64,000 nucleotides of DNA, taken from assembly GCF_004361695.1 (NCBI RefSeq), contig NZ_SNVW01000001.1:248001-312000 (forward strand). The letters are read 5' to 3'. A program made the translations under genes and the position numbers. Shown here piece by piece: positions 1 to 64,000 of the stretch. Below the pieces are notes generated by a model. The model did no database searches and had not been told where the DNA came from. It saw only the letters and a list, made by a program, of their open reading frames with translations. Positions within the stretch are counted from its first letter, which is position 1. Each line of letters opens with the position of its first letter. The DNA comes from Curtobacterium flaccumfaciens (GTDB taxonomy: Bacteria; Actinomycetota; Actinomycetes; Actinomycetales; Microbacteriaceae).

Positions 1-104
1 CGCTGGGCGTCGGGGTAGCTGTCGTAGGTGCCGAGGACGTCGCCCTTGGGCAGCGTCGGGAAGGCCTGGGCGGTCCTGCCGGCGAAGGGGCTCTGATTGC
101 TCAC
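1..104 (-). CDS. General stress protein, N-terminal part (partial)
   Basis: The first 34 residues are visible and the rest runs off the left edge. A GTG start at 104 opens a peptide containing the stretch FPTLPKGDVLGTYDSYPDAQ, which resembles the start of actinobacterial general stress protein 17M/YflT-like domains. The gene is divergent from the neighbouring CBS protein gene. An ATG slightly upstream is out of frame and closes quickly, so GTG 104 is the best start. No catalytic role can be read from this fragment; family identity rests on the short N-terminal motif only. Confidence 0.6.
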   Translation of the reverse strand, partial: MSNQSPFAGRTAQAFPTLPKGDVLGTYDSYPDAQ

Positions 105-211
105 CCAGCCATCATTCACCGAACACCTTGCGATCGCACGTGCACCGCCGGGGAAGAGCCCGGGACGGCTCGGGCACCGTGCGGCCAGACGCACCGACTA
201 CGCTGTGTCGG

Positions 212-1531
212 GTGAGCGCCACGAAGGTCTTCGTCGCCCGCCTCGCCGGGTGCTCCGTCTTCGACCCCGCGGGCGACCGCGTCGGCAGGGTGCGGGACGT
301 CCTCGTCGTCTACCGACGGGTCGATGCCCCGCACGTCGTCGGTCTCATCGTCGAGGTGCCGGGCAAACGCCGCATCTTCGTCAGCATCGGCCGGATCACC
401 TCGATCGGTGCCGGGCAGGTCATCACGACGGGCCTCGTGAACATGCGCCGCTTCGAGCAGCGCGGCGGCGAGGTCCGGGTGATCGCCGAGATGCTCGGCC
501 GCAAGGTCCTCATCAAGAAGGAGCGCATCCGCGCCACCATCGAGGACGTCGCGATCGAGGACCGCGGGCAGGGCGACTGGGAGGTCTCGCAGCTCTTCCT
601 CCGCAAGCCGAAGACCACGCCGTCGCCGTTCGGCAAGGGCCCGACCACGTTCGCGACCTGGAACGAGGTGACCGAGGACGAGCTCCCCGGCGAGGCGCAG
701 TCCGCCGAGCACGTCATCGCCGCGTACTCCGACCTGCTGCCGGCCGACCTCGCGTCGACGCTGCTCGACCTGCCCGAGGAGCGCCGCTTCGAGGTGGCCG
801 AGGAACTCCCCGACGACCGGCTCGCCGACGTGCTCGAGGAGATGCCCGACCAGCAGCGCATCGAGATCCTCACCCGGCTCGTGGACTCCCGAGCGGCCGA
901 CGTCCTCGACCACATGCAGCCGGACGACGCGGCCGACGTCCTCGCGCAGTTCTCCGACGAGCGCAGTGAAGCCCTCCTCCAGCTCATGGAGCCGGAGGAG
1001 GCGCAGGACGTCCGCATGCTCCTCGAGTACGAGCCGGACACGGCGGGTGGGCTCATGACGACCGAGCCGGTGATCGTCTCGGCCGACGCCACCGTCGCCG
1101 AGGGCCTCGCCCTGGTCCGTCGCCACGAGCTCGCGCCGGTCCTCGGGGCCGCGGTCTGCGTCACGCTGCCGCCGTACGAGCCGCCGACCGGCCGGTTCCT
1201 CGGGCTCGTCCACTTCCAGCGGATGCTCCGGTACCCGCCGAACGAACGACTCGGCACGCTCATCGACCAGCAGACCGACCCGGTCCGGGTCGACGCGAGC
1301 GCCGCCGAGGTCACCCGCATCATGGCGACGTACAACCTGCTGTCCGTGCCCGTGGTCGACGACGCCCACCGACTCGTCGGGGTGGTGACGATCGACGATG
1401 TCCTCGACCACGTCCTGCCGGACGACTGGCGAAGTCAGGGCGAGGGGGAACCCTCACCGCTCCCACGCCAACGCCCGCGCAAGACGCCCGTGACGACGGG
1501 AAGGAGGACCACCCGTGGCCCGAACGGATGA
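212..1531 (+). CDS. PRC-barrel / MgtE N-terminal / CBS domain protein (no transport domain)
   Basis: The protein has 439 residues from the GTG at 212. This start is preferred over the longer open frame because homology-like sequence begins at VSATKVFVARL. The N-terminus (about 5-125) resembles a PRC-barrel, and residues about 170-290 are the leucine/aspartate-rich superhelical repeat of the MgtE N domain (repeated pattern LADVLEEMP). Residues about 290-410 form a CBS pair ending in VPVVDDAHRLVGVVTIDDVLDHV. There is no membrane segment, so it is not an Mg2+ channel by itself; a cytosolic sensor or regulatory role is inferred. It overlaps the next gene by 17 bp and so probably shares its transcript with the DUF1003 protein and Mrp. 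Confidence 0.85.
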   Translation: MSATKVFVARLAGCSVFDPAGDRVGRVRDVLVVYRRVDAPHVVGLIVEVPGKRRIFVSIGRITSIGAGQVITTGLVNMRRFEQRGGEVRVIAEMLGRKVLIKKERIRATIEDVAIEDRGQGDWEVSQLFLRKPKTTPSPFGKGPTTFATWNEVTEDELPGEAQSAEHVIAAYSDLLPADLASTLLDLPEERRFEVAEELPDDRLADVLEEMPDQQRIEILTRLVDSRAADVLDHMQPDDAADVLAQFSDERSEALLQLMEPEEAQDVRMLLEYEPDTAGGLMTTEPVIVSADATVAEGLALVRRHELAPVLGAAVCVTLPPYEPPTGRFLGLVHFQRMLRYPPNERLGTLIDQQTDPVRVDASAAEVTRIMATYNLLSVPVVDDAHRLVGVVTIDDVLDHVLPDDWRSQGEGEPSPLPRQRPRKTPVTTGRRTTRGPNG

Positions 1532-2081
1532 GAACCGCCAGGAACGCCTCGAGCGTCAGGAGCGCCTCGACTCCCCGAAGGGCATGCGCACGCGCGTGCT
1601 CCCGACCCGCCGTCGATCCGGTCGCGGTGACACCTTCGGCCGCGCTACCGAGGGCATCGCACGCGCCATGGGAACGCCCTGGTTCCTGGTCGGCCTGACC
1701 CTTTTCTGCGTGGTTTGGATGGGCTGGAACACGCTCCTGCCGAAGTCGTGGCAGTTCGACTCCGCGGCGATCGGCTTCACGGCCCTGACCCTCGTGCTGT
1801 CGCTGCAGGCCTCGTACGCCGCGCCGCTCATCCTGCTCGCCCAGAACCGGCAGGACGACCGCGACCGGGTGCAGTTCGAGCAGGACCGGCAGCGTGCCGA
1901 GCGGAACCTGGCGGACACCGAGTACCTCGCCCGCGAGGTCGTCGCACTCCGCCTCGCGATGCGCGACATGGCGTCGAAGGACTTCATCCGCGCCGAGATC
2001 CGCTCCCTGCTCGAGGAGCTCGACCGCCGCGACGCGATCGACGACGGGGAGCCGGAGCGATCGGTCGACGTCCGTGGCTGA
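1515..2081 (+). CDS. DUF1003 family membrane protein
   Basis: The protein has 188 residues and starts at a GTG preceded by a strong AAGGAGG at 1501-1507. Two membrane segments are visible (about residues 55-73 and 82-107, the second ending AAPLILLAQNRQDDRDR, a DUF1003 hallmark). A long charged, probably coiled-coil C-terminus follows. The function of DUF1003 is unknown. The gene overlaps the CBS protein gene by 17 bp and the mrp start by 8 bp, which suggests translational coupling in a three-gene operon. Confidence 0.88.
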   Translation: MARTDENRQERLERQERLDSPKGMRTRVLPTRRRSGRGDTFGRATEGIARAMGTPWFLVGLTLFCVVWMGWNTLLPKSWQFDSAAIGFTALTLVLSLQASYAAPLILLAQNRQDDRDRVQFEQDRQRAERNLADTEYLAREVVALRLAMRDMASKDFIRAEIRSLLEELDRRDAIDDGEPERSVDVRG

Positions 2082-3240
2082 GGCCACGGCACCGCAGGAC
2101 GACCAGGCGCTCGGCGCAGCGGTCCTCGCTGCGCTCGACCGCGTCATCGATCCGGAGATCCGCCGGCCCGTCACCGAGCTCGACATGATCCGCGGGGTCG
2201 ACGTGCAGCCTGGAGGCACGGTGCGCGTCGACCTGCAGCTCACGATCGTCGGGTGCCCGGCCGCCGACACGATCGAGCGCGACGTCCGTGCGGCCGCCGG
2301 CTCCGTGGACGGCGTCGCCGCCGTCGCCGTCGACGTGTCCGTGATGGCGCCGGCGACGCGGGCCGCCCTGACCGAGCGGCTCCGAGCCGGACGACCCCGT
2401 GGCGTGCAGTTCACGCCGGACTCCCTCACCCGGGTGATCGCGGTGACGAGCGGCAAGGGCGGCGTCGGCAAGTCCACCGTCACCGTGAACCTCGCCGCGG
2501 CGCTCGCGGCACGGGGGCAGCGCGTCGGGATCGTGGACGTCGACGTGCACGGCTTCAGCGTGCCGGGGCTGATGGGGCTCACCGACGAGCACGGTGTCGC
2601 TCCCCGCCCGACCCGCGTGGACAGCATGATCCTGCCGCCGGTCGCCCACGACGTGAAGGTCGTCTCGATCGGGATGTTCGTCGACGACGTCTCGACCGCG
2701 GTGTCCTGGCGCGGACCGATGCTGCACCGCACCGTGTCGCAGTTCCTGACGGACGTGTTCTTCGGCGACCTCGACGTGCTCCTGCTCGACCTGCCGCCCG
2801 GCACCGGCGACGTCGCGATCTCGGTCGGCCAGCTGCTCCCGCACGCCGAGGTGCTGGTCGTCACCACGCCGCAGGCCGCCGCGGCCGACGTGGCCGAGCG
2901 GAGCGGCATCGTCGCCCGGCAGACCGGGCAGCGCGTCATCGGCGTCGTCGAGAACATGGCTGGCCTCGTGCAGCCCGACGGCTCCGTGCTGCACCTGTTC
3001 GGCGAAGGTGGCGGTGCCGAGACGGCGCGGCGGCTCTCCCGCGACCAGGACTCGCCCGTCCCGGTGCTCGGCAGCGTGCCGCTGTCGATCCCGTTGCGCG
3101 AGGGCGGGGACTCCGGCGTGCCCGTGGTGCTCGGCGTCCCCACGGACCCGGCAGCGCAGGCGCTCGCGGCCGTCGCGGACCGGATCACCACGATGGGCCG
3201 CGGGTTGTCCGGCCGGAAGCTCGGCCTGTCGCTGACCTAG
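2074..3240 (+). CDS. mrp: Mrp/NBP35-family iron-sulfur carrier ATPase
   Basis: The protein has 388 residues. The N-terminal 90 residues are a MIP18/DUF59 domain (begins LDRVIDPEIRRPVTELDMI). The C-terminal P-loop ATPase has the deviant Walker A motif SGKGGVGKST near residue 127, DVDVHGFS, and LLLDLPPGTGD as Walker B/switch. This family binds and transfers Fe-S clusters to apoproteins in the cytosol. GTG 2074 overlaps the preceding stop. The typical CxxC near the C-terminus is not evident, as in many actinobacterial Mrp proteins, so the exact cluster-carrier mechanism is uncertain. Confidence 0.92.
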   Translation: MAEATAPQDDQALGAAVLAALDRVIDPEIRRPVTELDMIRGVDVQPGGTVRVDLQLTIVGCPAADTIERDVRAAAGSVDGVAAVAVDVSVMAPATRAALTERLRAGRPRGVQFTPDSLTRVIAVTSGKGGVGKSTVTVNLAAALAARGQRVGIVDVDVHGFSVPGLMGLTDEHGVAPRPTRVDSMILPPVAHDVKVVSIGMFVDDVSTAVSWRGPMLHRTVSQFLTDVFFGDLDVLLLDLPPGTGDVAISVGQLLPHAEVLVVTTPQAAAADVAERSGIVARQTGQRVIGVVENMAGLVQPDGSVLHLFGEGGGAETARRLSRDQDSPVPVLGSVPLSIPLREGGDSGVPVVLGVPTDPAAQALAAVADRITTMGRGLSGRKLGLSLT

Positions 3241-3250
3241 GCTCAGTTCC

Positions 3251-4099
3251 ATGAGCACCGACCACGTCAGCGTCGACTGGGATCACGCCCGCGACACCAA
3301 CCGCGCGAACTGGGACGACCGCGTGCCCATCCACGAGGGCGCGTACGAGATCGACGCCCTCGCCGACCCGGACCACCGCTCGACGGTCGTCCGCGACGAC
3401 CTGCCCGTCCTCCGGCCGTGGCTCCCCGACGGTTCCCTCGCCGGGCTCGACGTCTGCCACCTGCAGTGCCACATCGGCACCGACACCGTCTCCCTCGCAC
3501 GTGAGGGCGCACGGCTCACCGGGGTCGACTTCTCCCCCGCCGCCCTCGCGTCCGCCGCCGGGCTGTCCGCGCGGCTCGGCCTCGACGTCACCTGGGTCGA
3601 GACCGACGTGCTGGACGCCCGCGCTGCGGTGGTCGGCGACTTCGACGTCGTCTACACGAGCATCGGCACGATCTGCTGGCTCGACGACCTCGACCGGTGG
3701 GCGGCACAGGTGGCAGCGTTGCTCCGGCCCGGCGGGGTGTTCTTCATCCGCGACGGCCATCCGGCGCTGTACGCGCTCGACGAGTCCGCCGACGAGCTCG
3801 TGACCCGGTACCGGTACTTCCCGGACGGCACCGCGCAGCAGTGGGACGACGCGGGCACGTACGCGGGCGACGGCACCGTGGCGAACACCCGAACGTACGA
3901 GTGGCCGCATCCCCTGTCCGAGATCGTGAACGCGCTGCTCGGCGCCGGGTTGCGCCTGCGGCTGCTCGACGAGGGACGGACGCTGCCGTGGCGCTTCAGC
4001 CCGCGCATGGAGGACACCGGCGACGGCTCGTGGGCGTGGCCCGACGCCGACCACGACCGTGTCCCGACGACCTTCACGATCGTCGCGACGCGCGACTGA
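3251..4099 (+). CDS. Class I SAM-dependent methyltransferase
   Basis: The protein has 282 residues with an ATG start 10 bp after mrp. The SAM-binding motif I is VCHLQCHIGTDTVSLA with the acidic loop GVDFSPAAL, followed by DFDVVYTSIGTI (motif II) and LLRPGGVFFIRDGHP (motif III region). The substrate cannot be inferred. A long palindrome (4106-4154) lies directly after its stop and separates it from the convergent tatB. Confidence 0.85.
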   Translation: MSTDHVSVDWDHARDTNRANWDDRVPIHEGAYEIDALADPDHRSTVVRDDLPVLRPWLPDGSLAGLDVCHLQCHIGTDTVSLAREGARLTGVDFSPAALASAAGLSARLGLDVTWVETDVLDARAAVVGDFDVVYTSIGTICWLDDLDRWAAQVAALLRPGGVFFIRDGHPALYALDESADELVTRYRYFPDGTAQQWDDAGTYAGDGTVANTRTYEWPHPLSEIVNALLGAGLRLRLLDEGRTLPWRFSPRMEDTGDGSWAWPDADHDRVPTTFTIVATRD

Positions 4100-4105
4100 G
4101 CCACG

Positions 4106-4154
4106 GACGGACTGGAGGCGCGGTGCCGGGCTGGCACCGCGCCTCCAGTCCGTC
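4106..4154. repeat. Dispersed gene-end palindrome, copy 1
   Basis: The inverted repeat has 22-bp perfect arms and a 5-nt loop (arms 4106-4127 and 4133-4154). The arms contain the family core GGAGGCGCGG / CCGCGCCTCC. It lies between the convergent methyltransferase and tatB genes, where it could terminate both. There is no U-tract on either side. The same element recurs at 12171, 33487, 49009 and 58643 and inside the array at 23.2-23.9 kb. Confidence 0.9.
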
Positions 4155-4174
4155 AGCTGGTCACGTGACGGGCG

Positions 4175-4543
4175 TCAGGTCGCTTCCGCGTCGAAGGGTG
4201 CGCTCTCGCCGACGGCGAGCGGCACCACGGGTGCCGTCGCACGGACCTTGGACGCGGTGACCTGCGCCGTCTGCACGGCGGCCGCGCTGCCACCGGAGTC
4301 GAGCAGGGCATCGCGGATGATCCGGCGGGGGTCGTACTGCCGCGGGTCGAGCTTCTGCCAGTCGACCTCGTCGAACTCGGGACCCATCTCCTCGCGCATG
4401 CGGTCCTTCGCGGTGTCCGCGAAGCGACGGACGGCCTTCACGAACTCGGCGAGCTTCTGGGCGTACAGCGGCAGCCGCTGGGGACCGAGCAGGAGGACGC
4501 CGATGATCCCGATGACCAGGAACTTCTCGAAGCCGTCGAACAC
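4175..4543 (-). CDS. tatB: Sec-independent protein translocase subunit TatB-like
   Basis: The protein has 122 residues from GTG 4543. The single N-terminal membrane helix (FLVIGIIGVLLLGPQRLP) with the conserved GP hinge is followed by an amphipathic helix (YAQKLAEFVKAVRRFADTAKDRM), the TatA/TatB architecture. The extended acidic tail with EFDEVDWQKLDPRQYDPRRI favours TatB over TatA. It should form the substrate-binding part of the twin-arginine translocase in the cytoplasmic membrane. tatA and tatC are not in this window. Confidence 0.88.
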   Translation of the reverse strand: MFDGFEKFLVIGIIGVLLLGPQRLPLYAQKLAEFVKAVRRFADTAKDRMREEMGPEFDEVDWQKLDPRQYDPRRIIRDALLDSGGSAAAVQTAQVTASKVRATAPVVPLAVGESAPFDAEAT

Positions 4544-4607
4544 GGTACGAGCGTAACCCGTCCCGGCCGCGCAGCACCCGTAGAGTTGTCACCCGAACGG
4601 AGTGTGC

Positions 4608-5240
4608 GTGTCAGAGAAAGAGTCGAACTGGAAGTTCGCCGAGGACCTCGTCTCGGAATCCGAGGTGATCGCCCGAGCGCGTGAGCACTCCCTCGAGCTC
4701 GGGGTCGAGGCGATCTCGCCGGCGATCGGCGCGCAGGTCGGCGTCATCGCCGCCGCGTCCCGCGCGACGAGCATCATCGAGATCGGCACCGGGCTCGGCG
4801 TGTCCGGGCTGTACCTGCTCGGCGGGGCTCCGAACGCGACCCTCACCACGATCGACGTCGAGGTCGACCATCAGCAGTACGCCCGCGACGCCTACATCGC
4901 CGCCGGCACCGCTCCCGCCCGCATCCGGCTCATCCCGGGCCGCGCGAACCAGGTCCTCCCCCGGATGAACGAGGCGTCGTACGACGTCGTGCTCGTCGAC
5001 GCCGACCCGGAGCACGTCATCGAGTACGTCGAGCACGGGCTGCGGCTCGCGCGGCTCGGCGGGACGGTGCTCGTGCCGCACGCGCTCTGGCGTGGTCGGG
5101 TCGCCGACCCGGTGAAGCGGGACCGCGCGACCACGGACTTCCGGCTGCTGCTCACCGAGGTGTCGACCTCGGGTGCGGTCATCAGCTCCCTGTCGCCCGC
5201 TGGTGACGGGCTGCTGCAGATGACGAAGGTCTCCGCGTAG
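4608..5240 (+). CDS. O-methyltransferase, class I SAM-dependent (COMT/CCoAOMT-like)
   Basis: The protein has 210 residues from GTG 4608; GTG 4602, six bases upstream in the same frame, is an alternative. GTG 4608 gives the usual family N-terminus and suitable spacing from ACGGAG at 4597. Motif I IIEIGTGLGVSGLYLL, the acidic position TTIDVEVDH, and VVLVDADPEHVIEY match the O-methyltransferase 3 family, which uses a divalent metal. Actinobacterial members are commonly encoded near sigE, but no such partner is visible here. The acceptor substrate is unknown. It ends 1 bp from the convergent PIN toxin gene. Confidence 0.88.
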   Translation: MSEKESNWKFAEDLVSESEVIARAREHSLELGVEAISPAIGAQVGVIAAASRATSIIEIGTGLGVSGLYLLGGAPNATLTTIDVEVDHQQYARDAYIAAGTAPARIRLIPGRANQVLPRMNEASYDVVLVDADPEHVIEYVEHGLRLARLGGTVLVPHALWRGRVADPVKRDRATTDFRLLLTEVSTSGAVISSLSPAGDGLLQMTKVSA

Positions 5241-5241
5241 C

Positions 5242-5790
5242 TCACAGGTACCGGCGCACCTCGTCGCTGAACCGCGGGACTCCTCCGCGGCGAAGCGTAC
5301 CGAGGATGTCCTCGACGGACTGTGGCGGGTCGGCGTAGTCCTCGCTGAGTTCCCGGAGCACCCGCGTGACCATGCCGGGGTAGAGGTCGAGCTGATCGAG
5401 CAGGAACACGTCCGGATGGACGACCTCCACATCGAAGGGCTCGAGCGACACTGCCGGGAGGTCGCGCAGGTTGAACGTGACGAGCGCGTCGGCCTTGGCC
5501 CGGATGGCTGCGGCGAGCACGTGCCGGTCCTTCTCGTCGCAGGTCAACCCGTCGACCAGGTCATCGTGTCCGGTCACGAGAGCGTCCGGGAAGTACGTCC
5601 GCATCACGCCGAGCCGTCGGTCGATGCCGTCCGCCAGGATGCCGGCGTCGACCGCGTTCCGGCGTACCTCGTCCAGCACCTCGTCGGACCAGAGCGGCCG
5701 GTACGCGCCTTCGTCGGCGAGGCGGAGGAGCAGGTCGGAGAGCGTGATCCCGTAGATCGCGCACGCGTCGAAGAAGACCGGGAACGCCAC
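5242..5790 (-). CDS. PIN-domain toxin (VapC-like)
   Basis: The protein has 182 residues. PIN acidic residues are visible: Asp in FFDACAIYG near the start, Glu in SDEVLDEVRRN, Asp in CDEKDRHVLAAA and the Asn/Asp of LVTFNLRDLP. It is expected to be a metal-dependent RNase that acts as the toxin of a type II toxin-antitoxin module. It follows the HTH antitoxin gene with only 2 bp between them. It is longer than classical VapC (about 130 residues) because of a C-terminal extension (VTRVLRELSEDYADPPQSVEDIL) typical of the PIN_3 group. Confidence 0.85.
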   Translation of the reverse strand: MAFPVFFDACAIYGITLSDLLLRLADEGAYRPLWSDEVLDEVRRNAVDAGILADGIDRRLGVMRTYFPDALVTGHDDLVDGLTCDEKDRHVLAAAIRAKADALVTFNLRDLPAVSLEPFDVEVVHPDVFLLDQLDLYPGMVTRVLRELSEDYADPPQSVEDILGTLRRGGVPRFSDEVRRYL

Positions 5791-5792
5791 GA

Positions 5793-6299
5793 TCAGTCAG
5801 TGCTCGACGCGTCGGTGCGCTGGCGGTCGAGCGTCTGCCCCTCGCGCGCCGACTGGCGGAGTGCCGCGCGGCGGCGCACACGGAACTGCTCCTGGAAGTC
5901 GACGAGGTCACGGAGGAGCACTCGCCGGTGCCGCCCGCGCTTCTCGAACGCGATGCTGCCGTCTTCGAGGTACTTGACGAGGGTCGGTCGGGAGACACCG
6001 AGGAAGTCTGCGGCCTGCTGCGTCGTCATCTGGGTGTCGTTCCTGGCGACGGTGACGCCGCTGCCCTGCGCGAGGGCGTCCACGACCTGCTCGAGCACCT
6101 CGAAGATCTCGATCGGGATCGCACGCACGCGTCCGTCAGGAGCGCGGAGTTCCGCGAGGTGCACGGCCGTGTGCTCGTCGCGCGCAGCCTGCTCGATCTC
6201 GCGGATGAGCTGCGCGAGGCCGGCGATGTCCTCTCGGTCGTCCGCGGGGAAGTACGTCCGCGAAGACCGCCGATCGGTCGTGGTCGTCATGAGGGCCAT
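5793..6299 (-). CDS. Excisionase-type HTH antitoxin paired with PIN toxin
   Basis: The protein has 168 residues from ATG 6299; an in-frame ATG at 6290 is an alternative and neither has a clear Shine-Dalgarno site. Residues about 95-145 form an excisionase/MerR-like HTH with MTTQQAADFLGVSRPTLVKYL followed by KRGRHRRVLLRDL. It precedes the PIN gene in the same orientation, so it is probably its antitoxin and autorepressor. Immediately upstream lies an A/T-rich stretch (about 6300-6318, coding-strand TTTCGTTTCTTTCGAA), unusual for this genome and a candidate operator or promoter. Confidence 0.8.
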   Translation of the reverse strand: MALMTTTTDRRSSRTYFPADDREDIAGLAQLIREIEQAARDEHTAVHLAELRAPDGRVRAIPIEIFEVLEQVVDALAQGSGVTVARNDTQMTTQQAADFLGVSRPTLVKYLEDGSIAFEKRGRHRRVLLRDLVDFQEQFRVRRRAALRQSAREGQTLDRQRTDASSTD

Positions 6300-6331
6300 G
6301 CTATTCGAAAGAAACGAAACGCGCTGGGTCG

Positions 6332-7045
6332 TCAGGACAGGTGCCGCAGGTACCGCTCCGGCGACTCGAGGAACGACCGCTGGTGCCGGACGAGGTCGAG
6401 GTCGGCCCAGTCGGTCCGACGGAGGCCCCAGTCCCCCACCTCGAGCACCGTCGCGCCGGGGAAGGCGGCGAGCACCGGCGAGTGCGTCGACAGGATCACC
6501 TGTCCGACGCCGGTCTCGACGATCGACTGCAGCAGTCCGATGAGCGCCAGACACCCGGAGAAGGACAGCGCGGACTCCGGCTCGTCGAGGATCCACAACC
6601 CGGGCCACCGCGCACGGTCGATCACGAAGTCCAGGAAGGACTCGCCGTGGCTGCGCTCGTGGAAGACCGGCTCGGGACGCGATCGGTTCGGGTGTTCCTC
6701 GAGGTAGGTGAAGAAGCCGTGCATGGTCTCCGCGCGCAGGAAGAACCCGCCGCGCGGAGCGCCGAAGTCCCTCCGGATGGCGATGTGCTCGCAGAGGGCG
6801 GACTCGGACGGACGGGTCGAGTGCTGGGAGCCGGTGCCGCCGCCCTCCGGCGCCATGCCGAACTGCAGCGCGATCGCCTCGACGATGGTCGACTTCCCGA
6901 CGCCGTTCTCGCCGACGAACACCGTGACCGGGTCGAGGTCGAGCCCCTCGTCGAGGAGCTGCCGCACGGGGGCCAGGGTCGCCGGCCAGACGTCGCGGGG
7001 CATCGGGTGCGGGTCGAGGTACTCCTCGACGCGACGGATCGGCAT
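6332..7045 (-). CDS. AAA family ATPase (ABC-type, RecF/SMC-like)
   Basis: The protein has 237 residues. Walker A is VGENGVGKSTIVEAIA, Walker B is GLWILDEPESALS, and the H-loop region is VILSTHSPVLAAFPG. The organisation matches the short RecF/SMC-like OLD-type ATPases (AAA_23 group) often annotated as predicted ATPases. ATG 7045 was chosen because GAGG lies 5-8 bases upstream; the open frame extends further into repeats that look non-coding. Substrate and partner are unknown. It is codirectional with, and 32 bp upstream of, the antitoxin gene. Confidence 0.8.
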   Translation of the reverse strand: MPIRRVEEYLDPHPMPRDVWPATLAPVRQLLDEGLDLDPVTVFVGENGVGKSTIVEAIALQFGMAPEGGGTGSQHSTRPSESALCEHIAIRRDFGAPRGGFFLRAETMHGFFTYLEEHPNRSRPEPVFHERSHGESFLDFVIDRARWPGLWILDEPESALSFSGCLALIGLLQSIVETGVGQVILSTHSPVLAAFPGATVLEVGDWGLRRTDWADLDLVRHQRSFLESPERYLRHLS

Positions 7046-7105
7046 GTGGGTCCTCGGCACGGACGCCATCATGCCGTGCCCGGCCGACACCGGGCCGGAG
7101 CCGGG

Positions 7106-7169
7106 TGCCCGTGCACGGCGGTCGCGCCGGACTGCGGTCGGTTGCCCGTGCACGGCGGTCGCACCGGAC
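7106..7169. repeat. Two-copy 27-bp direct repeat
   Basis: Copies at 7106-7132 and 7143-7169 share TGCCCGTGCACGGCGGTCGC and differ at one base. They lie in the spacer between DUF3117 and the ATPase gene, just past the DUF3117 terminator. No function is apparent. Confidence 0.8.
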
Positions 7170-7172
7170 AGC

Positions 7173-7206
7173 GGAAGGCCCGGAACGTACACGTTCCGGG
7201 CCTTCC
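7173..7206 (-). terminator. Strong hairpin terminator after the DUF3117 gene
   Basis: The inverted repeat has perfect 16-bp arms (core GGCCCGGAACGT / ACGTTCCGGGCC) and a 2-nt loop. It begins 20 bp past the DUF3117 stop codon on the minus strand. It has no T-tract, as is common for actinobacterial terminators. Confidence 0.8.
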
Positions 7207-7225
7207 GTTCTGGTGCTTCGACGTA

Positions 7226-7396
7226 CTAGGCCGAGACGACCTCAGCGAGTGCGTCGTGGAGTTCCTTGGCCTCGGCATCGTTGACCGAGACGACCAGGCG
7301 GCCTCCACCTTCGAGCGGAACCCGCACGATGATGAGTCGACCCTCCTTAACAGCCTCCATCGGCCCGTCACCGGTCCTCGGCTTCATGGCTGCCAT
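7226..7396 (-). CDS. DUF3117 family small conserved actinobacterial protein
   Basis: The protein has 56 residues and starts MAAMKPRTGDGP, with EGRLIIVRVPLEGGGRLVVS, the signature of DUF3117, a near-universal actinobacterial small protein of unknown function. ATG 7396 has AAAGGGGA at good spacing. It is monocistronic, ended by a strong hairpin (7173-7206). Confidence 0.95.
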   Translation of the reverse strand: MAAMKPRTGDGPMEAVKEGRLIIVRVPLEGGGRLVVSVNDAEAKELHDALAEVVSA

Positions 7397-7523
7397 CAGA
7401 TGTCCCCTTTCGTGCAGTACATGCACCCCCATTATCTCGTATCGATGGGGGAACTGCGAAACCGCCCAGGTTGGGGGTGGCGAATCGGGACGTTCTCGCG
7501 GTTCGGAATGGTCACCTTGGCGT

Positions 7524-8684
7524 ATGCCGAACATCCGCTCCACGCGCAATCGGACCCTTCGAGACGGATCCGCGGCGTCCGCACACGCCGACGACGCGGT
7601 CCCGGCGGGGATGCGGATCGCCGGCGCGTTCTCGTGGCGCCTGCTCGTCGTCGGTGCCCTGCTCGCGGTCGTGGTGGCGCTCGTCGTCCTGCTGCAGGAC
7701 ATCGTCGTGCCGTTCCTCGTCGCCCTGCTCGTCTGCGCCCTCCTCGCCCCGATGTCGGCGTTCCTGCAGCGCCACCGCTGGCCGAAGTGGACCGCGGTGC
7801 TCTCGTGCTTCATCGCGATCGTGCTGGCGATCGGCGGACTCGCACTGATCGTGACCGCGCAGATCCGCTACGATCTGCCCTCGCTCGAGCACCGGCTGCA
7901 CCACAGCGTCCGGTCGCTGCAGTCCCTCCTCGACAGCGAGCCGTTCGGCATCACCGCGAGTGACGTCAACCGGTGGGTGTCCGACGGCACCGACTACCTG
8001 CAGGCCCACGCCTCGTCGATCCTGTCCGGCTTCCAAGAGGCAGGGTCGGGCGCGGTGCACGCGTTCGAGGGCCTGTTCATCATCGTGTTCACGACGCTGT
8101 TCGTGCTCATCGACGGGCCGCGGATCTGGGCGTGGGTGGTCCGACTGTTCCCGCGCCGCGCCCGTCCGCGGATCGACGTCGCCGGCCACGCCGGGTGGAA
8201 GACCCTGACGAGCTTCATCCGCATCCAGCTCCTCGTCGCCGTCACCGACGCGCTCGGCGTCGTGATCGGGGCGCTCGTCCTGCAGGTGCCGCTGGCCATC
8301 CCGATCGGCGTGATCGTGTTCCTCGGCGCGTTCATCCCGGTCGTCGGCGCGATCGTCGCCGGGATCGTGGCGGTCCTCATCGCGCTGGTGTTCAACGGGT
8401 GGGTGACGGCGCTCATCATGCTCGGGGTCGTCGTGCTCGTGCAGCAGCTGGAGAGCCACGTGCTGCACCCGTTCCTGACCGGTCAGGCCGTCAAGGTGCA
8501 CCCGCTCGGCGTGGTCCTCGGCGTCACCGCGGGTACCACGATCGCCGGTGTCGTCGGGGCGTTCTTCGCGGTGCCGTTCATCGCGACGGTGAACGCGATG
8601 GTGACCGCAGCGGCGGCGTGGCGCCCGGGCGACGACGTGCCCGTCGGATCAGGCCGCACCGATCACGGCGGGGTCCAGTCGTAG
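7524..8684 (+). CDS. AI-2E family transporter (PerM/TqsA-like)
   Basis: The protein has 386 residues and about eight predicted membrane segments. Segments around residues 30-75 are followed by a soluble central stretch (LEHRLHHSVRSLQSLLD), then a C-terminal membrane bundle with GAFIPVVGAIVAGIVAVLIAL and the family motif QQLESHVLHPFLTGQAVKVHP. The family exports or imports small molecules, sometimes Na+/H+ coupled, and members named for AI-2 export rarely have that function proven. ATG 7524 has no Shine-Dalgarno site and may be leaderless. The last 22 bp overlap the 3' end of the convergent gene. Confidence 0.9.
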   Translation: MPNIRSTRNRTLRDGSAASAHADDAVPAGMRIAGAFSWRLLVVGALLAVVVALVVLLQDIVVPFLVALLVCALLAPMSAFLQRHRWPKWTAVLSCFIAIVLAIGGLALIVTAQIRYDLPSLEHRLHHSVRSLQSLLDSEPFGITASDVNRWVSDGTDYLQAHASSILSGFQEAGSGAVHAFEGLFIIVFTTLFVLIDGPRIWAWVVRLFPRRARPRIDVAGHAGWKTLTSFIRIQLLVAVTDALGVVIGALVLQVPLAIPIGVIVFLGAFIPVVGAIVAGIVAVLIALVFNGWVTALIMLGVVVLVQQLESHVLHPFLTGQAVKVHPLGVVLGVTAGTTIAGVVGAFFAVPFIATVNAMVTAAAAWRPGDDVPVGSGRTDHGGVQS

Positions 8685-9907
8685 CCGTCGACCCACCAGC
8701 AGAAGTACAGCCACGCCCACTGCGCGGCGACGAACGCGACCACGACGGCGACCCGGTACACCCGCGACCGCGGCAGCGCGACGATCCCGAGGAGCGGCGC
8801 GATCGGCAGCAGGATGCGCCACGTGCTCGACTGCGGGAAGAACACCGCGAGCAGGTAGACCAGGTACGCGACGCCCCAGAGCCGGAGCTCGAGTCCGATC
8901 CGTCGCGCGGCCGGCAGGAACACGAAGGCCGCGAACCCGACGACGACCACGGCGAGCAGGATCCCCCCGGCCGGCTGCCGGAACCACCAGCCGAAGCCCT
9001 GGATCCACGGCGCGAAGGGCACGAGCTCCTTCCACCCGATGTACGACGATCGCCACGCGAGTTCGGTGTCCGTGTAGGCCTTCGGCACGCCGGTCACCGC
9101 CCAGGCGATCGCCGGCCAGGCCAGCCCGACCAGCCCCGAGACGACGGCCACCACGGCGGGTGGCACGAACCGGCGCACGGTCAGCGGCTCCGACGAACGG
9201 ACCCACGCGGGCCGGATGGACCACGCACCGAGGAACAGCACCACCAGGAGCGCGAACGCCAGCCCGGTCGGCCGGGTCATGCCGAGCAGCAGCACGACGG
9301 GCAGCATCGTCCACCAGCGCCGGTCGACCATGAGCAGCAGCGCGACGAGGAGCAGGAAGAGCCCCATCGACTCCGCGTAGGCGACCTGGAACATCGCGGA
9401 CACCGGCGCAACGCAGAACAGCACCGTGGCGAACGTCGCGCGAGCCGGGTCGAGGAAGCGTCCCATCAGCCGGCGGAACACCAGCGCTGCGCCCCAGCCG
9501 AACAGCAGCGAGACCGCGACCGCGATGAACTCGAACGACGCCCCGGTCAGCGCCATCAGCGCCCGCACCAGGAACGGGTACGCCGGCATGAACGCCCACG
9601 CGTTCTCGGTGACGTGCCCGGCGGCGTCCACCGGCAGCGTCGACGGGTACCCGTTCGCGGCGATCACCCGGTACCAGGCGCCGTCCCAGATCGACGCGAA
9701 CGACAGGTACGACGGGTGCTGGACGGTGAAGGAGTTCGCCGCCTGCACGCTCGCGAACGCGGAGAGCATCGCCCCCGTGACGAGCCGCGCGAGGACGTAG
9801 ACGACCGTGATGCGCACCCACCACGGCACCACCCGGTAGCGGGCGTGCCACCGGGCGCGGGTGGGGCTCAGCCGGGTCGACCCGGCTGTGGTCAGGCCGT
9901 CAGCCAC
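8663..9907 (-). CDS. PIG-V-like membrane mannosyltransferase
   Basis: The protein has 414 residues and about ten membrane segments. The lumenal-type motif [15 protein letters not shown] after the first helix and [14 protein letters not shown] later resemble the PIG-V/GT-C fold family that transfers mannose from polyprenyl phosphate to cell-envelope glycans or lipids. The stop overlaps the AI-2E gene tail by 22 bp and the start overlaps dapE by 16 bp, so it is likely co-transcribed downstream of dapE. The acceptor is unknown. Confidence 0.8.
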
Positions 9908-10974
9908 CGACGCAGACCGTCCTCGACCGAGGTGATCTGGTCGACGGGGACCTGCTCGTCGTCGTGGTGGGCGAACACGGGATCGCCGGGGCCGTAGTTC
10001 ACGGCGGGGATGCCGAGCGCCGAGAAGCGTGCGACGTCGGTCCAGCCGTACTTCGGGCGGGGCTCCGGGCCACCGACCGCCGCGACGAAGTCCTGCGCGA
10101 GGGGCGCGTCGAGCCCGGGCCGTGCGCCGGCGGCGAGGTCGACGATCTGCACGTCGTACCCGTCGAAGAGCTCGCGGATGTGCGCCACGGCCTCGTCGGC
10201 GCTCCGCGAGGGCGCGAAGCGGTAGTTCACGTGCACCATCGCTTCGTCGGGGATGACGTTGCCGGCGATGCCGCCCGTGATGCCGACGGCGTTGAGGCCC
10301 TCGCGGTACTCGAGTCCGTCGACCGTGACCGTGCGGGGCTCGTACGCCGCCAGCGTCGCCAGGATCGGCGCGGTCTTGTGGATCGCGTTGTCGCCGATCC
10401 AGCTGCGGGCGCTGTGCGACCGCTTGCCGAACGTGCGGATCTCGGCGCGGAGGTTGCCGTTGCAGCCGCCCTCGATCTGCGCCCCGGACGGCTCGCCGAG
10501 GATCGCGAAGTCACCGGCGAGCAACTCCGGCCGCGTGCGGGCCAGCCGGCCGAGGCCGTTGAGGGAGTCGCTCACCTCTTCGTGGTCGTAGAAGACCCAG
10601 GTCAGGTCGACGCTCGGCTCGGCGAGGTCGTGGGCGAGCTTCAGCTGGACGGCGCAGCCGCCCTTCATGTCGACGGTGCCGCGGCCCCAGAGGATCTCGG
10701 TGCCGTCCTCGGTCGTCCGGAACTCCGTCGGCAGGTTGCCGTTGAGCGGGACGGTGTCGATGTGCCCGGCGATGACGACGCGGCGGTCGCGCCCGAGGTT
10801 CGTCCGCGCCACGATCGAGTCGCCGTCGCGGATCACCTCGAGGTGGGCGAGCGGCGTCAGCGCCGCTTCGATCGCGTCGGCGAGGGGCCCTTCGCCACCG
10901 GACACCGACTCGATGTCGCAGATGGCGCGGGTGATGTCGATGGACGAGGCGGTGAGGTCGAGCTGCTCCGGCAT
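9892..10974 (-). CDS. dapE: Succinyl-diaminopimelate desuccinylase
   Basis: The protein has 360 residues of the M20 family. It removes succinate from N-succinyl-L,L-diaminopimelate in lysine/peptidoglycan precursor synthesis. Metal and catalytic motifs are visible: [29 protein letters not shown] and [12 protein letters not shown]. It is divergent from dapD across 158 bp, which must hold promoters for both pathway genes. That spacer also contains one arm of the dispersed palindrome (about 11052-11065). Confidence 0.95.
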
Positions 10975-11132
10975 GCGGTCACCTTATCGGCCGCCCCTTG
11001 CCGCCCGCTGGCCCGGCGGACCGGCGCGCGTTCCGTCCTCGCCGCAGCCGCGGCCTGGAGGCGCGGGTCACCTCCGCAGCACCCGTCCGGACGGACGGGT
11101 GCTCGCCCCCACCGCATCGGTACCCTGGTCCG

Positions 11133-12119
11133 GTGACCGACACGACCGCACAGCCCGACCCGACGTCCGGGGCCGACCGCCCCACCCACGCGTGGGGCCA
11201 CGGCCTCGCGACGATCGCCGCCGACGGCACGACGCTCGACACGTGGTACCCGGAGACGCACCTCGGAGCCCTGCCGTCCGACGCGGCCTTCCCCGCCGAG
11301 CTCCGCGCGCACGTGGGCGACGACCCGCGCCGCGAGGTCCGCATCGAAGCCGTCACGACCGAGGTCACGATCGACGCCGCCCCCGCGAGCACCCCGGACG
11401 CGTACCTCCGCCTCCACCTCCTCAGCCACCTGCGCGTCCGCCCGAACGAGGTCAACCTCGACGGGGTCTTCGCGCACCTGCCGATCGTCGCGTGGACGAA
11501 CGCCGGCCCGGTCCACCCCGACGCCCTCACCCGGCTCCGACCGACCCTGCAGCGCGCCGGCATCGCCGTGCACGCCATCGACAAGTTCCCGCGGCTCGTC
11601 GACTACGTCGTGCCGGACCGGGTCCGCATCGGCGACGCGAACCGGGTCCGTCTCGGCGCACACCTCGCACCGGGGACGACCGTCATGCACGAGGGCTTCG
11701 TGAACTTCAACGCCGGCACCCTCGGCGACGCGATGATCGAGGGCCGCGTCTCGCAGGGCGTCGTCGTCGGCAACGGCACCGACATCGGCGGCGGCGCGTC
11801 CATCATGGGCACGCTGTCCGGCGGCGGCACGCACCGGGTGTCCCTCGGCGAGCGTGCGCTCCTCGGCGCCAACGCCGGGCTCGGGATCTCCCTCGGCGAC
11901 GACTCCGTGGTCGAGGCAGGGCTGTACGTGACCGCGGGCACGAAGGTCGTCCTCGTCGGCGCCGCCCCGAACCCGGACGGCACCGCGAAGACGGTGAAGG
12001 CCGCCGAGCTGTCCGGCGTCCCCAACGTCCTGTTCCGCCGCAACTCGGTGACCGGGGCCGTCGAGGCCCTGCAGCGCCAGGGGCAGGGCATCCAGCTCAA
12101 CACCGCACTGCACGCGTGA
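11133..12119 (+). CDS. dapD: Tetrahydrodipicolinate N-succinyltransferase
   Basis: The protein has 328 residues of the actinobacterial DapD type. The C-terminal half is a left-handed beta-helix of hexapeptide repeats ([51 protein letters not shown]). It transfers succinyl from succinyl-CoA to tetrahydrodipicolinate, upstream of DapC and DapE. GTG 11133 was chosen because upstream codons are not family-like; the short distance from a TACCCT-type box suggests a leaderless mRNA. A long palindrome follows 51 bp after its stop. Confidence 0.95.
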
Positions 12120-12170
12120 CGCGCACGGGGCACGCTCCCCCGCGGAGCGCCCCGCGCGCGGCGTGACCGT

Positions 12171-12215
12171 CTGGAGGCGCGGTGCCGGTCCACGAGACCG
12201 GCACCGCGCCTCCAG
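12171..12215. repeat. Dispersed gene-end palindrome, copy 2
   Basis: It has 20-bp perfect arms (12171-12190, 12196-12215) and a 5-nt loop, with the family core GGAGGCGCGGTGCCGG. It lies between convergent dapD and the secreted protein gene, fitting a bidirectional terminator role. Confidence 0.9.
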
Positions 12216-12224
12216 TCCGTTGCG

Positions 12225-12620
12225 TCAGTCGGTGACGACGTACCGGAGGTCCGGGGCGGAGGTGCCGTTCGCCGGGTTCGCGGCGCGCACGACGATCTCC
12301 TCGCCGGTCCGGACGGGCAGGATGCCGCCGTACACCTGGTTCGAGACCTTCGAGAGTCCCCTGGTCGAGCCGTCCGACAGGGTGACGTCCACCACGGCGA
12401 ACGGGGAGGACGACACCTGGATCCGGATGGCCTCCGGGCCGAGCCGCTGGACGCGGAGCACCTCGGTGGCCGGGAACGCGGAGGCAGCGGAGGTCGACGC
12501 GGTGGCGGTGGCCTCGGGGGCGCTCCGCGGGGCCGCATCGGCTGCCGGGCCGGACGCGAGGCCGGCGCCGGACAGTCCGAGGACGAGTGCTCCGGCGGCG
12601 ATGGCGTGGGGGATGTGCAT
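12225..12620 (-). CDS. Small secreted protein of unknown function
   Basis: The protein has 131 residues. An N-terminal signal peptide (IPHAIAAGALVLGLSGAGLA) is followed by an Ala/Thr/Ser-rich linker. The C-terminal domain of about 80 residues is beta-rich (VDVTLSDGSTRGLSKVSNQVYGGILPV). ATG 12620 is preceded by AGAGAGGA. I do not recognise the family; an exported beta-sandwich is the most I can infer. It ends 10 bp from the dapD-side palindrome. Confidence 0.75.
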   Translation of the reverse strand: MHIPHAIAAGALVLGLSGAGLASGPAADAAPRSAPEATATASTSAASAFPATEVLRVQRLGPEAIRIQVSSSPFAVVDVTLSDGSTRGLSKVSNQVYGGILPVRTGEEIVVRAANPANGTSAPDLRYVVTD

Positions 12621-12702
12621 GTGGTCCTCTCTGGGGGCGAGGGTCGCCCGGGACCACCTTACATTTCACATACCGACGCACCTGAGCGAGCGCTCGGGAC
12701 CA

Positions 12703-14061
12703 TCAGTGCTGCGGGAGGTCGCGCTCCGGGTGGCCGACGTACAGCTGCTGCGGGCGGCCGATCTTGTTGAGCGGGTCGTTGTTGAGCTCGCGCCACTGGG
12801 CGATCCACCCGGGCAGACGACCGATCGCGAACAGGACCGTGAACATCCGCGGCGGGAAACCCATCGCCTTGTAGATGATGCCCGTGTAGAAGTCGACGTT
12901 CGGGTAGAGCTTGCGGTCGATGAAGTACTGGTCGGACAGCGCGATCTGCTCGAGCTCCTTCGCGATGTCGAGCAGGTCGTCCTGCACGCCGAGCGACTCG
13001 AGGACCTCGTCCGCGCTCTCCTTCACGAGCTTCGCGCGCGGGTCGTAGTTCTTGTAGACGCGGTGCCCGAAGCCCATGAGCTTCACCCCGCGCTCCTTGT
13101 TCTTCACCCGCTCGACGAAGCGCTGGACCGGCTCGCCGGAGTCCTTGATCTGCTGGAGCATCTCGAGGACGGCCTCGTTCGCACCACCGTGCAGCGGACC
13201 GTACAGGGCGTTGATGCCGGCGGAGATCGAGGCGAACATGTTCGCCTTCGTCGACCCGACCATGCGGACCGTGGCCGTCGACGCGTTCTGCTCGTGATCC
13301 TCGTGCAGGATGAGCAGCCGGTCGAGGGCCTTCGAGAGCACCGGGTTCGGCTGGTACGTCTCGGCCATGGTGCCGAAGTTGAGCCGCAGGAAGTTGTCGA
13401 CGAACGACAGCGAGTTGTCCGGGTACAGGAACGCCTGCCCGATCGACTTCTTGTGCGCGTAGGCGGCGATGACGGGCAGCTTCGCGAGCAGTCGGACGGT
13501 CTGGAGCTCGACCTTCTCGGGGTCGTCGACGTCCATGTCGTCCTCGTAGTACGTCGACAGGGCGCTGACGGCGCTGGAGAGGACGGACATGGGGTGCGCC
13601 GAGTGCGGCAGGGCGTCGAACAGGCGACGGAGGTCCTCGTGCAGCAGGGTGTGCCGGCGGATGCGCGCGTCGAAGTCGGCGAGCTCGGACTCCGACGGCA
13701 GCTCGCCGTAGATGAGGAGCCAGGCGACCTCGAGGAAGGTGCAGTTCGACGCGACCTGGTCGATCGGGTACCCGCGGTAGCGCAGGATGCCCTGGTCGCC
13801 GTCGATGTAGGTGATGGCGCTCTTCGTCGAGCCGGTGTTCACGAAACCGTAGTCGAGCGTGTTCATGCCGGTCTGCTTCTTGAACGTCGAGATGTCGACG
13901 GTCGACGCGCCGTCGACGCTCGGCAGGATCGGGAACTCCGCGGTGCCGCCCGGGTACGTCAGCGTCGCGGTCTCGGTCGTCTGCTCGGCAGCGGGACTCA
14001 CGGGGACGGGCGTGGTGGGCGGTGTGGCCGTCTTCTGAGCGTCGTTGGCAGTGTCAGTCAC
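12703..14061 (-). CDS. gltA: Citrate synthase
   Basis: The protein has 452 residues of the type II (hexameric, NADH-sensitive class length) family. It condenses acetyl-CoA and oxaloacetate as the first TCA step. Visible motifs are YGPLHGGANEAVLEML, LMGFGHRVYKNYDPRA and NVDFYTGIIYKAMG, the catalytic His/His/Asp regions. An N-terminal tail rich in Thr/Pro precedes the conserved LPSVDGASTVDIS. A GTG start is used. A small hairpin (12681-12698, core GAGCG/CGCTC) downstream may terminate it. Confidence 0.97.
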   Translation of the reverse strand: MTDTANDAQKTATPPTTPVPVSPAAEQTTETATLTYPGGTAEFPILPSVDGASTVDISTFKKQTGMNTLDYGFVNTGSTKSAITYIDGDQGILRYRGYPIDQVASNCTFLEVAWLLIYGELPSESELADFDARIRRHTLLHEDLRRLFDALPHSAHPMSVLSSAVSALSTYYEDDMDVDDPEKVELQTVRLLAKLPVIAAYAHKKSIGQAFLYPDNSLSFVDNFLRLNFGTMAETYQPNPVLSKALDRLLILHEDHEQNASTATVRMVGSTKANMFASISAGINALYGPLHGGANEAVLEMLQQIKDSGEPVQRFVERVKNKERGVKLMGFGHRVYKNYDPRAKLVKESADEVLESLGVQDDLLDIAKELEQIALSDQYFIDRKLYPNVDFYTGIIYKAMGFPPRMFTVLFAIGRLPGWIAQWRELNNDPLNKIGRPQQLYVGHPERDLPQH

Positions 14062-14175
14062 GAGGACAGCCTAATCGCGCCGTGTGGAGGGTGTGCACAC
14101 CGGGATGCTCAGGACTTGGTGGGAACCACGGATTGCGCTCGGGGCGGAAGCGACCGTCCGGCGCCGGGGACCCTG

Positions 14176-15294
14176 CTAGGCGGAGCCGAGTCGGCGGCTG
14201 CTCGCCAGCCGCTGGGCCGCCGCGGCGATCCGCTCGTCGGTGGCGGTGAGGGCCACGCGGACGTGCTGCTCCCCCGCCGTGCCGTAGAACGTGCCCGGTG
14301 CGACGAGGATGCCGAGCTCCGCCAGCCACGCCACGGTGTCGAGCGCCGGTTCGCCGCGGGTCGCCCAGAGGTACAGGCCGGCCTCGCTGCGGTCGACCCG
14401 GAACCCGGCGCCTTCGAGTGCCCGTCGGAGCATGTTCCGGCGCGCGCGGTAACGCACCTTCTGCTGCTGCACGTGGGTCTCGTCGGCGAGGGCGACGATC
14501 ATCGCCTGCTGGACGGGCAGCGGCGGCATCATGCCGGTGTGCTTCCGGACGGCGAGCACGTCGGCGAGGATCGCGGCATCGCCGGCCACGAACGCCGCAC
14601 GGTACCCGGCGAGGTTCGACTGCTTCGACAGCGAGTAGACGCTGAGCACACCGTCGAGCGAGTCGCCGACGACGCGCGGGTCGAGGATGGTCGGGGTCGG
14701 CTCGGAGTCGTAGGGGGCTTCCCAGCCGAGCTCGGCGTAGCACTCGTCGCCCACGATCACGGCACCGAGCTCCCGCGCACGCGCGACCGCGACGCGGAGC
14801 TCGTCGACGGTCAGGACTCGGCCGTCCGGGTTGCCCGGCGAGTTCAGCCAGACGAGCTTGGTCGTGTCGGGCCACACCGCGGGGTCGTCGGCGGCGAGGG
14901 CGTCCGCCCCGACGAGGGCGGCACCGAGTTCGTACGTCGGGTACGCGGCCTCGGGGAAGACGACGGTGTCGCCGGCGCCGATGCCGAGCCAGAGCGCCAG
15001 GCCGGCGATGAACTCCTTGGAGCCGATCGTGGGCAGCGTGTTCGCCTCGGTCAGCTGCACGCCGTGACGCCGGCCGTACCAGGCCGCGATGGCCTCGCGC
15101 AGCGCGGGGGTACCGGCGACCTGCGGGTAGGCGTGCGCGTCGGTCGCCTCGGACAGGGCCGTCCGGATGACCGCGGGCGTCGGGTCGACCGGTGAGCCGA
15201 CGCTGAGGTCGACGATGCCGCCGTCGTGCGCCGCTGCCTGCTGCTTGAACGGGACCAGCTGGTCCCAGGGGAAGTCGGGGAGGTCGAGCGCCAC
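14176..15294 (-). CDS. dapC: N-succinyldiaminopimelate aminotransferase
   Basis: The protein has 372 residues, a class I/II PLP aminotransferase. Visible are VDLSVGSPVDPTP, the PLP-contact motif LNSPGNPDG, VGDECYAELGW, and the Schiff-base lysine in YSLSKQSNLAGYR. The arrangement ferredoxin-dapC is the standard actinobacterial lysine cluster, and dapD/dapE lie 2 kb away. GTG 15294 was chosen as start, 14 bp after the fdxA stop. It supplies the amino donor step between DapD and DapE. Confidence 0.92.
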   Translation of the reverse strand: MALDLPDFPWDQLVPFKQQAAAHDGGIVDLSVGSPVDPTPAVIRTALSEATDAHAYPQVAGTPALREAIAAWYGRRHGVQLTEANTLPTIGSKEFIAGLALWLGIGAGDTVVFPEAAYPTYELGAALVGADALAADDPAVWPDTTKLVWLNSPGNPDGRVLTVDELRVAVARARELGAVIVGDECYAELGWEAPYDSEPTPTILDPRVVGDSLDGVLSVYSLSKQSNLAGYRAAFVAGDAAILADVLAVRKHTGMMPPLPVQQAMIVALADETHVQQQKVRYRARRNMLRRALEGAGFRVDRSEAGLYLWATRGEPALDTVAWLAELGILVAPGTFYGTAGEQHVRVALTATDERIAAAAQRLASSRRLGSA

Positions 15295-15308
15295 GTGTGT
15301 GCTCCGGG

Positions 15309-15626
15309 TCAGCCGCGGGGCGGTTCGGCCATGATGACCGCGTGGTCCTTGTGGATCACACCGACCTTCGCGGCGCCGCCGGGCGAGCCGACCTCTTCGA
15401 AGAACTCGACGTTGGCCTTGTAGTAGTCGGCCCACTCCTCGGGGAGGTCGTCCTCGTAGTAGATCGCCTCCACCGGGCAGACGGGCTCGCACGCACCGCA
15501 GTCGACGCACTCGTCCGGGTGGATGTACAGGGAGCGGTCGCCTTCGTAGATGCAGTCGACCGGGCATTCATCGATGCAGGCGCGGTCCTTGACGTCGACA
15601 CAGGGCTGGGCGATCACGTACGTCAC
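15309..15626 (-). CDS. fdxA: 7Fe ferredoxin
   Basis: The protein has 105 residues. Cys patterns CVDVKDRACIDECPVDC and CVDCGACEPVCPVEAIYYED give the [3Fe-4S]/[4Fe-4S] seven-iron ferredoxin of Actinobacteria. A C-terminal extension (WADYYKANVEFFEEVGSPGGAAK) is also typical. It is a cytosolic electron carrier. It is co-directional with dapC and 14 bp upstream, a conserved association. Confidence 0.95.
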   Translation of the reverse strand: MTYVIAQPCVDVKDRACIDECPVDCIYEGDRSLYIHPDECVDCGACEPVCPVEAIYYEDDLPEEWADYYKANVEFFEEVGSPGGAAKVGVIHKDHAVIMAEPPRG

Positions 15627-15665
15627 GGCTGGGGTGCTCCCTTCGGACTGAGCGTTGTCGAGTCT

Positions 15666-15729
15666 ACTCGTGGCGGGCGGGCGAGCCTGACCGGACGGTC
15701 ACTCGTGGCGGGCGGGCGAGCCCGACCGG
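15666..15729. repeat. 29-bp tandem duplication at the mshB 3' end
   Basis: Copies at 15666-15694 and 15701-15729 share ACTCGTGGCGGGCGGGCGAG and differ at one base, with a 35-bp period. The right copy encodes the last nine residues and stop of the MshB-like protein. The left copy lies downstream of the stop and would encode the same tail. This suggests a recent local duplication at the gene end. Confidence 0.85.
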
Positions 15730-16919
15730 GCGTCCTCCGCCCGCGCCGCCGCAGCCGCCGCCCGCACCCCGGACAGGTCCGGCCACGCGAGGACGAGCGC
15801 CGCGACGACGGCCGGCCCGAAGGTCCACACGTACCCGGCCGCGTTCGCCAGCACGAGCGGTGAGCTCTGCCCGCCGACCGACACGAGCACCTGCGTCGCG
15901 ACGATCACGCCGATCCCGACGGCCGCGACCATGGCCCGCGAGCGGTACAGCAGCCGCAGGCCGACGGTCAGGCCGACGACGATGAGCGAGGTGAGCACCA
16001 TCCCGATCGGGAAGGCGCCGAGGGTCTGCTGGTGCGTGACCGTCCCGAGGCCACCTGCGACGAGCCCGAGCACGAGGGCGACGACGACCGCCGTCACCTT
16101 GCCCTGCCGGGACATCTCGGCGTAGGTCTGCGGCGCCGGTGCCGCTGGTGCGTCGGCGTGCCGGAACGCCTCGACGGCGGGAGCCTGGTGGCGGGCGCCG
16201 TGCGGCATCACCCAGGACAGGGCCGTGGGGTCGGCGGGGTCGACCGGGTCGACGGTCACCTGCGACCGGTACTGCTCGACGGCGGCACGGACCTTCGCCC
16301 GGACGGGCAGCACGTCGACGGTGACGTCCGGTTCGGTGGTGGACGGGTCGACGATCATCGAGAACGGGAGCTCCTCGGCGCGTGCGGCGTACCGCGCGGC
16401 GTGGTGCACGCGGACGTGGTCCGGGTGGCCGTACCCGCCGTCGTCGTCGTAGCTCACGACGGCGTCGGCCGCGGTCGACCGGATCGCGGCACGGATGTCG
16501 TCGACGACCTCGCCGAGGTCTGCCGCGGTGAGCGAGTCCGCGGGGGCGTCGTCGGCAGCGACCGCACGGCCGTCGGGACCCCACTGCATGCCGGAGTCGG
16601 TGTACCGGCGCTCGGGCAGGTCGGTCGGGCGCGCACCCCGTCCGCCGAGCCACAGGTGGCGCGGGCCGCCGAGGGCAGCGAGCGCCCCGGCGATCTCGGT
16701 CTCACGGTGCGCTGCGACGCGCGGACCGTCGCCGTACAGAGGGGCCAGCGACGCCGTGAGCATCTCTCCGCGTTCGCCGCGGGTGGCCGTCAGCACCGTG
16801 ACGTCAGCGCCGAGCTCGAGCAGGGTCGCGATCGTCCCGCCCGACGCGAGCGTCTCGTCGTCGGGGTGGGCGTGCACGAACAGGACGCGCTCGGGGCGGG
16901 TTGCGGGGACCTTCGACAT
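15699..16919 (-). CDS. mshB: MshB-like LmbE/PIG-L deacetylase fused to a C-terminal membrane domain
   Basis: The protein has 406 residues from ATG 16919. The N-terminal ~250 residues are a zinc deacetylase: LFVHAHPDDETLASGG carries the HPDD metal/catalytic motif and GHPDHVRVH the second His. MshB removes acetate from GlcNAc-Ins in mycothiol synthesis. After a proline/alanine linker (APAAPAPQTYAEM), residues about 265-390 form four membrane helices resembling DUF6113, which in relatives I know as a separate downstream gene. The fusion would anchor the enzyme at the membrane. The paralogous function (other PIG-L substrate) cannot be excluded. Confidence 0.82.
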   Translation of the reverse strand: MSKVPATRPERVLFVHAHPDDETLASGGTIATLLELGADVTVLTATRGERGEMLTASLAPLYGDGPRVAAHRETEIAGALAALGGPRHLWLGGRGARPTDLPERRYTDSGMQWGPDGRAVAADDAPADSLTAADLGEVVDDIRAAIRSTAADAVVSYDDDGGYGHPDHVRVHHAARYAARAEELPFSMIVDPSTTEPDVTVDVLPVRAKVRAAVEQYRSQVTVDPVDPADPTALSWVMPHGARHQAPAVEAFRHADAPAAPAPQTYAEMSRQGKVTAVVVALVLGLVAGGLGTVTHQQTLGAFPIGMVLTSLIVVGLTVGLRLLYRSRAMVAAVGIGVIVATQVLVSVGGQSSPLVLANAAGYVWTFGPAVVAALVLAWPDLSGVRAAAAAARAEDARSGSPARHE

Positions 16920-16937
16920 CGCGTCCAAGCGTACGGG

Positions 16938-17480
16938 CTAGCGGGGCGTCACGATGTAGGTCGCGGTGGCGCCGTCCTGACCGTCCGAGAAGGTCAGCAC
17001 GACCCGGTAGGCGTCGCTCCGGAACATCCCGAAGGCGCTCGACGAGTCGGCGCGTTTGGCGGACTCGGTGAACCCCGCGTCGGTCAGTCGCTGGTCGGCG
17101 GTCGCGAAGTCGTCCACCGACGACGCACGCACCTGGGCGACCCACCCGGAGCCGTTCGGCCCGGCGCCGCCCCCGAGGACCGTCCCGTCGACCAGCGGCA
17201 CGTCCTTCGACGGGAACCCGTCCGGCACCTTGCCGTCGGACTTGACGTTGGTGCCCTCGAGCGCCGTGTCGAGCGCGCCGTCGATACCGCCCGCGACCGA
17301 GGACATGCCGTCCTGGATCGCCTTGCCGTCGATGCCCTGCACGCCCTCGGCGACGCTCGACGCGACCGAGGACCCCAGGTCGGTGGCCTGCTCGACCGCG
17401 TCGGTCGAGCAGCCGGCCAGGCCGGCGAGGGTGATGCCGGCAGCGACGGCGGCGATCAGGGTGCGGGTGGTGGTGCGCAT
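16938..17480 (-). CDS. Putative lipoprotein of unknown function
   Basis: The protein has 180 residues from ATG 17480 (AGGG eight bases upstream); GTG 17489 is an alternative. A signal peptide with lipobox LAGC places a lipidated Cys near residue 21. A Ser/Val/Asp-rich region (SVASSVAEGVQGIDGK) and a C-terminal domain (WVAQVRASSVDDFATADQRLTDAGF) follow, reminiscent of small cell-surface lipoproteins. It is 18 bp from the mshB-like gene, in the same direction and upstream of it. No function is assigned. Confidence 0.75.
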   Translation of the reverse strand: MRTTTRTLIAAVAAGITLAGLAGCSTDAVEQATDLGSSVASSVAEGVQGIDGKAIQDGMSSVAGGIDGALDTALEGTNVKSDGKVPDGFPSKDVPLVDGTVLGGGAGPNGSGWVAQVRASSVDDFATADQRLTDAGFTESAKRADSSSAFGMFRSDAYRVVLTFSDGQDGATATYIVTPR

Positions 17481-17601
17481 GCGCTGCACCCTAGAGGGCC
17501 AGCCGGGAGGCGCGGCGTGAGTCCCCTGGGAACGTCACGTGGACGGCTGGTCGCTGCTCACCACCATCGGCCCGCCCCCGCCTCGCGGCCGGCACGACGG
17601 G

Positions 17602-18795
17602 TCAGGCGACGTACGCGCGGGTCGCTGCCACCAGGGCGTCGACACCGACCGGGATCGCCGTCTCCGCCTGCGGCGCGTAGAACGGCGAGTGGTTGCTCGG
17701 GATGTCCTCGCCGCGACGGAAGAGCTCCGGGTCCGTGATGCCGGTGAACCAGTACACGAGCGGCGCTCCCGCGGCCGTGGCGAGCTGTCCGACGTCCTCC
17801 GACGCCATCGCGAGACCGATCTCCAGGTCACGGGCGCCGGGGACCTCGGCACGGATCGCGTCGAGCACGACCTGCGCCTCGTCGACGTCGTTCACGGTGA
17901 CCTCGGCGCCGGGCGAGCGCTCGATGGTCGGCGCGGGCAGCCCGCCGGCCTCGCTCTCGGCGCGGACGATGCGCTCGATCGACGCGATGATCCGCGCCCG
18001 GGTCTCCTCGTTGCGGGCACGGGTGGAGATCTCGATGACGGCCTCGTCGGGGATGATGTTCGCCCGGGTGCCGGCGTGGAAGCTGCCGACGGTCACGACG
18101 CCGGCGTCACTCGGGGAGACCTCGCGGGAGACCACGGTCTGCAGCCGGACGACGGCCGACGCGGCGGTGACGACGGGGTCGAGCGACGCCTGCGGCGCGG
18201 AACCGTGCGCCCCGCGGCCGTTGAACGTGACGGTGAGGCGGTCGCTCGACGCCATCACCGGGCCGCTGCCGACCGCGACGATGCCGACCGGTGCCGGTGC
18301 CGAGTGCTGTCCGAGCACGACGTCGGGCTTCGGGAAGCGGTCGACGAGGCCGTCCTCGACCATGGCCCGCGCGCCCGAGATGACCTCTTCGGCGGGCTGG
18401 AACACGGCGACGACGGTGCCGTGCCAGTCGGTGGTGGTGGCGGCGAGCCGCTCGAGCGTGCCGAGCAGCCACGTCACGTGGATGTCGTGCCCGCAGGCGT
18501 GCATGGTCGGCACGTCGTTGCCGTCCTCGTCGGTGCCGCGGTGTTCGCTCGCGTAGGGCAGGCCGGTGCGCTCCTGCACGGGCAGCCCGTCCATGTCGGC
18601 GCGGAGCCACACGACGGGCCCCTCGCCGTTCGCGAGCACGCCGACGACACCCGTGCCGCCGACGCCCGTCGTCACGGCGATCCCACCGATCTCCGCCAGC
18701 CGGTCGGCGACGATGCCGGCGGTGCGGTGCTCCTGGAAACCGAGCTCGGGGTGGGCGTGGAGGTCCTGGTACAGCGAGAGGAGGTCGAGAGTCAC
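17602..18795 (-). CDS. M20 family amidohydrolase (N-acyl-amino acid / IAA-conjugate hydrolase-like)
   Basis: The protein has 397 residues from GTG 18795; GTGs at 18801 and 18804 are equally possible. Motifs are VVWLRADMDGLPVQE, MHACGHDIHV (metal), VFQPAEEVISGARAMV (catalytic Glu) and SNHSPFYAP (C-terminal metal His). The M20D family hydrolyses N-acylated or indole-acetyl amino acids; the physiological substrate is unknown. It lies downstream of typA but is separated by a strong hairpin. Confidence 0.88.
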   Translation of the reverse strand: MTLDLLSLYQDLHAHPELGFQEHRTAGIVADRLAEIGGIAVTTGVGGTGVVGVLANGEGPVVWLRADMDGLPVQERTGLPYASEHRGTDEDGNDVPTMHACGHDIHVTWLLGTLERLAATTTDWHGTVVAVFQPAEEVISGARAMVEDGLVDRFPKPDVVLGQHSAPAPVGIVAVGSGPVMASSDRLTVTFNGRGAHGSAPQASLDPVVTAASAVVRLQTVVSREVSPSDAGVVTVGSFHAGTRANIIPDEAVIEISTRARNEETRARIIASIERIVRAESEAGGLPAPTIERSPGAEVTVNDVDEAQVVLDAIRAEVPGARDLEIGLAMASEDVGQLATAAGAPLVYWFTGITDPELFRRGEDIPSNHSPFYAPQAETAIPVGVDALVAATRAYVA

Positions 18796-18817
18796 GCGCA
18801 CCACGCTACAACCGACA

Positions 18818-18852
18818 CCGGCCCGGCCACCTCGATGAGGTGACCGGGCCGG
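18818..18852 (-). terminator. Hairpin terminator after typA
   Basis: The arms at 18818-18833 and 18837-18852 (GGCCCGGCCACCTC / GAGGTGACCGGGCC plus two outer pairs) have a single mismatch and a 3-nt loop. It lies about 30 bp after the typA stop on the minus strand and separates it from the M20 gene. A dispersed-palindrome arm (GTGCCTCCAGG) lies between the stem and the typA stop. Confidence 0.75.
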
Positions 18853-18881
18853 CGGTGGAGGGCGTGCCTCCAGGCTGTCGC

Positions 18882-20804
18882 TTACGCGTCCTGACGCTTC
18901 AGGCGGGCGTACGAGCGCTGGCGAGCCTGCGCATCGAGCTCGACCTTGCGGATGCGCACAGCGTCGGGGGTGACCTCGACGCACTCGTCCTCACGCGCGA
19001 ACTCGAGGCATTCCTCCAGCGAGAGCTGACGCGACGGCGTCATCGACTCGAACGTGTCGGCGTTGGCCGACCGCATGTTCGTGAGCTTCTTCTCCTTGGT
19101 GATGTTCACGTCCATGTCGTCGGCGCGCGAGTTCTCGCCGATGACCATGCCCTCGTAGACCTCTTCGGTGGGGTTGACGAAGAACGTCATCCGCTCCTGC
19201 AGGTTCGTGATGGCGAACGGCGTGACCACACCGGAGCGGTCGGACACGATCGAGCCGTTGATGCGGGTCTGGATCGGGCCGGCCCACTCGTCGTAGCCGT
19301 GCGAGATCGCGTTCGCGATGCCGGTGCCGCGGGTCTCGGTGAGGAACGACGTGCGGAAGCCGATCAGGCCACGCGACGGGACGATGAACTCCATGCGCAC
19401 CCACCCGGTGCCGTGGTTCGTCATGTTCTCCATGCGGCCCTTGCGCGCCGCCATGAGCTGCGTGATCGCGCCGAGGTACTCCTCCGGCGTGTCGATCGTC
19501 ATGTGCTCGTACGGCTCCTGCAGCTTGCCGTTCTCGTCACGCTTCGTGACGACCTGCGGCTTGCCGACGGTGAGCTCGAAGCCCTCGCGACGCATCTGCT
19601 CGACCAGGATGGCGAGCGCGAGCTCACCACGGCCCTGGACCTCCCACGCGTCCGGGCGGCCGATGTCGAGGACCTTGAGCGAGACGTTGCCGATGAGCTC
19701 GCGGTCGAGGCGCTCCTTGACCATGCGGGCGGTGAGCTTGTGGCCCTTGACCTTGCCGACGAGCGGCGAGGTGTTCGTGCCGATCGTCATCGAGATCGCC
19801 GGGTCGTCGACCGTGATGGTCGGCAGCGGACGGACGTCCTCGGGGTCGGTCAGGGTCTCACCGATGGTGATCGTGTCGAAGCCGGCGACGGCGACGATGT
19901 CACCGGGGCCCGCCGACTCGGCCGGGTAGCGCTCGAGCGCCTTCGTGATGAGGAGCTCGGTGATGCGGGCGTTCTGGACGGTGCCGTCGTGCTTGACCCA
20001 CGCGACCGTCTGGCCCTTCTTCATCGTGCCGTGGAAGATGCGGAGCAGCGCGAGGCGACCGAGGAACGGCGACGCGTCGAGGTTCGTGACGTGGGCCTGC
20101 AGCGGGTGCTCGTCGTCGTACTTCGGCGCGGGCACGTGCTGGAGGATCGCCTCGAACAGGGGCTCGAGGTCGTCGTTGTCGGGCAGCGAGCCGTCGGCCG
20201 GCTTGTTGCGGCTGGCGGCACCGGCGCGGCCCGAGGCGTAGACCACGGGGACGTCGAGGATCGCGTCGAGGTCGAGGTCGTCGACCTCGTCCGACAGGTC
20301 GGACGCCAGGCCGAGGAGCAGGTCCTGCGACTCGGAGACGACCTCGTCGATGCGGGAGTCGGGGCGGTCCGTCTTGTTGACGAGGAGGATCACCGGGAGC
20401 TTGGCGGCGAGCGCCTTGCGGAGCACGAAGCGGGTCTGGGGCAGGGGACCCTCGGACGCGTCGACGAGCAGGACGACACCGTCGACCATGGAGAGGCCGC
20501 GCTCGACCTCACCACCGAAGTCGGCGTGACCCGGGGTGTCGATCACGTTGATCGTGATGGGACCGTCCGAGCCGAACTCGTTCGCGTGCTTCCCGTTGTA
20601 GAGCACCGACGTGTTCTTCGCGAGGATCGTGATGCCCTTCTCGCGCTCGAGGTCGTTCGAGTCCATCATGCGGTCTTCGCCCTCGAAGTGGGCGTCGAAC
20701 GAGTTGGTCTGCGTGAGCATCGCGTCGACGAGGGTGGTCTTGCCGTGGTCGACGTGTGCCACGATGGCGACGTTGCGCAGGTCGGACCGGGTGGCGAGCG
20801 CCAT
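18882..20804 (-). CDS. typA: Ribosome-associated translational GTPase TypA/BipA
   Basis: The protein has 640 residues. GTPase motifs are G1 AHVDHGKTT, the switch I region REKGITI, G3 DTPGHADF and G4 NKTDRPD; EF-G-like domains and the BipA-specific C-terminus (VEVTPDAVRIRKVELD) follow. It binds 70S ribosomes and acts in subunit assembly and stress or cold growth. ATG 20804 is preferred over ATG 20813 because AAGGA then has 8-nt spacing. It is divergent from the CPBP gene across 119 bp. Confidence 0.97.
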   Translation of the reverse strand: MALATRSDLRNVAIVAHVDHGKTTLVDAMLTQTNSFDAHFEGEDRMMDSNDLEREKGITILAKNTSVLYNGKHANEFGSDGPITINVIDTPGHADFGGEVERGLSMVDGVVLLVDASEGPLPQTRFVLRKALAAKLPVILLVNKTDRPDSRIDEVVSESQDLLLGLASDLSDEVDDLDLDAILDVPVVYASGRAGAASRNKPADGSLPDNDDLEPLFEAILQHVPAPKYDDEHPLQAHVTNLDASPFLGRLALLRIFHGTMKKGQTVAWVKHDGTVQNARITELLITKALERYPAESAGPGDIVAVAGFDTITIGETLTDPEDVRPLPTITVDDPAISMTIGTNTSPLVGKVKGHKLTARMVKERLDRELIGNVSLKVLDIGRPDAWEVQGRGELALAILVEQMRREGFELTVGKPQVVTKRDENGKLQEPYEHMTIDTPEEYLGAITQLMAARKGRMENMTNHGTGWVRMEFIVPSRGLIGFRTSFLTETRGTGIANAISHGYDEWAGPIQTRINGSIVSDRSGVVTPFAITNLQERMTFFVNPTEEVYEGMVIGENSRADDMDVNITKEKKLTNMRSANADTFESMTPSRQLSLEECLEFAREDECVEVTPDAVRIRKVELDAQARQRSYARLKRQDA

Positions 20805-20923
20805 ACAGGACATCCTTCAATTTCTTGGGAAGAGTCGGGCCGGCAGCATCGGCGCCACGCCCGCGGGCAGAACGCCCGACACGCCAGTCTACCGGTAGTT
20901 CGCAACCGACAGGAGTACAGACG

Positions 20924-21673
20924 ATGAGCCGTCGGCGAACGTGGGTCGAGATCACGATCGTCCTGATGCTGTCGCTCGGTGGCAGCGCCCTCTACTCGGT
21001 GCTCCAGATCATCGACGACCTGTCCCAGACGACGCCGCTCGGACAGCAGTCCACGGCACTCAACACGTCGACGACCACCGTGCAGTACGTCGACCTCGCA
21101 CGGCAGCTCGTGGGCATCGCGGTCGACCTGGCGCCGGTCGCGCTGGTGTGCTTCCTGCTCTGGCGCACGACCCGCCCGCACCTCGGCCGGCTCGGCATCG
21201 ACCGGTTCCGCGTGGGCCCCGACCTCGGTGGTGCGGCACTGATCGCGCTCGGCATCGGGATCCCGGGGCTGGCGCTCTACTTCACCGGCCGCGCGCTCGG
21301 GTTCACCGTGAACGTGAACCCGGCGGCGCTCGACTCGTACTGGTGGACGATCCCGGTCCTGCTGCTCTCGGCGATCCGCTCCGGGCTGCAGGAGGAGGTG
21401 ATCGTCGTCGGCTACCTCTACGAACGGCTCGGCGGCCTCGGGTGGGGGCGCTGGCAGGTGATCCTCTCCACCGCGGTCCTGCGCGGGAGCTACCACCTGT
21501 ACCAGGGCTTCGGCGCGTTCGTCGGGAACGCCGTGATGGGCATCGTCTTCGGCTGGATCTACACGAAGTGGGGCCGGCTCCTCCCCCTCGTCATCACGCA
21601 CTGCCTGCTCGACGCGGCGGTGTTCGTCGGGTACCCGTGGGTGGCCCACGCCTTCCCCGCGCTGTTCCGCTGA
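20924..21673 (+). CDS. CPBP family intramembrane metalloprotease-like protein
   Basis: The protein has 249 residues and about seven membrane segments, with AGGAG eight bases before ATG 20924. The motifs QEEVIVVGYLYERL (EE pair), GSYHLYQGFGAFVGNAVMG and ITHCLLDAAVF correspond to the Abi/CPBP glutamate and histidine positions. The Arg of the canonical EExxxR motif is absent at its usual place, as in a recognised actinobacterial subgroup. Protease activity is therefore inferred, not certain. Confidence 0.82.
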   Translation: MSRRRTWVEITIVLMLSLGGSALYSVLQIIDDLSQTTPLGQQSTALNTSTTTVQYVDLARQLVGIAVDLAPVALVCFLLWRTTRPHLGRLGIDRFRVGPDLGGAALIALGIGIPGLALYFTGRALGFTVNVNPAALDSYWWTIPVLLLSAIRSGLQEEVIVVGYLYERLGGLGWGRWQVILSTAVLRGSYHLYQGFGAFVGNAVMGIVFGWIYTKWGRLLPLVITHCLLDAAVFVGYPWVAHAFPALFR

Positions 21674-21766
21674 CCCGCTGCTCCGCTGCTCCGCTGTGCT
21701 GCTGCTGCGCCGCGCCACTGGTCCGCCGCGCCGCTGGTCCGCTGGTCCGCTGCGCCGCTGCTCCAC
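21671..21766. repeat. Low-complexity CTG/CCGCTG-rich repeat tract
   Basis: Downstream of the CPBP stop there is an imperfect tandem tract built of TCCGCTGCT and GGTCCGCTG-like 9-mers. It has no hairpin strong enough to call a terminator. It is probably generated by slippage and is non-coding. Confidence 0.7.
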
Positions 21767-21881
21767 CCCCGTTCGGGCGTCGGCGATGCGGTGGACCAGC
21801 ACGACCCCGGCTCGGCGATCCCACAGTGAACCCACAGCGCGGCGCAGCACCCCGCCGATCCCCCGGCCCTAGCGTGGCGAC

Positions 21882-22361
21882 ATGAGCATCCCCGCGGTGG
21901 GCGACCCGGCGCCGCGCTTCACCCTGCCCGGCATGATCGTCCGCGACGGGAACCGTGTCGACGACGAGTACTCGCTGTCCGCCGAGATCGGGCGGGCCCT
22001 CGTCCTCGCCTTCTACCCCGGCGACGCCACCGCGGTCTGCACGGCGCAGCTCTGCAGCTACCAAGAGGAACTCGACGACTTCGGCGACCTCGGTGCCGTC
22101 GTGTGGGGTGTGAGCCCGCAGGCGCTCGACTCGCACGAGGCGTTCGCCCGCGGCTCCTCGCTCACCTTCCCGCTGCTGAGTGACACCGCCGGGGACGTCA
22201 TCCGCGCGTACGGCGTGCAGGCGCCCGGCATCGGGCTCCGTCGCTCGGTGTTCGTGATCGGGCCGGACGGGGTGGTCCGCTGGCGGCACGTCGGGCTGGT
22301 CGGACTCCGGTTCCCGAAGGCCGAGACGATCCGGGCGCAGATCGAGCTCCTGGTGGCGTGA
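21882..22361 (+). CDS. Peroxiredoxin (AhpC/TSA, BCP/PrxQ-like)
   Basis: The protein has 159 residues. The peroxidatic Cys53 and resolving Cys58 lie in DATAVCTAQLCSYQEEL, the five-residue spacing of atypical 2-Cys PrxQ/BCP proteins. VIGPDGVVRWRHVG is the conserved C-terminal strand. It reduces hydroperoxides in the cytosol, probably with thioredoxin or mycoredoxin as partner. It is monocistronic by spacing. Confidence 0.9.
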   Translation: MSIPAVGDPAPRFTLPGMIVRDGNRVDDEYSLSAEIGRALVLAFYPGDATAVCTAQLCSYQEELDDFGDLGAVVWGVSPQALDSHEAFARGSSLTFPLLSDTAGDVIRAYGVQAPGIGLRRSVFVIGPDGVVRWRHVGLVGLRFPKAETIRAQIELLVA

Positions 22362-22629
22362 GCGCGGTGGCGCCTGGTGGTGTGAGTGCGCTCGATGCGC
22401 GTGCATGCAGATAGCGCGGATCCGGCGTGGCGTTCCCCGGAATTTCTCGCCGTGGGGTATTGACACCCGAACGGGGGGACGAGGACCATTGGTGGAACGA
22501 GAGGTCCACACAGGATCTGCCTCCCCGGGGAATCGGGTCGTCCGGAGATACGCGACGGTGTGTCACACCCGCTCTCCGGGCGTTCCCGGGGAGGCATCTC
22601 GTAACCCTCTTGCTTGTAGCCTCGTGGGC

Positions 22630-23184
22630 GTGCAGACCACCACGATCCTCGCCCCCGGCATGCGCACGCTCGCCGTCGTCCTGTGGGTCGTCGCCGTCGT
22701 GCTCGTCCCCCTCGCCCTCGTCGGTGACGGGATCCGCTGGCTCGCGCCCGTCCCCAGCGTCTTCATCGCCCTGGTCGCCTGGGCGGTCCTCTGGCGCCCC
22801 CGCTTCGAGCTCACGCCGGAGCACCTCCGCATCGTCGACGTCCGCCGCACCAGCACCTACGCGTGGCGTCGCGTCACCGAGGTCCGCACGAAGTACGGCA
22901 TCGAGATCGTCTCGAGCGAGGGCGTCCGCCGCACCTGGCTCGCCACCCGCAGGTCGGCCCGGCTCAGCGCCGTGGTCGAGGGCCAGCCAGGAGGCGCGAC
23001 CCACCTCGACGTCGACGCCGCGGCCGAGCGCATCCGGGCCTTCGTGCCCGCCCCGCCCGCGCAGAACGGCCCGCCCCCGGCGACGGTGACGGCTGCGCCG
23101 ATCACCCACCGCGCGCACGGGTGGACGATCCTCGCGATGATCGTCCTCGGCGTCGCCGCGTCCATGGCGGCCGCGCAGCTGTAG
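22630..23184 (+). CDS. PH-domain membrane protein (paralogue 1)
   Basis: The protein has 184 residues from GTG 22630; GTG 22624 is an alternative. Two N-terminal membrane helices (TLAVVLWVVAVVLVPLALV, VPSVFIALVAWAVLW) are followed by a bacterial PH-like domain (FELTPEHLRIVDVRRTSTYAW). A C-terminal helix (WTILAMIVLGVAASMAAAQL) follows. A TGTAGC box at 22615-22620 suggests a leaderless mRNA. Residues WRPR...VDV are shared with the second PH protein at 25889, implying a paralogous pair flanking the ABC ATPase gene. The 268-bp upstream spacer contains nothing else I can identify. Confidence 0.75.
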   Translation: MQTTTILAPGMRTLAVVLWVVAVVLVPLALVGDGIRWLAPVPSVFIALVAWAVLWRPRFELTPEHLRIVDVRRTSTYAWRRVTEVRTKYGIEIVSSEGVRRTWLATRRSARLSAVVEGQPGGATHLDVDAAAERIRAFVPAPPAQNGPPPATVTAAPITHRAHGWTILAMIVLGVAASMAAAQL

Positions 23185-23211
23185 CCCGCGGCCGGCGGGG
23201 CGGGCGCGGCC

Positions 23212-23939
23212 CGCGCCTCCAGGCCGCCACGTGGGCCGTTCCGCGCGTCCCGGGCCCTTCCGCGCGTACCGGGTCCTTCCGCGCGTACCAGGTCGATTCG
23301 CGCGTACCAGGTCGTTTCTTTCGACCCGGTACGCGCGATTCCGCTTCCTACTACGCCCGCGATGGGAAGGAACGCACACCGGGACGGACTGGAGGCGCGG
23401 GGCGGCCCGGCACCGTGCCTCCAGGCCGACGCGCATGGGTCGTTCCGGGCGTACCAGGTCGTTCTGGGCGTACCAGGCCTTTTCGCGCGTACCAGGTCGT
23501 TCCTTTCGACCAGGTACGCGCGATTCCACTTCCTACTGCACGAGCGATGGGAAGAAACGCACACCGGGACGGACTGGAGGCGCGGGGCGGCCCGGCACCG
23601 CGCCTCCAGGCCGACGCGCATGGGTCGTTCCGGGCGTACCAGGCCTTTTCGCGCGTACCAGGTCGTTTCTTTCGACCAGGTACGCGCGATTCCGCTTCCT
23701 ACTGCACGCGCGATGGGAAGAAACGCACGCCGGGACGGACTCGAGGCGCGGGGCGGCCCGGCACCGCGCCTCCAGGCCGACGCGCGTGGGTCGTTCCGCG
23801 CGTACCAGGCCGTTCCGCGCGTACCAGGTCGATTCGCGCGTACCAGGTCGATTCGCGCGTACCGGGTCATTTCTTTCGACCAGGTACGCGCGATTCCACT
23901 TCCTACTGCACGCGCGATGGGAAGGAACGCACGCGCGCG
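23212..23939. repeat. Composite nested repeat array between convergent genes
   Basis: There are four units. Each has n copies of a 19-bp subrepeat (consensus GTCGTTCCGCGCGTACCAG) starting at 23235 (n=4), 23439 (n=3), 23624 (n=2) and 23790 (n=4). A constant block starts at 23311, 23496, 23662 and 23866. Distances between blocks are 185, 166 and 204 bp, exactly 128+19n. In each block the last subrepeat pairs with a downstream arm (for example 23650-23665 with 23673-23688, loop TTTCTTT, one mismatch). In the first three the gene-end palindrome follows (arms 23389-23400/23413-23424, 23574-23585/23598-23609, 23740-23751/23764-23775). Unit lengths not divisible by three argue against coding despite open frames through it. 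Confidence 0.95.
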
Positions 23940-23946
23940 CGAACGA

Positions 23947-23982
23947 CGACATCCCCGACGTCGTGTGACGTCGGGGATGTCG
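23947..23982 (-). terminator. Hairpin terminator of the ABC transporter operon
   Basis: It has perfect 16-bp arms (core CATCCCCGACGTC / GACGTCGGGGATG) and a GTGT loop, beginning 15 bp past the ATPase stop on the minus strand. It directly abuts the repeat array. Confidence 0.85.
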
Positions 23983-23996
23983 TTGCGGTTCGGGTC

Positions 23997-25772
23997 CTAC
24001 TCGTCCGAGCCGGCGGCGAGGATCTGGCGACGCAGCTCGCGACGCTCGCGCTGGACGTCAGGGTCCGGCAGGGGCACCGCGGCGATGAGTCGCTGCGTGT
24101 ACGGGTCCTGCGGGTCGCGGAGGATCTGGTCGCGCGTGCCGACCTCGGCGAGGTGACCGTGGTGGAGCACCGCGATCCGGTCGGCCAGCACGTCGATGAC
24201 CGCCAGGTCGTGCGTGACGAACAGGCAGGCGAAGTCGAACTCGCGCTGCAGGTCCTTCAGCAGCTCGAGCACGGTTGCCTGGACCGACACGTCGAGCGCC
24301 GACGTCGGCTCGTCCGCGATGAGCAGCTTCGGCCGGAGTGCCAGCGCGCGGGCGATGCCGATGCGCTGCTTCTGGCCGCCCGAGAGCTCGTGCGGGAAGC
24401 GGGTCGAGTACGCGGTGGGGAGGCGCACGGCCTCGAGCAGGGACTCGACCTCGCGCTCGAGCTCGCGGCCCTTCATGCCCTTGCCGAGCAGCAGCGGCTC
24501 ACCGATGGACTGACCGATCGTCATGCGCGGGTTGAGCGACGACGACGGGTCCTGGAAGACGATGCCGGCGTTCTGGTGGACCTGGCGCACGAGCGACCGC
24601 GTCGGCTTCGAAAGGTCGACGCCGGTCACGTCGAGCTGGCCCGACGTGATCGGCAGGAGCCCGATCGCCGCGCGGCCGAGCGTGGACTTGCCGGAACCGG
24701 ACTCGCCGACCAGGCCGACGACCTCGCCCTCGTGCACCGTCAGGTCGACGCCGTCGATGGCGCGGAACGCCTTCACGCGGCCGCGGCCCGGGTACTCGAT
24801 GACGACGTCCTTGAACTCGAGGACCGCCGGGCCGAGCGTCTGGACGACGTCCGTGTGCAGCAGGGTCTCGTGGACCTGGACCGGGGTGTCCTGCTCGACG
24901 ACCGCCTCGAGGGTCTCGGTGAGGTCGATGACCACGTCGCCGGCCTGGCCGAGACGGGGCACGGCGTCGAGGAGGGTCTGGGTGTACTCGTGCTGCGGCG
25001 CCGCGAAGACGTCACGCACCGTGCCGGTCTCGACGGCCACGCCCTGCTTCATCACGACGATGCGGTCGGCGAGGTCGGCGACGACGCCCATGTCGTGCGT
25101 GATGAGGAGGACGGCGCTGCCGAGCTTGCCGGCGAGGTCGCGGATGAGGTCGAGGATCTCGGCTTGCACCGTGACGTCGAGGGCCGTGGTCGGCTCGTCG
25201 GCGATGAGGAGCTTCGGGTCGCAGGAGATCGACTGGGCGATCATCGCGCGCTGCCGCTGCCCACCGGAGAGCTGGTGCGGGTAGGAGTCGAACGCCTTCT
25301 GCGGGTCGGGCATCTCCACCATGGTGAGGAGCTCGATCGCGCGGACCTTCGCCTCGCTCGGCGAGATGCCGTAGTGGATGCGGAGCGTCTCGACGATCTG
25401 CGACCCGACGGTGAAGACCGGGTTGAGGGCCGTCATCGGCTCCTGGAAGATCACCGCGATCTCCTTGCCGCGGTACTCGCGCAGCTGCGCCGAGCGGAGC
25501 CCGAGGAGCTCGGTGCCCTGGAACTCGATCGAGCCGTTCACGCGGGCGTTCCGGGGCAGGAGGCCGAGGATCGACATCGAGCTCACGGACTTGCCGGAGC
25601 CGGACTCACCCACGAGGGCGAGGACCTCACCGGACTCGATGACGTAGGACAGCTGCTTGACCGCGGGGGTCCAGACGTCGTCGACCGCGAAGTCGACGTC
25701 GAGCCCGGAGACCTTGACGACGGGGGTGCTGGTGGCGGCCGGGGTGGTGGCCGCGGAGGCGGGCGTGCTCAA
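23997..25772 (-). CDS. Oligopeptide/dipeptide ABC transporter double ATP-binding protein (DppD-DppF fusion)
   Basis: The protein has 591 residues with two complete ABC cassettes. The first has Walker A LVGESGSGKS near residue 55, signature LSGGQRQR and Walker B LLIADEPTTALD. The second has Walker A near 355, LSGGQKQR and LLIADEPTSALD. Each has the oligopeptide-type C-terminal element (EYTQTLLDAVP; DPYTQRLIAAVP). It powers the permeases encoded upstream. It is separated from the dppC-like gene by an inserted opposite-strand PH gene. Confidence 0.93.
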   Translation of the reverse strand: MSTPASAATTPAATSTPVVKVSGLDVDFAVDDVWTPAVKQLSYVIESGEVLALVGESGSGKSVSSMSILGLLPRNARVNGSIEFQGTELLGLRSAQLREYRGKEIAVIFQEPMTALNPVFTVGSQIVETLRIHYGISPSEAKVRAIELLTMVEMPDPQKAFDSYPHQLSGGQRQRAMIAQSISCDPKLLIADEPTTALDVTVQAEILDLIRDLAGKLGSAVLLITHDMGVVADLADRIVVMKQGVAVETGTVRDVFAAPQHEYTQTLLDAVPRLGQAGDVVIDLTETLEAVVEQDTPVQVHETLLHTDVVQTLGPAVLEFKDVVIEYPGRGRVKAFRAIDGVDLTVHEGEVVGLVGESGSGKSTLGRAAIGLLPITSGQLDVTGVDLSKPTRSLVRQVHQNAGIVFQDPSSSLNPRMTIGQSIGEPLLLGKGMKGRELEREVESLLEAVRLPTAYSTRFPHELSGGQKQRIGIARALALRPKLLIADEPTSALDVSVQATVLELLKDLQREFDFACLFVTHDLAVIDVLADRIAVLHHGHLAEVGTRDQILRDPQDPYTQRLIAAVPLPDPDVQRERRELRRQILAAGSDE

Positions 25773-25888
25773 CGACGTCCGGTCCTTTCCCGGTCGTTCG
25801 TGACGACCGCGTGGGTGGTGATGGAGGAGCGCTGGCGCCGGGGGTGCAGGCGTCGGGAGCGGAGGCTCCGACCTGCGACGATGGAGGC

Positions 25889-26518
25889 ATGCCTGCCACC
25901 CCGACGACGCGCGATGTGTTCGTGTCCAAGTTCAACCGCGGACTCGCGATCGCCCTCTGGCTGATCGTCGCCCTGCTCGTCGTCACGACCGTGCTGAACG
26001 ACGCGACCTGGCAGGACCGCGCGCTCGCACTCGTGCCGACGGCGTTCGGCGTCCTGCTCGGCTGGGTGGCGCTCTGGCGTCCGCGTCTGGCGGTCGACGA
26101 CGACGGCATCGAGGTCGTCAACGTCTTCCACACGGTGCGGGTGCCCTGGGCGGCGCTCGTGCACGTCGACACGCGATTCGCCCTGACGCTCGTCACGCCG
26201 AACCGACGCGTGGCGGTCTGGGCCGCCCCGGCGCCCGGTCGTGCCGGTGTCGCCCTGGCTCGTCGGCAGAACCAGCGGCACGGACGCGTCGTCCCCGACG
26301 CCGAGGACGGCAACCGCCGCGCGGGCGACCTGCTGTCCACCGCGTCCGGAGACGCCGCGTACCTGATCCGGCAGCGCTGGCACGACCTGCGCGAACGCGA
26401 CGCCATCGAGCTCGGCACCGCCGACAGCGTGCGCGTGCCGGTCACCCTGCACTGGCTGTCGATCGTGCTGCTCGCGGCGACCGCCGTTGGCGGCTGGTTC
26501 GCCATCGCGGCGCGCTAG
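25889..26518 (+). CDS. PH-domain membrane protein (paralogue 2), inside the ABC operon on the opposite strand
   Basis: The protein has 209 residues. One or two N-terminal membrane helices (IALWLIVALLVVTTVL and the next segment ending GWVALWRPR) lead into a PH-like domain (LAVDDDGIEVVNVFHTVRVPW). A C-terminal helix (WLSIVLLAATAVGGWFA) closes it. The architecture and WRPR junction match the protein at 22630. It sits between dppC-like and the ATPase gene of a minus-strand operon, so the operon transcript must read through it antisense. Function unknown. Confidence 0.78.
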   Translation: MPATPTTRDVFVSKFNRGLAIALWLIVALLVVTTVLNDATWQDRALALVPTAFGVLLGWVALWRPRLAVDDDGIEVVNVFHTVRVPWAALVHVDTRFALTLVTPNRRVAVWAAPAPGRAGVALARRQNQRHGRVVPDAEDGNRRAGDLLSTASGDAAYLIRQRWHDLRERDAIELGTADSVRVPVTLHWLSIVLLAATAVGGWFAIAAR

Positions 26519-26532
26519 GACACGGGGGGACG

Positions 26533-27558
26533 TCACGCGCTGATCATCTCCGAGCCGGACGTGTTCTCCGGCGCGTCGGCCTCACGCGTCTTGCGCAGGC
26601 TGAACCGCTTCGAGCGCGGGTCGAACGCGTCGCGCAGGCCGTCACCGATGAAGTTCACGCACAGCGCGAGCAGCACGATGAACGAGGCCGGCCACCAGAA
26701 CAGGTACGGACGTGTCTGGAACGCCGACTGGTTCTGGCTGATGAGCAGACCGAGCGACGAGTCCGGCGCCTTGATGCCGTAGCCGAGGTAGCTCAGGGCC
26801 GTCTCGAGCAGGATCGCGGAGGCGATGAGGAGCGTCGCGGAGACGATGATCACGCCGATCGCGTTCGGCAGGATGTGCCGGAAGATGATCCGGATGTCCG
26901 ACGCCCCCGCGACCCGGGCCGCCTCGACGAACTCGCGCTCACGGAGCGACAGGAACTCGGCGCGGACGAGACGGGCGATGACCATCCAGGACACCAGACC
27001 GAGCAGGAGCGCCAGGCCCCACGCCCCGAGGCCGTTGGCCGTCTTGCCGACCACGGCACCGATCACGATCGCCGGGATGACGATGAAGATGTCGGTGATG
27101 CGCATCAGGATCGCGTCGACGACGCCGCGGAAGTAGCCCGCGACCGCACCGACGACCACGCCGATGAACGTCGCGAACAGGCCGATGACGATCATGACGA
27201 GCACGGAGTTCTGGATGCCGCGCATCGTCAGGGCGAAGTAGTCCTTGCCGATGCGGTCCTGCCCGAACGGGTGGTCCGAGGTCGGAGCGCCACCGTTCTG
27301 CAGGTCCTCGAGCGCCTTGTACGAGTAGTGCCACCAGCCGGGGATCGGACCGAGGCCGACCGCCGAGACGGCGAAGAGCAGCACGAGGACGTAGAGCACC
27401 AGCGCCACGACCGCGAGGCGGTTCGCGAGGAAGCGGCGGAGGATGATCCGCCCCTGGCTCTCACCGATCTGCTTCTCGTGCGAGCCCGGGGTGTTCCCCG
27501 TCTCGAGGCCGTCGCCGATGTTGGGTTCGAGCGGTGCGCCGCCCTGGATCGTGCTCAT
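26533..27558 (-). CDS. Oligopeptide ABC transporter permease (DppC-like)
   Basis: The protein has 341 residues. A cytosolic N-tail, then RFLANRLAVVALVLYVLVLLF and about six helices in total. The EAA loop EFVEAARVAGASDIRIIFRHILPNA is typical of the OppC/DppC family, and it has DHPFGQDRIGKDYF. ATG 27558 has AGGAGGG seven bases upstream. It forms the membrane heterodimer with the DppB-like protein. Confidence 0.92.
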   Translation of the reverse strand: MSTIQGGAPLEPNIGDGLETGNTPGSHEKQIGESQGRIILRRFLANRLAVVALVLYVLVLLFAVSAVGLGPIPGWWHYSYKALEDLQNGGAPTSDHPFGQDRIGKDYFALTMRGIQNSVLVMIVIGLFATFIGVVVGAVAGYFRGVVDAILMRITDIFIVIPAIVIGAVVGKTANGLGAWGLALLLGLVSWMVIARLVRAEFLSLREREFVEAARVAGASDIRIIFRHILPNAIGVIIVSATLLIASAILLETALSYLGYGIKAPDSSLGLLISQNQSAFQTRPYLFWWPASFIVLLALCVNFIGDGLRDAFDPRSKRFSLRKTREADAPENTSGSEMISA

Positions 27559-27643
27559 CGGGTTCCCTCCTGGGGGTGCACTGCCGTGGAGTGGCCGGCC
27601 GCGCTCGTGGCGCGACGACCCTGCATCGTGGTCCGGGGCGCGG

Positions 27644-29167
27644 TCATCGGACACGCACCCGCGGGTCGAGGGCCGAGTAGGCCAGGTCGGCGAGGAAGTT
27701 GAACGCGATCGCGGTGATCGCGATGACGAGGAAGTACCCCATCACCGGGTTCACATCGGTGATCGACAGACCGCTGTTGAACAGGCTGCCCATGCCGGAG
27801 ATCGCGAAGACCCGCTCGGTGATGATCGCGCCACCGAGGAGTGCGCCGACGTCCGTCGCCACGAGCGTCGCGATCGGGATGAGCATGTTGCGGAGCGCGT
27901 GGCGCACGATGACGGTGCGCTCCGGCAGGCCCTTCGCGCGGGCGGTGCGCACGTAGTCCTGGTCGAGGACCTCGAGCATGCCCGAGCGGGAGTACCGCGT
28001 GTAGCTCGCGAAGCTGATGAGCAGGAGCGAGATCGTCGGCAGCAGCAGGTGCGTGTAGGTGTCGATGCCGGTGATCCAGAAGTCACCGGTGAGGCCCGGC
28101 GTCTGCGAACCCACCGTCGCGATCGGACGCGACACGTAGTTCTGCGTGTAGTCGATCCACGAGCGCATGAAGCGGTCGAGCAGGATGACCCCGGCGCTGA
28201 GGAACGCCGTCAGCGCACCGATGCGCATCATCAGCCCCCGGTCGTGGCCACCGACGAAGAAGCCGGACGCCAGGCCGACCAGGACGGTCACGACGGCGAG
28301 GATGAAGATCGTCGCGCCGGACGACACGTTGAGCAGACCCTGCAGCGCGAAGTAGCAGATGATCGCGACGAGGACGTTGATCCCCGCGACGAGCCACGCA
28401 CGGCGGTTCTTCGTACCGGCGAGCAGGGCGACCATGGCCACGCCGATGCCGGCGCTGAACAGGATGACGAACACCGGGCCGAGCGACGGGTCCGTGAACC
28501 AGCCCGTGGCCTGCATGAGCAGCAGCATGCCGGCGGTCACGACGGCGCTGATCGCGCCCACCATGAGTCGTCGCTTCAGGACGCCACCGACGATGAGCTG
28601 GATGACCAGGCCGACGATGACCGCGATGAGCACGAGTGTCACCGGTGGGATCTTCGGGTCGACCAGGAAGTTGTTGTAGTCGAGCGCGATGAACGACTTC
28701 AGGAGCACGGCCATCAGGAAGGACGGCAGCGAGTACAGGAAGAAGCTGACCAGCGTGATCGAGTAGTCGAAGCCCGAGTAGACGCGGAGGGCGGTGACGA
28801 CGCCGAGGCCGATGCCGAAGATGATCGCCAGGATGAACGAGAACGTCACCAGCTGGATCGTCGAGCCGACGGCCTGCGGGAGGAGCTCCGCGACGGGCTG
28901 GTTGCTGAACGTGGTGCCGAGGTCGCACTGGCCGATCACGCACTTGCCGACGCCGGTGATCCAGATGCCCCAGCGGAGCGGCGGGATGACGTCGAGGTGC
29001 TGGGCCGCGGTCCGTGCAGCGATGAGCTGGTCACGGTTCGGCGAGTTGCTGCTCTGGAGGTCCTGCAGGGGGTTCCCCGCGATCGCCGCCAGGTTGTACA
29101 TGATGAACGACGCAGCGATGAGGATGAGGACCGAGACGAGGATCCGTCTCGCGATGAAACTCACCAT
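27644..29167 (-). CDS. Oligopeptide ABC transporter permease (DppB-like) with extra membrane insertion
   Basis: The protein has 507 residues, against about 310-340 for ordinary DppB. The N-terminus (ARRILVSVLILIAASFIMYNLA) and C-terminal permease core with EAA loop DYVRTARAKGLPERTVIVRHALRN are normal. Between them residues about 165-335 add several helices (VTLVLIAVIVGLVIQLIVGG, AISAVVTAGMLLL, FVILFSAGIGVAMVALL, WLVAGINVLVAIICYFAL). This enlarged form occurs in some actinobacterial peptide transporters. It is encoded 173 bp downstream of the binding-protein start-to-stop gene boundary, after a hairpin. Confidence 0.9.
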   Translation of the reverse strand: MVSFIARRILVSVLILIAASFIMYNLAAIAGNPLQDLQSSNSPNRDQLIAARTAAQHLDVIPPLRWGIWITGVGKCVIGQCDLGTTFSNQPVAELLPQAVGSTIQLVTFSFILAIIFGIGLGVVTALRVYSGFDYSITLVSFFLYSLPSFLMAVLLKSFIALDYNNFLVDPKIPPVTLVLIAVIVGLVIQLIVGGVLKRRLMVGAISAVVTAGMLLLMQATGWFTDPSLGPVFVILFSAGIGVAMVALLAGTKNRRAWLVAGINVLVAIICYFALQGLLNVSSGATIFILAVVTVLVGLASGFFVGGHDRGLMMRIGALTAFLSAGVILLDRFMRSWIDYTQNYVSRPIATVGSQTPGLTGDFWITGIDTYTHLLLPTISLLLISFASYTRYSRSGMLEVLDQDYVRTARAKGLPERTVIVRHALRNMLIPIATLVATDVGALLGGAIITERVFAISGMGSLFNSGLSITDVNPVMGYFLVIAITAIAFNFLADLAYSALDPRVRVR

Positions 29168-29340
29168 GGGCGATGGGTGCCTCTCCGGTGTGGTGGATCG
29201 TACTGCTGGTCGTCCGATCGGGCGGCCCGAGCAGCAAGAGTACTGGGTCCCGCGTTGCGGTCGTCTTCGACATCGCACAGCGGTGGGTGCCGGGGTCTCC
29301 GGCGAAGAGTGGTGCCGGACAGGGTCCCGGCTCACGGGAG

Positions 29341-29367
29341 GGCGCCGGACTCGTCGAGTCCGGCGCC
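29341..29367 (-). terminator. Intra-operon hairpin between binding protein and permease genes
   Basis: It has perfect 13-bp arms (GGCGCCGGACTCG / CGAGTCCGGCGCC) around one base, 36 bp after the binding-protein stop. It probably stabilises or partially terminates the transcript, so that the binding protein is made in excess over the membrane components. Confidence 0.75.
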
Positions 29368-29403
29368 CCCTCGTGTGTGGTGCTGATCAGCGACCGGTCA
29401 GGA

Positions 29404-31164
29404 TCACTTGGTCCAGTCCCAGACGTTCCAGAAGATGCCCGTCTGGCCGCCGAAGTAGTCGACGCCCTTCAGGTTCGAACCGGTGGCGAAGAGCCCCGGG
29501 CTCTGGAACAGCGGGAGGCCGTAGCCCTGCTCGAAGGCGATCTTGTCGATCTGCTGCTTCATGTCGTTGAGCTTCGACTCGTCCAGCGTCGTCTGCGTGT
29601 CCACAGCGAGCTTCGAGGCCTCCTCGTTGGCGAACTTGTTGTAGTTGCCCGAGTTGTTGGTCTGGAAGAGCTGCGGGATCGCGGCGTTGCCGGCACCCGG
29701 GTTGACCCAGCCGAAGATCGACGCGTCGTAGTCGCCGCCCGCGAGGAGCGAGGACCAGTCCGGCGAACCGCCGTCGACGACCTTGATGCCGGCCTTGGCA
29801 GCCGAGGCCTGGATCGCCTGGAACGTGTCCACGCGGTTCGGGTTCTCGGTGTTGTAGAGGATCTTGATCGACGGGGTGGCGCCGTTCAGGAGCTTCTTCG
29901 CCTGGTCGATGTCGACCTTCGAGTACTCGTCGGAGTCGTTGTTCTTGACCGCGTCCTCGTAGCCGTCCTGGCCCGGCAGGTAGAGCTGCGAGTCGAGGAC
30001 CTTGGCGTCCTTGTTGATCGGGGTGACGATCGACTTCAGGATCTGCTCACGCGGGATGGTGAGGAGGAACGCCTTGCGGACGTTCTCGTCCTTGAACACG
30101 GACGCGCCGAAGTTCAGGTCGAGGTGGTCGTACGCGACCTGTGCACCCTCGATGACCTTCACGCCGGAGGCCTCGTCGAGCGCCTTCACCGTGTCGGCCG
30201 AGGCCTGCGGCTGGATCGCGTCGACCTCGCCGTTCTGGAGGGCCGTGACCTGGGCGTTCGCGTCACCGATGAAGCGGACGACGAGCTTGCCGAACTTGAC
30301 CTTGTGCTCGCCCGTGTACTCGGGGTTCGGCACGAGGGTCATCGACTGCTTCGGGGTCCACGCGGAGACCATGAGCGGACCGCCGGAGACGAGGAGCTTC
30401 TTGTCGCTCGGCAGGCTGGTCTTGTCGTAGCCGGTGTTGACGAAGTCGGCGACCTTCTTGAGGGTCTCGTTCGCCGCGGCGGGCTTGGCCGGGTCACCCG
30501 CGGGGGTGTCCTTGAGGGCCTTGAGCAGATCGTCGGTGGTCGTGCCCGCCTCGTCCGCGACGACGTGCGCCGGGAACTGGATCGGGTTGACGAGGTTCCA
30601 GTCGACGTAAGGTTCCTTGTACGTCAGGGTGATCGACGTCTTGGTGATGTCGCTCGGGTAGTCCGTCTTGAACGGCGAGGCTGAGGCGAGGGAGAAGTAC
30701 TGCGTCCCGCTCGTGACCTTGCCGTCGGCGTCCTGCGTGGCCGAGTCGTAGTAGCCGGACGCCTGCGCCCAGCCCAGGAGGAGGTCGTCAGAGGTGATCG
30801 CCTTGCCGTCGGACCACTTCGCGTCCTTGTTCAGCGTGTACTTGACGGTCAGCGGGTCGTCGCTGAGCTTCTTGACCGTGCCGAGGTCGGTGTTCGGCGT
30901 GATCTTGTAGTCCGACCCCAGCGTCACGAACTGCGGCTGGGTCATGTAGTTGATCATGCCGTTCATGTCCAGGTTGCCCTGGGGGGTGTTGAAGTTGAAC
31001 GACGTGACTTCGTTGACCTGCGCGACCGTGACGGTCTTGTTCGACGCCGAACCGGACTCGTTGGCACTCGGAGAGGTGGTGCAGCCAGCGAGGGCGATCG
31101 CGGCCGCCCCGGCCAGGGCGACGGCGCCGAGCAGCTGGCGTCCCCGCTTCTTGGTGATGTTCAC
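29404..31164 (-). CDS. Family 5 oligopeptide-binding lipoprotein
   Basis: The protein has 586 residues from GTG 31164 with AGGAGG upstream. A signal peptide ends in lipobox LAGC (Cys28). SBP family 5 sequence follows (KITPNTDLGTVKKLSDDPLTVKYTL, then WSDGKAITSDDLLLGW and GPLMVSAWTPKQSMTLV). It is lipid-anchored outside and captures peptides for the DppB/C permease. It is the first gene of the operon; a promoter is visible at 31232-31260. Confidence 0.93.
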   Translation of the reverse strand: MNITKKRGRQLLGAVALAGAAAIALAGCTTSPSANESGSASNKTVTVAQVNEVTSFNFNTPQGNLDMNGMINYMTQPQFVTLGSDYKITPNTDLGTVKKLSDDPLTVKYTLNKDAKWSDGKAITSDDLLLGWAQASGYYDSATQDADGKVTSGTQYFSLASASPFKTDYPSDITKTSITLTYKEPYVDWNLVNPIQFPAHVVADEAGTTTDDLLKALKDTPAGDPAKPAAANETLKKVADFVNTGYDKTSLPSDKKLLVSGGPLMVSAWTPKQSMTLVPNPEYTGEHKVKFGKLVVRFIGDANAQVTALQNGEVDAIQPQASADTVKALDEASGVKVIEGAQVAYDHLDLNFGASVFKDENVRKAFLLTIPREQILKSIVTPINKDAKVLDSQLYLPGQDGYEDAVKNNDSDEYSKVDIDQAKKLLNGATPSIKILYNTENPNRVDTFQAIQASAAKAGIKVVDGGSPDWSSLLAGGDYDASIFGWVNPGAGNAAIPQLFQTNNSGNYNKFANEEASKLAVDTQTTLDESKLNDMKQQIDKIAFEQGYGLPLFQSPGLFATGSNLKGVDYFGGQTGIFWNVWDWTK

Positions 31165-31231
31165 TCTGTGATCCTCCTGATGGAATGTGATCGAACGTGC
31201 AGGAGGCAGGACCCACGGCGCGTTCCCCAGA

Positions 31232-31260
31232 ACCATAGGTGCGGGTCGGAAGGCGCTCAA
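31232..31260 (-). promoter_or_regulatory. Promoter of the oligopeptide ABC operon
   Basis: On the minus strand TTGAGC (31260-31255) and TATGGT (31237-31232) are separated by 17 bp, a good sigma-70-type match. They lie about 68 bp upstream of the GTG of the binding-protein gene. The 329-bp spacer up to the divergent S9 peptidase gene holds no ORF I can support. Confidence 0.55.
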
Positions 31261-31493
31261 AATCTCCGGCGAAGTTGTTACACATCGGAAACGTGTGCGG
31301 CGGATCGTTGCGTGAGACTGTGGATACTTGCGCCGCGAAGGTGCCATGCGCAACGCGTGCGCTTGACCCCGCAACGGATTCTGAACAGTCTTGCGGCGGG
31401 CCCTCAAGCCGATGAACGCTCGGGAAACGCCTCGGGACGCGTACCGGGGCGATCCGCCCCGCGTCCGGCGGTTACTGGCCGTAGCGTGAACAC

Positions 31494-33476
31494 GTGCTCG
31501 CGAACGACATCCACCACCTCCACGTCCCTTCGTCCCCGACCCTCAGCGGCGATCCGCGGCAGGGCGGTGCGGCCTTCGTCGCGGTGTCCCGCCCCGACCT
31601 CGACGCCGATGCCTACCGCAGCACCGTCGAGCGGGTGACCGCCGACGGCGTCGTGCGCTGGACCGCCGGCGACCGGGACTCCTCGCCGGTCCTCTCCCCC
31701 GACGGCCGCTCGCTCGCCTTCCTCCGCTCCGTCGACGACGAACACGGCGCCCCGCACCCGCAGCTCGCCGTCGCGCCGGTGGACGGCGGCGAGGCCCGCG
31801 TCGTCACCGCGCTCCCGCTCGGCGCGGGCTCGCCCGTCTGGTCACCCGACTCCACACGCGTCGCCGTGACGGCGCGGTTCCCCGAGCCGGGCCGGTACGG
31901 CACCGCCGTCCCCGGCGGCGACCGTCGACCCGCATCGAACGCCGAGGCGCCGCGACTCATCACGCGCCTCGACTTCCACGTCGACGGCACCGGCTACCTG
32001 CTCGACAAGCCGCAGCAGCTCGTCGTCGTCGACGTCACGGACCGCGCGGCGGCACCGGTCGAGACCGCCCTCACGAGCGCACCGTGCTCCTTGGCCGCGC
32101 CGGCCTGGTACCCGGAGGGCGACGCCCTGCTCGTCGTCGCGCCGCGGGACCTCGGCGAGCGGGAGACCCACGACGACGACCTGTACCGGGTCGACGCCAC
32201 GGACGGCACGATCGCCCTCGCCGTCCGGAGCGAGGGATCCGTCAGCTCCAGCACGGTCGCGGCCGACGGCACGATCCACTACGTCGGGGCGTCCCACCTC
32301 GACGGCCGCCTGGTCGGCGAGCCCGAGGGCCTCTGGTCGGTGACGGACGGCGGAGACCCCGTCCGGCGCACCGCGCGCGAGACCGTCGACGTCGCCAGCG
32401 CCCCGGTGCTGCACGGCGACGACGTCCTGGTGTCCGTGCTCGACCGCGGCACCGTGGTCGTCCGCCGCGTCCCCGCGGGCACGACCACCGCGCTGCAGCT
32501 CGACGAGCTCCCGACGGTCCTCGGTGGGCACCTCGTCGTCTCCGGCTTCGACGTCGACGGCGACGTGCTCGTCGCGACGGCGGCCACGACGGACTCCCCC
32601 GGCGAACTGCACGTGGTCGACCTGACCACAGGGGGCGACACCGCGGTCCTCACCGACCTCGCCGCACCGCTCCGCGAGCACGCGGCAGCACCCGGCGTCC
32701 GTCGCATCGAGGAGCTCACCGGCACCTCCGCCGACGGCACCCCGGTGCACGGCTGGGTGGTCCTGCCCGAGGGCGACGGCCCCCACCCCGTCCTCCGCGT
32801 GGTGCACGGCGGACCGTTCGGACAGGACACCTGGGCGTTCTTCGACGAGGCGCAGGTCTACGCCAGCGCCGGCTACGCCGTCGTCATCGGCAACCCCCGC
32901 GGCTCCGGCGGCTACGGGCTCGAGCACGGCCGTGCGGTCATCGGCGCGATGGGGACCGTCGACGTGGACGACGTCCTCGCCCTGCTCGATGCGGCCCTGG
33001 AACGCCCCGACCTCGACGCCTCCCGCGTCGGCATCATGGGCGGCTCGTACGGCGGGTTCATGACGAGCTGGGTCGCCGCGCACCACGGCGACCGGTTCGT
33101 CGCGGCCTGGAGCGAGCGGGCCGTCAACGCCTGGGACTCCTTCGCCGGCAGCTCGGACATCGGCTGGTTCTTCGCCGACGCCTACGTCGGTCCGGACCCG
33201 GAGGAGCAGCGTCGCCGCAGCCCCCTGACGTACGCCGGCCAGGTCACGATCCCGTTCATGGTGGCGCACTCGGAAGAGGACTGGCGCTGCCCGATCGAGC
33301 AGGGGCACCGGCAGTTCGTCGCGCTCAAGCGCGCGGGCGTCGACGCGTCGTTCCTCGTGTTCCCCGGAGAGGGACACGAGCTGTCCCGCTCGGGTCGCCC
33401 CTGGCACCGCGTGCAGCGGTTCGAGCACGTGCTCGCGTGGTGGGCGAAGCACCTGCCCGTCACGCCGGTCGCCTGA
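31494..33476 (+). CDS. S9 family acylaminoacyl/prolyl oligopeptidase
   Basis: The protein has 660 residues. The N-terminal ~400 residues are WD40/beta-propeller-like (TolB-type SPVLSPDGRSLAFLR). The C-terminal alpha/beta hydrolase has nucleophile Ser518 in GGSYGGFMTSW, Asp596 in HSEEDWRCPIEQ and His628 in PGEGHELSR. It is cytosolic (no signal peptide) and degrades short peptides. It is divergent from the peptide-uptake operon, so it may process imported peptides. It has a GTG start and ends at a long palindrome. Confidence 0.93.
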   Translation: MLANDIHHLHVPSSPTLSGDPRQGGAAFVAVSRPDLDADAYRSTVERVTADGVVRWTAGDRDSSPVLSPDGRSLAFLRSVDDEHGAPHPQLAVAPVDGGEARVVTALPLGAGSPVWSPDSTRVAVTARFPEPGRYGTAVPGGDRRPASNAEAPRLITRLDFHVDGTGYLLDKPQQLVVVDVTDRAAAPVETALTSAPCSLAAPAWYPEGDALLVVAPRDLGERETHDDDLYRVDATDGTIALAVRSEGSVSSSTVAADGTIHYVGASHLDGRLVGEPEGLWSVTDGGDPVRRTARETVDVASAPVLHGDDVLVSVLDRGTVVVRRVPAGTTTALQLDELPTVLGGHLVVSGFDVDGDVLVATAATTDSPGELHVVDLTTGGDTAVLTDLAAPLREHAAAPGVRRIEELTGTSADGTPVHGWVVLPEGDGPHPVLRVVHGGPFGQDTWAFFDEAQVYASAGYAVVIGNPRGSGGYGLEHGRAVIGAMGTVDVDDVLALLDAALERPDLDASRVGIMGGSYGGFMTSWVAAHHGDRFVAAWSERAVNAWDSFAGSSDIGWFFADAYVGPDPEEQRRRSPLTYAGQVTIPFMVAHSEEDWRCPIEQGHRQFVALKRAGVDASFLVFPGEGHELSRSGRPWHRVQRFEHVLAWWAKHLPVTPVA

Positions 33477-33486
33477 CCGGACTGAC

Positions 33487-33534
33487 GACGGACGGGAGGC
33501 GCGGTGCCAGCTGGCACCGCGCCTCCCGTCCGTC
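33487..33534. repeat. Dispersed gene-end palindrome, copy 3 (perfect, no loop)
   Basis: It is a perfect 48-bp palindrome with 24-bp arms meeting at CCAG|CTGG. It lies between the convergent S9 peptidase and gcvP genes. The core GGGAGGCGCGGTGCCAG is shared with copies at 49009 and 58643. Confidence 0.92.
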
Positions 33535-33577
33535 TGCCGATGCGTCCCGTCTGCTGGTGCGTCGAGGACGCGGGTCG

Positions 33578-36502
33578 CTACGCGAATGCCTCGACCGGCG
33601 GGCAGGCGCAGACCAGGTTGCGGTCCCCGTAGGCCTGGTCGATCCGGCGCACCGGCGGCCAGTACTTCCGCGCGCTGATGCCCGGCAGCGGGTAGACGGC
33701 CTGCTCGCGCGTGTACGCGTGCGTCCACTCGCCGGAGATCACCGACGACGCCGTGTGCGGCGCGTGGACGAGCGGGTTGTCGTCCGCCGGCCACTCCCCC
33801 CGCTCGACGGCCGAGGCCTCGGCGCGGATCGCGAGCATCGCGTCGACGAACCGGTCGAGCTCGGCCAGGTCCTCGCTCTCGGTCGGTTCGACCATGAGCG
33901 TGCCCGCGACCGGGAACGACATCGTCGGCGCGTGGAAGCCGTAGTCGACCAGGCGCTTCGCGACGTCGTCGACCGTGATCCCCGTGGTGTCGCGGAGGGG
34001 CCGGAGGTCGAGGATGCACTCGTGGGCGACCAGGCCGGACTCGCCCGTGTAGAGCACCGGGAACGCGTCCCGCAGCCGTGCCGCGATGTAGTTCGCGCCG
34101 AGCACGGCGGCCTCCGTCGCACGGGTGAGCCCCTCGAGTCCCATCATCCGGACGTAGGTCCAGGTGATCGGCAGGATGCTCGGGCTGCCGTACGGCGCCG
34201 CGCTGACGGGGCCGCCGGCGTGCGCGTCGCGGGTGGCTCCGGGCTCGGTGACGGACCCCGGGCGCCGGTCGGCGTCCTGCGCGAACGGGTGTCCGGGCAG
34301 GAACGGTGCGAGGTGCGACTTCGCCGCGACCGGGCCGACGCCGGGTCCGCCGCCACCGTGCGGGATGCAGAACGTCTTGTGCAGGTTGAGGTGCGAGACG
34401 TCCCCGCCGAAGTCCCCGAAGCGGGCGTGCCCGAGCAGCGCGTTGAGGTTCGCGCCGTCGACGTAGACCTGTCCGCCGGCGTCGTGCACGGCGTCGCAGA
34501 TCTCGCGGATGTCGTGCTCGTACACGCCGTGAGTCGACGGGTAGGTGATCATCAGCGCGGCGAGCTGGTCGCCGTGCTGCGCGGTCTTCGCCCGGAGGTC
34601 GTCGAGGTCGACGTTGCCGTTCTCGTCGCACGCCACGACGACGACCTTCATGCCGGCGAGGACCGCCGACGCCGCGTTCGTGCCGTGCGCACTCGACGGG
34701 ATGAGGCAGACGGTGCGCTCGGTGTCGCCGTTGGCGAGGTGGTACCCGCGGATCGCGAGGAGCCCGGCCAGCTCGCCCTGGCTGCCGGCGTTCGGCTGCA
34801 GGGAGACGGTGTCGTACCCGGTGACCTCCGCCAGCCAGGTCTCGAGGTCGCCGATCATGTCGAGGTAGCCGATGACGTCCTCGCGCGGCGCGAACGGGTG
34901 CACGTTCGCGAACTCCGGCCAGGTGACCGCCGCCATCTCGGTCGCCGCGTTGAGCTTCATCGTGCAGCTGCCGAGCGGGATCATGCCGCGGTCGAGCGCG
35001 TAGTCCTTGTCCGCCAGGTGCTTGAGGTACCGCATCATGCGGGTCTCGCTGCGGTGTGCGCTGAACACGGGGTGCGTCAGGTAGTCGCTCTCGCGCTGCA
35101 GGGCGGACGGGAGGCCCGTGGCTGCGTCGCGGACGGCGGTCTCGGTTGCGGGGACGGTCACGTCAACGGCCCCGAACACGCCCGCCAGGGCAGCGACGTC
35201 GTCCGGCGTGGTCGTCTCGTCGACCGAGAGCTGGAACGTGTCGGCGTCGACCTGGCGCAGCAGGTAGTCGGCTTCCTGCGCGGCGGCGACGATCGCCGCG
35301 GCGCGGCCGGTCGCACGGAGGGTCAGCGTGTCGAAGTACGTGTCGTGCACGAGCTCGAGCCCGGCGTCCCGCGCGACCGCGGCGAGCGCACCGGTCGTGC
35401 GTGCGACGCGTCCGGCGATGAAGCGCAGCCCCTCGGGCCCGTGGTAGACGGCGTACATCGAGGCCATCACGGCGAGCAGGACCTGCGCGGTGCAGATGTT
35501 GCTCGTCGCCTTCTCGCGACGGATGTGCTGCTCGCGGGTCTGCAGGCTGAGGCGGTAGGCCATCTGCCCGTCGGCGTCGAAGGACACCCCGACGAGCCGG
35601 CCGGGCAGCTGGCGCTCGAGGCCGGCGCGGACGGCGAGGTACCCGGCGTGCGGGCCGCCGAAGCCGAGCGGGACGCCGAAGCGCTGGCTCGTGCCGACGG
35701 CGACGTCGGCACCGAGGTCACCCGGGCTGGCGAGGAGTGTCATCGCGAGCAGGTCGGCCGCGACGACGGCGATGCCGCCGCCGGCGTGGACGCGTTCGAT
35801 GGTGCTGGACGGGTCGACGACGCGACCGGAGGCCCCGGGGTACTGCAGGACCACGCCGAACGCGCCGTCGAGCTGCTCGTCGCTCGGGCCGTCCGCCGCG
35901 TCGAACTCGCGGAGGGCGATGCCGACGGCGTCGGCACGGTGGTCGAGCAGGGCGCGGGTCTGCGGCAGCAGGTCGGCGTCGACGAGGAACGCGTCGCCCT
36001 TGGTCTTCGAGGCGCGGCGGGCGAGGAGCATGCCCTCGACCACGGCCGTGCCCTCGTCGAGCATCGACGCGCCGGCGGTCGCCATGCCGGTCAGGTCGGA
36101 CACCATCGTCTGGAAGTTGATCAGTGCCTCGAGCCGCCCCTGCGAGATCTCCGGCTGGTAGGGCGTGTACGCCGTGTACCAGCTCGGGTTCTCGAGGACG
36201 TTCCGCTGGATCACGGCCGGGGTGTGGGTGCCGTGGTAGCCGAGCCCGATCATGGCGCGACGGACGGTGTTGCGGCCGGCCTTGGCGCGGAGTTCGGCGA
36301 GCGCCTCGGTCTCGCCGACGGCTGCGGGGATCGACGAGTGGGTCGCCGGCTCGGCGTGGATCGACTCCGGGATGGCTGCACGGACCAGCGCGTCGAGCGT
36401 GGGCTGTCCGACGGCGTCGAGCATCGTCTGCTGGTCGGCCGGGGTCGTGCCGATGTGGCGGTCGGCGAAGGTCGTCTGGAGGTTCTGGAGGTCGCCGGTC
36501 AT
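33578..36502 (-). CDS. gcvP: Glycine dehydrogenase (decarboxylating), P-protein
   Basis: The protein has 974 residues, a single-chain GcvP (fused alpha/beta halves). [18 protein letters not shown] opens it, and the PLP lysine lies in [18 protein letters not shown]. It decarboxylates glycine and passes aminomethyl to lipoyl-GcvH. ATG 36502 overlaps the gcvH stop by 4 bp (ATGA), so it is translationally coupled. It is third in the gcvT-gcvH-gcvP operon under the glycine riboswitch. Confidence 0.97.
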
Positions 36503-36876
36503 GCGATGGACGCCCGGTACGCGTCGTGGTCCATCAGGTCCTCGGGGAAGGAGGTGCCGTCGACCTTGATCTTCACGAGCCAACCGGTGCCGAACGGGTC
36601 CTGGTTGACGGTGTCGGGGGCGTCGACGACGGCGTCGTTGATCGCGACGACCTCACCCTCGATCGGGGCGAAGAGCTCGCCGACGCTCTTGGTCGACTCG
36701 ATCTCGCCGATCTGCTCGCCGGCGGTCGTGGCCGTCCCGACGGCGGGGAGTTCGACGTAGACGACGTCACCGAGCTGCTCGGCAGCGTGGTCCGTGATGC
36801 CGACGGTGACGGTGTCGCCCTCGACGAGGAGCCACTCGTGGTCGGCGGTGTACTGGAGTGCGGTCTGGTCGGTCAC
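36499..36876 (-). CDS. gcvH: Glycine cleavage system H protein
   Basis: The protein has 125 residues. The lipoyl-lysine is in [13 protein letters not shown], with [13 protein letters not shown] at the N-terminus. It carries the aminomethyl group between P and T proteins. A GTG start at 36876 lies 5 bp from the gcvT stop. Confidence 0.97.
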
Positions 36877-36881
36877 GGAGG

Positions 36882-38000
36882 TCAGCCTTTCGGGGTGCGG
36901 CGGTAGAAGGGGAACGCGGTGACGGTGCTGGGGATGGCCGTGCCGCGGACGTCGATGTGGAGGAGCTGTCCCTCGGTGGCGAGCGACGGGTCGACGAAGG
37001 CCATCGCGACGGGGTGGCCGAGCGTCGGCGAGAGGGCGCCGGAGGTGACGGTGCCGACGACGACGCCCTCGTGCACGACGTCGTAGCCGGCACGCGGAGC
37101 ACGACGGCCCTCGGTCACGAGACCCACGAGCACGCGGGCGTCGTCGGTCGGGGCGACACCGTCCGCCCCCACGAAGTCGCCGTCCTTCGCGACGACGCGA
37201 CCGAGCCCGGCCTGCGCCGGACGGACGTCGGTGCCGAGCTCGTGCCCGTACAGGGGCATGCCGGCCTCGAGTCGCAGGGTGTCACGCGCCGCGAGTCCGG
37301 CCGGTACGACGCCGCGGTCGGCCCCGGCCTCGAGGATCGCGTCCCAGATCTCCGTGGCGACCGACGGGTCGCTGTAGACCTCGAAGCCGTCCTCGCCGGT
37401 GTAGCCGGTGCGGGCGACCAGGACGTCGGCGCCGTCGAACAGGGCGTGCAGGACCCGGTAGTAGCCGAGGTCGTCGAGCGGGGTCTCCGGCTGCAGCCGG
37501 TCCGCGACGACGAGGGCGTCGAGCGTGCCGGCGGCGGCGGGGCCCTGCACCGCGACGAGCGCCGTGCTGTCGGAGTCGTCCGAGACCTCGACGTCGAAGC
37601 CGTCGGCGCGAGCGGTCAGGGCGTCGACCGCGACCTGCCGGTTGGACGCGTTCGCGACGACGAGGAAGACGTCCTCGTCGGTGCGGTACACGACCAGGTC
37701 GTCGAGGATCCCGCCGTCCTCTGCCAGGAGCAGCGAGTACTTCGCCCGTCCGACGGTCATCGCGCCGAACGCCCCCGCGAGCGCGTGGTCGAGGAACGGG
37801 ACGGCTCCGGCACCGGTGACGCCGATCTCCGCCATGTGCGAGAGGTCGAACACCCCCGCCGCCTGACGCACCGCGTGGTGCTCGGCGAGGTCGGACGAGT
37901 AGCGCACGGGCATGCGGTAGCCGGCGAAGTCGGTGAACGTGGCACCGGCGGCTTCGTGCGCGGGCTCGAGGGGAGAGGAGCGCAGTGGGGACGGACTCAT
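36882..38000 (-). CDS. gcvT: Glycine cleavage system aminomethyltransferase, T protein
   Basis: The protein has 372 residues. [23 protein letters not shown] and [14 protein letters not shown] are the tetrahydrofolate-binding GcvT motifs; [13 protein letters not shown] lies in the middle. It releases ammonia and forms methylene-THF. It is first in the operon; AGGAGA precedes ATG 38000, and the glycine riboswitch begins about 48 bp upstream. Confidence 0.96.
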
Positions 38001-38047
38001 GGCGGAGTTCTCCTGGCATCGGCAGGGCCCGACGACCGTCGTCGGGT

Positions 38048-38248
38048 GGAACTCCCCCTCTGTCATGTGCCTGAGAGTTTCACCGCGGCCCGTGAGGTCC
38101 GGCGGCTTTCACCGTGGGCGAGACGCACTGCGTCTGCTTTTCAGAGTGGCCTGCCCGTGGCGGTGTTGGACCTGAGAGATTGACGGGGAGGTTGCTCCTT
38201 CGGTGCCGTGCGTGTGCCGGGGCACTGCACGACGTCTCCCGCGACGGA
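38048..38248 (-). ncRNA. Tandem glycine riboswitch controlling gcvTHP
   Basis: Read on the minus strand, two aptamers follow one another. The first has GGGAGACGTCGTGC, CCGAAGGAGCAA and ATCTCTCAGGTCC. The second has the CTCTCAGGCA motif, then GACAGAGGGGGAG just before the leader end. These are the conserved glycine aptamer elements, duplicated in the cooperative arrangement. Glycine binding should turn on glycine cleavage genes. It fills most of the 346-bp spacer to the divergent blaI-like gene. Confidence 0.9.
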
Positions 38249-38346
38249 TGGTCGGCCGGTGTTCAGTTGTCCGCGCACGAGCATACCCAGCCCGCGTTAC
38301 GGGCATGTGTCGCGTGCCGCGGTTCGACGTCTCGTAGAATGCCCGG

Positions 38347-38733
38347 GTGGCAGGACAGCGATCGCGCCCCCGTGGGCAGCTCGAGCAGGCGGTGCTCGAC
38401 GCGCTCTGGTCCGCCGCCGAGACCTCGGACGCGGGACTCAGCGCCCGCCAGGTGCTCGACGCCTTCCCGGACCCCCGCCCCGCGCTGACGACCGTGCTCA
38501 CCGTGCTCGACCGACTCGGCCGCAAGGGGCAGGTGGAGCGGCAGGAGCACGACGACGCGCCCCTGACGTTCCGGGCGACGAACAGCCGCGAAGAACAGAC
38601 GGCGTCCCTCATGTCGAACGCCCTCGCCGCCGCGACCGACCGCGAGGCCGCACTGCTGCAGTTCACCGGATCCCTCGCCTCCGACGACCTCGACGTGCTC
38701 CGCCGCGCGCTCGACGCCCGGTCGCGCTCCTGA
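38347..38733 (+). CDS. BlaI/MecI/CopY family winged-helix repressor
   Basis: The protein has 128 residues. The winged helix (GQLEQAVLDALWSA, LSARQVLDAF, TTVLTVLDRLGRKGQVERQEHDDAPLTF) fits BlaI. It is followed within 14 bp by an M56 metallopeptidase gene, the usual repressor-protease pair. Target genes are unknown; no beta-lactamase lies here. GTG start. Confidence 0.88.
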   Translation: MAGQRSRPRGQLEQAVLDALWSAAETSDAGLSARQVLDAFPDPRPALTTVLTVLDRLGRKGQVERQEHDDAPLTFRATNSREEQTASLMSNALAAATDREAALLQFTGSLASDDLDVLRRALDARSRS

Positions 38734-38746
38734 CGGACCGGTCGCC

Positions 38747-39487
38747 GTGGTCGTCACCGGAGTCGTCCTCATCGCGCTGGCCCTGGCCGTCGTGGTCCTG
38801 GCGCCCCGGGTCCTGACCCGCTCCGCCTGGACCATCGACCGGCCCCGCACCGCCCTGGTGTCGTGGTCGATCGCGGTGCTGCTCGGGGTCGTCGGGTTCG
38901 TCGCCGGCACCACGCTCGTCGTCCTGGCGAACCGGCCGATCGCCGACCCGTTCGGCCTCGGCGACTCCCCCACCCACGGCCTGAACATCGGCGTCGCCCT
39001 GCTCGCCGTCCTGGCCTTCGTCATCGCCGTGCGCGTCCGCCCGGGCCCCGAGCACGAGGCCGTGCGCGAGGCGATGCGCTCCGGAGCGGCCCCGCACCGC
39101 GAGATCGACGGCACACCGGTCGCCGTCGTCGAGGCCGAGCATGCACTCGCCTGCGCCGTCCCCGGCAGGTCCGGCGGGGTGCTCGTGAGCACCGGGCTGG
39201 CGGACCGTCTCCGGACCGACGAACTGGAGGCGGTGGTCGCCCACGAACGAGCGCACCTGACCCAGCGCCACGCGATCGCGGTCGGGATCGCCGAGTCGAT
39301 CGAACGTGCGGTCCCGTGGGTGCCCGGTGCGCGCGCCATGGCGCGCTCGACGCGCGTCCTCGTGGAGTTCGCCGCCGACGACGCGGCGGCACGCCGCGTG
39401 GGGCGGGACGCCCTGCGCCGAGCCGTGCTGGTGGCGGACGAGACGGGCGCGCTCGCGGCGATCCGTGCCTCCAGGCTGTCGTCCTGA
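38747..39487 (+). CDS. M56 family membrane metallopeptidase (BlaR1-like, sensor-less)
   Basis: The protein has 246 residues with about three to four membrane helices (VVTGVVLIALALAVVVL, VSWSIAVLLGVVGFVAG, GLNIGVALLAVLAFVIAV). The zinc motif is VVAHERAHLTQRH (HExxH). It lacks the extracellular penicillin-binding sensor domain of BlaR1. It presumably cleaves or relieves the adjacent BlaI-type repressor. The extreme 3' end carries a dispersed-palindrome arm (GTGCCTCCAGG), which encodes its C-terminal residues. Confidence 0.85.
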   Translation: MVVTGVVLIALALAVVVLAPRVLTRSAWTIDRPRTALVSWSIAVLLGVVGFVAGTTLVVLANRPIADPFGLGDSPTHGLNIGVALLAVLAFVIAVRVRPGPEHEAVREAMRSGAAPHREIDGTPVAVVEAEHALACAVPGRSGGVLVSTGLADRLRTDELEAVVAHERAHLTQRHAIAVGIAESIERAVPWVPGARAMARSTRVLVEFAADDAAARRVGRDALRRAVLVADETGALAAIRASRLSS

Positions 39488-39526
39488 GCACCCCGTGTCG
39501 GGGGCGAGGCATAGGGTGAACGGACC

Positions 39527-40009
39527 GTGAAGCCACTGACCGAATCAGACATCCGCTCGTCGTTCGTCAACGCCACCCCGGACGAACTCGCCCAGCTGCC
39601 GATCCCCGGCCTGCACGAGACCCTGTGGGACCAACGCGAGTTCCTCGGCTGGCGTGACCCGCAGGCCGCCCGCCGTGGCTACATCGTGTCGTGGATCGAC
39701 GACCGCCCCGTCGGCATCGTCGTCCGGTCCGCCGGCGGGTCGCTCCGCCCCGGCATCGCCGCGATGTGCTCGTTCTGCCACTCCCCGCAGCCGGCCACGC
39801 AGGTGCGCCTGTTCTCGGCGTCCCGCGCGGGCGAGTCCGGGCGGAACGGCAACACGATCGGCACCTACATCTGCGAGGACCTCGGCTGCCCGCTGCTCAT
39901 CCGCACGGCGCCGCCGCACCTCAACCCGCCCGCCACCATCGCGATGCGCGGCGAGGCGCTGCTCGGGCGCATCCACAACTTCACCGCGGACATCATGAAG
40001 TCCGCGTGA
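39527..40009 (+). CDS. FBP-domain treble-clef zinc-finger protein (FusB-like)
   Basis: The protein has 160 residues. Four Cys in two pairs (AMCSFCHSPQ and YICEDLGCPLL) form the treble-clef of the FBP/FusB C-terminal domain, known to bind EF-G and confer fusidic-acid tolerance in some relatives. In Actinobacteria the role is not established. The stop overlaps the next gene by 4 bp. Confidence 0.85.
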   Translation: MKPLTESDIRSSFVNATPDELAQLPIPGLHETLWDQREFLGWRDPQAARRGYIVSWIDDRPVGIVVRSAGGSLRPGIAAMCSFCHSPQPATQVRLFSASRAGESGRNGNTIGTYICEDLGCPLLIRTAPPHLNPPATIAMRGEALLGRIHNFTADIMKSA

Positions 40010-40260
40010 GCCGGTTCAGCAGTGCGCGATGGGCCGTCGTCGAGGAGCTCGGCGACGGACGGTGGCGCCTCACCCTGCGCGACGAGGCCGACGACGAACT
40101 CGGCGCCATCGGCCTCGGGGTCGAGGGGCCGTGGGACCCGGACGTCGAACCGCACGTGGGCTTCGTGCTCGTGCAGCTCGGGCTGACGCTGCGCGGGGCA
40201 CGGCCGTGGCGCACCGACGAGCTGGGCGACCAGCGGGCGCCGGTGCTGCCGCTCGGCTGA
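40006..40260 (+). CDS. Small conserved hypothetical protein coupled to the FBP gene
   Basis: The protein has 84 residues from GTG 40006, which overlaps the upstream stop (GTGA). It is compact and acidic (VVEELGDGRWRLTLRDEADDELG), with a probable beta-rich fold and no membrane segment or motif I recognise. Coupling to the FBP gene suggests co-expression. Confidence 0.6.
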   Translation: MSRFSSARWAVVEELGDGRWRLTLRDEADDELGAIGLGVEGPWDPDVEPHVGFVLVQLGLTLRGARPWRTDELGDQRAPVLPLG

Positions 40261-40266
40261 GCCGCG

Positions 40267-41154
40267 TCACTCGGTGGCGGCGACGAAGTTCCGCAGGATC
40301 TCGCGGTCGTCGTCGGCACGGGCCGCCCAGACGAGTTCGCTCCGGTGGTCGTCGGCCTCGAGCGGCAGCAGGACGACCGAGGCCGGCGCCGCCAGCGTGG
40401 CGCTCTCCGGCGCGACCGTCACCCCGAGGCCCGCGCCGACGAGGTGCAGGACGGTCGCCCAGGTCGTGGCCTCCTGCACGACGGTGGGACGGCGTGCTCC
40501 GGAGACGACCGGAGCGAGGTTCCGCTCCGTCGCGACCGAACCGGCCTCCGCCGGGAAGAACACGAACGGGTCGTCGAGGAGCTCCGCACCGTGGATCGAC
40601 GCGCGGTGAGCGAGCCGGTGACCCCGTGGCACGGCGGCCACGAACCGCTCGCTGCGGAACGGCAGGAAGCGCACGGCCGGGTCCGGATCGGGGTCCCGCA
40701 CGATCGCCAGGTCGAGCTCGCCGCGGACGATCCGCGCCAGCAGCGTGGACGAGTACCCCTCGGTGAGTTCAACGCGCACGCGCGGGTAGCGCTCCCGGAA
40801 CACCTGCACGCGTTCGATCGGACCGAGCGGCAGCGCTGACACGACGAACCCGACGTCGAGCCGACCGGCCTCACCCCGACCGACGCGCACGGTCTCGTCG
40901 AGGTCGCGGCGGGCCTGCTCCAGCAGCGATCGCGCCCGCCCCTGCAGCACGCGTCCCGCCGGGGTGAGCGCCACACTGCGACTCGTGCGGGCGAACAGGT
41001 CGACGCCGAGGTCGCGTTCGGTGCGTCGGATCTGCTGCGACAGTGCGGGCTGGGCGATCCGGAGGCGTGCGGCGGCCCGTCCGAAGTGCAGTTCGTCGGC
41101 CACGGCGAGGAATGCCCGCAGCTGGCGGAGGTCGACATCTGGCGTCCGATCCAT
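40267..41154 (-). CDS. LysR family transcriptional regulator
   Basis: The protein has 295 residues from ATG 41154; GTG 41160 is possible. The N-terminal HTH is VDLRQLRAFLAVADELHFGRAAARLRIAQPALSQQIRRTER, with an inducer-binding domain after residue 90. It is divergent from the GNAT gene at 41223 across 68 bp, the standard geometry for regulating that gene, though no T-N11-A site was confirmed. Confidence 0.92.
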   Translation of the reverse strand: MDRTPDVDLRQLRAFLAVADELHFGRAAARLRIAQPALSQQIRRTERDLGVDLFARTSRSVALTPAGRVLQGRARSLLEQARRDLDETVRVGRGEAGRLDVGFVVSALPLGPIERVQVFRERYPRVRVELTEGYSSTLLARIVRGELDLAIVRDPDPDPAVRFLPFRSERFVAAVPRGHRLAHRASIHGAELLDDPFVFFPAEAGSVATERNLAPVVSGARRPTVVQEATTWATVLHLVGAGLGVTVAPESATLAAPASVVLLPLEADDHRSELVWAARADDDREILRNFVAATE

Positions 41155-41222
41155 GCACACAGCGTATCGATCAGCGCGAACGAGTATTGGACGCCGCTCG
41201 ACGGGCAGTCGAGGATGGATGC

Positions 41223-41720
41223 ATGCCCGATGCGACCACCGCCGACGCCCTCACCATCACCGACATCGCCTCGACCGCCGACGCCGAGGCCTTCCGAGTC
41301 CTCAACGAAGCCTGGATCAGCCAGTTCTTCGCGCTGGAGGACGAGGACCGCAAGCTCCTCGGCGACCCGGTCGGGCAGATCGTCGAACCCGGCGGCGCCG
41401 CATTCGTCGCCCGTCTCGGCGAGGACGGCCCGGTCATCGGCTGCATCGGGATCGCACCCGTCGGCCCCGGGGTGTTCGAGCTCGTCAAGATGGCGGTCTC
41501 GCCCGACCACCAGGGCCACGGCACCGGCCGGAAGCTCATCGCCGTCGCGCTCGACCGGGCTCGGGCACTCGGCGCGCACCGGGTCGTGCTCGAGAGCAAC
41601 GCGCAGCTCGCGAGCGCGGTGCACCTCTACGAGGCGTTCGGCTTCCGGCACCTCGGCCACGACGAGGTCGCGCCGAGCCCCTACGTCCGCGCGGACGTGC
41701 ACATGGCGCTGGAACTCTGA
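41223..41720 (+). CDS. GNAT family N-acetyltransferase
   Basis: The protein has 165 residues. The acetyl-CoA loop is VSPDHQGHGTGRKLIAVAL and the C-terminal motif is LYEAFGFRHLGH. It is divergent from the LysR gene and probably its target. Substrate unknown. Confidence 0.9.
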   Translation: MPDATTADALTITDIASTADAEAFRVLNEAWISQFFALEDEDRKLLGDPVGQIVEPGGAAFVARLGEDGPVIGCIGIAPVGPGVFELVKMAVSPDHQGHGTGRKLIAVALDRARALGAHRVVLESNAQLASAVHLYEAFGFRHLGHDEVAPSPYVRADVHMALEL

Positions 41721-41778
41721 CCGCGGATCTCGCCGGAAACTGACCATCGGCGACCGCCGACCGATAGCGTCCGACGAG

Positions 41779-42234
41779 ATGCGGATCCACGAGCGCGCCG
41801 AGACCGATCTCGACCCACTGGTCGAGGTGCTCCGGCGCGCGTACGGCGTCGGGTACCCGACCGACTGGCCCGAGGCCCCGCGCGACTGGATCTCCCCCGA
41901 GGGCCTCTTCGGCGCCTGGGTCGCGATCGACGACGACCAGGTGGTCGGACACGTCGGTGTCGCAGTGCCCGCGCCCGGTCGCATGCCCGAGGTGACACGG
42001 CTGTTCGTCGACCCGGCCCACCGTGGCAAGGGCATCGCCGACGCCCTGCTCGACGCCGCCGAACGGGGCGCCCCCGGGACCCACGTCCGCCTCGACGTGA
42101 CGGAGGAGTCGCCGACTGCGTGGCGGCTCTACGAGCGTCGTGGCTGGTGCCTCACCGGCCGCGGACCCGCCGACTGGTGCACCCCGTCCGGCGAGGTCCC
42201 CACCGTGCGGTACTACGCGAAGCGCGTGGGCTGA
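41779..42234 (+). CDS. GNAT family N-acetyltransferase
   Basis: The protein has 151 residues. The acetyl-CoA loop is VDPAHRGKGIADALLDAAE, with TAWRLYERRGWCLTG at the end. ATG 41779 lies 58 bp after the first GNAT gene. The two are only distantly similar. Substrate unknown. Confidence 0.88.
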   Translation: MRIHERAETDLDPLVEVLRRAYGVGYPTDWPEAPRDWISPEGLFGAWVAIDDDQVVGHVGVAVPAPGRMPEVTRLFVDPAHRGKGIADALLDAAERGAPGTHVRLDVTEESPTAWRLYERRGWCLTGRGPADWCTPSGEVPTVRYYAKRVG

Positions 42235-42251
42235 GCCGGTACGCTCGCGGC

Positions 42252-42440
42252 ATGGCGACGTACGAGGTCCAGGCCGTGCGAGAGCGCGGCGCGTGGCAGG
42301 TGTTCATCGACGGGATCCTGGTGACCGAGGTCACGCGGTGGCCGTCCGTCGGGTTCGTGTCCCGTGAGTTCCTCGCGATGGACCGCACCGACGACCTGCG
42401 CATCCGCGTCGTCGGTCGCAACCAGTACGTCGACGACTGA
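42252..42440 (+). CDS. Small protein sharing the N-terminal domain of the HicB-like protein
   Basis: The protein has 62 residues. The pattern Y-V-A-R..W-V-IDG..T...R..LAM matches the N-terminal 45 residues of the convergent protein at 42469-42846 (IRAERDGKWWVISIDGVV). It is therefore a stand-alone copy of that small beta-sheet domain. No partner toxin is adjacent on its strand. Function unknown; an orphan antitoxin-like domain is a guess. Confidence 0.65.
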   Translation: MATYEVQAVRERGAWQVFIDGILVTEVTRWPSVGFVSREFLAMDRTDDLRIRVVGRNQYVDD

Positions 42441-42468
42441 CCCTGCCGACGACTGACCCCGCGCCGGC

Positions 42469-42846
42469 TCAGCGCGCGGCTGCGACGAGCTGCTGCGCGC
42501 GCTGGTGTGAGACGTGGAGCAGCGGGCCGATCTCCCGGACCGTCAGGCCGGACTCGTGCAGCACGAGCGCCGCGGCCGCGGTCTCCCGCGCGGCTTCCAC
42601 CCGAGCACGTTCAGAGGCTTCCCGCAAGACCCGAGCACGATCGAGGTGCGCACGGGCAGCCTCGGGCATGGCGAGCTCGACGTCGAGCTCGAACGATCCG
42701 GCGTCACGGTCGTGCATCAGTGCGAGCCAATCGCGGGCCGTGAGCTCGATGTCCCGCTCGCGCCGCGCTTGGGTGCGTACCACTCCGTCGATCGAGATGA
42801 CCCACCACTTCCCGTCGCGCTCCGCACGGATGACGTGTCGACTCAT
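42469..42846 (-). CDS. HicB-like antitoxin with C-terminal HTH
   Basis: The protein has 125 residues. A HicB-like N-terminal sheet (RHVIRAERDGKWWVISIDG) leads into an Ala/Arg-rich helix (ARAHLDRARVLREASERARV), then a C-terminal HTH (SGLTVREIGPLLHVSHQRAQQLV). ATG 42846 overlaps the HicA-like stop by 4 bp (ATGA), so the pair is translationally coupled in the order toxin then antitoxin, as in hicAB. Confidence 0.72.
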   Translation of the reverse strand: MSRHVIRAERDGKWWVISIDGVVRTQARRERDIELTARDWLALMHDRDAGSFELDVELAMPEAARAHLDRARVLREASERARVEAARETAAAALVLHESGLTVREIGPLLHVSHQRAQQLVAAAR

Positions 42847-43049
42847 TCCCGAGTCCCTCTCTCTCGTTCACATTCCCTGACGATGGATTGCGCCGTCCGC
42901 TCCCGCAGCTCGCGGTGCCGTGGGACGACAACCAGACGATCCCCGAACCGGAAGAGGTCATGGCGCCCTCCATGGCGCGAGAACACGAACTCGACTCCGT
43001 CTCGTGCGGCAAGTCGTGCGAGCCGGTCCAACAGGTCGACCCGCTTCAC
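42843..43049 (-). CDS. HicA-like mRNA interferase toxin
   Basis: The protein has 68 residues from GTG 43049 (VKRVDLLDRLARLAARDG). A longer frame from TTG 43076 exists but is less family-like. SRHGGRHDLFRFGDRLVVVP followed by RHRELRERTAQSIVREC matches HicA's dsRBD-like fold, with the key His in GGRHDLF. It should bind RNA or be held inactive by the HicB-like protein. A 16-bp palindrome sits 21 bp upstream. Confidence 0.72.
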   Translation of the reverse strand: MKRVDLLDRLARLAARDGVEFVFSRHGGRHDLFRFGDRLVVVPRHRELRERTAQSIVRECERERGTRE

Positions 43050-43069
43050 CGTACGTGTCCAATCGGAAC

Positions 43070-43085
43070 TAGGCAAGCTTGCCTA
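43070..43085. promoter_or_regulatory. 16-bp palindrome upstream of the HicAB-like genes (candidate operator)
   Basis: The perfect palindrome TAGGCAAGCTTGCCTA is one of the few A/T-containing symmetrical sites in the window. It is placed just upstream of the toxin start, as expected for autoregulation by the HTH antitoxin. The binding is inferred. Confidence 0.55.
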
Positions 43086-43241
43086 CCGCGACGAGACACA
43101 ACGGGTCGTGGAGTGGTCATGTGCCGACGGTGCCTGACGGGCTGCCGTGGCGAAGAACGAGCGGACAGGTCTGTGGATCAGCGCACTCGATGACACGGCT
43201 GTGGAGGAACGAGTTGGCTGCCAGCCACCGGTTCGATCACC

Positions 43242-43973
43242 ATGGGGAGCATGCGCACCACCGACACGTTCGACGACCTCCTGGCGATCGGCGAGGCCGC
43301 CGACGTCACCGGCTGGGACTTCTCGTGGCTCGACGGCCGCGCGACCGAGGAACGTCCGCCGTGGGGCTACGCCCGACTGCTCGGCGAACGCCTGGCGCGG
43401 CTCGCCGAGGCCCCGGCGTACCCGACGACCGCCGTCGCGACCGAGTCCTGGCCGCCGAACATCGCGGCTGCCACCGTTCACCTGCACCCGCGTGGCGTGG
43501 TCGTCGTCGCCGATCCGGACGAGCCGCCCCTGCCCTTCGCCGACGCCGCGTTCGACCTCGTGACGAGCCGGCACCCGGCCGCGATCCACTGGGACGAGAT
43601 CGCGCGCGTGCTCCGTCCGGGCGGCAGCTACCTCGCGCAGCACGTGGGACCGGCGAGCGCGTTCGAACTGATCGAGTTCTTCCTCGGTCCGAAGCCCGTC
43701 GAGCGTCGCGGGCGCCACCACGATGACGAGGCTGCCGCCGCACGTGCCGCAGGGCTCGAGATCGTCGACCTCCGCACCGCCCGCACGCGGATCGAGATCC
43801 ACGACGTCGCCGCGGTGGTCTACCTGCTGCGCAAGGTGATCTGGTGGGTGCCGGACTTCAGCGTCGAGCGCTACCGCGATCGGCTGCGCGACCTGCACGA
43901 GCTGATCCAGCGCGACGGGCCGTTCGTGGCGTACTCGGCCCGCCACCTGATCGAGGCGCGCCGACCCGAGTAG
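43242..43973 (+). CDS. Methyltransferase-like protein lacking SAM motif I
   Basis: The protein has 243 residues (ATG 43251 is an alternative start). FDDLLAIGEAADVTGWDFSWLDGR and RATEERPPWGYARLLGERLA open it. LPFADAAFDLVTSRHPA and IARVLRPGGSYLAQHVGP are the later class I methyltransferase motifs. As I remember the family, a Gly-rich motif I (like LDLQTGGGEVL) follows ERLA; here the chain jumps to RLAEAPAYPTTAVATESWPPN, an in-frame loss of roughly 12-18 residues. SAM binding may be impaired. Confidence 0.75.
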   Translation: MGSMRTTDTFDDLLAIGEAADVTGWDFSWLDGRATEERPPWGYARLLGERLARLAEAPAYPTTAVATESWPPNIAAATVHLHPRGVVVVADPDEPPLPFADAAFDLVTSRHPAAIHWDEIARVLRPGGSYLAQHVGPASAFELIEFFLGPKPVERRGRHHDDEAAAARAAGLEIVDLRTARTRIEIHDVAAVVYLLRKVIWWVPDFSVERYRDRLRDLHELIQRDGPFVAYSARHLIEARRPE

Positions 43974-44057
43974 CCGCCCCGCGCCTCCAGGCCGACACCC
44001 GACGGGCCGACAGCCGGCCGAGCCGACACCCGACCGGCCGACGGGCAACCCGCGTCG

Positions 44058-45245
44058 CTACGCGACGTGCCAGACCAGCCCCTCCTGCGCGCTCGACGGG
44101 TAGGCCGCCGCGATCCGCAGCACCGCCTCGCGCAGGGTGTCCGGCGAGCACGCGAGGTTGAGCCGCGCGAAGCCGCGCCCCTGCGACCCGAACCCGAGCC
44201 CGGAGTTCAGCGCCACGTAGGCGTGCTCGCGCAGCGGCACGGCGGGGTCGTCCCCGAGCCCGATGCCCCGGAAGTCCAGCCACGCGAGGTACCCGGCGCG
44301 CGGGCGCGTGTAGACGACACCGGGCAGGTGCTCCGCCAGCAGCTTGGCGAGCAGTCGTTCGTTCGCGACGATCCGGGCGACCACGTCGTCCAGCCAGTCC
44401 GTCGCCACCGTGAACGCCGCGAGGTTCGCGTGCAGCCCGAGGATGCTCGTGCGGCAGGCCACTTCCTCCCACAGGGTGTCGAGCAGGGCTGCCGTGCGGG
44501 GGTCACCCGCGACGATGATCGAGCACTTCACGCCGGCGAGGTTCCAGCCCTTGCTCGCGCTCGTCACGCAGACGCTCCGCGCTCCGGCCGGCTCGGCCAC
44601 CGCTGCGAAGGGCGTGAACGCGACTCCGGGGTGCGTCAGGGGTGCGTGGATCTCGTCGCTGATGACGAGGACGTCGTACTTCGCCGCCAGCTCGGCGATC
44701 GCGACGAGGTCTGCGCGGTCGTGCACGAGTCCGACGGGGTTGTGCGGGTTGCAGAGCAGGAACACGCCGACCCCGTCCGCGAAGGCGCGCTCGAGGCCCT
44801 CGAGGTCGAGCCGGTACTGCCCCCACTGTTCGAGCAGCGGGACCTCCTCGACCTGACATCGGGCCTCTTCGACGAGCTCGAAGAACGGCGGGTACACCGG
44901 CGGCGTGATCGCGACACGGCCGCCCTCGGGGAGCGCGAGCCGGAGCGATTCGACGATGCCCACGCTGACGTCCGTGGCCAGGTACACGCGAGCCGGATCG
45001 ACGTCCCAGTCCCATCGGTCCTTCGCGAACGCGGCGAAGGCCGGCGCGAGCGGTCCGGGGCCGTCGAGGTACCCGAGGTCCGACTGCTGCACCCGTTCGA
45101 TGAGGGCCTGCCGGATCGCCGGGGCGACCTCGTGGTCCATCTCGGCGACGAACAGGGGCAGCACGTCCGGCGCGTAGCGCGTCCACTTGATGCTCGTCCG
45201 GACCCCGCGGAGCGTGCCGACCGGGTCCTGCTCGTCGCTCGCCAT
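44058..45245 (-). CDS. MalY/PatB-family PLP aminotransferase (cystathionine beta-lyase-like)
   Basis: The protein has 395 residues from ATG 45245; ATG 45257 is possible. The start is typical of the family (IKWTRYAPDVLPLFVAEMD), then LLCNPHNPVG, ISDEIHAPL, and the PLP lysine in TSASKGWNLAGVKCSII. MalY/PatB enzymes cleave cystathionine or Cys-S conjugates. Substrate not determinable. Its 5' side borders the left repeat of the 45.3-48.2 kb module. Confidence 0.9.
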   Translation of the reverse strand: MASDEQDPVGTLRGVRTSIKWTRYAPDVLPLFVAEMDHEVAPAIRQALIERVQQSDLGYLDGPGPLAPAFAAFAKDRWDWDVDPARVYLATDVSVGIVESLRLALPEGGRVAITPPVYPPFFELVEEARCQVEEVPLLEQWGQYRLDLEGLERAFADGVGVFLLCNPHNPVGLVHDRADLVAIAELAAKYDVLVISDEIHAPLTHPGVAFTPFAAVAEPAGARSVCVTSASKGWNLAGVKCSIIVAGDPRTAALLDTLWEEVACRTSILGLHANLAAFTVATDWLDDVVARIVANERLLAKLLAEHLPGVVYTRPRAGYLAWLDFRGIGLGDDPAVPLREHAYVALNSGLGFGSQGRGFARLNLACSPDTLREAVLRIAAAYPSSAQEGLVWHVA

Positions 45246-45323
45246 GCGTCCCAGCATGCATCGGACTGGAGGCGCGGCGCGAGTCCGGACGTCATCCCGC
45301 GTCGTCTGCGGGTCCGGCTGCGG

Positions 45324-45347
45324 CCGGGGGCCGCCCCGTCGGCCTAC
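45324..45347 (+). repeat. Left 24-bp direct repeat bounding the DUF4041 module
   Basis: It is identical over 24 bp to 48189-48212 (core CCGGGGGCCGCCCCGTCGG, ending CCTAC), in direct orientation 2.87 kb apart. It is probably the duplicated promoter-proximal target of an insertion between the aminotransferase and PEP mutase genes. Confidence 0.85.
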
Positions 45348-45403
45348 CTGCGCTGGACGACGGATGGTCGACTGATCGCGACCCACTCGATGACTTCTGC
45401 TCG

Positions 45404-46792
45404 CTACGTGAGCGCAGTTTCACTGCGTCGCGGCCAGGAGCCGACCGACTGCAGGTACTCAAGGGCCTCAGCGTCCTCGCGGAATTCCAGGAGCGCACCG
45501 ACCTTTTGCATCAGGACGTCCCGGACCTCAGCAGGCGTCGCGAAGAAGAACTCCTTTCGCGAGTTCGCTTGGTTCAAAGCACGCGACGCAAAGTGCCGGT
45601 GGAGTTCGGTCTCGAGAGTGACGGCGTCTTCGGAGAAGTAGATCGTGTGGACGTCGAAGCGGAACGGCACCGACGCGCCACTCAGCTCACTCACCCGCTC
45701 CAGCGGCTCGAGGCGACGGGTCAATCCGATCTTCACCACGTCGGGGCCGAAGGCCCCTCGGTTGGAGATGACGTAAACGTAACCGGCCCTGATGTTCGCA
45801 GTACGGAAGTCGTTCTGCGTTATTGCCTCATCGATTGCGAGGAGGCGTCGCTCCAGATCAGGGTCGATTTGACCGTTCAGACGGAGCTGCGCGATCGTCT
45901 GTTCGATGAGAGCGCGCTCTTTGTCGAGCCGCTCACGTTCAGCGTCGAGTTCCTGCTGCACACGGCGCTCTTCTCGCAGCCGGGCACGTTCCTCGCGCTC
46001 TCGCTCGCGCTCGTCCTGCTTCCTCATCAACCAGTCGGAGGTGAGCTCCACCTCCTCTTCCCGGAGCGCGTGAAAAGCCGGGCTGATCCGCATCTCCATC
46101 ATCGAACCGAGTTTGGCGATCGCGTCGCGGGACTTCTCGAGTCGTCTCTTGGCCGTTTCAACGTTGCCAGCGCGAAGCGAGCGGACGGAGCTGTCGGCTT
46201 CGGCGTTGTAGGCGCGCAGCATCAGCTTTGAAAGGTCGTCCGACATCTTGCGTCCCTTCGCGAGCGAATTGTCAAACGTGAACATGTTTGACCGTTCGAT
46301 CGCTCGACCGGAGCGGACGAGATCGGCGATCCGACCTTCGATGTCCTTCAAGCGTTCTTTGTAGGCGGCAGCATCTTCAAGCGGATGATGGTAGCGGTAG
46401 ATACCGACCGCCTGCAGCACACGATCGTCGTCGAGTGGGACATCTTGATCGACATCATTCGAGCCGAGCGCCTCGCGGAGATCACGTATCGTGAGTTCGA
46501 GCGCCCTGATAGTCGCATCACGCTCGTCGATCTCGGACGACTCGGCGAGAGCTACTCGACGCTCGCCGGGGGCGTTGGAGCGAAGAGGCCCTCGATCAGT
46601 CCCGACGCTGCTCGCGTCGACGGACGCCGGCGGCCCGTTCAACGGCTCTCCTTCTGGACCGTCGAGCCAGAGCTGCCATCCATCGGGCAGAGGCGGCCAG
46701 TCAGCAGGAGGCGTCCACGAGGAGGGTGGTGTCCAGCCCGCCGGTACGGGCGGCCAGCCGGGAGGAGGGTTGAAGCGACGTTCGGCGCTCAT
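45404..46792 (-). CDS. DUF4041 coiled-coil protein with C-terminal GIY-YIG (T5orf172) nuclease domain
   Basis: The protein has 462 residues. The N-terminus is proline/tryptophan-rich with PPxGWPPxP-like repeats. Residues about 125-330 match DUF4041 (VLQAVGIYRYHHPLED; long charged coil EREREERARLREERRVQQ). Residues about 345-435 are a T5orf172/GIY-YIG domain (AGYVYVISNRG, DVVKIGLTRR, LETELHRHFASRALN). It starts at an ATG overlapping the upstream partner's stop by 4 bp (ATGA). This protein type is known from phages and bacterial defence regions; its role is unproven. Third-position GC is visibly lower than in neighbours, suggesting transfer. Confidence 0.85.
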   Translation of the reverse strand: MSAERRFNPPPGWPPVPAGWTPPSSWTPPADWPPLPDGWQLWLDGPEGEPLNGPPASVDASSVGTDRGPLRSNAPGERRVALAESSEIDERDATIRALELTIRDLREALGSNDVDQDVPLDDDRVLQAVGIYRYHHPLEDAAAYKERLKDIEGRIADLVRSGRAIERSNMFTFDNSLAKGRKMSDDLSKLMLRAYNAEADSSVRSLRAGNVETAKRRLEKSRDAIAKLGSMMEMRISPAFHALREEEVELTSDWLMRKQDEREREREERARLREERRVQQELDAERERLDKERALIEQTIAQLRLNGQIDPDLERRLLAIDEAITQNDFRTANIRAGYVYVISNRGAFGPDVVKIGLTRRLEPLERVSELSGASVPFRFDVHTIYFSEDAVTLETELHRHFASRALNQANSRKEFFFATPAEVRDVLMQKVGALLEFREDAEALEYLQSVGSWPRRSETALT

Positions 46793-48055
46793 GAGCGCCG
46801 CACTCCGCTCGGGTCAACGACGGTCAGCGCAGCGGGATTCTTCGATGTGGCAGCGCCGAGGAGGTCGAGAGTTGCGGCTGGCACGACGGCCCCGAGATCG
46901 AACTGGGTGAACTGGTCTCGCGAAGCGCTGACAGCGACAAGCGGGAAGAAGCGATCCAGACCTGTTGCTGGGTCCTTCGTTGCTGGCCCGACTTGCAGGC
47001 CCACGGTCTGAATGATCCCGCGACGATCCGCTTCGAACACCTCGTGGAGAGTGCGCAACGCGACCTGAGCCAGGGCGTCGCCATATCGCTCGTTGATGTC
47101 CTTCTTGGTTGCAGGGCTCCCGACGATGTCGTCGGTCGCCTTCACCCAGCGATAGCTCTTGACACCGGGCACCGCGTCGGGTGCAGGGACGATGGCTCGG
47201 AGCAACACCTCCGAAGTGCTCGCGTCGAACTCAGCCTGATGGGTCACTTCGAAGGTGTCCGGGTACACCGAGTTGGCGAGCACGATGTCGACGTACTCCT
47301 CGACAGCTTCGGTCACGCCGTAGCCCAGACCTGCGATGAGCGCGTCGATTTCGCCGTTGTGCTCGGCGACCTCGGCTTCACGGAGTCTGCACTCCGCGTC
47401 GTAGCGCTCACGTTCCGCTCGGAGGAGTTCCACCCGACGCTGCTCGACGGCGTCATGCTGCCGGTTGGCTTCCGCCTGCCGCTCCGGGAGCGAGGAGCGA
47501 AGAGCCTCCCACTCTGCCGAAGCGGCTGGAACCCTGCCCACCACTCCTGTTTCACCTGTTCGTGCTTCTTCTTCTTGCCGAACACTCCCTTCGGAACCGG
47601 AGGCTCCTGCCAAATCGGCTGCGGAGGGAGAACCAGAGGAAGCGGGCGAGGCCTCGGCACTTCGAGATCGGGGTGCGGGAACGGGGGTGAGCCACCGTGC
47701 GCTTGAGCTCCTCGAGGTCGACATGATCGTCAACGTCGAGCGTGGCGGCGAGCAGTCCCGCAATGTCGTCATTGACTTCCTGGATGCGAGCGTTCATCTC
47801 CTCAGCCTCGGCCTTGCGGGCCTCCCCGTAGGCCACCTGTGCTTCTCGCTCCAGCCGCTTCCGTTCCGCGTCCGTGGCACGAGCCGCAGCAGCATTCGCG
47901 CGTTCTGCTTGCGCCCGTGCTCGCTCAACGGCAGCGACTGCAGCCGCCTGCTGGCGCACGGCCGCCACCTGCTGTCGTTGAACACGAGCGGCGTGGGCTT
48001 GCGCTACTCGCTGCTGATGTTGGATCTCCGCGAAGAATCCGCGCTTTCGTGCCAC
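46789..48055 (-). pseudogene. Coiled-coil partner gene of the DUF4041 protein, disrupted by two frameshifts
   Basis: The coding signal runs through three frames. Frame 1 starts at GTG 48055 (GAGAGG upstream) with VARKRGFFAEIQHQQRVAQ and a long Ala/Arg/Glu coil to DLEELKRTVAHP. Frame 2 continues from a C5 run (47683-47687) with PHPDLEVPRPRPLPLVL, PPVPKGVFGKKKKHEQ. Frame 3, entered somewhere in about 47525-47570, has AEWEALRSSLPERQAEANRQ and the globular part (YGVTEAVEEYVDIVLANSVYP, LRTLHEVFEADRRGIIQT, VPAATLDLLGAATSKNP) to the stop. Both shifts look like one-base losses. They could be real decay, sequencing errors or, less likely, programmed frameshifts. The intact product would have about 420 residues. 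Confidence 0.75.
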
Positions 48056-48188
48056 TTCTGGACCTCTCCCTGCCGTCGACAGAAGGAGCCTATCCAAGAG
48101 TGAAACTTCAACCGCCTCATGACGCGAGCGATCGTCGAAGTCCGCGCTACCCGGCCCAGAGCGGCCGATGAACGAAATGTCCGCTGGA

Positions 48189-48212
48189 CCGGGGGCCGCC
48201 CCGTCGGCCTAC
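48189..48212 (+). repeat. Right 24-bp direct repeat bounding the DUF4041 module
   Basis: This is an identical copy of 45324-45347. It ends 10 bp before the PEP mutase-like start codon and includes part of its probable promoter (the repeat's final TAC begins TACTGT at 48210). It is therefore probably the ancestral site. Confidence 0.85.
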
Positions 48213-48222
48213 TGTCGGCTGC

Positions 48223-48999
48223 ATGAGCACGAGCACCGCCGACAAGGCCGTCACCCTCAAGCACCTGCACGAAGCCCCGGAGATCCTCCGGGTCGTCAAC
48301 GTCTGGGACGCGATCAGCGCCAAGGTCGTCAGCGACCTGCCCGAGACGAAGGCGATCGCGACCGCCGGACACTCGATCGCCGCCTCGTACGGCTACGAGG
48401 ACGGCGGCATGCCCCTCGACCTGGCCCTCGCCGGCGCGGCCACCGTCGCCGCCGCCACCGACCTGCCCGTCACCGCCGACCTGGACGATGGCTACAAGGA
48501 CCCCGCCGAGACGATCCGTCGCGCGATCGGCGCCGGGATCGTCGGCGCGAACGTCGAGGACCGCCTCCGCCCCTTCGACGAGGCGGTCGCCCGCGTCGCA
48601 GCCATCACCGCTGCCGCGCAGGCCGAGGGCATCGACTTCCAGCTGAACGCCCGCACCGACGCGATCGCCCGTGGTGGCGACCGTCCGATCGACGAGAGCA
48701 TCGCCGACGCGATCGCCCGCGGCAAGGCCTTCCTCGACAACGGCGCCGCCCTGGTGTTCGTGCCGGGCGCGATCGAGCGCTCCGTGGTGGAACGGCTCGT
48801 CGAGGGCCTCGGCCGCGGCAAGCTGTCCGTCATCGGGCTGCCGGGAGCGCTCCCCGCCGCCGAGTACGAGGCACTCGGAGTCGCCCGCATCTCCTACGGG
48901 CCGCTGACGCAGCGCGTCGCGCTGCGCGCGCTCCGCGACCTGGCGACCGACCTGTACGGCGGTGGCGTCGTGCCGGAGGACACCCCGACCCTGAACTGA
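48223..48999 (+). CDS. Isocitrate lyase/PEP mutase family enzyme
   Basis: The protein has 258 residues. It has VVNVWDAISAKVV, TAGHSIAASYGYEDG, VTADLDDGY (metal-binding Asp), GANVEDR and FQLNARTDA. It belongs to the ICL/PEPM TIM-barrel group (oxaloacetate decarboxylase, methylisocitrate lyase-like). The lack of the KKCGH-type lyase motif argues against true isocitrate lyase; the substrate is undetermined. A TACTGT box 7 nt before the ATG suggests a leaderless mRNA. Confidence 0.85.
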   Translation: MSTSTADKAVTLKHLHEAPEILRVVNVWDAISAKVVSDLPETKAIATAGHSIAASYGYEDGGMPLDLALAGAATVAAATDLPVTADLDDGYKDPAETIRRAIGAGIVGANVEDRLRPFDEAVARVAAITAAAQAEGIDFQLNARTDAIARGGDRPIDESIADAIARGKAFLDNGAALVFVPGAIERSVVERLVEGLGRGKLSVIGLPGALPAAEYEALGVARISYGPLTQRVALRALRDLATDLYGGGVVPEDTPTLN

Positions 49000-49008
49000 A
49001 CCGCCCTG

Positions 49009-49050
49009 GGCCTGGAGGCGCGGTGCCAGCTGGCACCGCGCCTCCAGGCC
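49009..49050. repeat. Dispersed gene-end palindrome, copy 4 (perfect, no loop)
   Basis: It is a perfect 42-bp palindrome with 21-bp arms centred at CCAG|CTGG, 10 bp after the PEP mutase stop. The downstream HD gene is co-directional, so here it would isolate the two transcripts. Confidence 0.92.
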
Positions 49051-49082
49051 GTCCGGCGGTTGCTGGCCGCTACTGTCGTGCC

Positions 49083-49694
49083 ATGAGCCTGGACGTCGAT
49101 TCGCTGCTGACCCCGCCCTCTCCCGTCGCGGCGCGTGCGCTCGACGTGGTGCGCGGTTGGTCGTCGCCGGCGCTCGTGAACCACTGCCTGCGCTCGTGGG
49201 CGTGGGCGTCCCTGCTCGCCCCGAGCATCGGGCTCGACCCGGACCGTGAGCTGCTGTTCGTCGCGACGATGCTGCACGACCTCGGCGTGACGCCGTCCTT
49301 CGACGCCCACGCGGTGCCGTTCGAGGACGCCGGCGGCGCCGTCGGCTCCGTGTTCGCGCTCGGCGCTGGCTGGGACGCCGGACGTGCCCGTCGCGTCGGT
49401 GAGATCGTCGAGCGACACATGTGGACGTCCGTCGACCCTGCGCTGGACGCTGAGGGGCACCTGCTCGAGGTCGCGACCTCGCTCGACGTCTCCGGGGCGG
49501 GGTTCGACCGGTGGGACGCGGCTGCCCTGCGAACCGTCACCGCGGCGGTCCCCCGACTCGACTTCTCGGCGACCTTCGACGGCCTGATCCACGAGCAGGC
49601 CGAACGGAAGCCGTCGTCGTCCGCTGCTCGTCTGGACGGCTCGGGGAACGTCGCTGCCGGTGGCGCGCGGTGGGACGAGTTCCTCGGGTCCTGA
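49083..49694 (+). CDS. HD-domain phosphohydrolase-like protein
   Basis: The protein has 203 residues. VNHCLRSWAWASLLA gives the first His, FVATMLHDLGVTP the HD pair, and VGEIVERHMW a later metal His. It resembles cyanamide hydratase-like/HD hydrolases of small metabolites. Substrate unknown. ATG 49083 is 33 bp beyond the palindrome. Confidence 0.85.
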   Translation: MSLDVDSLLTPPSPVAARALDVVRGWSSPALVNHCLRSWAWASLLAPSIGLDPDRELLFVATMLHDLGVTPSFDAHAVPFEDAGGAVGSVFALGAGWDAGRARRVGEIVERHMWTSVDPALDAEGHLLEVATSLDVSGAGFDRWDAAALRTVTAAVPRLDFSATFDGLIHEQAERKPSSSAARLDGSGNVAAGGARWDEFLGS

Positions 49695-49724
49695 ACCCGC
49701 GCCTCCCGTCCGCACGTGGCGACG

Positions 49725-51425
49725 TCAGCGGCAGCGCGGCAGCGTCGCCATGCCAGCGCTGAGCGACGACGGACCGCCGATCCGCACCACGTGGTGCACG
49801 CCGAGTGAACCGATCGTCTGCGCGACCGACGGCTGGAGGCACGTCGGCGACGACTGGAGGACGGCGGCACCCTCGCTGCCGGCGAGCGCGGCCGCGGCGA
49901 GCCCGTCCGGCAGGCTCTTCGCGGAGACGAGGTACGCCGTGTCGGCCGTCCCCGTCAGCTTCGTCGCCGCGCCCGCGGACACCGCTCCCGGCTCCGGTCC
50001 GAGCACCGTGTCGATCGTGCTGACCCCGGCGGTGTCGAGGTCGGCCAGGTAGTCGGGCGACGTCCCCTTCTGCGAGCCGACGAGCGTGGCGTGGTCGACG
50101 TGGTGCGCCCGGAGGAACGTGCGTGTCGCGGCGTCCGGGTGCGTGCCGGGGCGGAGCAGGACGACGGGCTGCGCGTCGGTGCCGGCTGCGGGCACGGCGG
50201 CGAGCAGGTCGGTGGTCCCGGTGCCGACCACGAAGGTCGCGACGGCCTGGGTCCCCGGGAAGAAGGCGTCGTTCACCCGCCGGTTCACCTCGTACCGGTC
50301 GCGCCCCTCGATCCTGGAGACCGCTGCGCGCGGCACGGCCGAGTGCACCTGCCGCAGGACGTTCGCGGAGACCGAAGCGGTCCCGCCCACCAGGACGACC
50401 TTCGCCGGGGCGAGCGCGACGAGTTCGGCCCGAGTCGCCGACGGCAGTGCGGCGGCCGGCGTCAGGAGCATCGGGAAGTGGTGCCGTGCCGCGGCCGGGA
50501 CGACCGACAGCCCGTCCGTCGGGTACTGCCCGGAGACCACGAACACGGTGCCGTGCTGCGCGTACACGCCGTCGGCGACCCCACGCTGCACGATCCCCAC
50601 GCTCGTGGACCAGAGGTCCTTGCCGGCGATGAGCGTCGACGCATCGGCAGGCGCCGAGGTCGTGGAGCCGACGGTGACGTCCATCCGGTCGAGGTGCTGG
50701 CCGGCCGCGACCGTGAACGACTTCGCGGTGGCGAGGCTCGTCCCGCCCCACCAGCCCGCGACGGTGCCGGTCGTGTCGGAGTCCTCCGGGACGAGCTGCA
50801 GCCGGTACGTTCCGGCAGCGACCCGTCCGACGGTGAACGGCGACACCGTCTGCGTCTGCGGCAGGGCGGGCGCGTGCGACCCGGGGTCGTACGAGGCGTC
50901 GCGCATGACGTGCCAGTGCCCGCGGTACTGCGCCCACAACCGTGCACGGACCGACCCGCGCGTGGCGTTCGCATCGGCCGCGACGACGTCGCCGGAGACC
51001 GTCGCCTCCGCAGCGATCTGCACGTCGATGCCCGCGACGGTCCGTCCGGCGACCGTCACCTGGCGAGCCGACTCGAACGAGGACGCCCCGCCGGAGTACG
51101 AGGTCGCATCGCCGGCCTCGAACGTGTCGGCCTGCACGGCGTAGGCGCCGTTCGGCACGGACCGCAGCGTGTACCGACCAGCACGGTCCGTCCGGACGTC
51201 CTCGCCCGTCGTGCTGCACGCCAGGGAGCAGAAGTGCGTGGCCCGGCCCGAGCGGACGAGCGTCACGTGTGCGCCGGCGACCGGTCGGCCGGACGACGTC
51301 ACCACGCCGGACACCGTGCCGGTGCTCGGGACGGCGACCGCTGGTTCGACCGCGGTCACCGTGACGAGCGCGGCAGCGACCGCGGCGATGAGCGCAACGG
51401 TGGGGGTGAGGCGTCTGATCGCCAT
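49725..51425 (-). CDS. Secreted protein with carboxypeptidase-like regulatory and cell-wall-binding repeat 2 domains
   Basis: The protein has 566 residues. A signal peptide (RLTPTVALIAAVAAALVTVTAVEPAVA) is followed by a beta-sandwich (TVSGVVTSSGRPVAGAHVTL, GRYTLRSVPNGAYAVQ) of the CarboxypepD_reg type, then a second similar region. CWB2 repeats follow (VVLVGGTASVSANVLRQV, SRIEGRDRYEVNRRVNDAFF, and the final VVRIGGPSSLSAGM). It should attach to envelope polymers. A Cys pair (FCSLACS) in the first domain may form a disulfide. ATG 51425 gives the shortest complete signal peptide. Confidence 0.85.
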   Translation of the reverse strand: MAIRRLTPTVALIAAVAAALVTVTAVEPAVAVPSTGTVSGVVTSSGRPVAGAHVTLVRSGRATHFCSLACSTTGEDVRTDRAGRYTLRSVPNGAYAVQADTFEAGDATSYSGGASSFESARQVTVAGRTVAGIDVQIAAEATVSGDVVAADANATRGSVRARLWAQYRGHWHVMRDASYDPGSHAPALPQTQTVSPFTVGRVAAGTYRLQLVPEDSDTTGTVAGWWGGTSLATAKSFTVAAGQHLDRMDVTVGSTTSAPADASTLIAGKDLWSTSVGIVQRGVADGVYAQHGTVFVVSGQYPTDGLSVVPAAARHHFPMLLTPAAALPSATRAELVALAPAKVVLVGGTASVSANVLRQVHSAVPRAAVSRIEGRDRYEVNRRVNDAFFPGTQAVATFVVGTGTTDLLAAVPAAGTDAQPVVLLRPGTHPDAATRTFLRAHHVDHATLVGSQKGTSPDYLADLDTAGVSTIDTVLGPEPGAVSAGAATKLTGTADTAYLVSAKSLPDGLAAAALAGSEGAAVLQSSPTCLQPSVAQTIGSLGVHHVVRIGGPSSLSAGMATLPRCR

Positions 51426-51557
51426 GACGGTCCTGTCAGGGGCGGCCACGATCACCGCGCCGGGCGGCCGTCCCCCTGGCCCGTTGCGCGCATCGACTGT
51501 ACCGAGCACGGCACGGCGACCGGATTCCCCCGTTCGCGGGTGATCCGACATCCGGCC

Positions 51558-51586
51558 TGGACACAGCGCGGTCGACGCCGTATAGT
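51558..51586 (+). promoter_or_regulatory. Strong promoter with a long 5' leader
   Basis: TGGACA (51558-51563) and TATAGT (51581-51586) are separated by 17 bp, the best sigma-70-type match seen in the window. The next gene starts at 51815, leaving about 220 nt of leader. The leader contains a possible seven-codon ORF from GTG 51596 (reading VHCSEPI) but no other ORF. It occupies most of the 389-bp gap after the cell-wall-binding gene. Confidence 0.6.
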
Positions 51587-51814
51587 GGTCGTTTGGTGCA
51601 TTGCAGCGAACCCATCTGACTCGCGCACACCGACCCGTCTCGAAGCCGACTCACCCGAGTCGCATTCCCGCGAGACCCCCGCTCGATCCGAACGGACGAG
51701 CTGCACGTTGAAACTCGACGTGCGCGCCCCGCACTCGATGCGTCGCGCCGGACTCAGACGTCCGCCGACACCGAGTCGCCCTGGCGCCGAACGACCAGGA
51801 AGTACCGCAACACC

Positions 51815-52102
51815 ATGACCAGCAACGAACGAATCACCATCACCGGCACCGCACTCGCGGCGCCGTCCGTCTCCCCCGACCGCATCGCCGAGTTCGGTGT
51901 GCGCGACGAGCGCTCGCAGCGCGAGTACCTCGTCCGCATCCCGGCCGACGACCTCGGTCTCTTCATCACCCGTGGTGCCCGCGTGGACATCGACGGCGAG
52001 GCCGGCTGGACCGTGCCGGGCCGCTCGTGGCGCGGTGAGGCGAGCCGCACGCTCGTGCAGGCGCAGCGCGTCCGCGCCGGCGAGCTGGCCCTCGCCGCCT
52101 GA
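51815..52102 (+). CDS. Small conserved hypothetical protein
   Basis: The protein has 95 residues, acidic and probably beta-rich (ITITGTALAAPSVSPDRIAEFGV, YLVRIPADDLGLFITRGARVDIDG). AGGAAG precedes the ATG. It is probably well expressed, given the promoter at 51558 and a strong terminator after it. I do not recognise the family. Confidence 0.75.
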   Translation: MTSNERITITGTALAAPSVSPDRIAEFGVRDERSQREYLVRIPADDLGLFITRGARVDIDGEAGWTVPGRSWRGEASRTLVQAQRVRAGELALAA

Positions 52103-52119
52103 GCCACACGCTCCACACC

Positions 52120-52154
52120 ACGGAAGCCGCCGAGCAGCGCTCGGCGGCTTCCGT
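52120..52154. terminator. Hairpin terminator shared by convergent genes
   Basis: It has perfect 16-bp arms (core GAAGCCGCCGAGC / GCTCGGCGGCTTC) and an AGC loop. It lies 17 bp after one stop and 4 bp from the other, so it can serve both strands. Confidence 0.85.
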
Positions 52155-52158
52155 CGTC

Positions 52159-52620
52159 TCAGCGGGTGCGGTCGTCTCCGCCGCCGGCCGGTTCGCCGCC
52201 GGGGACTGGTTCGCCGCCGGGGGCTGGTTCGCCGCCGCGGGCTGGTTCGCCGCCGCGGCTGGCCGGTTCGCCGCCGCGTGGGCCGCCGTCGTCCGGGCCG
52301 TCGGCGCCGCGGAACCGATGGCCCCCGTCAGCGTCGACCGGGAGCTCGTCGCCCACACGCTGGGCGGCGTCCCGCAGGTGGCGGATGAACGCCGAGTCCT
52401 CGGGCTCGAGTTCGTCGTCCGGAGCGGCACTGAGCGTCAGTTCGCTCGCCGGCCCGAGCAACACGGTGGTCCGGGTCACCGAGCCGTCGTCGGCGACCGC
52501 CGGGATCGCCACCGTGTCCGTCCTGCTGTTGGCGCCGAGGATCGCCGCGTAGTCGAGGACCGCGTCGGCGATCGCGTCACCCGTCAAGATCATGCTGCCG
52601 TCGTAGTTGATGTACTTCAC
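52159..52620 (-). CDS. Hypothetical protein with Gly-Gly-Glu-Pro tandem repeat tail
   Basis: The protein has 153 residues from GTG 52620 (GGGAGG upstream). The N-terminal ~90 residues are globular (VKYINYDGSMILTGDAIADAVLDYAAIL, ending TTVLLGPASELTLSA). The last ~35 residues consist of GGEPA/R/P repeats encoded by 15- to 18-bp imperfect tandem DNA repeats (about 52175-52290). The tail is probably disordered. No known family. Confidence 0.75.
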   Translation of the reverse strand: MKYINYDGSMILTGDAIADAVLDYAAILGANSRTDTVAIPAVADDGSVTRTTVLLGPASELTLSAAPDDELEPEDSAFIRHLRDAAQRVGDELPVDADGGHRFRGADGPDDGGPRGGEPASRGGEPARGGEPAPGGEPVPGGEPAGGGDDRTR

Positions 52621-52710
52621 GATGCCTCCCGCGCCTGACGGTAGGTGCGGCGGGTGCGCGTGCACTCAACATGTGCGTGCAACGGCCAGAACCCGCGCTA
52701 CGGTCCGATC

Positions 52711-53181
52711 ATGACCCCGGTCTCACCTGGCAGCCTGATCCGCGCTGCACGAGACGACATCGCGATGTCGCTCGAGGACCTGGCCGTCGGCGTCGGCATC
52801 ACCACCGAAGCCGTGCGGCAGTACGAGGAAGACGTCGCGTGCCCGTCACCGCAGGTGCTCGCGCTGATGCTCACTGCCGCGAGACTGCGCCCGAGCATCC
52901 CGCTCGCACTGCACGCTCGGAGCATCCTCGCGCTGGCAGAGCGCTACCGCCTGACCGATGTGCGGGTCTTCGGGTCGGCGGCGCACGGCCGCGACACGGA
53001 ACGCAGCGACATCGACCTCCTCGTCTCCCTTGCCCCCGGCGCGACGCTCTTCGACCTCGGAGGATTCGCTCACGAGGTCGAACAGCTCACCGGGTTCCCC
53101 GTCGACCTGCTCGTCGAGGACGACGACCTCGCGCACGATCCGAACTTCGGGCACGTCCTCGACGACGCGGTGCGACTCTGA
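52711..53181 (+). CDS. HTH-nucleotidyltransferase fusion (MNT-type antitoxin-like)
   Basis: The protein has 156 residues. An XRE-type HTH (SLEDLAVGVGITTEAVRQYEEDVACPS) is joined to a minimal nucleotidyltransferase domain with the GSx10DxD motif (RVFGSAAHGRDTERSDIDLLV). Similar MNT proteins are antitoxins that modify HEPN toxins; no HEPN gene follows here. It could act as a stand-alone regulator. Confidence 0.82.
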   Translation: MTPVSPGSLIRAARDDIAMSLEDLAVGVGITTEAVRQYEEDVACPSPQVLALMLTAARLRPSIPLALHARSILALAERYRLTDVRVFGSAAHGRDTERSDIDLLVSLAPGATLFDLGGFAHEVEQLTGFPVDLLVEDDDLAHDPNFGHVLDDAVRL

Positions 53182-53273
53182 TCGGACTACGACCGCATGT
53201 GGAGCTGGGAACGATCCGTCGAGCTCCAGCTACGTCCCGCGCCGCGTGGCGCTGATGACCTGCGAACACCCAC

Positions 53274-53531
53274 TCAGTGCGTACGCGAAGACCTTCTGGT
53301 CACTGCCGCCTGCCCCTGCCCCTGGGCCTGTGCCCTCGCCTCCGCTGCAGTCGCACGCTTCGCCTGAAGGAGGATCCGCATGGCCCGGGCACGCGACGCG
53401 TCCCCGGTCAGCCCGACGAACAGGCCGTGCATCGTGTTCTTCGTCAACGTCGTCACCGTCATAGCCCAGGTCCTGCCGATCGTCTTGATGGTCGGACAAG
53501 CGTGGTCGATCGGGAGGGCAGCGCCAAACAT
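53274..53531 (-). CDS. Small basic hypothetical protein, second gene of a two-gene unit
   Basis: The protein has 85 residues. ATG 53531 has GGTGGAGG six bases upstream and lies 18 bp after the stop of the gene at 53550. Sequence: MFGAALPIDHACPTIKTIG, then AMTVTTLTKNTMHGLFVGL and a Gln/Ala/Arg tail. High GC3 supports coding. An opposite-strand 58-codon frame (53380-53556) with its own AGGAGG overlaps it; I favour the minus strand because of spacing and codon use. Confidence 0.5.
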   Translation of the reverse strand: MFGAALPIDHACPTIKTIGRTWAMTVTTLTKNTMHGLFVGLTGDASRARAMRILLQAKRATAAEARAQAQGQGQAAVTRRSSRTH

Positions 53532-53549
53532 GTTGTACCTCCACCAGGT

Positions 53550-54011
53550 TCAGTAGTCGCCCTTGACGACGAAGTACGAGCCGCGGATCGTGCCGGCGAG
53601 CTTCGACTTCTGCCGCGCGAACTTGAAGGCGTCGAGCTCACTGGGCACGTCCATGCCGTCCGACAGCTTGAAGCCGACGGCCCGCTTCCCGCCCGGGTCG
53701 AGCGTGTAGAGCACGTTCACGGCGAGGCCCGACTCGCAGAACACGTAGGTCCACCGCACGCCGTCGACGAGCACTTCAGTGGCTTCGAGCGGCTTCGACG
53801 CGATGACGATGTCGCGTTCGTCATCGAGCACCCGCGCGACGTAGTCGACCAGGTCGGGGACATCGGCGGCGGGGTGCGTCGTGAAGCGGTGGTCGAACTT
53901 GTTCTTGAAGTACCGCGCCTCGTTGGCCCGGAGTCCCGCGAGTGCGTCCGCGACCGGCGAGGACTCGACCCCCACGGTGGACACGTTCTCGAAGTCGACG
54001 ACGTACGACAT
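53550..54011 (-). CDS. Hypothetical protein
   Basis: The protein has 153 residues; AGGAGG precedes ATG 54011. It is a soluble mixed alpha/beta protein (YVVDFENVSTVGVESS, DIVIASKPLEATEVLVDG, YVFCESGLAVNVLYTLD). No family recognised. It is probably co-transcribed with the small gene at 53274. Confidence 0.7.
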   Translation of the reverse strand: MSYVVDFENVSTVGVESSPVADALAGLRANEARYFKNKFDHRFTTHPAADVPDLVDYVARVLDDERDIVIASKPLEATEVLVDGVRWTYVFCESGLAVNVLYTLDPGGKRAVGFKLSDGMDVPSELDAFKFARQKSKLAGTIRGSYFVVKGDY

Positions 54012-54070
54012 GGAGGCCTCCTGGTTGTGCGGCTCAGCGCCAACCTAGTGCCAGGGCCGTGCCGTTCGGG

Positions 54071-55144
54071 CTAGTTGTTGAAGCGGAACTCCACCACGTC
54101 GCCGTCCTGCATGACGTAGTCCTTGCCCTCGATGCGGGCCTTGCCGTGCGCACGGGCCTCGGCGATGGAGCCGGCTTCCATGAGGTCCTGGAACGAGATG
54201 ACCTCGGCCTTGATGAAGCCCTTCTCGAAGTCGGTGTGGATCACACCGGCAGCCTGGGGCGCCTTCCATCCCTTGCCGATCGTCCACGCACGCGACTCCT
54301 TCGGGCCGGCCGTGAGGTACGTCTGCAGGCCGAGGGTGTCGAAGCCGATGCGAGCGAGCTGGTCGAGGCCGGACTCGGTCTGGCCAGTCGACTCGAGGAG
54401 TTCCGCGGCGTCCGCCGGGTCGAGGTCGATGAGCTCGGACTCGACCTGGGCGTCGAGGAAGACGGCCTGGGCGGGGGCGACGAGCGCGGCCAGCTCGGCC
54501 TTGCGGGCCTCGTCGGTGAGGATCGCCTCGTCGACGTTGAAGACGAAGATGAACGGCTTGGCGGAGAGCAGCCCGAGCTCGGCGATCGGTGACAGGTCGA
54601 TCGAGGTCGCGGAGAGCAGCGTGCCCTTCTCGAGCTCTGCCTTCGCCTCGTTCGCGGTCTCGAGCACGATCGGCTCGGCCTGCTTGAGCTTCACCGTCTT
54701 CTCGTAGCGGGGCAGCGCCTTCTCGATGGTCTCGAGGTCGGCGAGGATCAGCTCGGTGTTGATGACCTCGAGGTCGTCCTTCGGGGAGACCTTGTTCGCG
54801 ACGTGCACGACGTCGTCGTCGGTGAACCCGCGGACGACCTGCGCGATGGCGTCGGCTTCGCGGATGTTCGCGAGGAACTTGTTGCCGAGGCCCTCGCCCT
54901 CGCTGGCGCCCTTGACGATGCCGGCGATGTCGACGAACGACACCGGCGCGGGCACGGTCTTCTCCGAGCGGAAGAGCTCGGCGAGCTGGTCCAGGCGGGG
55001 GTCGGGCAGGTTCACCACGCCCACGTTCGGCTCGATCGTCGCGAACGGGTAGTTCGCGGCGAGGACCTGGTTCTTGGTCAGGGCGTTGAACAGGGTCGAC
55101 TTGCCGACGTTCGGGAGACCGACGATTCCGATGGTGAGTGCCAC
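54071..55144 (-). CDS. ychF: Obg-like redox-regulated ATPase YchF
   Basis: The protein has 357 residues. Walker A is GIVGLPNVGKSTLFNALTK, then FATIEPNVGVV, DIAGIVKGASEGEGLGNKFL, FVFNVDEA in the G4 position (ATP-preferring), and a C-terminal TGS domain (KAPQAAGVIHTDFEKGFIKAEV). It binds ribosomes and regulates stress responses. GTG 55144 is the conserved start (VALTIGIVG). Confidence 0.97.
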   Translation of the reverse strand: MALTIGIVGLPNVGKSTLFNALTKNQVLAANYPFATIEPNVGVVNLPDPRLDQLAELFRSEKTVPAPVSFVDIAGIVKGASEGEGLGNKFLANIREADAIAQVVRGFTDDDVVHVANKVSPKDDLEVINTELILADLETIEKALPRYEKTVKLKQAEPIVLETANEAKAELEKGTLLSATSIDLSPIAELGLLSAKPFIFVFNVDEAILTDEARKAELAALVAPAQAVFLDAQVESELIDLDPADAAELLESTGQTESGLDQLARIGFDTLGLQTYLTAGPKESRAWTIGKGWKAPQAAGVIHTDFEKGFIKAEVISFQDLMEAGSIAEARAHGKARIEGKDYVMQDGDVVEFRFNN

Positions 55145-55205
55145 GGGAGGACAGCCTACCGGCGGCCGCCTGTCGGGGCCGACCCGTGCCTCCAGGCCCG
55201 CTCGT

Positions 55206-55412
55206 TCAGAACTGGTCCGCCCAGCTCGCCATGGCTGCTCGCACGACGGTGGCGAGCGCAGCGAAGCCGCCGGTGGTGACCGCGACCGCGACGGCGGCGC
55301 CGAGGGTGACCAACCCGATGCCGAGGCCGACCGCCCGTCGCGCCGTGTGCGCGGGTGCGTCGACGACCTGGGCGCCGGTGAGCAGCTCGTCGAGGTCCCG
55401 CGGTTCGCCCAT
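55206..55412 (-). CDS. Small single-pass membrane protein
   Basis: The protein has 68 residues. A soluble N-terminus (GEPRDLDELLTGAQVVDAPAH) and one hydrophobic segment (VGLGIGLVTLGAAVAVAVTT). Function unknown. It lies upstream of ychF on the same strand. Confidence 0.6.
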   Translation of the reverse strand: MGEPRDLDELLTGAQVVDAPAHTARRAVGLGIGLVTLGAAVAVAVTTGGFAALATVVRAAMASWADQF

Positions 55413-55519
55413 GACCGCAGCGTACGGCGGTGGCCGGAGCGAGGGAACTGCCGCGTCCGGGGCACACGCGACCCCGGGACGTGGCAGCGTGGTCGGGACG
55501 ACACGGATGGAGGACGTCG

Positions 55520-55993
55520 ATGTGGTTCGAACGTGACCGGCGCGGTGTGCACTCGATGGGCATGGACGCTCGTGGCCAACGGCGGTACTTCACCGCGGAG
55601 ACGATCGCGGCGCTCGAGGAGCTCCCGCCGACCGAGCTCGAGACCCTGCACGACGCACTCGCCGAACTCGAGGCCGACGTCCTCGTCGACTACGACCCGG
55701 AGGACGACTCGATCGACCACGGCGCCGAGGACGACTTCCGGATGGTCTTCCCGCCGTCCGACGTCGCCTTCCCCCCGATCACCGCGGACACGGCCGAGGC
55801 GTTCCTGTCCGCCGTCACCGCCCACGTCGAGGCACTCCCGAAGCGCTGGCGGCTCGATGCGGCCGCGCTCGCGTTCGAGCTGGTCGGGACGGTCCTCGCG
55901 CCGTACTGGGCGGAGCAGCGTGCCCGGCGGAGCGCGACCTGGCGCCTGACCGCACGCCGACAGCGGGGCTCCCGCCGCGTCCGCCGTCGCTGA
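55520..55993 (+). CDS. Hypothetical acidic protein
   Basis: The protein has 157 residues; GGAGG precedes ATG 55520. WFERDRRGVHSMGMDARGQRRYFT leads into an acidic helix-rich region (IAALEELPPTELETLHDALAEL) and a basic tail (RRQRGSRRVRRR). No family recognised. Confidence 0.6.
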   Translation: MWFERDRRGVHSMGMDARGQRRYFTAETIAALEELPPTELETLHDALAELEADVLVDYDPEDDSIDHGAEDDFRMVFPPSDVAFPPITADTAEAFLSAVTAHVEALPKRWRLDAAALAFELVGTVLAPYWAEQRARRSATWRLTARRQRGSRRVRRR

Positions 55994-56083
55994 GGAGCGG
56001 GCCCGGTTCTCCGTCGCTGAGGAGCGCGCGCAACGCCGGGGCGGGTTCCGGCGATGTCGGCGCTGCGTGCGACCATCGGGAAC

Positions 56084-56719
56084 GTGCCGTTGAACTTCAC
56101 CGCGATCGACTTCGAGACCGCGAACAGCTCGCCCGCCAGCGCCTGCTCGGTCGGACTCGTCAAGGTCCGCTCCGGCAAGGTCGTCGAACGGGCGTCGTGG
56201 TTCATCCGTCCACCGCTCGGGCACGACGCCTTCCTCGAGTGGAACACCCGGATCCACGGCATCGTCGCCTCGGACGTGGTGCACGCGAAGTCGTGGGAGC
56301 AGCAGTACCCGGACATCGTCGCCTTCGCCGAGGGTGACGTCCTGGTCGCGCACAACGCCCGCTTCGACATGGGCGTCATCGCCGGTGGCTGCTCGGCGAC
56401 CGGCATCGCCCTCGGGGAGCACCACTCGATGTGCTCGCTGCAGGTCGCCCGCAAGACCTACACGCTCGACTCGTACCGGCTGCCGATGGCGGCGCGGGCC
56501 GCGGGCTACGAGGGCTTCCAGCACCACGACGCAGCGGCCGACGCCGAGGCGTGCGCCGCGATCGTCGTGCACGCCGCCGGGTACCACGGGGCCGACACGG
56601 TCGAGGCGCTCGGCGCGGCGACCCGCGTCACGATCGCTCCGGTCCGGGTCCGCGCCGAGAAGCCGCGTTCGGCGGCGCAGCCCCGGCTGTCGAACCGCCC
56701 GATGATCTTCGCCGACTGA
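56084..56719 (+). CDS. DEDDh 3'-5' exonuclease (DnaQ-like)
   Basis: The protein has 211 residues from GTG 56084; a longer start at 56054 is less family-like. Exo I is FTAIDFETAN, Exo II is VAHNARFDMGV, and Exo III is HHDAAADAEACA (His/Asp). It is a stand-alone proofreading-like or repair exonuclease, related to the DNA polymerase III epsilon fold. Confidence 0.9.
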   Translation: MPLNFTAIDFETANSSPASACSVGLVKVRSGKVVERASWFIRPPLGHDAFLEWNTRIHGIVASDVVHAKSWEQQYPDIVAFAEGDVLVAHNARFDMGVIAGGCSATGIALGEHHSMCSLQVARKTYTLDSYRLPMAARAAGYEGFQHHDAAADAEACAAIVVHAAGYHGADTVEALGAATRVTIAPVRVRAEKPRSAAQPRLSNRPMIFAD

Positions 56720-56811
56720 CGGCAGCCGTCTGCCGGCCGCTGGCCGCTGGCTAGCGTCCTGATCGACGCCGAACCGGTGCCGGATGGGCCCCGCCGCACT
56801 ACTGTCGCCAC

Positions 56812-57297
56812 ATGGCAGACAAGACCTCGACGATCGAACGGTCGACCGTCATCGCGGCACCGGCAGACGCGATCACGCCCCTCCTCGCGAACCTGCACCG
56901 GTGGGTCGAGTGGTCACCGTGGGAGGGGCAGGACCCGAACCTGCAGCGAACCTACGGCGGCGAGCCCGGATCGGTCGGCTCGACGTACGCGTGGAAGGGC
57001 AACCGCAAGGCAGGTGCGGGCGACATGACCGTCACGCGGATCGCCCCAACAGAGGTCGGCCTCGACCTCCGCTTCACGGCACCCTTCAAGTCCTCGAGCA
57101 CCTGCACGTTCCGACTCACCGAGAACGCGAACGAGCACACGGACGCGAACGCGGGCCGGACTCGCGTGGTGTGGTCGATGACGAGCCCGCAGAACCTCGC
57201 ATCGCGCGTGATGGGGGTGTTCATCGACATGGACAAGCTCATCGGCGGCGACTTCGAGAAGGGACTCGCGAAGCTCCGGGCGGCAGTGGAGCGCTGA
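56812..57297 (+). CDS. SRPBCC family (START-like) protein
   Basis: The protein has 161 residues. ERSTVIAAPADAITPLLANLHRWVEWSPWEG is the typical polyketide-cyclase/SRPBCC opening, and VVWSMTSPQNLASRVMGVF lies near the end. It binds a hydrophobic ligand; the specific role is unknown. Confidence 0.85.
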   Translation: MADKTSTIERSTVIAAPADAITPLLANLHRWVEWSPWEGQDPNLQRTYGGEPGSVGSTYAWKGNRKAGAGDMTVTRIAPTEVGLDLRFTAPFKSSSTCTFRLTENANEHTDANAGRTRVVWSMTSPQNLASRVMGVFIDMDKLIGGDFEKGLAKLRAAVER

Positions 57298-57406
57298 CGG
57301 GAGTGGCTCGTCGGGGCGCACGACCCCCGGTGGTATTGTCACGACATTCCCTCGGCACCGCTGCCGAACGCACGGCGCCGCAACCCGCACTTCCCGAAGG
57401 ACCGCG

Positions 57407-58165
57407 ATGACCAACGATGGCCAGCTGCCGTCCGACCTGTTCATGGACCTGGACCGGTCGGGTCCGATGCCCCTCTACTTCCAGGTCGCCTCGCGCATCG
57501 AGGAGTCGATCCGCTCCGGCGCGATGCCCCCCGGCGCACGGCTCGAGAACGAGATCGCGCTCGGCGAGCGGCTCGGGCTGTCCCGGCCGACGATCCGTCG
57601 GGCGATCCAGGACCTCGTCGACAAGGGACTGCTGGTCCGCCGTCGCGGCATCGGCACGCAGGTCGTGCACGGCCCGGTTACCCGCAAGGTCGAGCTGACG
57701 AGCCTCTACGACGACCTCGCGCAGGGATCGCAGGGACCGGCGACGACGCTGCTGGAACGGAACGACGTGCCGGCGTCCGACGTCGTGGCCGAGGCGCTCG
57801 GTGTGGAGCCCGGCACCACGGTCGCGCACATCCGCCGGGTCCGCTTCGCCGAGGACGTCCCGATGGCCATCCTCGAGAACTACCTGCCCCCGGAGTTCCT
57901 CGAGATCACCGACGAGGACCTGCAGTCCCACGGGCTGTACCAGCTCCTCCGCAGCCGTGGCGTCACCATGCGCGTCGCGAAGCAGCGGATCGGCGCCCGC
58001 GCGGTGACCGACGACGAGGCGAGCCTGCTCGAGATCGAGGACGGCGACCCGGTGCTCACGATGAGCCGGACGGCGTACGACGCCTCGGGTCGCGCGGTCG
58101 AGTACGGCGTGCACTGCTACCGCCCCGACCGCTACTCGTTCGAGGTCACCCTCGTCGACAAGTAG
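57407..58165 (+). CDS. GntR-family (HutC/UTRA) transcriptional regulator
   Basis: The protein has 252 residues. A winged HTH (PLYFQVASRIEESIRSGAMPPG, LGLSRPTIRRAIQDLVDKGLLVRR) is followed by a UTRA sugar-binding domain (residues about 100-245, VAHIRRVRFAEDVPMAIL). It lies near, and is likely the regulator of, the carbohydrate operon at 58.7-64 kb, though it is convergent to the tautomerase gene. TATTGT at about 57333 may be its -10 box. Confidence 0.9.
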   Translation: MTNDGQLPSDLFMDLDRSGPMPLYFQVASRIEESIRSGAMPPGARLENEIALGERLGLSRPTIRRAIQDLVDKGLLVRRRGIGTQVVHGPVTRKVELTSLYDDLAQGSQGPATTLLERNDVPASDVVAEALGVEPGTTVAHIRRVRFAEDVPMAILENYLPPEFLEITDEDLQSHGLYQLLRSRGVTMRVAKQRIGARAVTDDEASLLEIEDGDPVLTMSRTAYDASGRAVEYGVHCYRPDRYSFEVTLVDK

Positions 58166-58170
58166 GCCCG

Positions 58171-58578
58171 TCAGGCCGGCGACGGCACCCCGAGCTCGCC
58201 CGTCACGTACTGCGCGCGCCCGAACCCGAACGACCAGTCCTGCGGCCCGTTCTCGACGTAGCCGATGAAGACGTCCTCGGACGCGACGCCGACGGCCGCC
58301 AACGCGTCGTGGATCGCCGCGTAGAGCGTCGTCTTCGCATCGTCGGTCCGGCCGCGCTGCGTGAAGACCTGGATCATGACGACGCCGTCGGTGCGCTCGA
58401 AGCCGAGCCCCGCGTCCTCCGCGATGATCTGACCCGCCGGGTGCTCCGTGACGATCTGGAAGCGGTCGCGCAGCGGGATCCCGTACACGTCGACGATGGC
58501 CGTGTGGATTGCGTCGGCGATGGCGCGGACGGCTTCCGGGGTGCGCCCGGTGGCGAGGTCGATACGGACGAGCGGCAT
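58171..58578 (-). CDS. Tautomerase family protein
   Basis: The protein has 135 residues. The catalytic N-terminal Pro (MPLVRIDLATGRTPEAVRAIADAI) and a second motif (MIQVFTQRGR) place it with the MSAD/4-oxalocrotonate tautomerase double-length group. It ends 5 bp from gntR and lies downstream of the carbohydrate operon, separated from it by a palindrome. Confidence 0.85.
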   Translation of the reverse strand: MPLVRIDLATGRTPEAVRAIADAIHTAIVDVYGIPLRDRFQIVTEHPAGQIIAEDAGLGFERTDGVVMIQVFTQRGRTDDAKTTLYAAIHDALAAVGVASEDVFIGYVENGPQDWSFGFGRAQYVTGELGVPSPA

Positions 58579-58642
58579 GGTGCCTCCTGCAGTTCGGGAC
58601 TTTGTCCTGACAAACTAACATGGATGGTGCGGTGGTGACCAG

Positions 58643-58688
58643 ACGGACTGGAGGCGCGGTGCCAGCTGGCACCGCGCCTCCAGTCCGT
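58643..58688. repeat. Dispersed gene-end palindrome, copy 5 (perfect, no loop)
   Basis: It is a perfect 46-bp palindrome with 23-bp arms around CCAG|CTGG, 14 bp after the stop of the last operon gene on the minus strand. It is the likely terminator of the five-gene carbohydrate operon. Confidence 0.92.
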
Positions 58689-58701
58689 GTGGGGCGACCG
58701 T

Positions 58702-59904
58702 CTAGAGCACGGGTGTCGCCGCCGCGTAGGTGAGCGGTCCGTCGACGCGCGCGACGTCGTGCCACGCCCCGTCGGCGAGCGACGCCTCGGCCGCTTCCAC
58801 GATCGACGCGGCCGCCAGCCCGTCCGCGACCGACGGCGCCAGCTGCTCACCACGACGGACGCTGGCGATGAACTGCGCGGCCTCGATCGTCTTGAGGTCG
58901 TCGTACCCCATGGCAGTGCCGGCACCCGGCTGGAACCGGGCGAACTCGCCGTCCCCCGGCGCGACGTAGTGGGTCGCGTACCCGTCGACCTCCTGCCCGT
59001 CGAGGTACACCTCGAGCTCGTTGAGGCGCTGGAAGTCCCACCGCACGGAGCCCTTCGTGCCGTAGACCTCGAAGGTGTACTCGGCGTGCGGACCGCGCAT
59101 CACCCGGCTGGAGTCCATGGTGCCGACCGCGCCGTCGTCGAAGCGGAACAGCAGTGCGGCGTAGTCCTCGTTCTCGACCGGTCCGAGCTCGCCCGTGGCG
59201 GCAGCGCTGCGGTCGACGATCCCCGCTGCCGGGCGCGGACGCTCGGCGATGACCGTCTCGGCGAGCGCAGTCACGCTGGCGATCCGTCCGACCACGTACT
59301 GCGCCAGGTCGAGGCCGTGCGACAGCAGGTCGCCGAGGACGCCGGAACCCGCACGCTCACGCTCGAAGCGCCAGGTCAGGGGTGCGGCGGGGTCGGACGA
59401 GTAGTCGGCGAGGAGCGATCCACGGACGTTCGTGATCCGACCGAGGCGGCCGCTCCGGACGAGTTCCCGTGCCCGTTCGATCGCGGGCGCGTGGCGGTAG
59501 TTGAAGCCGACGCTCGTGATGACGCCGGCGCGCTGCACCGCCTCGTGGATCTCGCGGGAGTCGCTGGCGTACCGGCCCATCGGCTTCTCGATCCAGAACG
59601 GCTTGCCCGCTGCGGCTGCGGCGACGGCCATCTCGCGGTGCAGGAAGTTCGGCGAGCAGATCGAGACGACGTCGACGGCCGGGTCGGCGAGGACCTCGTG
59701 GTAGTCGGCGACGGCGCGCTCGTAGCCCAGGCGCGTGACGGCCTGTTCACGCGCCGCCTCGATCGGGTCGGCGGCGACGACCAGCCGGGGCTGGACGCCG
59801 AGCTCGGGGAAGTGGTCGGGCAGGGCACGGTAGGCCCGCGAGTGCAGGCGTCCCATCCAGCCGACGGAGACGAGGCCGACGCCGATGGTGTCCATGCCGG
59901 TCAT
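58702..59904 (-). CDS. Gfo/Idh/MocA family oxidoreductase (second copy)
   Basis: The protein has 400 residues. The Rossmann start is IGVGLVSVGWMGRLHSRAYR, then SPNFLHREMAVAAAAAGKPFWIEKPMGR (catalytic EKP motif) and GFNYRHAPAIERA. It oxidises a hydroxyl of a sugar or inositol with NAD(P). ATG 59904 overlaps the transaldolase stop by 4 bp. Confidence 0.9.
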   Translation of the reverse strand: MTGMDTIGVGLVSVGWMGRLHSRAYRALPDHFPELGVQPRLVVAADPIEAAREQAVTRLGYERAVADYHEVLADPAVDVVSICSPNFLHREMAVAAAAAGKPFWIEKPMGRYASDSREIHEAVQRAGVITSVGFNYRHAPAIERARELVRSGRLGRITNVRGSLLADYSSDPAAPLTWRFERERAGSGVLGDLLSHGLDLAQYVVGRIASVTALAETVIAERPRPAAGIVDRSAAATGELGPVENEDYAALLFRFDDGAVGTMDSSRVMRGPHAEYTFEVYGTKGSVRWDFQRLNELEVYLDGQEVDGYATHYVAPGDGEFARFQPGAGTAMGYDDLKTIEAAQFIASVRRGEQLAPSVADGLAAASIVEAAEASLADGAWHDVARVDGPLTYAAATPVL

Positions 59905-61013
59905 GCGGCGGGGACGAGGATGTCGCGCACGAGGGCGTCGAGCTTGGCGTCCGCGTCGAGGAACTGCCGGAGGGTCGTGACCGTCGCCCCGAAGCGGTCG
60001 AACTCGTCGATGGTCATCCCGTCGACGTCGTACCCGCGGGCGAACTCCGGCGTCGCGGCACGGAGCGCGTCGAGGACGTGTGCGGGCACCTCGTCGTCGA
60101 TCGCGTCCGGACGGAACGGGAACGCGTTGTCGTTGATGTCCTTCGACCACTGGAACGGCGGCGAGACCACGAGGTCACCGCCCTGGAACTCCGACCACTG
60201 CAGCGCGTTCCGGAAGGCGGCGACGAGCACGCGCGAGTGGAACCCGCGCTCCTGGAAGACGCGGTACGCGTTCTTCACCGCGGCGACGCCGGCCCACTCG
60301 AGGTACCCCGGGTCGATCATGACGTGGTCGCGCTTGACGACGGTCTTCAGCCAGTCGTCGAAGCGGCCCGCCATGAGCGTCACGACGTGCCCGAACTCCT
60401 GCTCGGGCAGTCCGTCGGCGGCGCGACGGGCAAGGGCCCGCTCGATGGCCTCGCCCACGGCGACGACCTGCGGCACCGTGAACGACACGGTCGCGTTGAT
60501 CGAGACACCGCGGTACGCGGCCTCCTCGATCGCGGCGATGCCGACCTTGGTGGCGGGGATCTTCACGATGATGTTCGGTGCCAGACCCGAGAACCGCACG
60601 GCCTGCTCGACGAGCGCGTCGGCGTCGCGGTGCAGGCGGGGGTCGGTCTGCATCGACAGACGGCCGTTGCGCCCACCCGACGCCTCGAACGCCGGCAGGA
60701 GCTGTGCGGCGGCCGCGATGGAGAGCTCCTCGACGGCCTTCCAGCCGATCCAGGACTCCCCCGCCGTCGGGTGTTCCTCGGCGATCTGCTGGATCCGGGG
60801 CTCCCACGTCGCCGGGTCCTGCTGGATGCACGTGTACGCGATCACCGGGTTGCAGGTCGCGCCGACGGCGCCGTACTCGTTGATGGCCGTGGACAGCTCG
60901 CGCGGGTCCGCCGAGTCGTTCCAGAGCGCGGTCACCGTCTGCGACGCTGCCTGCAGCGTGACCGGACGGGTGTCGGTGTCCGTGGACGCCGGTGCGGCGA
61001 GGGTGTCGGTCAT
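59901..61013 (-). CDS. Transaldolase-like enzyme
   Basis: The protein has 370 residues. The Schiff-base lysine is in LAPNIIVKIPATKVG, then SINATVSFTVPQVVA and FHSRVLVAAFRN. It differs from classical transaldolase B in the N-terminal segment (STAINEYGAVGATCNPVIA). In this operon it probably cleaves or transfers a C3 unit from the isomerised sugar. 4-bp overlaps occur at both ends (ATGA). Confidence 0.9.
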   Translation of the reverse strand: MTDTLAAPASTDTDTRPVTLQAASQTVTALWNDSADPRELSTAINEYGAVGATCNPVIAYTCIQQDPATWEPRIQQIAEEHPTAGESWIGWKAVEELSIAAAAQLLPAFEASGGRNGRLSMQTDPRLHRDADALVEQAVRFSGLAPNIIVKIPATKVGIAAIEEAAYRGVSINATVSFTVPQVVAVGEAIERALARRAADGLPEQEFGHVVTLMAGRFDDWLKTVVKRDHVMIDPGYLEWAGVAAVKNAYRVFQERGFHSRVLVAAFRNALQWSEFQGGDLVVSPPFQWSKDINDNAFPFRPDAIDDEVPAHVLDALRAATPEFARGYDVDGMTIDEFDRFGATVTTLRQFLDADAKLDALVRDILVPAA

Positions 61014-61879
61014 CGGTGGAGTCCCTTCTTGATCGTGTCGAGCTGGAAGCGGGAGACCTCGTCGGCGTTCTCGTCCTCGGCGAAGACGCTCGACACGGCG
61101 ACGGTGTCCTCGCGCGCCGTGAAGCCGACGCGGTCGAGGGCGTCCCAGAACGCGTCGAAGTCGACGTCCGCCTGGCCGACGGGCAGGTGCTGGTGCACGC
61201 GCACCGCGTTGCCGGGAGGGTTCGTGATGTAGCGGAGGCCGTGCGACCGGCGGTGGTCGTACGCGTCGGCGACGTGCACCAGCTGGAGCGAGTCACCCGC
61301 GGCGTCGATGACCTCGTCCATGTTGCCGCCGTAGTGGAAGGTGTGGCACGCGACGTAGACGAACCCGACGTGCTTCGAGTTCAGGCCCCGGATCACGCGC
61401 AGCGCCTCGAGCCCGTCCTCGACGAAGTCGTCGGGGTGCGGGTCGATGAGCACGCGGATGCCGGCGTCCTCGATGATCGGCAGCAGTTCCTCCATCGACC
61501 GGTAGAAGGCGTCCTCGGACTCCTCGGGGTGCTCCGGACGACCGGAGAACTCCGTGTTGATCGTGTCGACGCCGAGGCGCTTCGTGATCTCGATGACCCG
61601 CTTCCACTTCCGCACCGCGGCCTCGCGGGCGTCGCGGTCCGGGCCGGACCAGCGGAGCACGGGGAGGACGCTCGCCACCTGCACGCCGGCGGCGGAACAG
61701 GCGGCGGCGAACGCGTCGACGAGGTCGTCGTCGGCCTTCGGGTGCCGGTAGAACGGGATGAAGTCCGCGTGCGGGGTGAGCTGCAGGTACTCGTACCCGA
61801 GGTCGGCGACCTTCTGCGGGAACTCCAGCAGGGACAGGTCGTGGTGGAACGGGGTGGGGTCGAGGGCGATCTTCGGCAT
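61010..61879 (-). CDS. Sugar phosphate isomerase/epimerase, TIM barrel
   Basis: The protein has 289 residues of the xylose isomerase-like fold. Metal ligands are visible in TINTEFSGRPEH (Glu), RVLIDPHPDDF (Asp/His), VACHTFHYGGN (His). It overlaps the upstream dehydrogenase stop by 1 bp (TGATG) and the transaldolase start by 4 bp. It probably isomerises the ketose product of the dehydrogenase. Confidence 0.88.
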   Translation of the reverse strand: MPKIALDPTPFHHDLSLLEFPQKVADLGYEYLQLTPHADFIPFYRHPKADDDLVDAFAAACSAAGVQVASVLPVLRWSGPDRDAREAAVRKWKRVIEITKRLGVDTINTEFSGRPEHPEESEDAFYRSMEELLPIIEDAGIRVLIDPHPDDFVEDGLEALRVIRGLNSKHVGFVYVACHTFHYGGNMDEVIDAAGDSLQLVHVADAYDHRRSHGLRYITNPPGNAVRVHQHLPVGQADVDFDAFWDALDRVGFTAREDTVAVSSVFAEDENADEVSRFQLDTIKKGLHR

Positions 61880-62979
61880 CAGGCCCCCGCGACAGCCGAG
61901 GCGCCGGCTCCGGCCGACGCGCCGGCACCGGCCGGGGCCAGCGTGGTGGACCCGGCCTCGTAGAAGGCCGGCTTCGCGGTGGCGTAGGTCACCTGCTCGA
62001 GCGCACCGGACTGCTGCGCGCGGACCGCGACCTCGGCGACGACGGACGCCGTGTAGCCGTCCCAGGCACTCGGGCCGTCGATCCCGCCCTGCTTCGCCGC
62101 GTCGACCCAGCGCTGGACCTCTTCGTCGTAGGCGGCGCCGAAGCGCTCCACGAACGACGGCGTGACGCCCTGACCGGAAACGCCCTGCGACACGAGGGTG
62201 AGCGACGTCTCGCGGCCGATGTAGGCGACGCCCGACTCGAACACGGCGTCGGTCGTGACCTGGTACCCGAACTGGGCGTTCACGTTGATCTCGACGATCG
62301 CCATGGTGCCGGACTCGGTGGTGAACAGCACGAACTGGGGCTCGGGCAGGTCGGCGGGCGCCAGCGAGTTCCTGCGCGGCTTCTTGACCTCGACGCTCGT
62401 GATCGCCTCGCCCGTGATGAACGGGATGATGTCGATCTCGTGGATCACCGAGTCGTGGATGAGCATCGACTCGCTGAAGTTCGGCGGGGTGGTCGGGTTC
62501 CGGTGCGCGTGGTGCAGCGCGAGCAGGGCGCCGTTCGACCCGGACTCGCGGAGGGCGCGGAGCTCCTGGTAGCCCTTGTCGAACCGGCGCATGAACCCGA
62601 CTTGGATCTTCGGACGGTCGGACTTCGACTGTTCGAGCTCGACGATGCGCAGCGAGTCCTCGGCGGAGGTCGTCAGCGGCTTCTCGCACAGGACGGCGAG
62701 TCCGCGCTCGATCGCCGGCACGAGCACCGGCTCGTGCAGGAACCCCGGCGTCGCGACGATGACCGCGTCGATCGGGGTGCGCTCGAGCGCCTCCTCGAAC
62801 GACGCGGCGGTGATCGCACCGGGCGCCTTCTCGGCAGCGGCCGTGGCGCGCCCGGTGTCGGGGTCGACGATCGCGACGACGTCGGCGCCGGCGATGGTCG
62901 ACGTGATGCGACGGATGTGGTCGCTGCCCATCGCGCCCGCGCCGACGACGGCGACGCGGAGGTTGTCAGTGGTGCTCAT
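61879..62979 (-). CDS. Gfo/Idh/MocA family dehydrogenase (inositol 2-dehydrogenase-like)
   Basis: The protein has 366 residues. NAD-binding VAVVGAGAMGSDHIRRI, EKPL in LAVLCEKPLTTSAEDS, and QVGFMRRFDKGYQEL resemble IolG. An Ala/Gly-rich tail (PAGAGASAGAGASAVAGA) is unusual and repetitive. It is second in the operon, 43 bp after the IolE-like gene. Confidence 0.88.
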   Translation of the reverse strand: MSTTDNLRVAVVGAGAMGSDHIRRITSTIAGADVVAIVDPDTGRATAAAEKAPGAITAASFEEALERTPIDAVIVATPGFLHEPVLVPAIERGLAVLCEKPLTTSAEDSLRIVELEQSKSDRPKIQVGFMRRFDKGYQELRALRESGSNGALLALHHAHRNPTTPPNFSESMLIHDSVIHEIDIIPFITGEAITSVEVKKPRRNSLAPADLPEPQFVLFTTESGTMAIVEINVNAQFGYQVTTDAVFESGVAYIGRETSLTLVSQGVSGQGVTPSFVERFGAAYDEEVQRWVDAAKQGGIDGPSAWDGYTASVVAEVAVRAQQSGALEQVTYATAKPAFYEAGSTTLAPAGAGASAGAGASAVAGA

Positions 62980-63022
62980 GGTGGCTCTCCTGTGGTGGGT
63001 GACGCTGCGGACGCGGGCTGCG

Positions 63023-63976
63023 TCAGGACGCGCGGGCGGCGGACGTGGAACCGAAGATGTGCTGGAACGTGCGCTCGGCGATCGGGCCGGGAGCGTCGAC
63101 CGAGCAGCCGTACATGTCCTGCTCGACGATGCCGAACACGTCCGGGTTGATCGCGGCGACGGCCTCGATGATCGGGGCAAGCGCGGGCGTGCCGTGCGGC
63201 GGCTCGGTCATGATGCCCTGCGAGACGGCGGTGGCGAACGGCACGTCGTTCTTCAGGACGTCGAACAGCAGGTCGGTGTCGACCTGCTTGAGGTGCAGGT
63301 AGCCGATCCGCTCCGGGTGCTCGGCGATGAGCTTGAGGTTGTCGCCGCCGTAGTACGCGAAGTGTCCGGTGTCGAGGCAGAGGTTCGTGTACTCGGGGTT
63401 CGTGACCTCGAGGAAGCGCACGGTCTCCTTGTACGTGCCGACGTGGCTGTCGGCGTGCGTGTGGAACTGCTGGTGGACGCCGAACTCCTCGAGCAGCGCC
63501 TTGCCGAGCTGGTCGTGCCCCTTGCCGAGGCGCCCCCACTGCTCGTCCGTCAGCGTGCGGGACTCGAGGACCTCTTCAGTGGCGTCCGAGCGCCAGAGGT
63601 CGGGGATCGTGACCAGGTGCTCGGCGCCGAGCTTCGCGGCGAGGCCCGCCACGGCGACCGCCTGGTCCCACGCACGCTGGAACTGGTCCTCACCCTTGTG
63701 GAACCCGGTGAAGACCGTGCCGGCGGACAGCTTGAGCCCACGGGAGTCGAGCTCGTCCGACAGCTGTGCGGGGTCGGTCGGCAGGTACCCGTAGGGGCCG
63801 AGCTCGATCCACTCGTACCCGGCGGCGGACGCCTCGTCGAGGAAGCGCTGCCACGGGACCTGCTTCGGGTCGTCGGGGAACCAGACGCCCCACGAGTCCG
63901 GTGCGGTGCCGATGCGGATCGAGGCCGGTGCCGCGTCGGTGGACGGGCTGCCGGTGGGGGTGGCGGTGTCGGTCAT
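63023..63976 (-). CDS. TIM-barrel sugar isomerase/dehydratase (inosose dehydratase IolE-like)
   Basis: The protein has 317 residues. IRIGTAPDSWGVWFPDDP is the IolE hallmark, with HTHADSHVGTYKET and LCLDTGHFAYYGGDN as metal-binding segments. First gene of the operon within this window; 24 bp of upstream sequence remain, too short to judge the promoter or a further upstream gene. Confidence 0.88.
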   Translation of the reverse strand: MTDTATPTGSPSTDAAPASIRIGTAPDSWGVWFPDDPKQVPWQRFLDEASAAGYEWIELGPYGYLPTDPAQLSDELDSRGLKLSAGTVFTGFHKGEDQFQRAWDQAVAVAGLAAKLGAEHLVTIPDLWRSDATEEVLESRTLTDEQWGRLGKGHDQLGKALLEEFGVHQQFHTHADSHVGTYKETVRFLEVTNPEYTNLCLDTGHFAYYGGDNLKLIAEHPERIGYLHLKQVDTDLLFDVLKNDVPFATAVSQGIMTEPPHGTPALAPIIEAVAAINPDVFGIVEQDMYGCSVDAPGPIAERTFQHIFGSTSAARAS

Positions 63977-64000
63977 GACGTCGCTGTCGCTTTCTGGGGC

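Follow-up and report, generated by a model that had tools for sequence, protein, structure and literature searches.

BOX elements of Streptococcus pneumoniae are modular repeats with constant ends and variable tandem middle modules (boxA and boxC flank boxB); they form hairpins, are intergenic and over-represented between convergent genes, and have terminal inverted repeats and target duplications. The convergent bias of the pneumococcal repeats is read there as that of tolerated parasites (PMC3049150). REP/BIME elements are small dispersed palindromes found mostly between convergent or unidirectional genes, defined by a GTAG/CGTC tag at the hairpin foot; an excess of GT pairs in REP has been counted in favour of transcription (PMC3733652). 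DUS of Neisseriaceae have species-specific spellings, or dialects, occur also as inverted intergenic pairs, and number thousands of copies per genome, within as well as between genes (PMC3630211). Template switching, inferred from mutation patterns in RNA genes, has been proposed as a route to multi-base compensatory change of hairpin arms without G-U intermediates (PMC8794818). The comparisons made here draw on parts of these four papers.

The locus described here lies in a window of 64,000 nucleotides of Curtobacterium flaccumfaciens DNA, the whole stretch that was analysed. Its element shares with BOX the modular build, the hairpins, the intergenic position and the preference for convergent genes, and, like REP/BIME, it consists of short palindromes dispersed at gene 3' ends. 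In contrast to BOX, the module that is repeated also serves as an arm of the hairpin, inspection by eye showed no clear target duplication, and the arms form genome dialects. Unlike the case of REP/BIME, no REP-associated tyrosine transposase (RAYT) was found in 60 genomes of the genus, its first hairpin has no GT-pair excess, and the GTAG/CGTC tag is absent from the hairpin foot in the sequences inspected by eye (GTAG occurs inside the stem in some spellings only). Unlike DUS, it occupies tens of sites as tandem 19-mers at gene ends, with about 43 units and none of them genic. On balance we consider it a small interspersed repeat in DNA, modular in the manner of BOX and REP and restricted to the genus; it behaves as such repeats do and is assigned to neither. 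No paper naming it was found by title or abstract start, in a literature search that most subscription journals fall outside.

A repeat search of the window found 13 direct copies of a 19-mer in groups of 4, 3, 2 and 4, with start spacings of 19,19,19 / 147 / 19,19 / 147 / 19 / 147 / 19,19,19. The four repeat units they belong to occupy positions 23238-23929, between stop codons at 23184 (+) and 23997 (-), and follow one another at 185, 166 and 204 bp, that is, 128+19x3, 128+19x2 and 128+19x4 (128+19n). TRF reports 19-bp arrays and 185/166-bp periods with scores up to 684. Identical 10-mers number 48 at lag 19 and 0 at other lags from 11 to 59 unless a multiple of 19, which excludes chance as the origin of the 19-bp register.

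Read on the plus strand, each unit consists of n 19-mers close to GTTCCGCGCGTACCAGGTC, a short spacer, an inverted 19-mer, hairpin 2 and a tail such as GGAACG. Hairpin 1 is made by the last direct 19-mer of the group and its inverted downstream copy; in the predicted folds of units 1-4 it has 18, 16, 16 and 17 pairs, interrupted by one or two mismatches, and its loop measures 7 nt except in unit 4, where it has 9. Hairpin 2, with 7 pairs (CTTCCTA/TGGGAAG), is present in all four units. By RNA folding each 80-nt core adopts the same two-hairpin structure, at -40.9 to -42.6 kcal/mol. Units 1-3 are each followed by a gene-end palindrome and unit 4 by a 17-bp perfect hairpin (23946/23983), which we place outside the unit because a like hairpin is kept at the array-less orthologous sites L109 and L114. 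The unit lengths differ modulo 3, so no reading frame is kept across the array.

A preliminary description, made from the sequence alone, had given the same number and grouping of 19-bp copies, the same 128+19n distances (here reproduced exactly), a stem of about 16 bp starting from the last subrepeat, a gene-end palindrome in three units and convergent flanks, and had argued from the unconserved frame that this is not a repetitive protein gene. All of this holds; hairpin 2 was absent from it. The features are collected in Table 1. Pfam gave no match for the 259-aa frame holding the upstream gene.

Table 1. Features of the array and its flanks, in window coordinates
Feature	Position	Strand	Basis
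Upstream convergent gene; start from own codon model	22624..23184	+	codon-bias gene finder
Group 1, four 19-mers; 5' arm of hairpin 1 in the last one (23295-23313)	23238..23313	+	repeat search
Unit 1 core: hairpin 1 (23296-23340), hairpin 2 (23344-23369)	23295..23374	+	R1 98.2 bits, fold
Gene-end palindrome after unit 1	23380..23433	.	direct-repeat families, inverted pairs, sequence reading
Group 2, three 19-mers	23442..23498	+	repeat search
Unit 2 core, two hairpins	23480..23559	+	R1 92.3 bits
Gene-end palindrome after unit 2	23565..23618	.	inverted pair
Group 3, two 19-mers	23627..23664	+	repeat search
Unit 3 core, two hairpins	23646..23725	+	R1 95.9 bits
Gene-end palindrome after unit 3	23731..23784	.	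inverted pair
Group 4, four 19-mers	23793..23868	+	repeat search
Unit 4 core, two hairpins	23850..23929	+	R1 94.6 bits
17-bp perfect hairpin, end of ABC-ATPase gene	23946..23983	.	inverted pair
Downstream convergent gene, ABC transporter ATPase, oligopeptide type	23997..25772	-	ABC_tran twice, oligo_HPY

The 728-bp array used as a query gave 65 matches in its own genome (G000, 3.80 Mb), including palindrome-only ones and many that represent both strands of one place. A covariance model, R1, built from 42 units, places about 43 units at 40 intergenic sites of this genome. To obtain the sites, the raw matches of two runs (76 and 85) were reduced manually to the better-scoring strand, so that the antisense shadow of each palindrome fell away; four sites, L131:3014, L157, L158 and L159, are weak. 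The amplified, dispersed REP/BIME-like palindromic element of the preliminary description is borne out by these counts, and the comparison of its units with related genomes, proposed at the same time, finds the R1 family in 28 of the 38 sampled genomes of the genus (the named relatives are Curtobacterium). The other ten (G003, G007, G008, G019-G022, G025, G035, G036) have no R1 match. Among 199 genomes of the bacterial family, searched with stricter filters, R1 matched three, all of the same genus, and the other 84 genera gave none; G041, also of this genus, gave none under these filters. At the level of the order, two of 149 genomes matched, namely the own genome and one with a weak 38-bit match. 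Plasmid and phage records contained no match to the element at E 1e-5. DNA search with the array matched 60 of 60 genus genomes, a figure that is probably inflated by the separate gene-end palindrome, since ten genomes lack an R1 match. A 174-aa stretch of the neighbour gene product had 18 named relatives: 16 from Curtobacterium, one from an uncultured Curtobacterium and one from Microbacteriaceae. Three G000 contigs end less than about 200 bp from a copy (C14 88300-88379, C18 53-132, C20 193-272), and, judging by these contig ends, some arrays may break the assembly.

The element marks gene 3' ends and is commonest between convergent genes, as at the window site. The 39 other sites of the own genome are convergent in 15 cases, tandem in the same orientation in 11, tandem opposite in 7, divergent in 2 and undetermined in 4. 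For 100 sites in relatives, counted after three duplicate loci had been dropped, the figures are 58, 22, 17, 1 and 2, and for the pooled sites 74, 33, 24, 3 and 6. Gene context was taken from our own codon-bias gene finder and not from annotation; sites were allowed to run up to 30 nt into a gene end, and at L158, a weak site, the overlap with a called gene end reaches 35 nt. Between tandem genes, 33 same against 24 opposite is unbiased (p 0.29, a context p-value that overstates independence, as sites in different genomes may be orthologous); the orientation of the element therefore does not follow the gene. The median distance from the upstream gene to the core is 71 nt in relatives, and no core of the own genome lies inside a called gene. 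A chromosome-segregation or strand-skew motif was considered and rejected: judged by eye, unit positions in G001, G029 and G034 look spread over both strands; in G017 the second half of the record leans to the plus strand (16 of 20 units).

At the window site, relatives with the same gene pair have 3, 2, 2, 2, 1 or 0 units, compared to four here. There are three in MCBA15_008, two in UNCCL20 and in G034, two weaker ones in C. pusillum DE0370, one in C. flaccumfaciens Sample7_18, and none in C. pusillum ATCC 19096, DE0005 and ISL-83, where the gene pair is kept; orientation is identical wherever units occur. R1 matched in 4 of 18 named loci and in none of the other 14, in most of which another gene follows or the stretch was unread; the 99 loci examined are part of those fetched. 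The preliminary description envisaged possible strain variability; unit numbers do differ between species at the same site. The assembly collapse or expansion that it allowed for is unlikely, given like arrays at this site in independent assemblies. The repeat could serve as a marker of the genus, with species differing in the number of units.

For a wider comparison, we hand-picked 18 own sites whose flanks were clean and searched for these flanks in seven other genomes. One of the sites, L131, could not be paired in any of the first four genomes and stayed outside the test; with the window site added, 18 sites were tested. R1 matched in 36 of 60 intervals fetched from G053, G034, G018 and G038, and in 9 of 30 from G024, G005 and G033, plus copies at such sites fetched earlier. 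Filled sites keep place and orientation, and their spelling is often different yet still paired; at L144 it is CGCTCGTAGGAGG in G000, CGGGCGTACCTGG in G005 and CGCGCGTCGGTGG in G024. R1 absence alone does not prove an empty site, and empty calls rest on intervals that were read: L139 is empty in G034, G018 and G024, L133 in G018, G005, G033 and G024, and L140 in G018, G005 and G024. The L127:4714 site in G053 retains a single 19-mer, an apparent loss that looks like a deletion scar. By eye, no clear target-site duplication was seen in the filled/empty comparisons examined, and mobility is thus unproven. Among 191 units, 0-6 19-mers precede the arm, a variable tandem module of the BOX/MITE type.

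Hairpin 1 stays paired through C-G/G-C exchanges, and its arms change together. Of 157 distinct cores, 78 have C-G and 75 have G-C at column pair 7-41; at pair 13-35 there are 86 with C-G and 59 with G-C. These counts include 36 of the 43 own units (the other seven are weak or not 80 nt long); of 129 aligned matches from relatives, two are not 80 nt long, and identical ones were merged. Over 190 cores, the mismatches of hairpin 1 are G.T in 80 and A.C in 93 cases (p 0.36); those of hairpin 2 are 122 and 50, an excess found mainly in two columns, with three others leaning to A.C. Since G.T is no commoner than A.C and tandem orientation is unbiased, the conservation of hairpin 1 points, at the level of sequence comparison, to DNA rather than RNA. 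The G.T excess in hairpin 2 could reflect an RNA-level constraint there. The structured RNA array suggested in the preliminary description is therefore not favoured for hairpin 1; hairpin 2 may have an RNA role. In Rfam, nothing in the array scored above gathering, with two miRNA matches far below it.

The spelling of the arms follows the genome more than the site, so that one may speak of a genome dialect, and that of hairpin 2 follows the site more. This was examined by shuffling genomes within sites 1000 times for 68 copies that represent 18 sites in 8 genomes and were not chosen by subtype. For the 5' arm the same-genome distance is 0.224 versus 0.276 when shuffled, and 0/1000 shuffles were as low; without G000 and G053, i.e., in six genomes, it is 0.167 versus 0.261. 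The corresponding values are 0.266 versus 0.307 for the 3' arm (0.200 versus 0.274 without this pair) and 0.283 versus 0.308 for hairpin 2 (0.285 versus 0.319), a smaller genome effect. Hairpin 2 has the stronger site effect (0.269 versus 0.312, 0/1000 shuffles); that of the arms is weaker, with p 0.019 for the 5' arm (0.004 in the second set) and p 0.067 for the 3' arm. Copies of one site in different clades are 0.262 and 0.261 apart in the 5' arm. The first five genomes alone give a slight contrast, 0.250 for the same site and 0.242 for the same genome, and the closest pair, G000-G053, is near-identical at shared sites (5' arm distance 0.085). The residual site effect, this near-identity and the slight five-genome contrast indicate that homogenisation is incomplete and slow. 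Spellings are mixed within each of G000, G053 and G029; the per-genome subtype counts derive for the most part from top-scoring matches, which makes them a biased sample. The window site of G034 is a hybrid, its 5' arm in the commonest spelling of that genome and its 3' arm complementing another, from which direct repeats appear to change first.

The best reading of these patterns is a BOX/REP-like interspersed repeat that is homogenised within genomes. Genome-specific hairpin spelling suggests that something copies or corrects the repeat across the genome, and the arms are probably kept complementary by template switching at replication, in a model that carries the proposal of PMC8794818 from RNA genes to a dispersed intergenic DNA repeat. 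The numbers of units and 19-mers would shift by slippage or recombination between direct repeats; 19-mers would be homogenised among dispersed copies, by conversion-like exchange or an active copier, giving the dialect; and the inverted arm would be rewritten to match by fold-back template switching, whereby the hairpin would stay paired without RNA-level selection. The position at gene ends would chiefly reflect tolerance of such DNA there; between converging genes the repeat may also have a secondary use as an insulator or a DNA-topology site. No copier or conversion route was seen and no parent element was found. Small bacterial repeats may evolve in concert at fixed sites in the absence of a RAYT transposase, as these data suggest. 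A more specific version, which we put forward tentatively, is that a sequence-specific factor, either a copying enzyme or a binding protein, drives dozens of fixed sites to one spelling per genome, with the inverted arm following; orthologous sites would then switch spelling in concert while their hairpins stay paired. One site with different, still-paired spellings across genomes, and at least one hybrid intermediate, would make a natural system for asking whether compensatory change in a long hairpin is due to selection or to replication template switching.

The main rival to homogenisation is a coevolving binding protein, which would give the same dialects. The 19-mer would be the site of a sequence-specific DNA-binding protein (a nucleoid protein, a gyrase-like protein or a regulator), and the direct copies with one inverted copy would be a cooperative array between converging genes. 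Tandem copies in a fixed 19-bp register, strand-symmetric conservation of hairpin 1, the convergent bias and spelling by genome at orthologous sites are all compatible with it; a site array of this kind sits less well with a 19-mer count that can fall to zero, with mixed spellings in single genomes and with ten genomes of the genus that have no R1 match, and no candidate protein was identified. We consider this reading rather unlikely. It is less probable still that the array is a transcribed structure, a terminator or a stabiliser of the mRNA 3' end of the upstream gene. Proximity to stop codons, a stable predicted fold and the G.T excess of hairpin 2 agree with such a role, against which stand the lack of G.T preference in hairpin 1, the unbiased orientation between tandem genes, the absence of a T run after the hairpins in all four units, the lack of an Rfam match above gathering score, and the element-less sites L109 and L114, which keep the ordinary hairpin of the ABC gene.

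The remaining alternatives have little to recommend them. Mobilisation as a REP/BIME family by a RAYT, which would suit palindromic copies dispersed at gene ends, is highly improbable: the preliminary description had advised looking for this enzyme elsewhere in the genome, and a search for Y1_Tnp (PF01797) was negative in all 60 genomes of the genus and positive in 5 of 14 controls. We give equally little credence to a DNA-uptake signal, which the dialects and inverted pairing recall by their likeness to Neisseriaceae DUS (PMC3630211). The Competence (ComEC) family is present in 36 of 38 genomes, but these include all ten without the element, and two genomes where the family was not found (G009 and G023, neither complete) carry it, so the family fails to separate genomes with and without the element; about 40 gene-end sites also compare poorly with the DUS of that paper, which number thousands in each genome. 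Open frames in several registers run across the array, which would suit a repetitive protein gene, but successive units are out of frame because of their lengths. Like arrays at the same site in independent assemblies make an assembly artefact unlikely, and arm changes that preserve pairing speak against both; together we regard the two as practically negligible.

Other palindromes accompany the element. The gene-end palindrome that follows units 1-3 (Table 1) is a second dispersed one, GGAGGCGCGG...CCGCGCCTCC with a variable centre, found also elsewhere in G000; it probably extends to more genomes of the genus than the 19-mer element does, as genomes without R1 still give DNA matches to the array. 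In a third, intergenic palindrome the outer arms, GCGAAAGCGACAG...CTGTCGCTTTCGC, hardly vary while the inner ones do; it is found at the R1-less sites L308, L317, L257 and L331, and beside a copy in L056. Another gene-end palindrome, GTGAGCAGGAACGGTCGGGT...ACCCGACCGTTCCTGCTCAC, occurs at L310, L319 and L312 in G005 and G033. Elsewhere in the window, TRF reports tandem repeats at 21660-21764 (8/24-bp periods) and 52178-52296 (18/54-bp periods), and two RF00504 matches above gathering score mark tandem glycine riboswitch aptamers at 38053-38251 (-).
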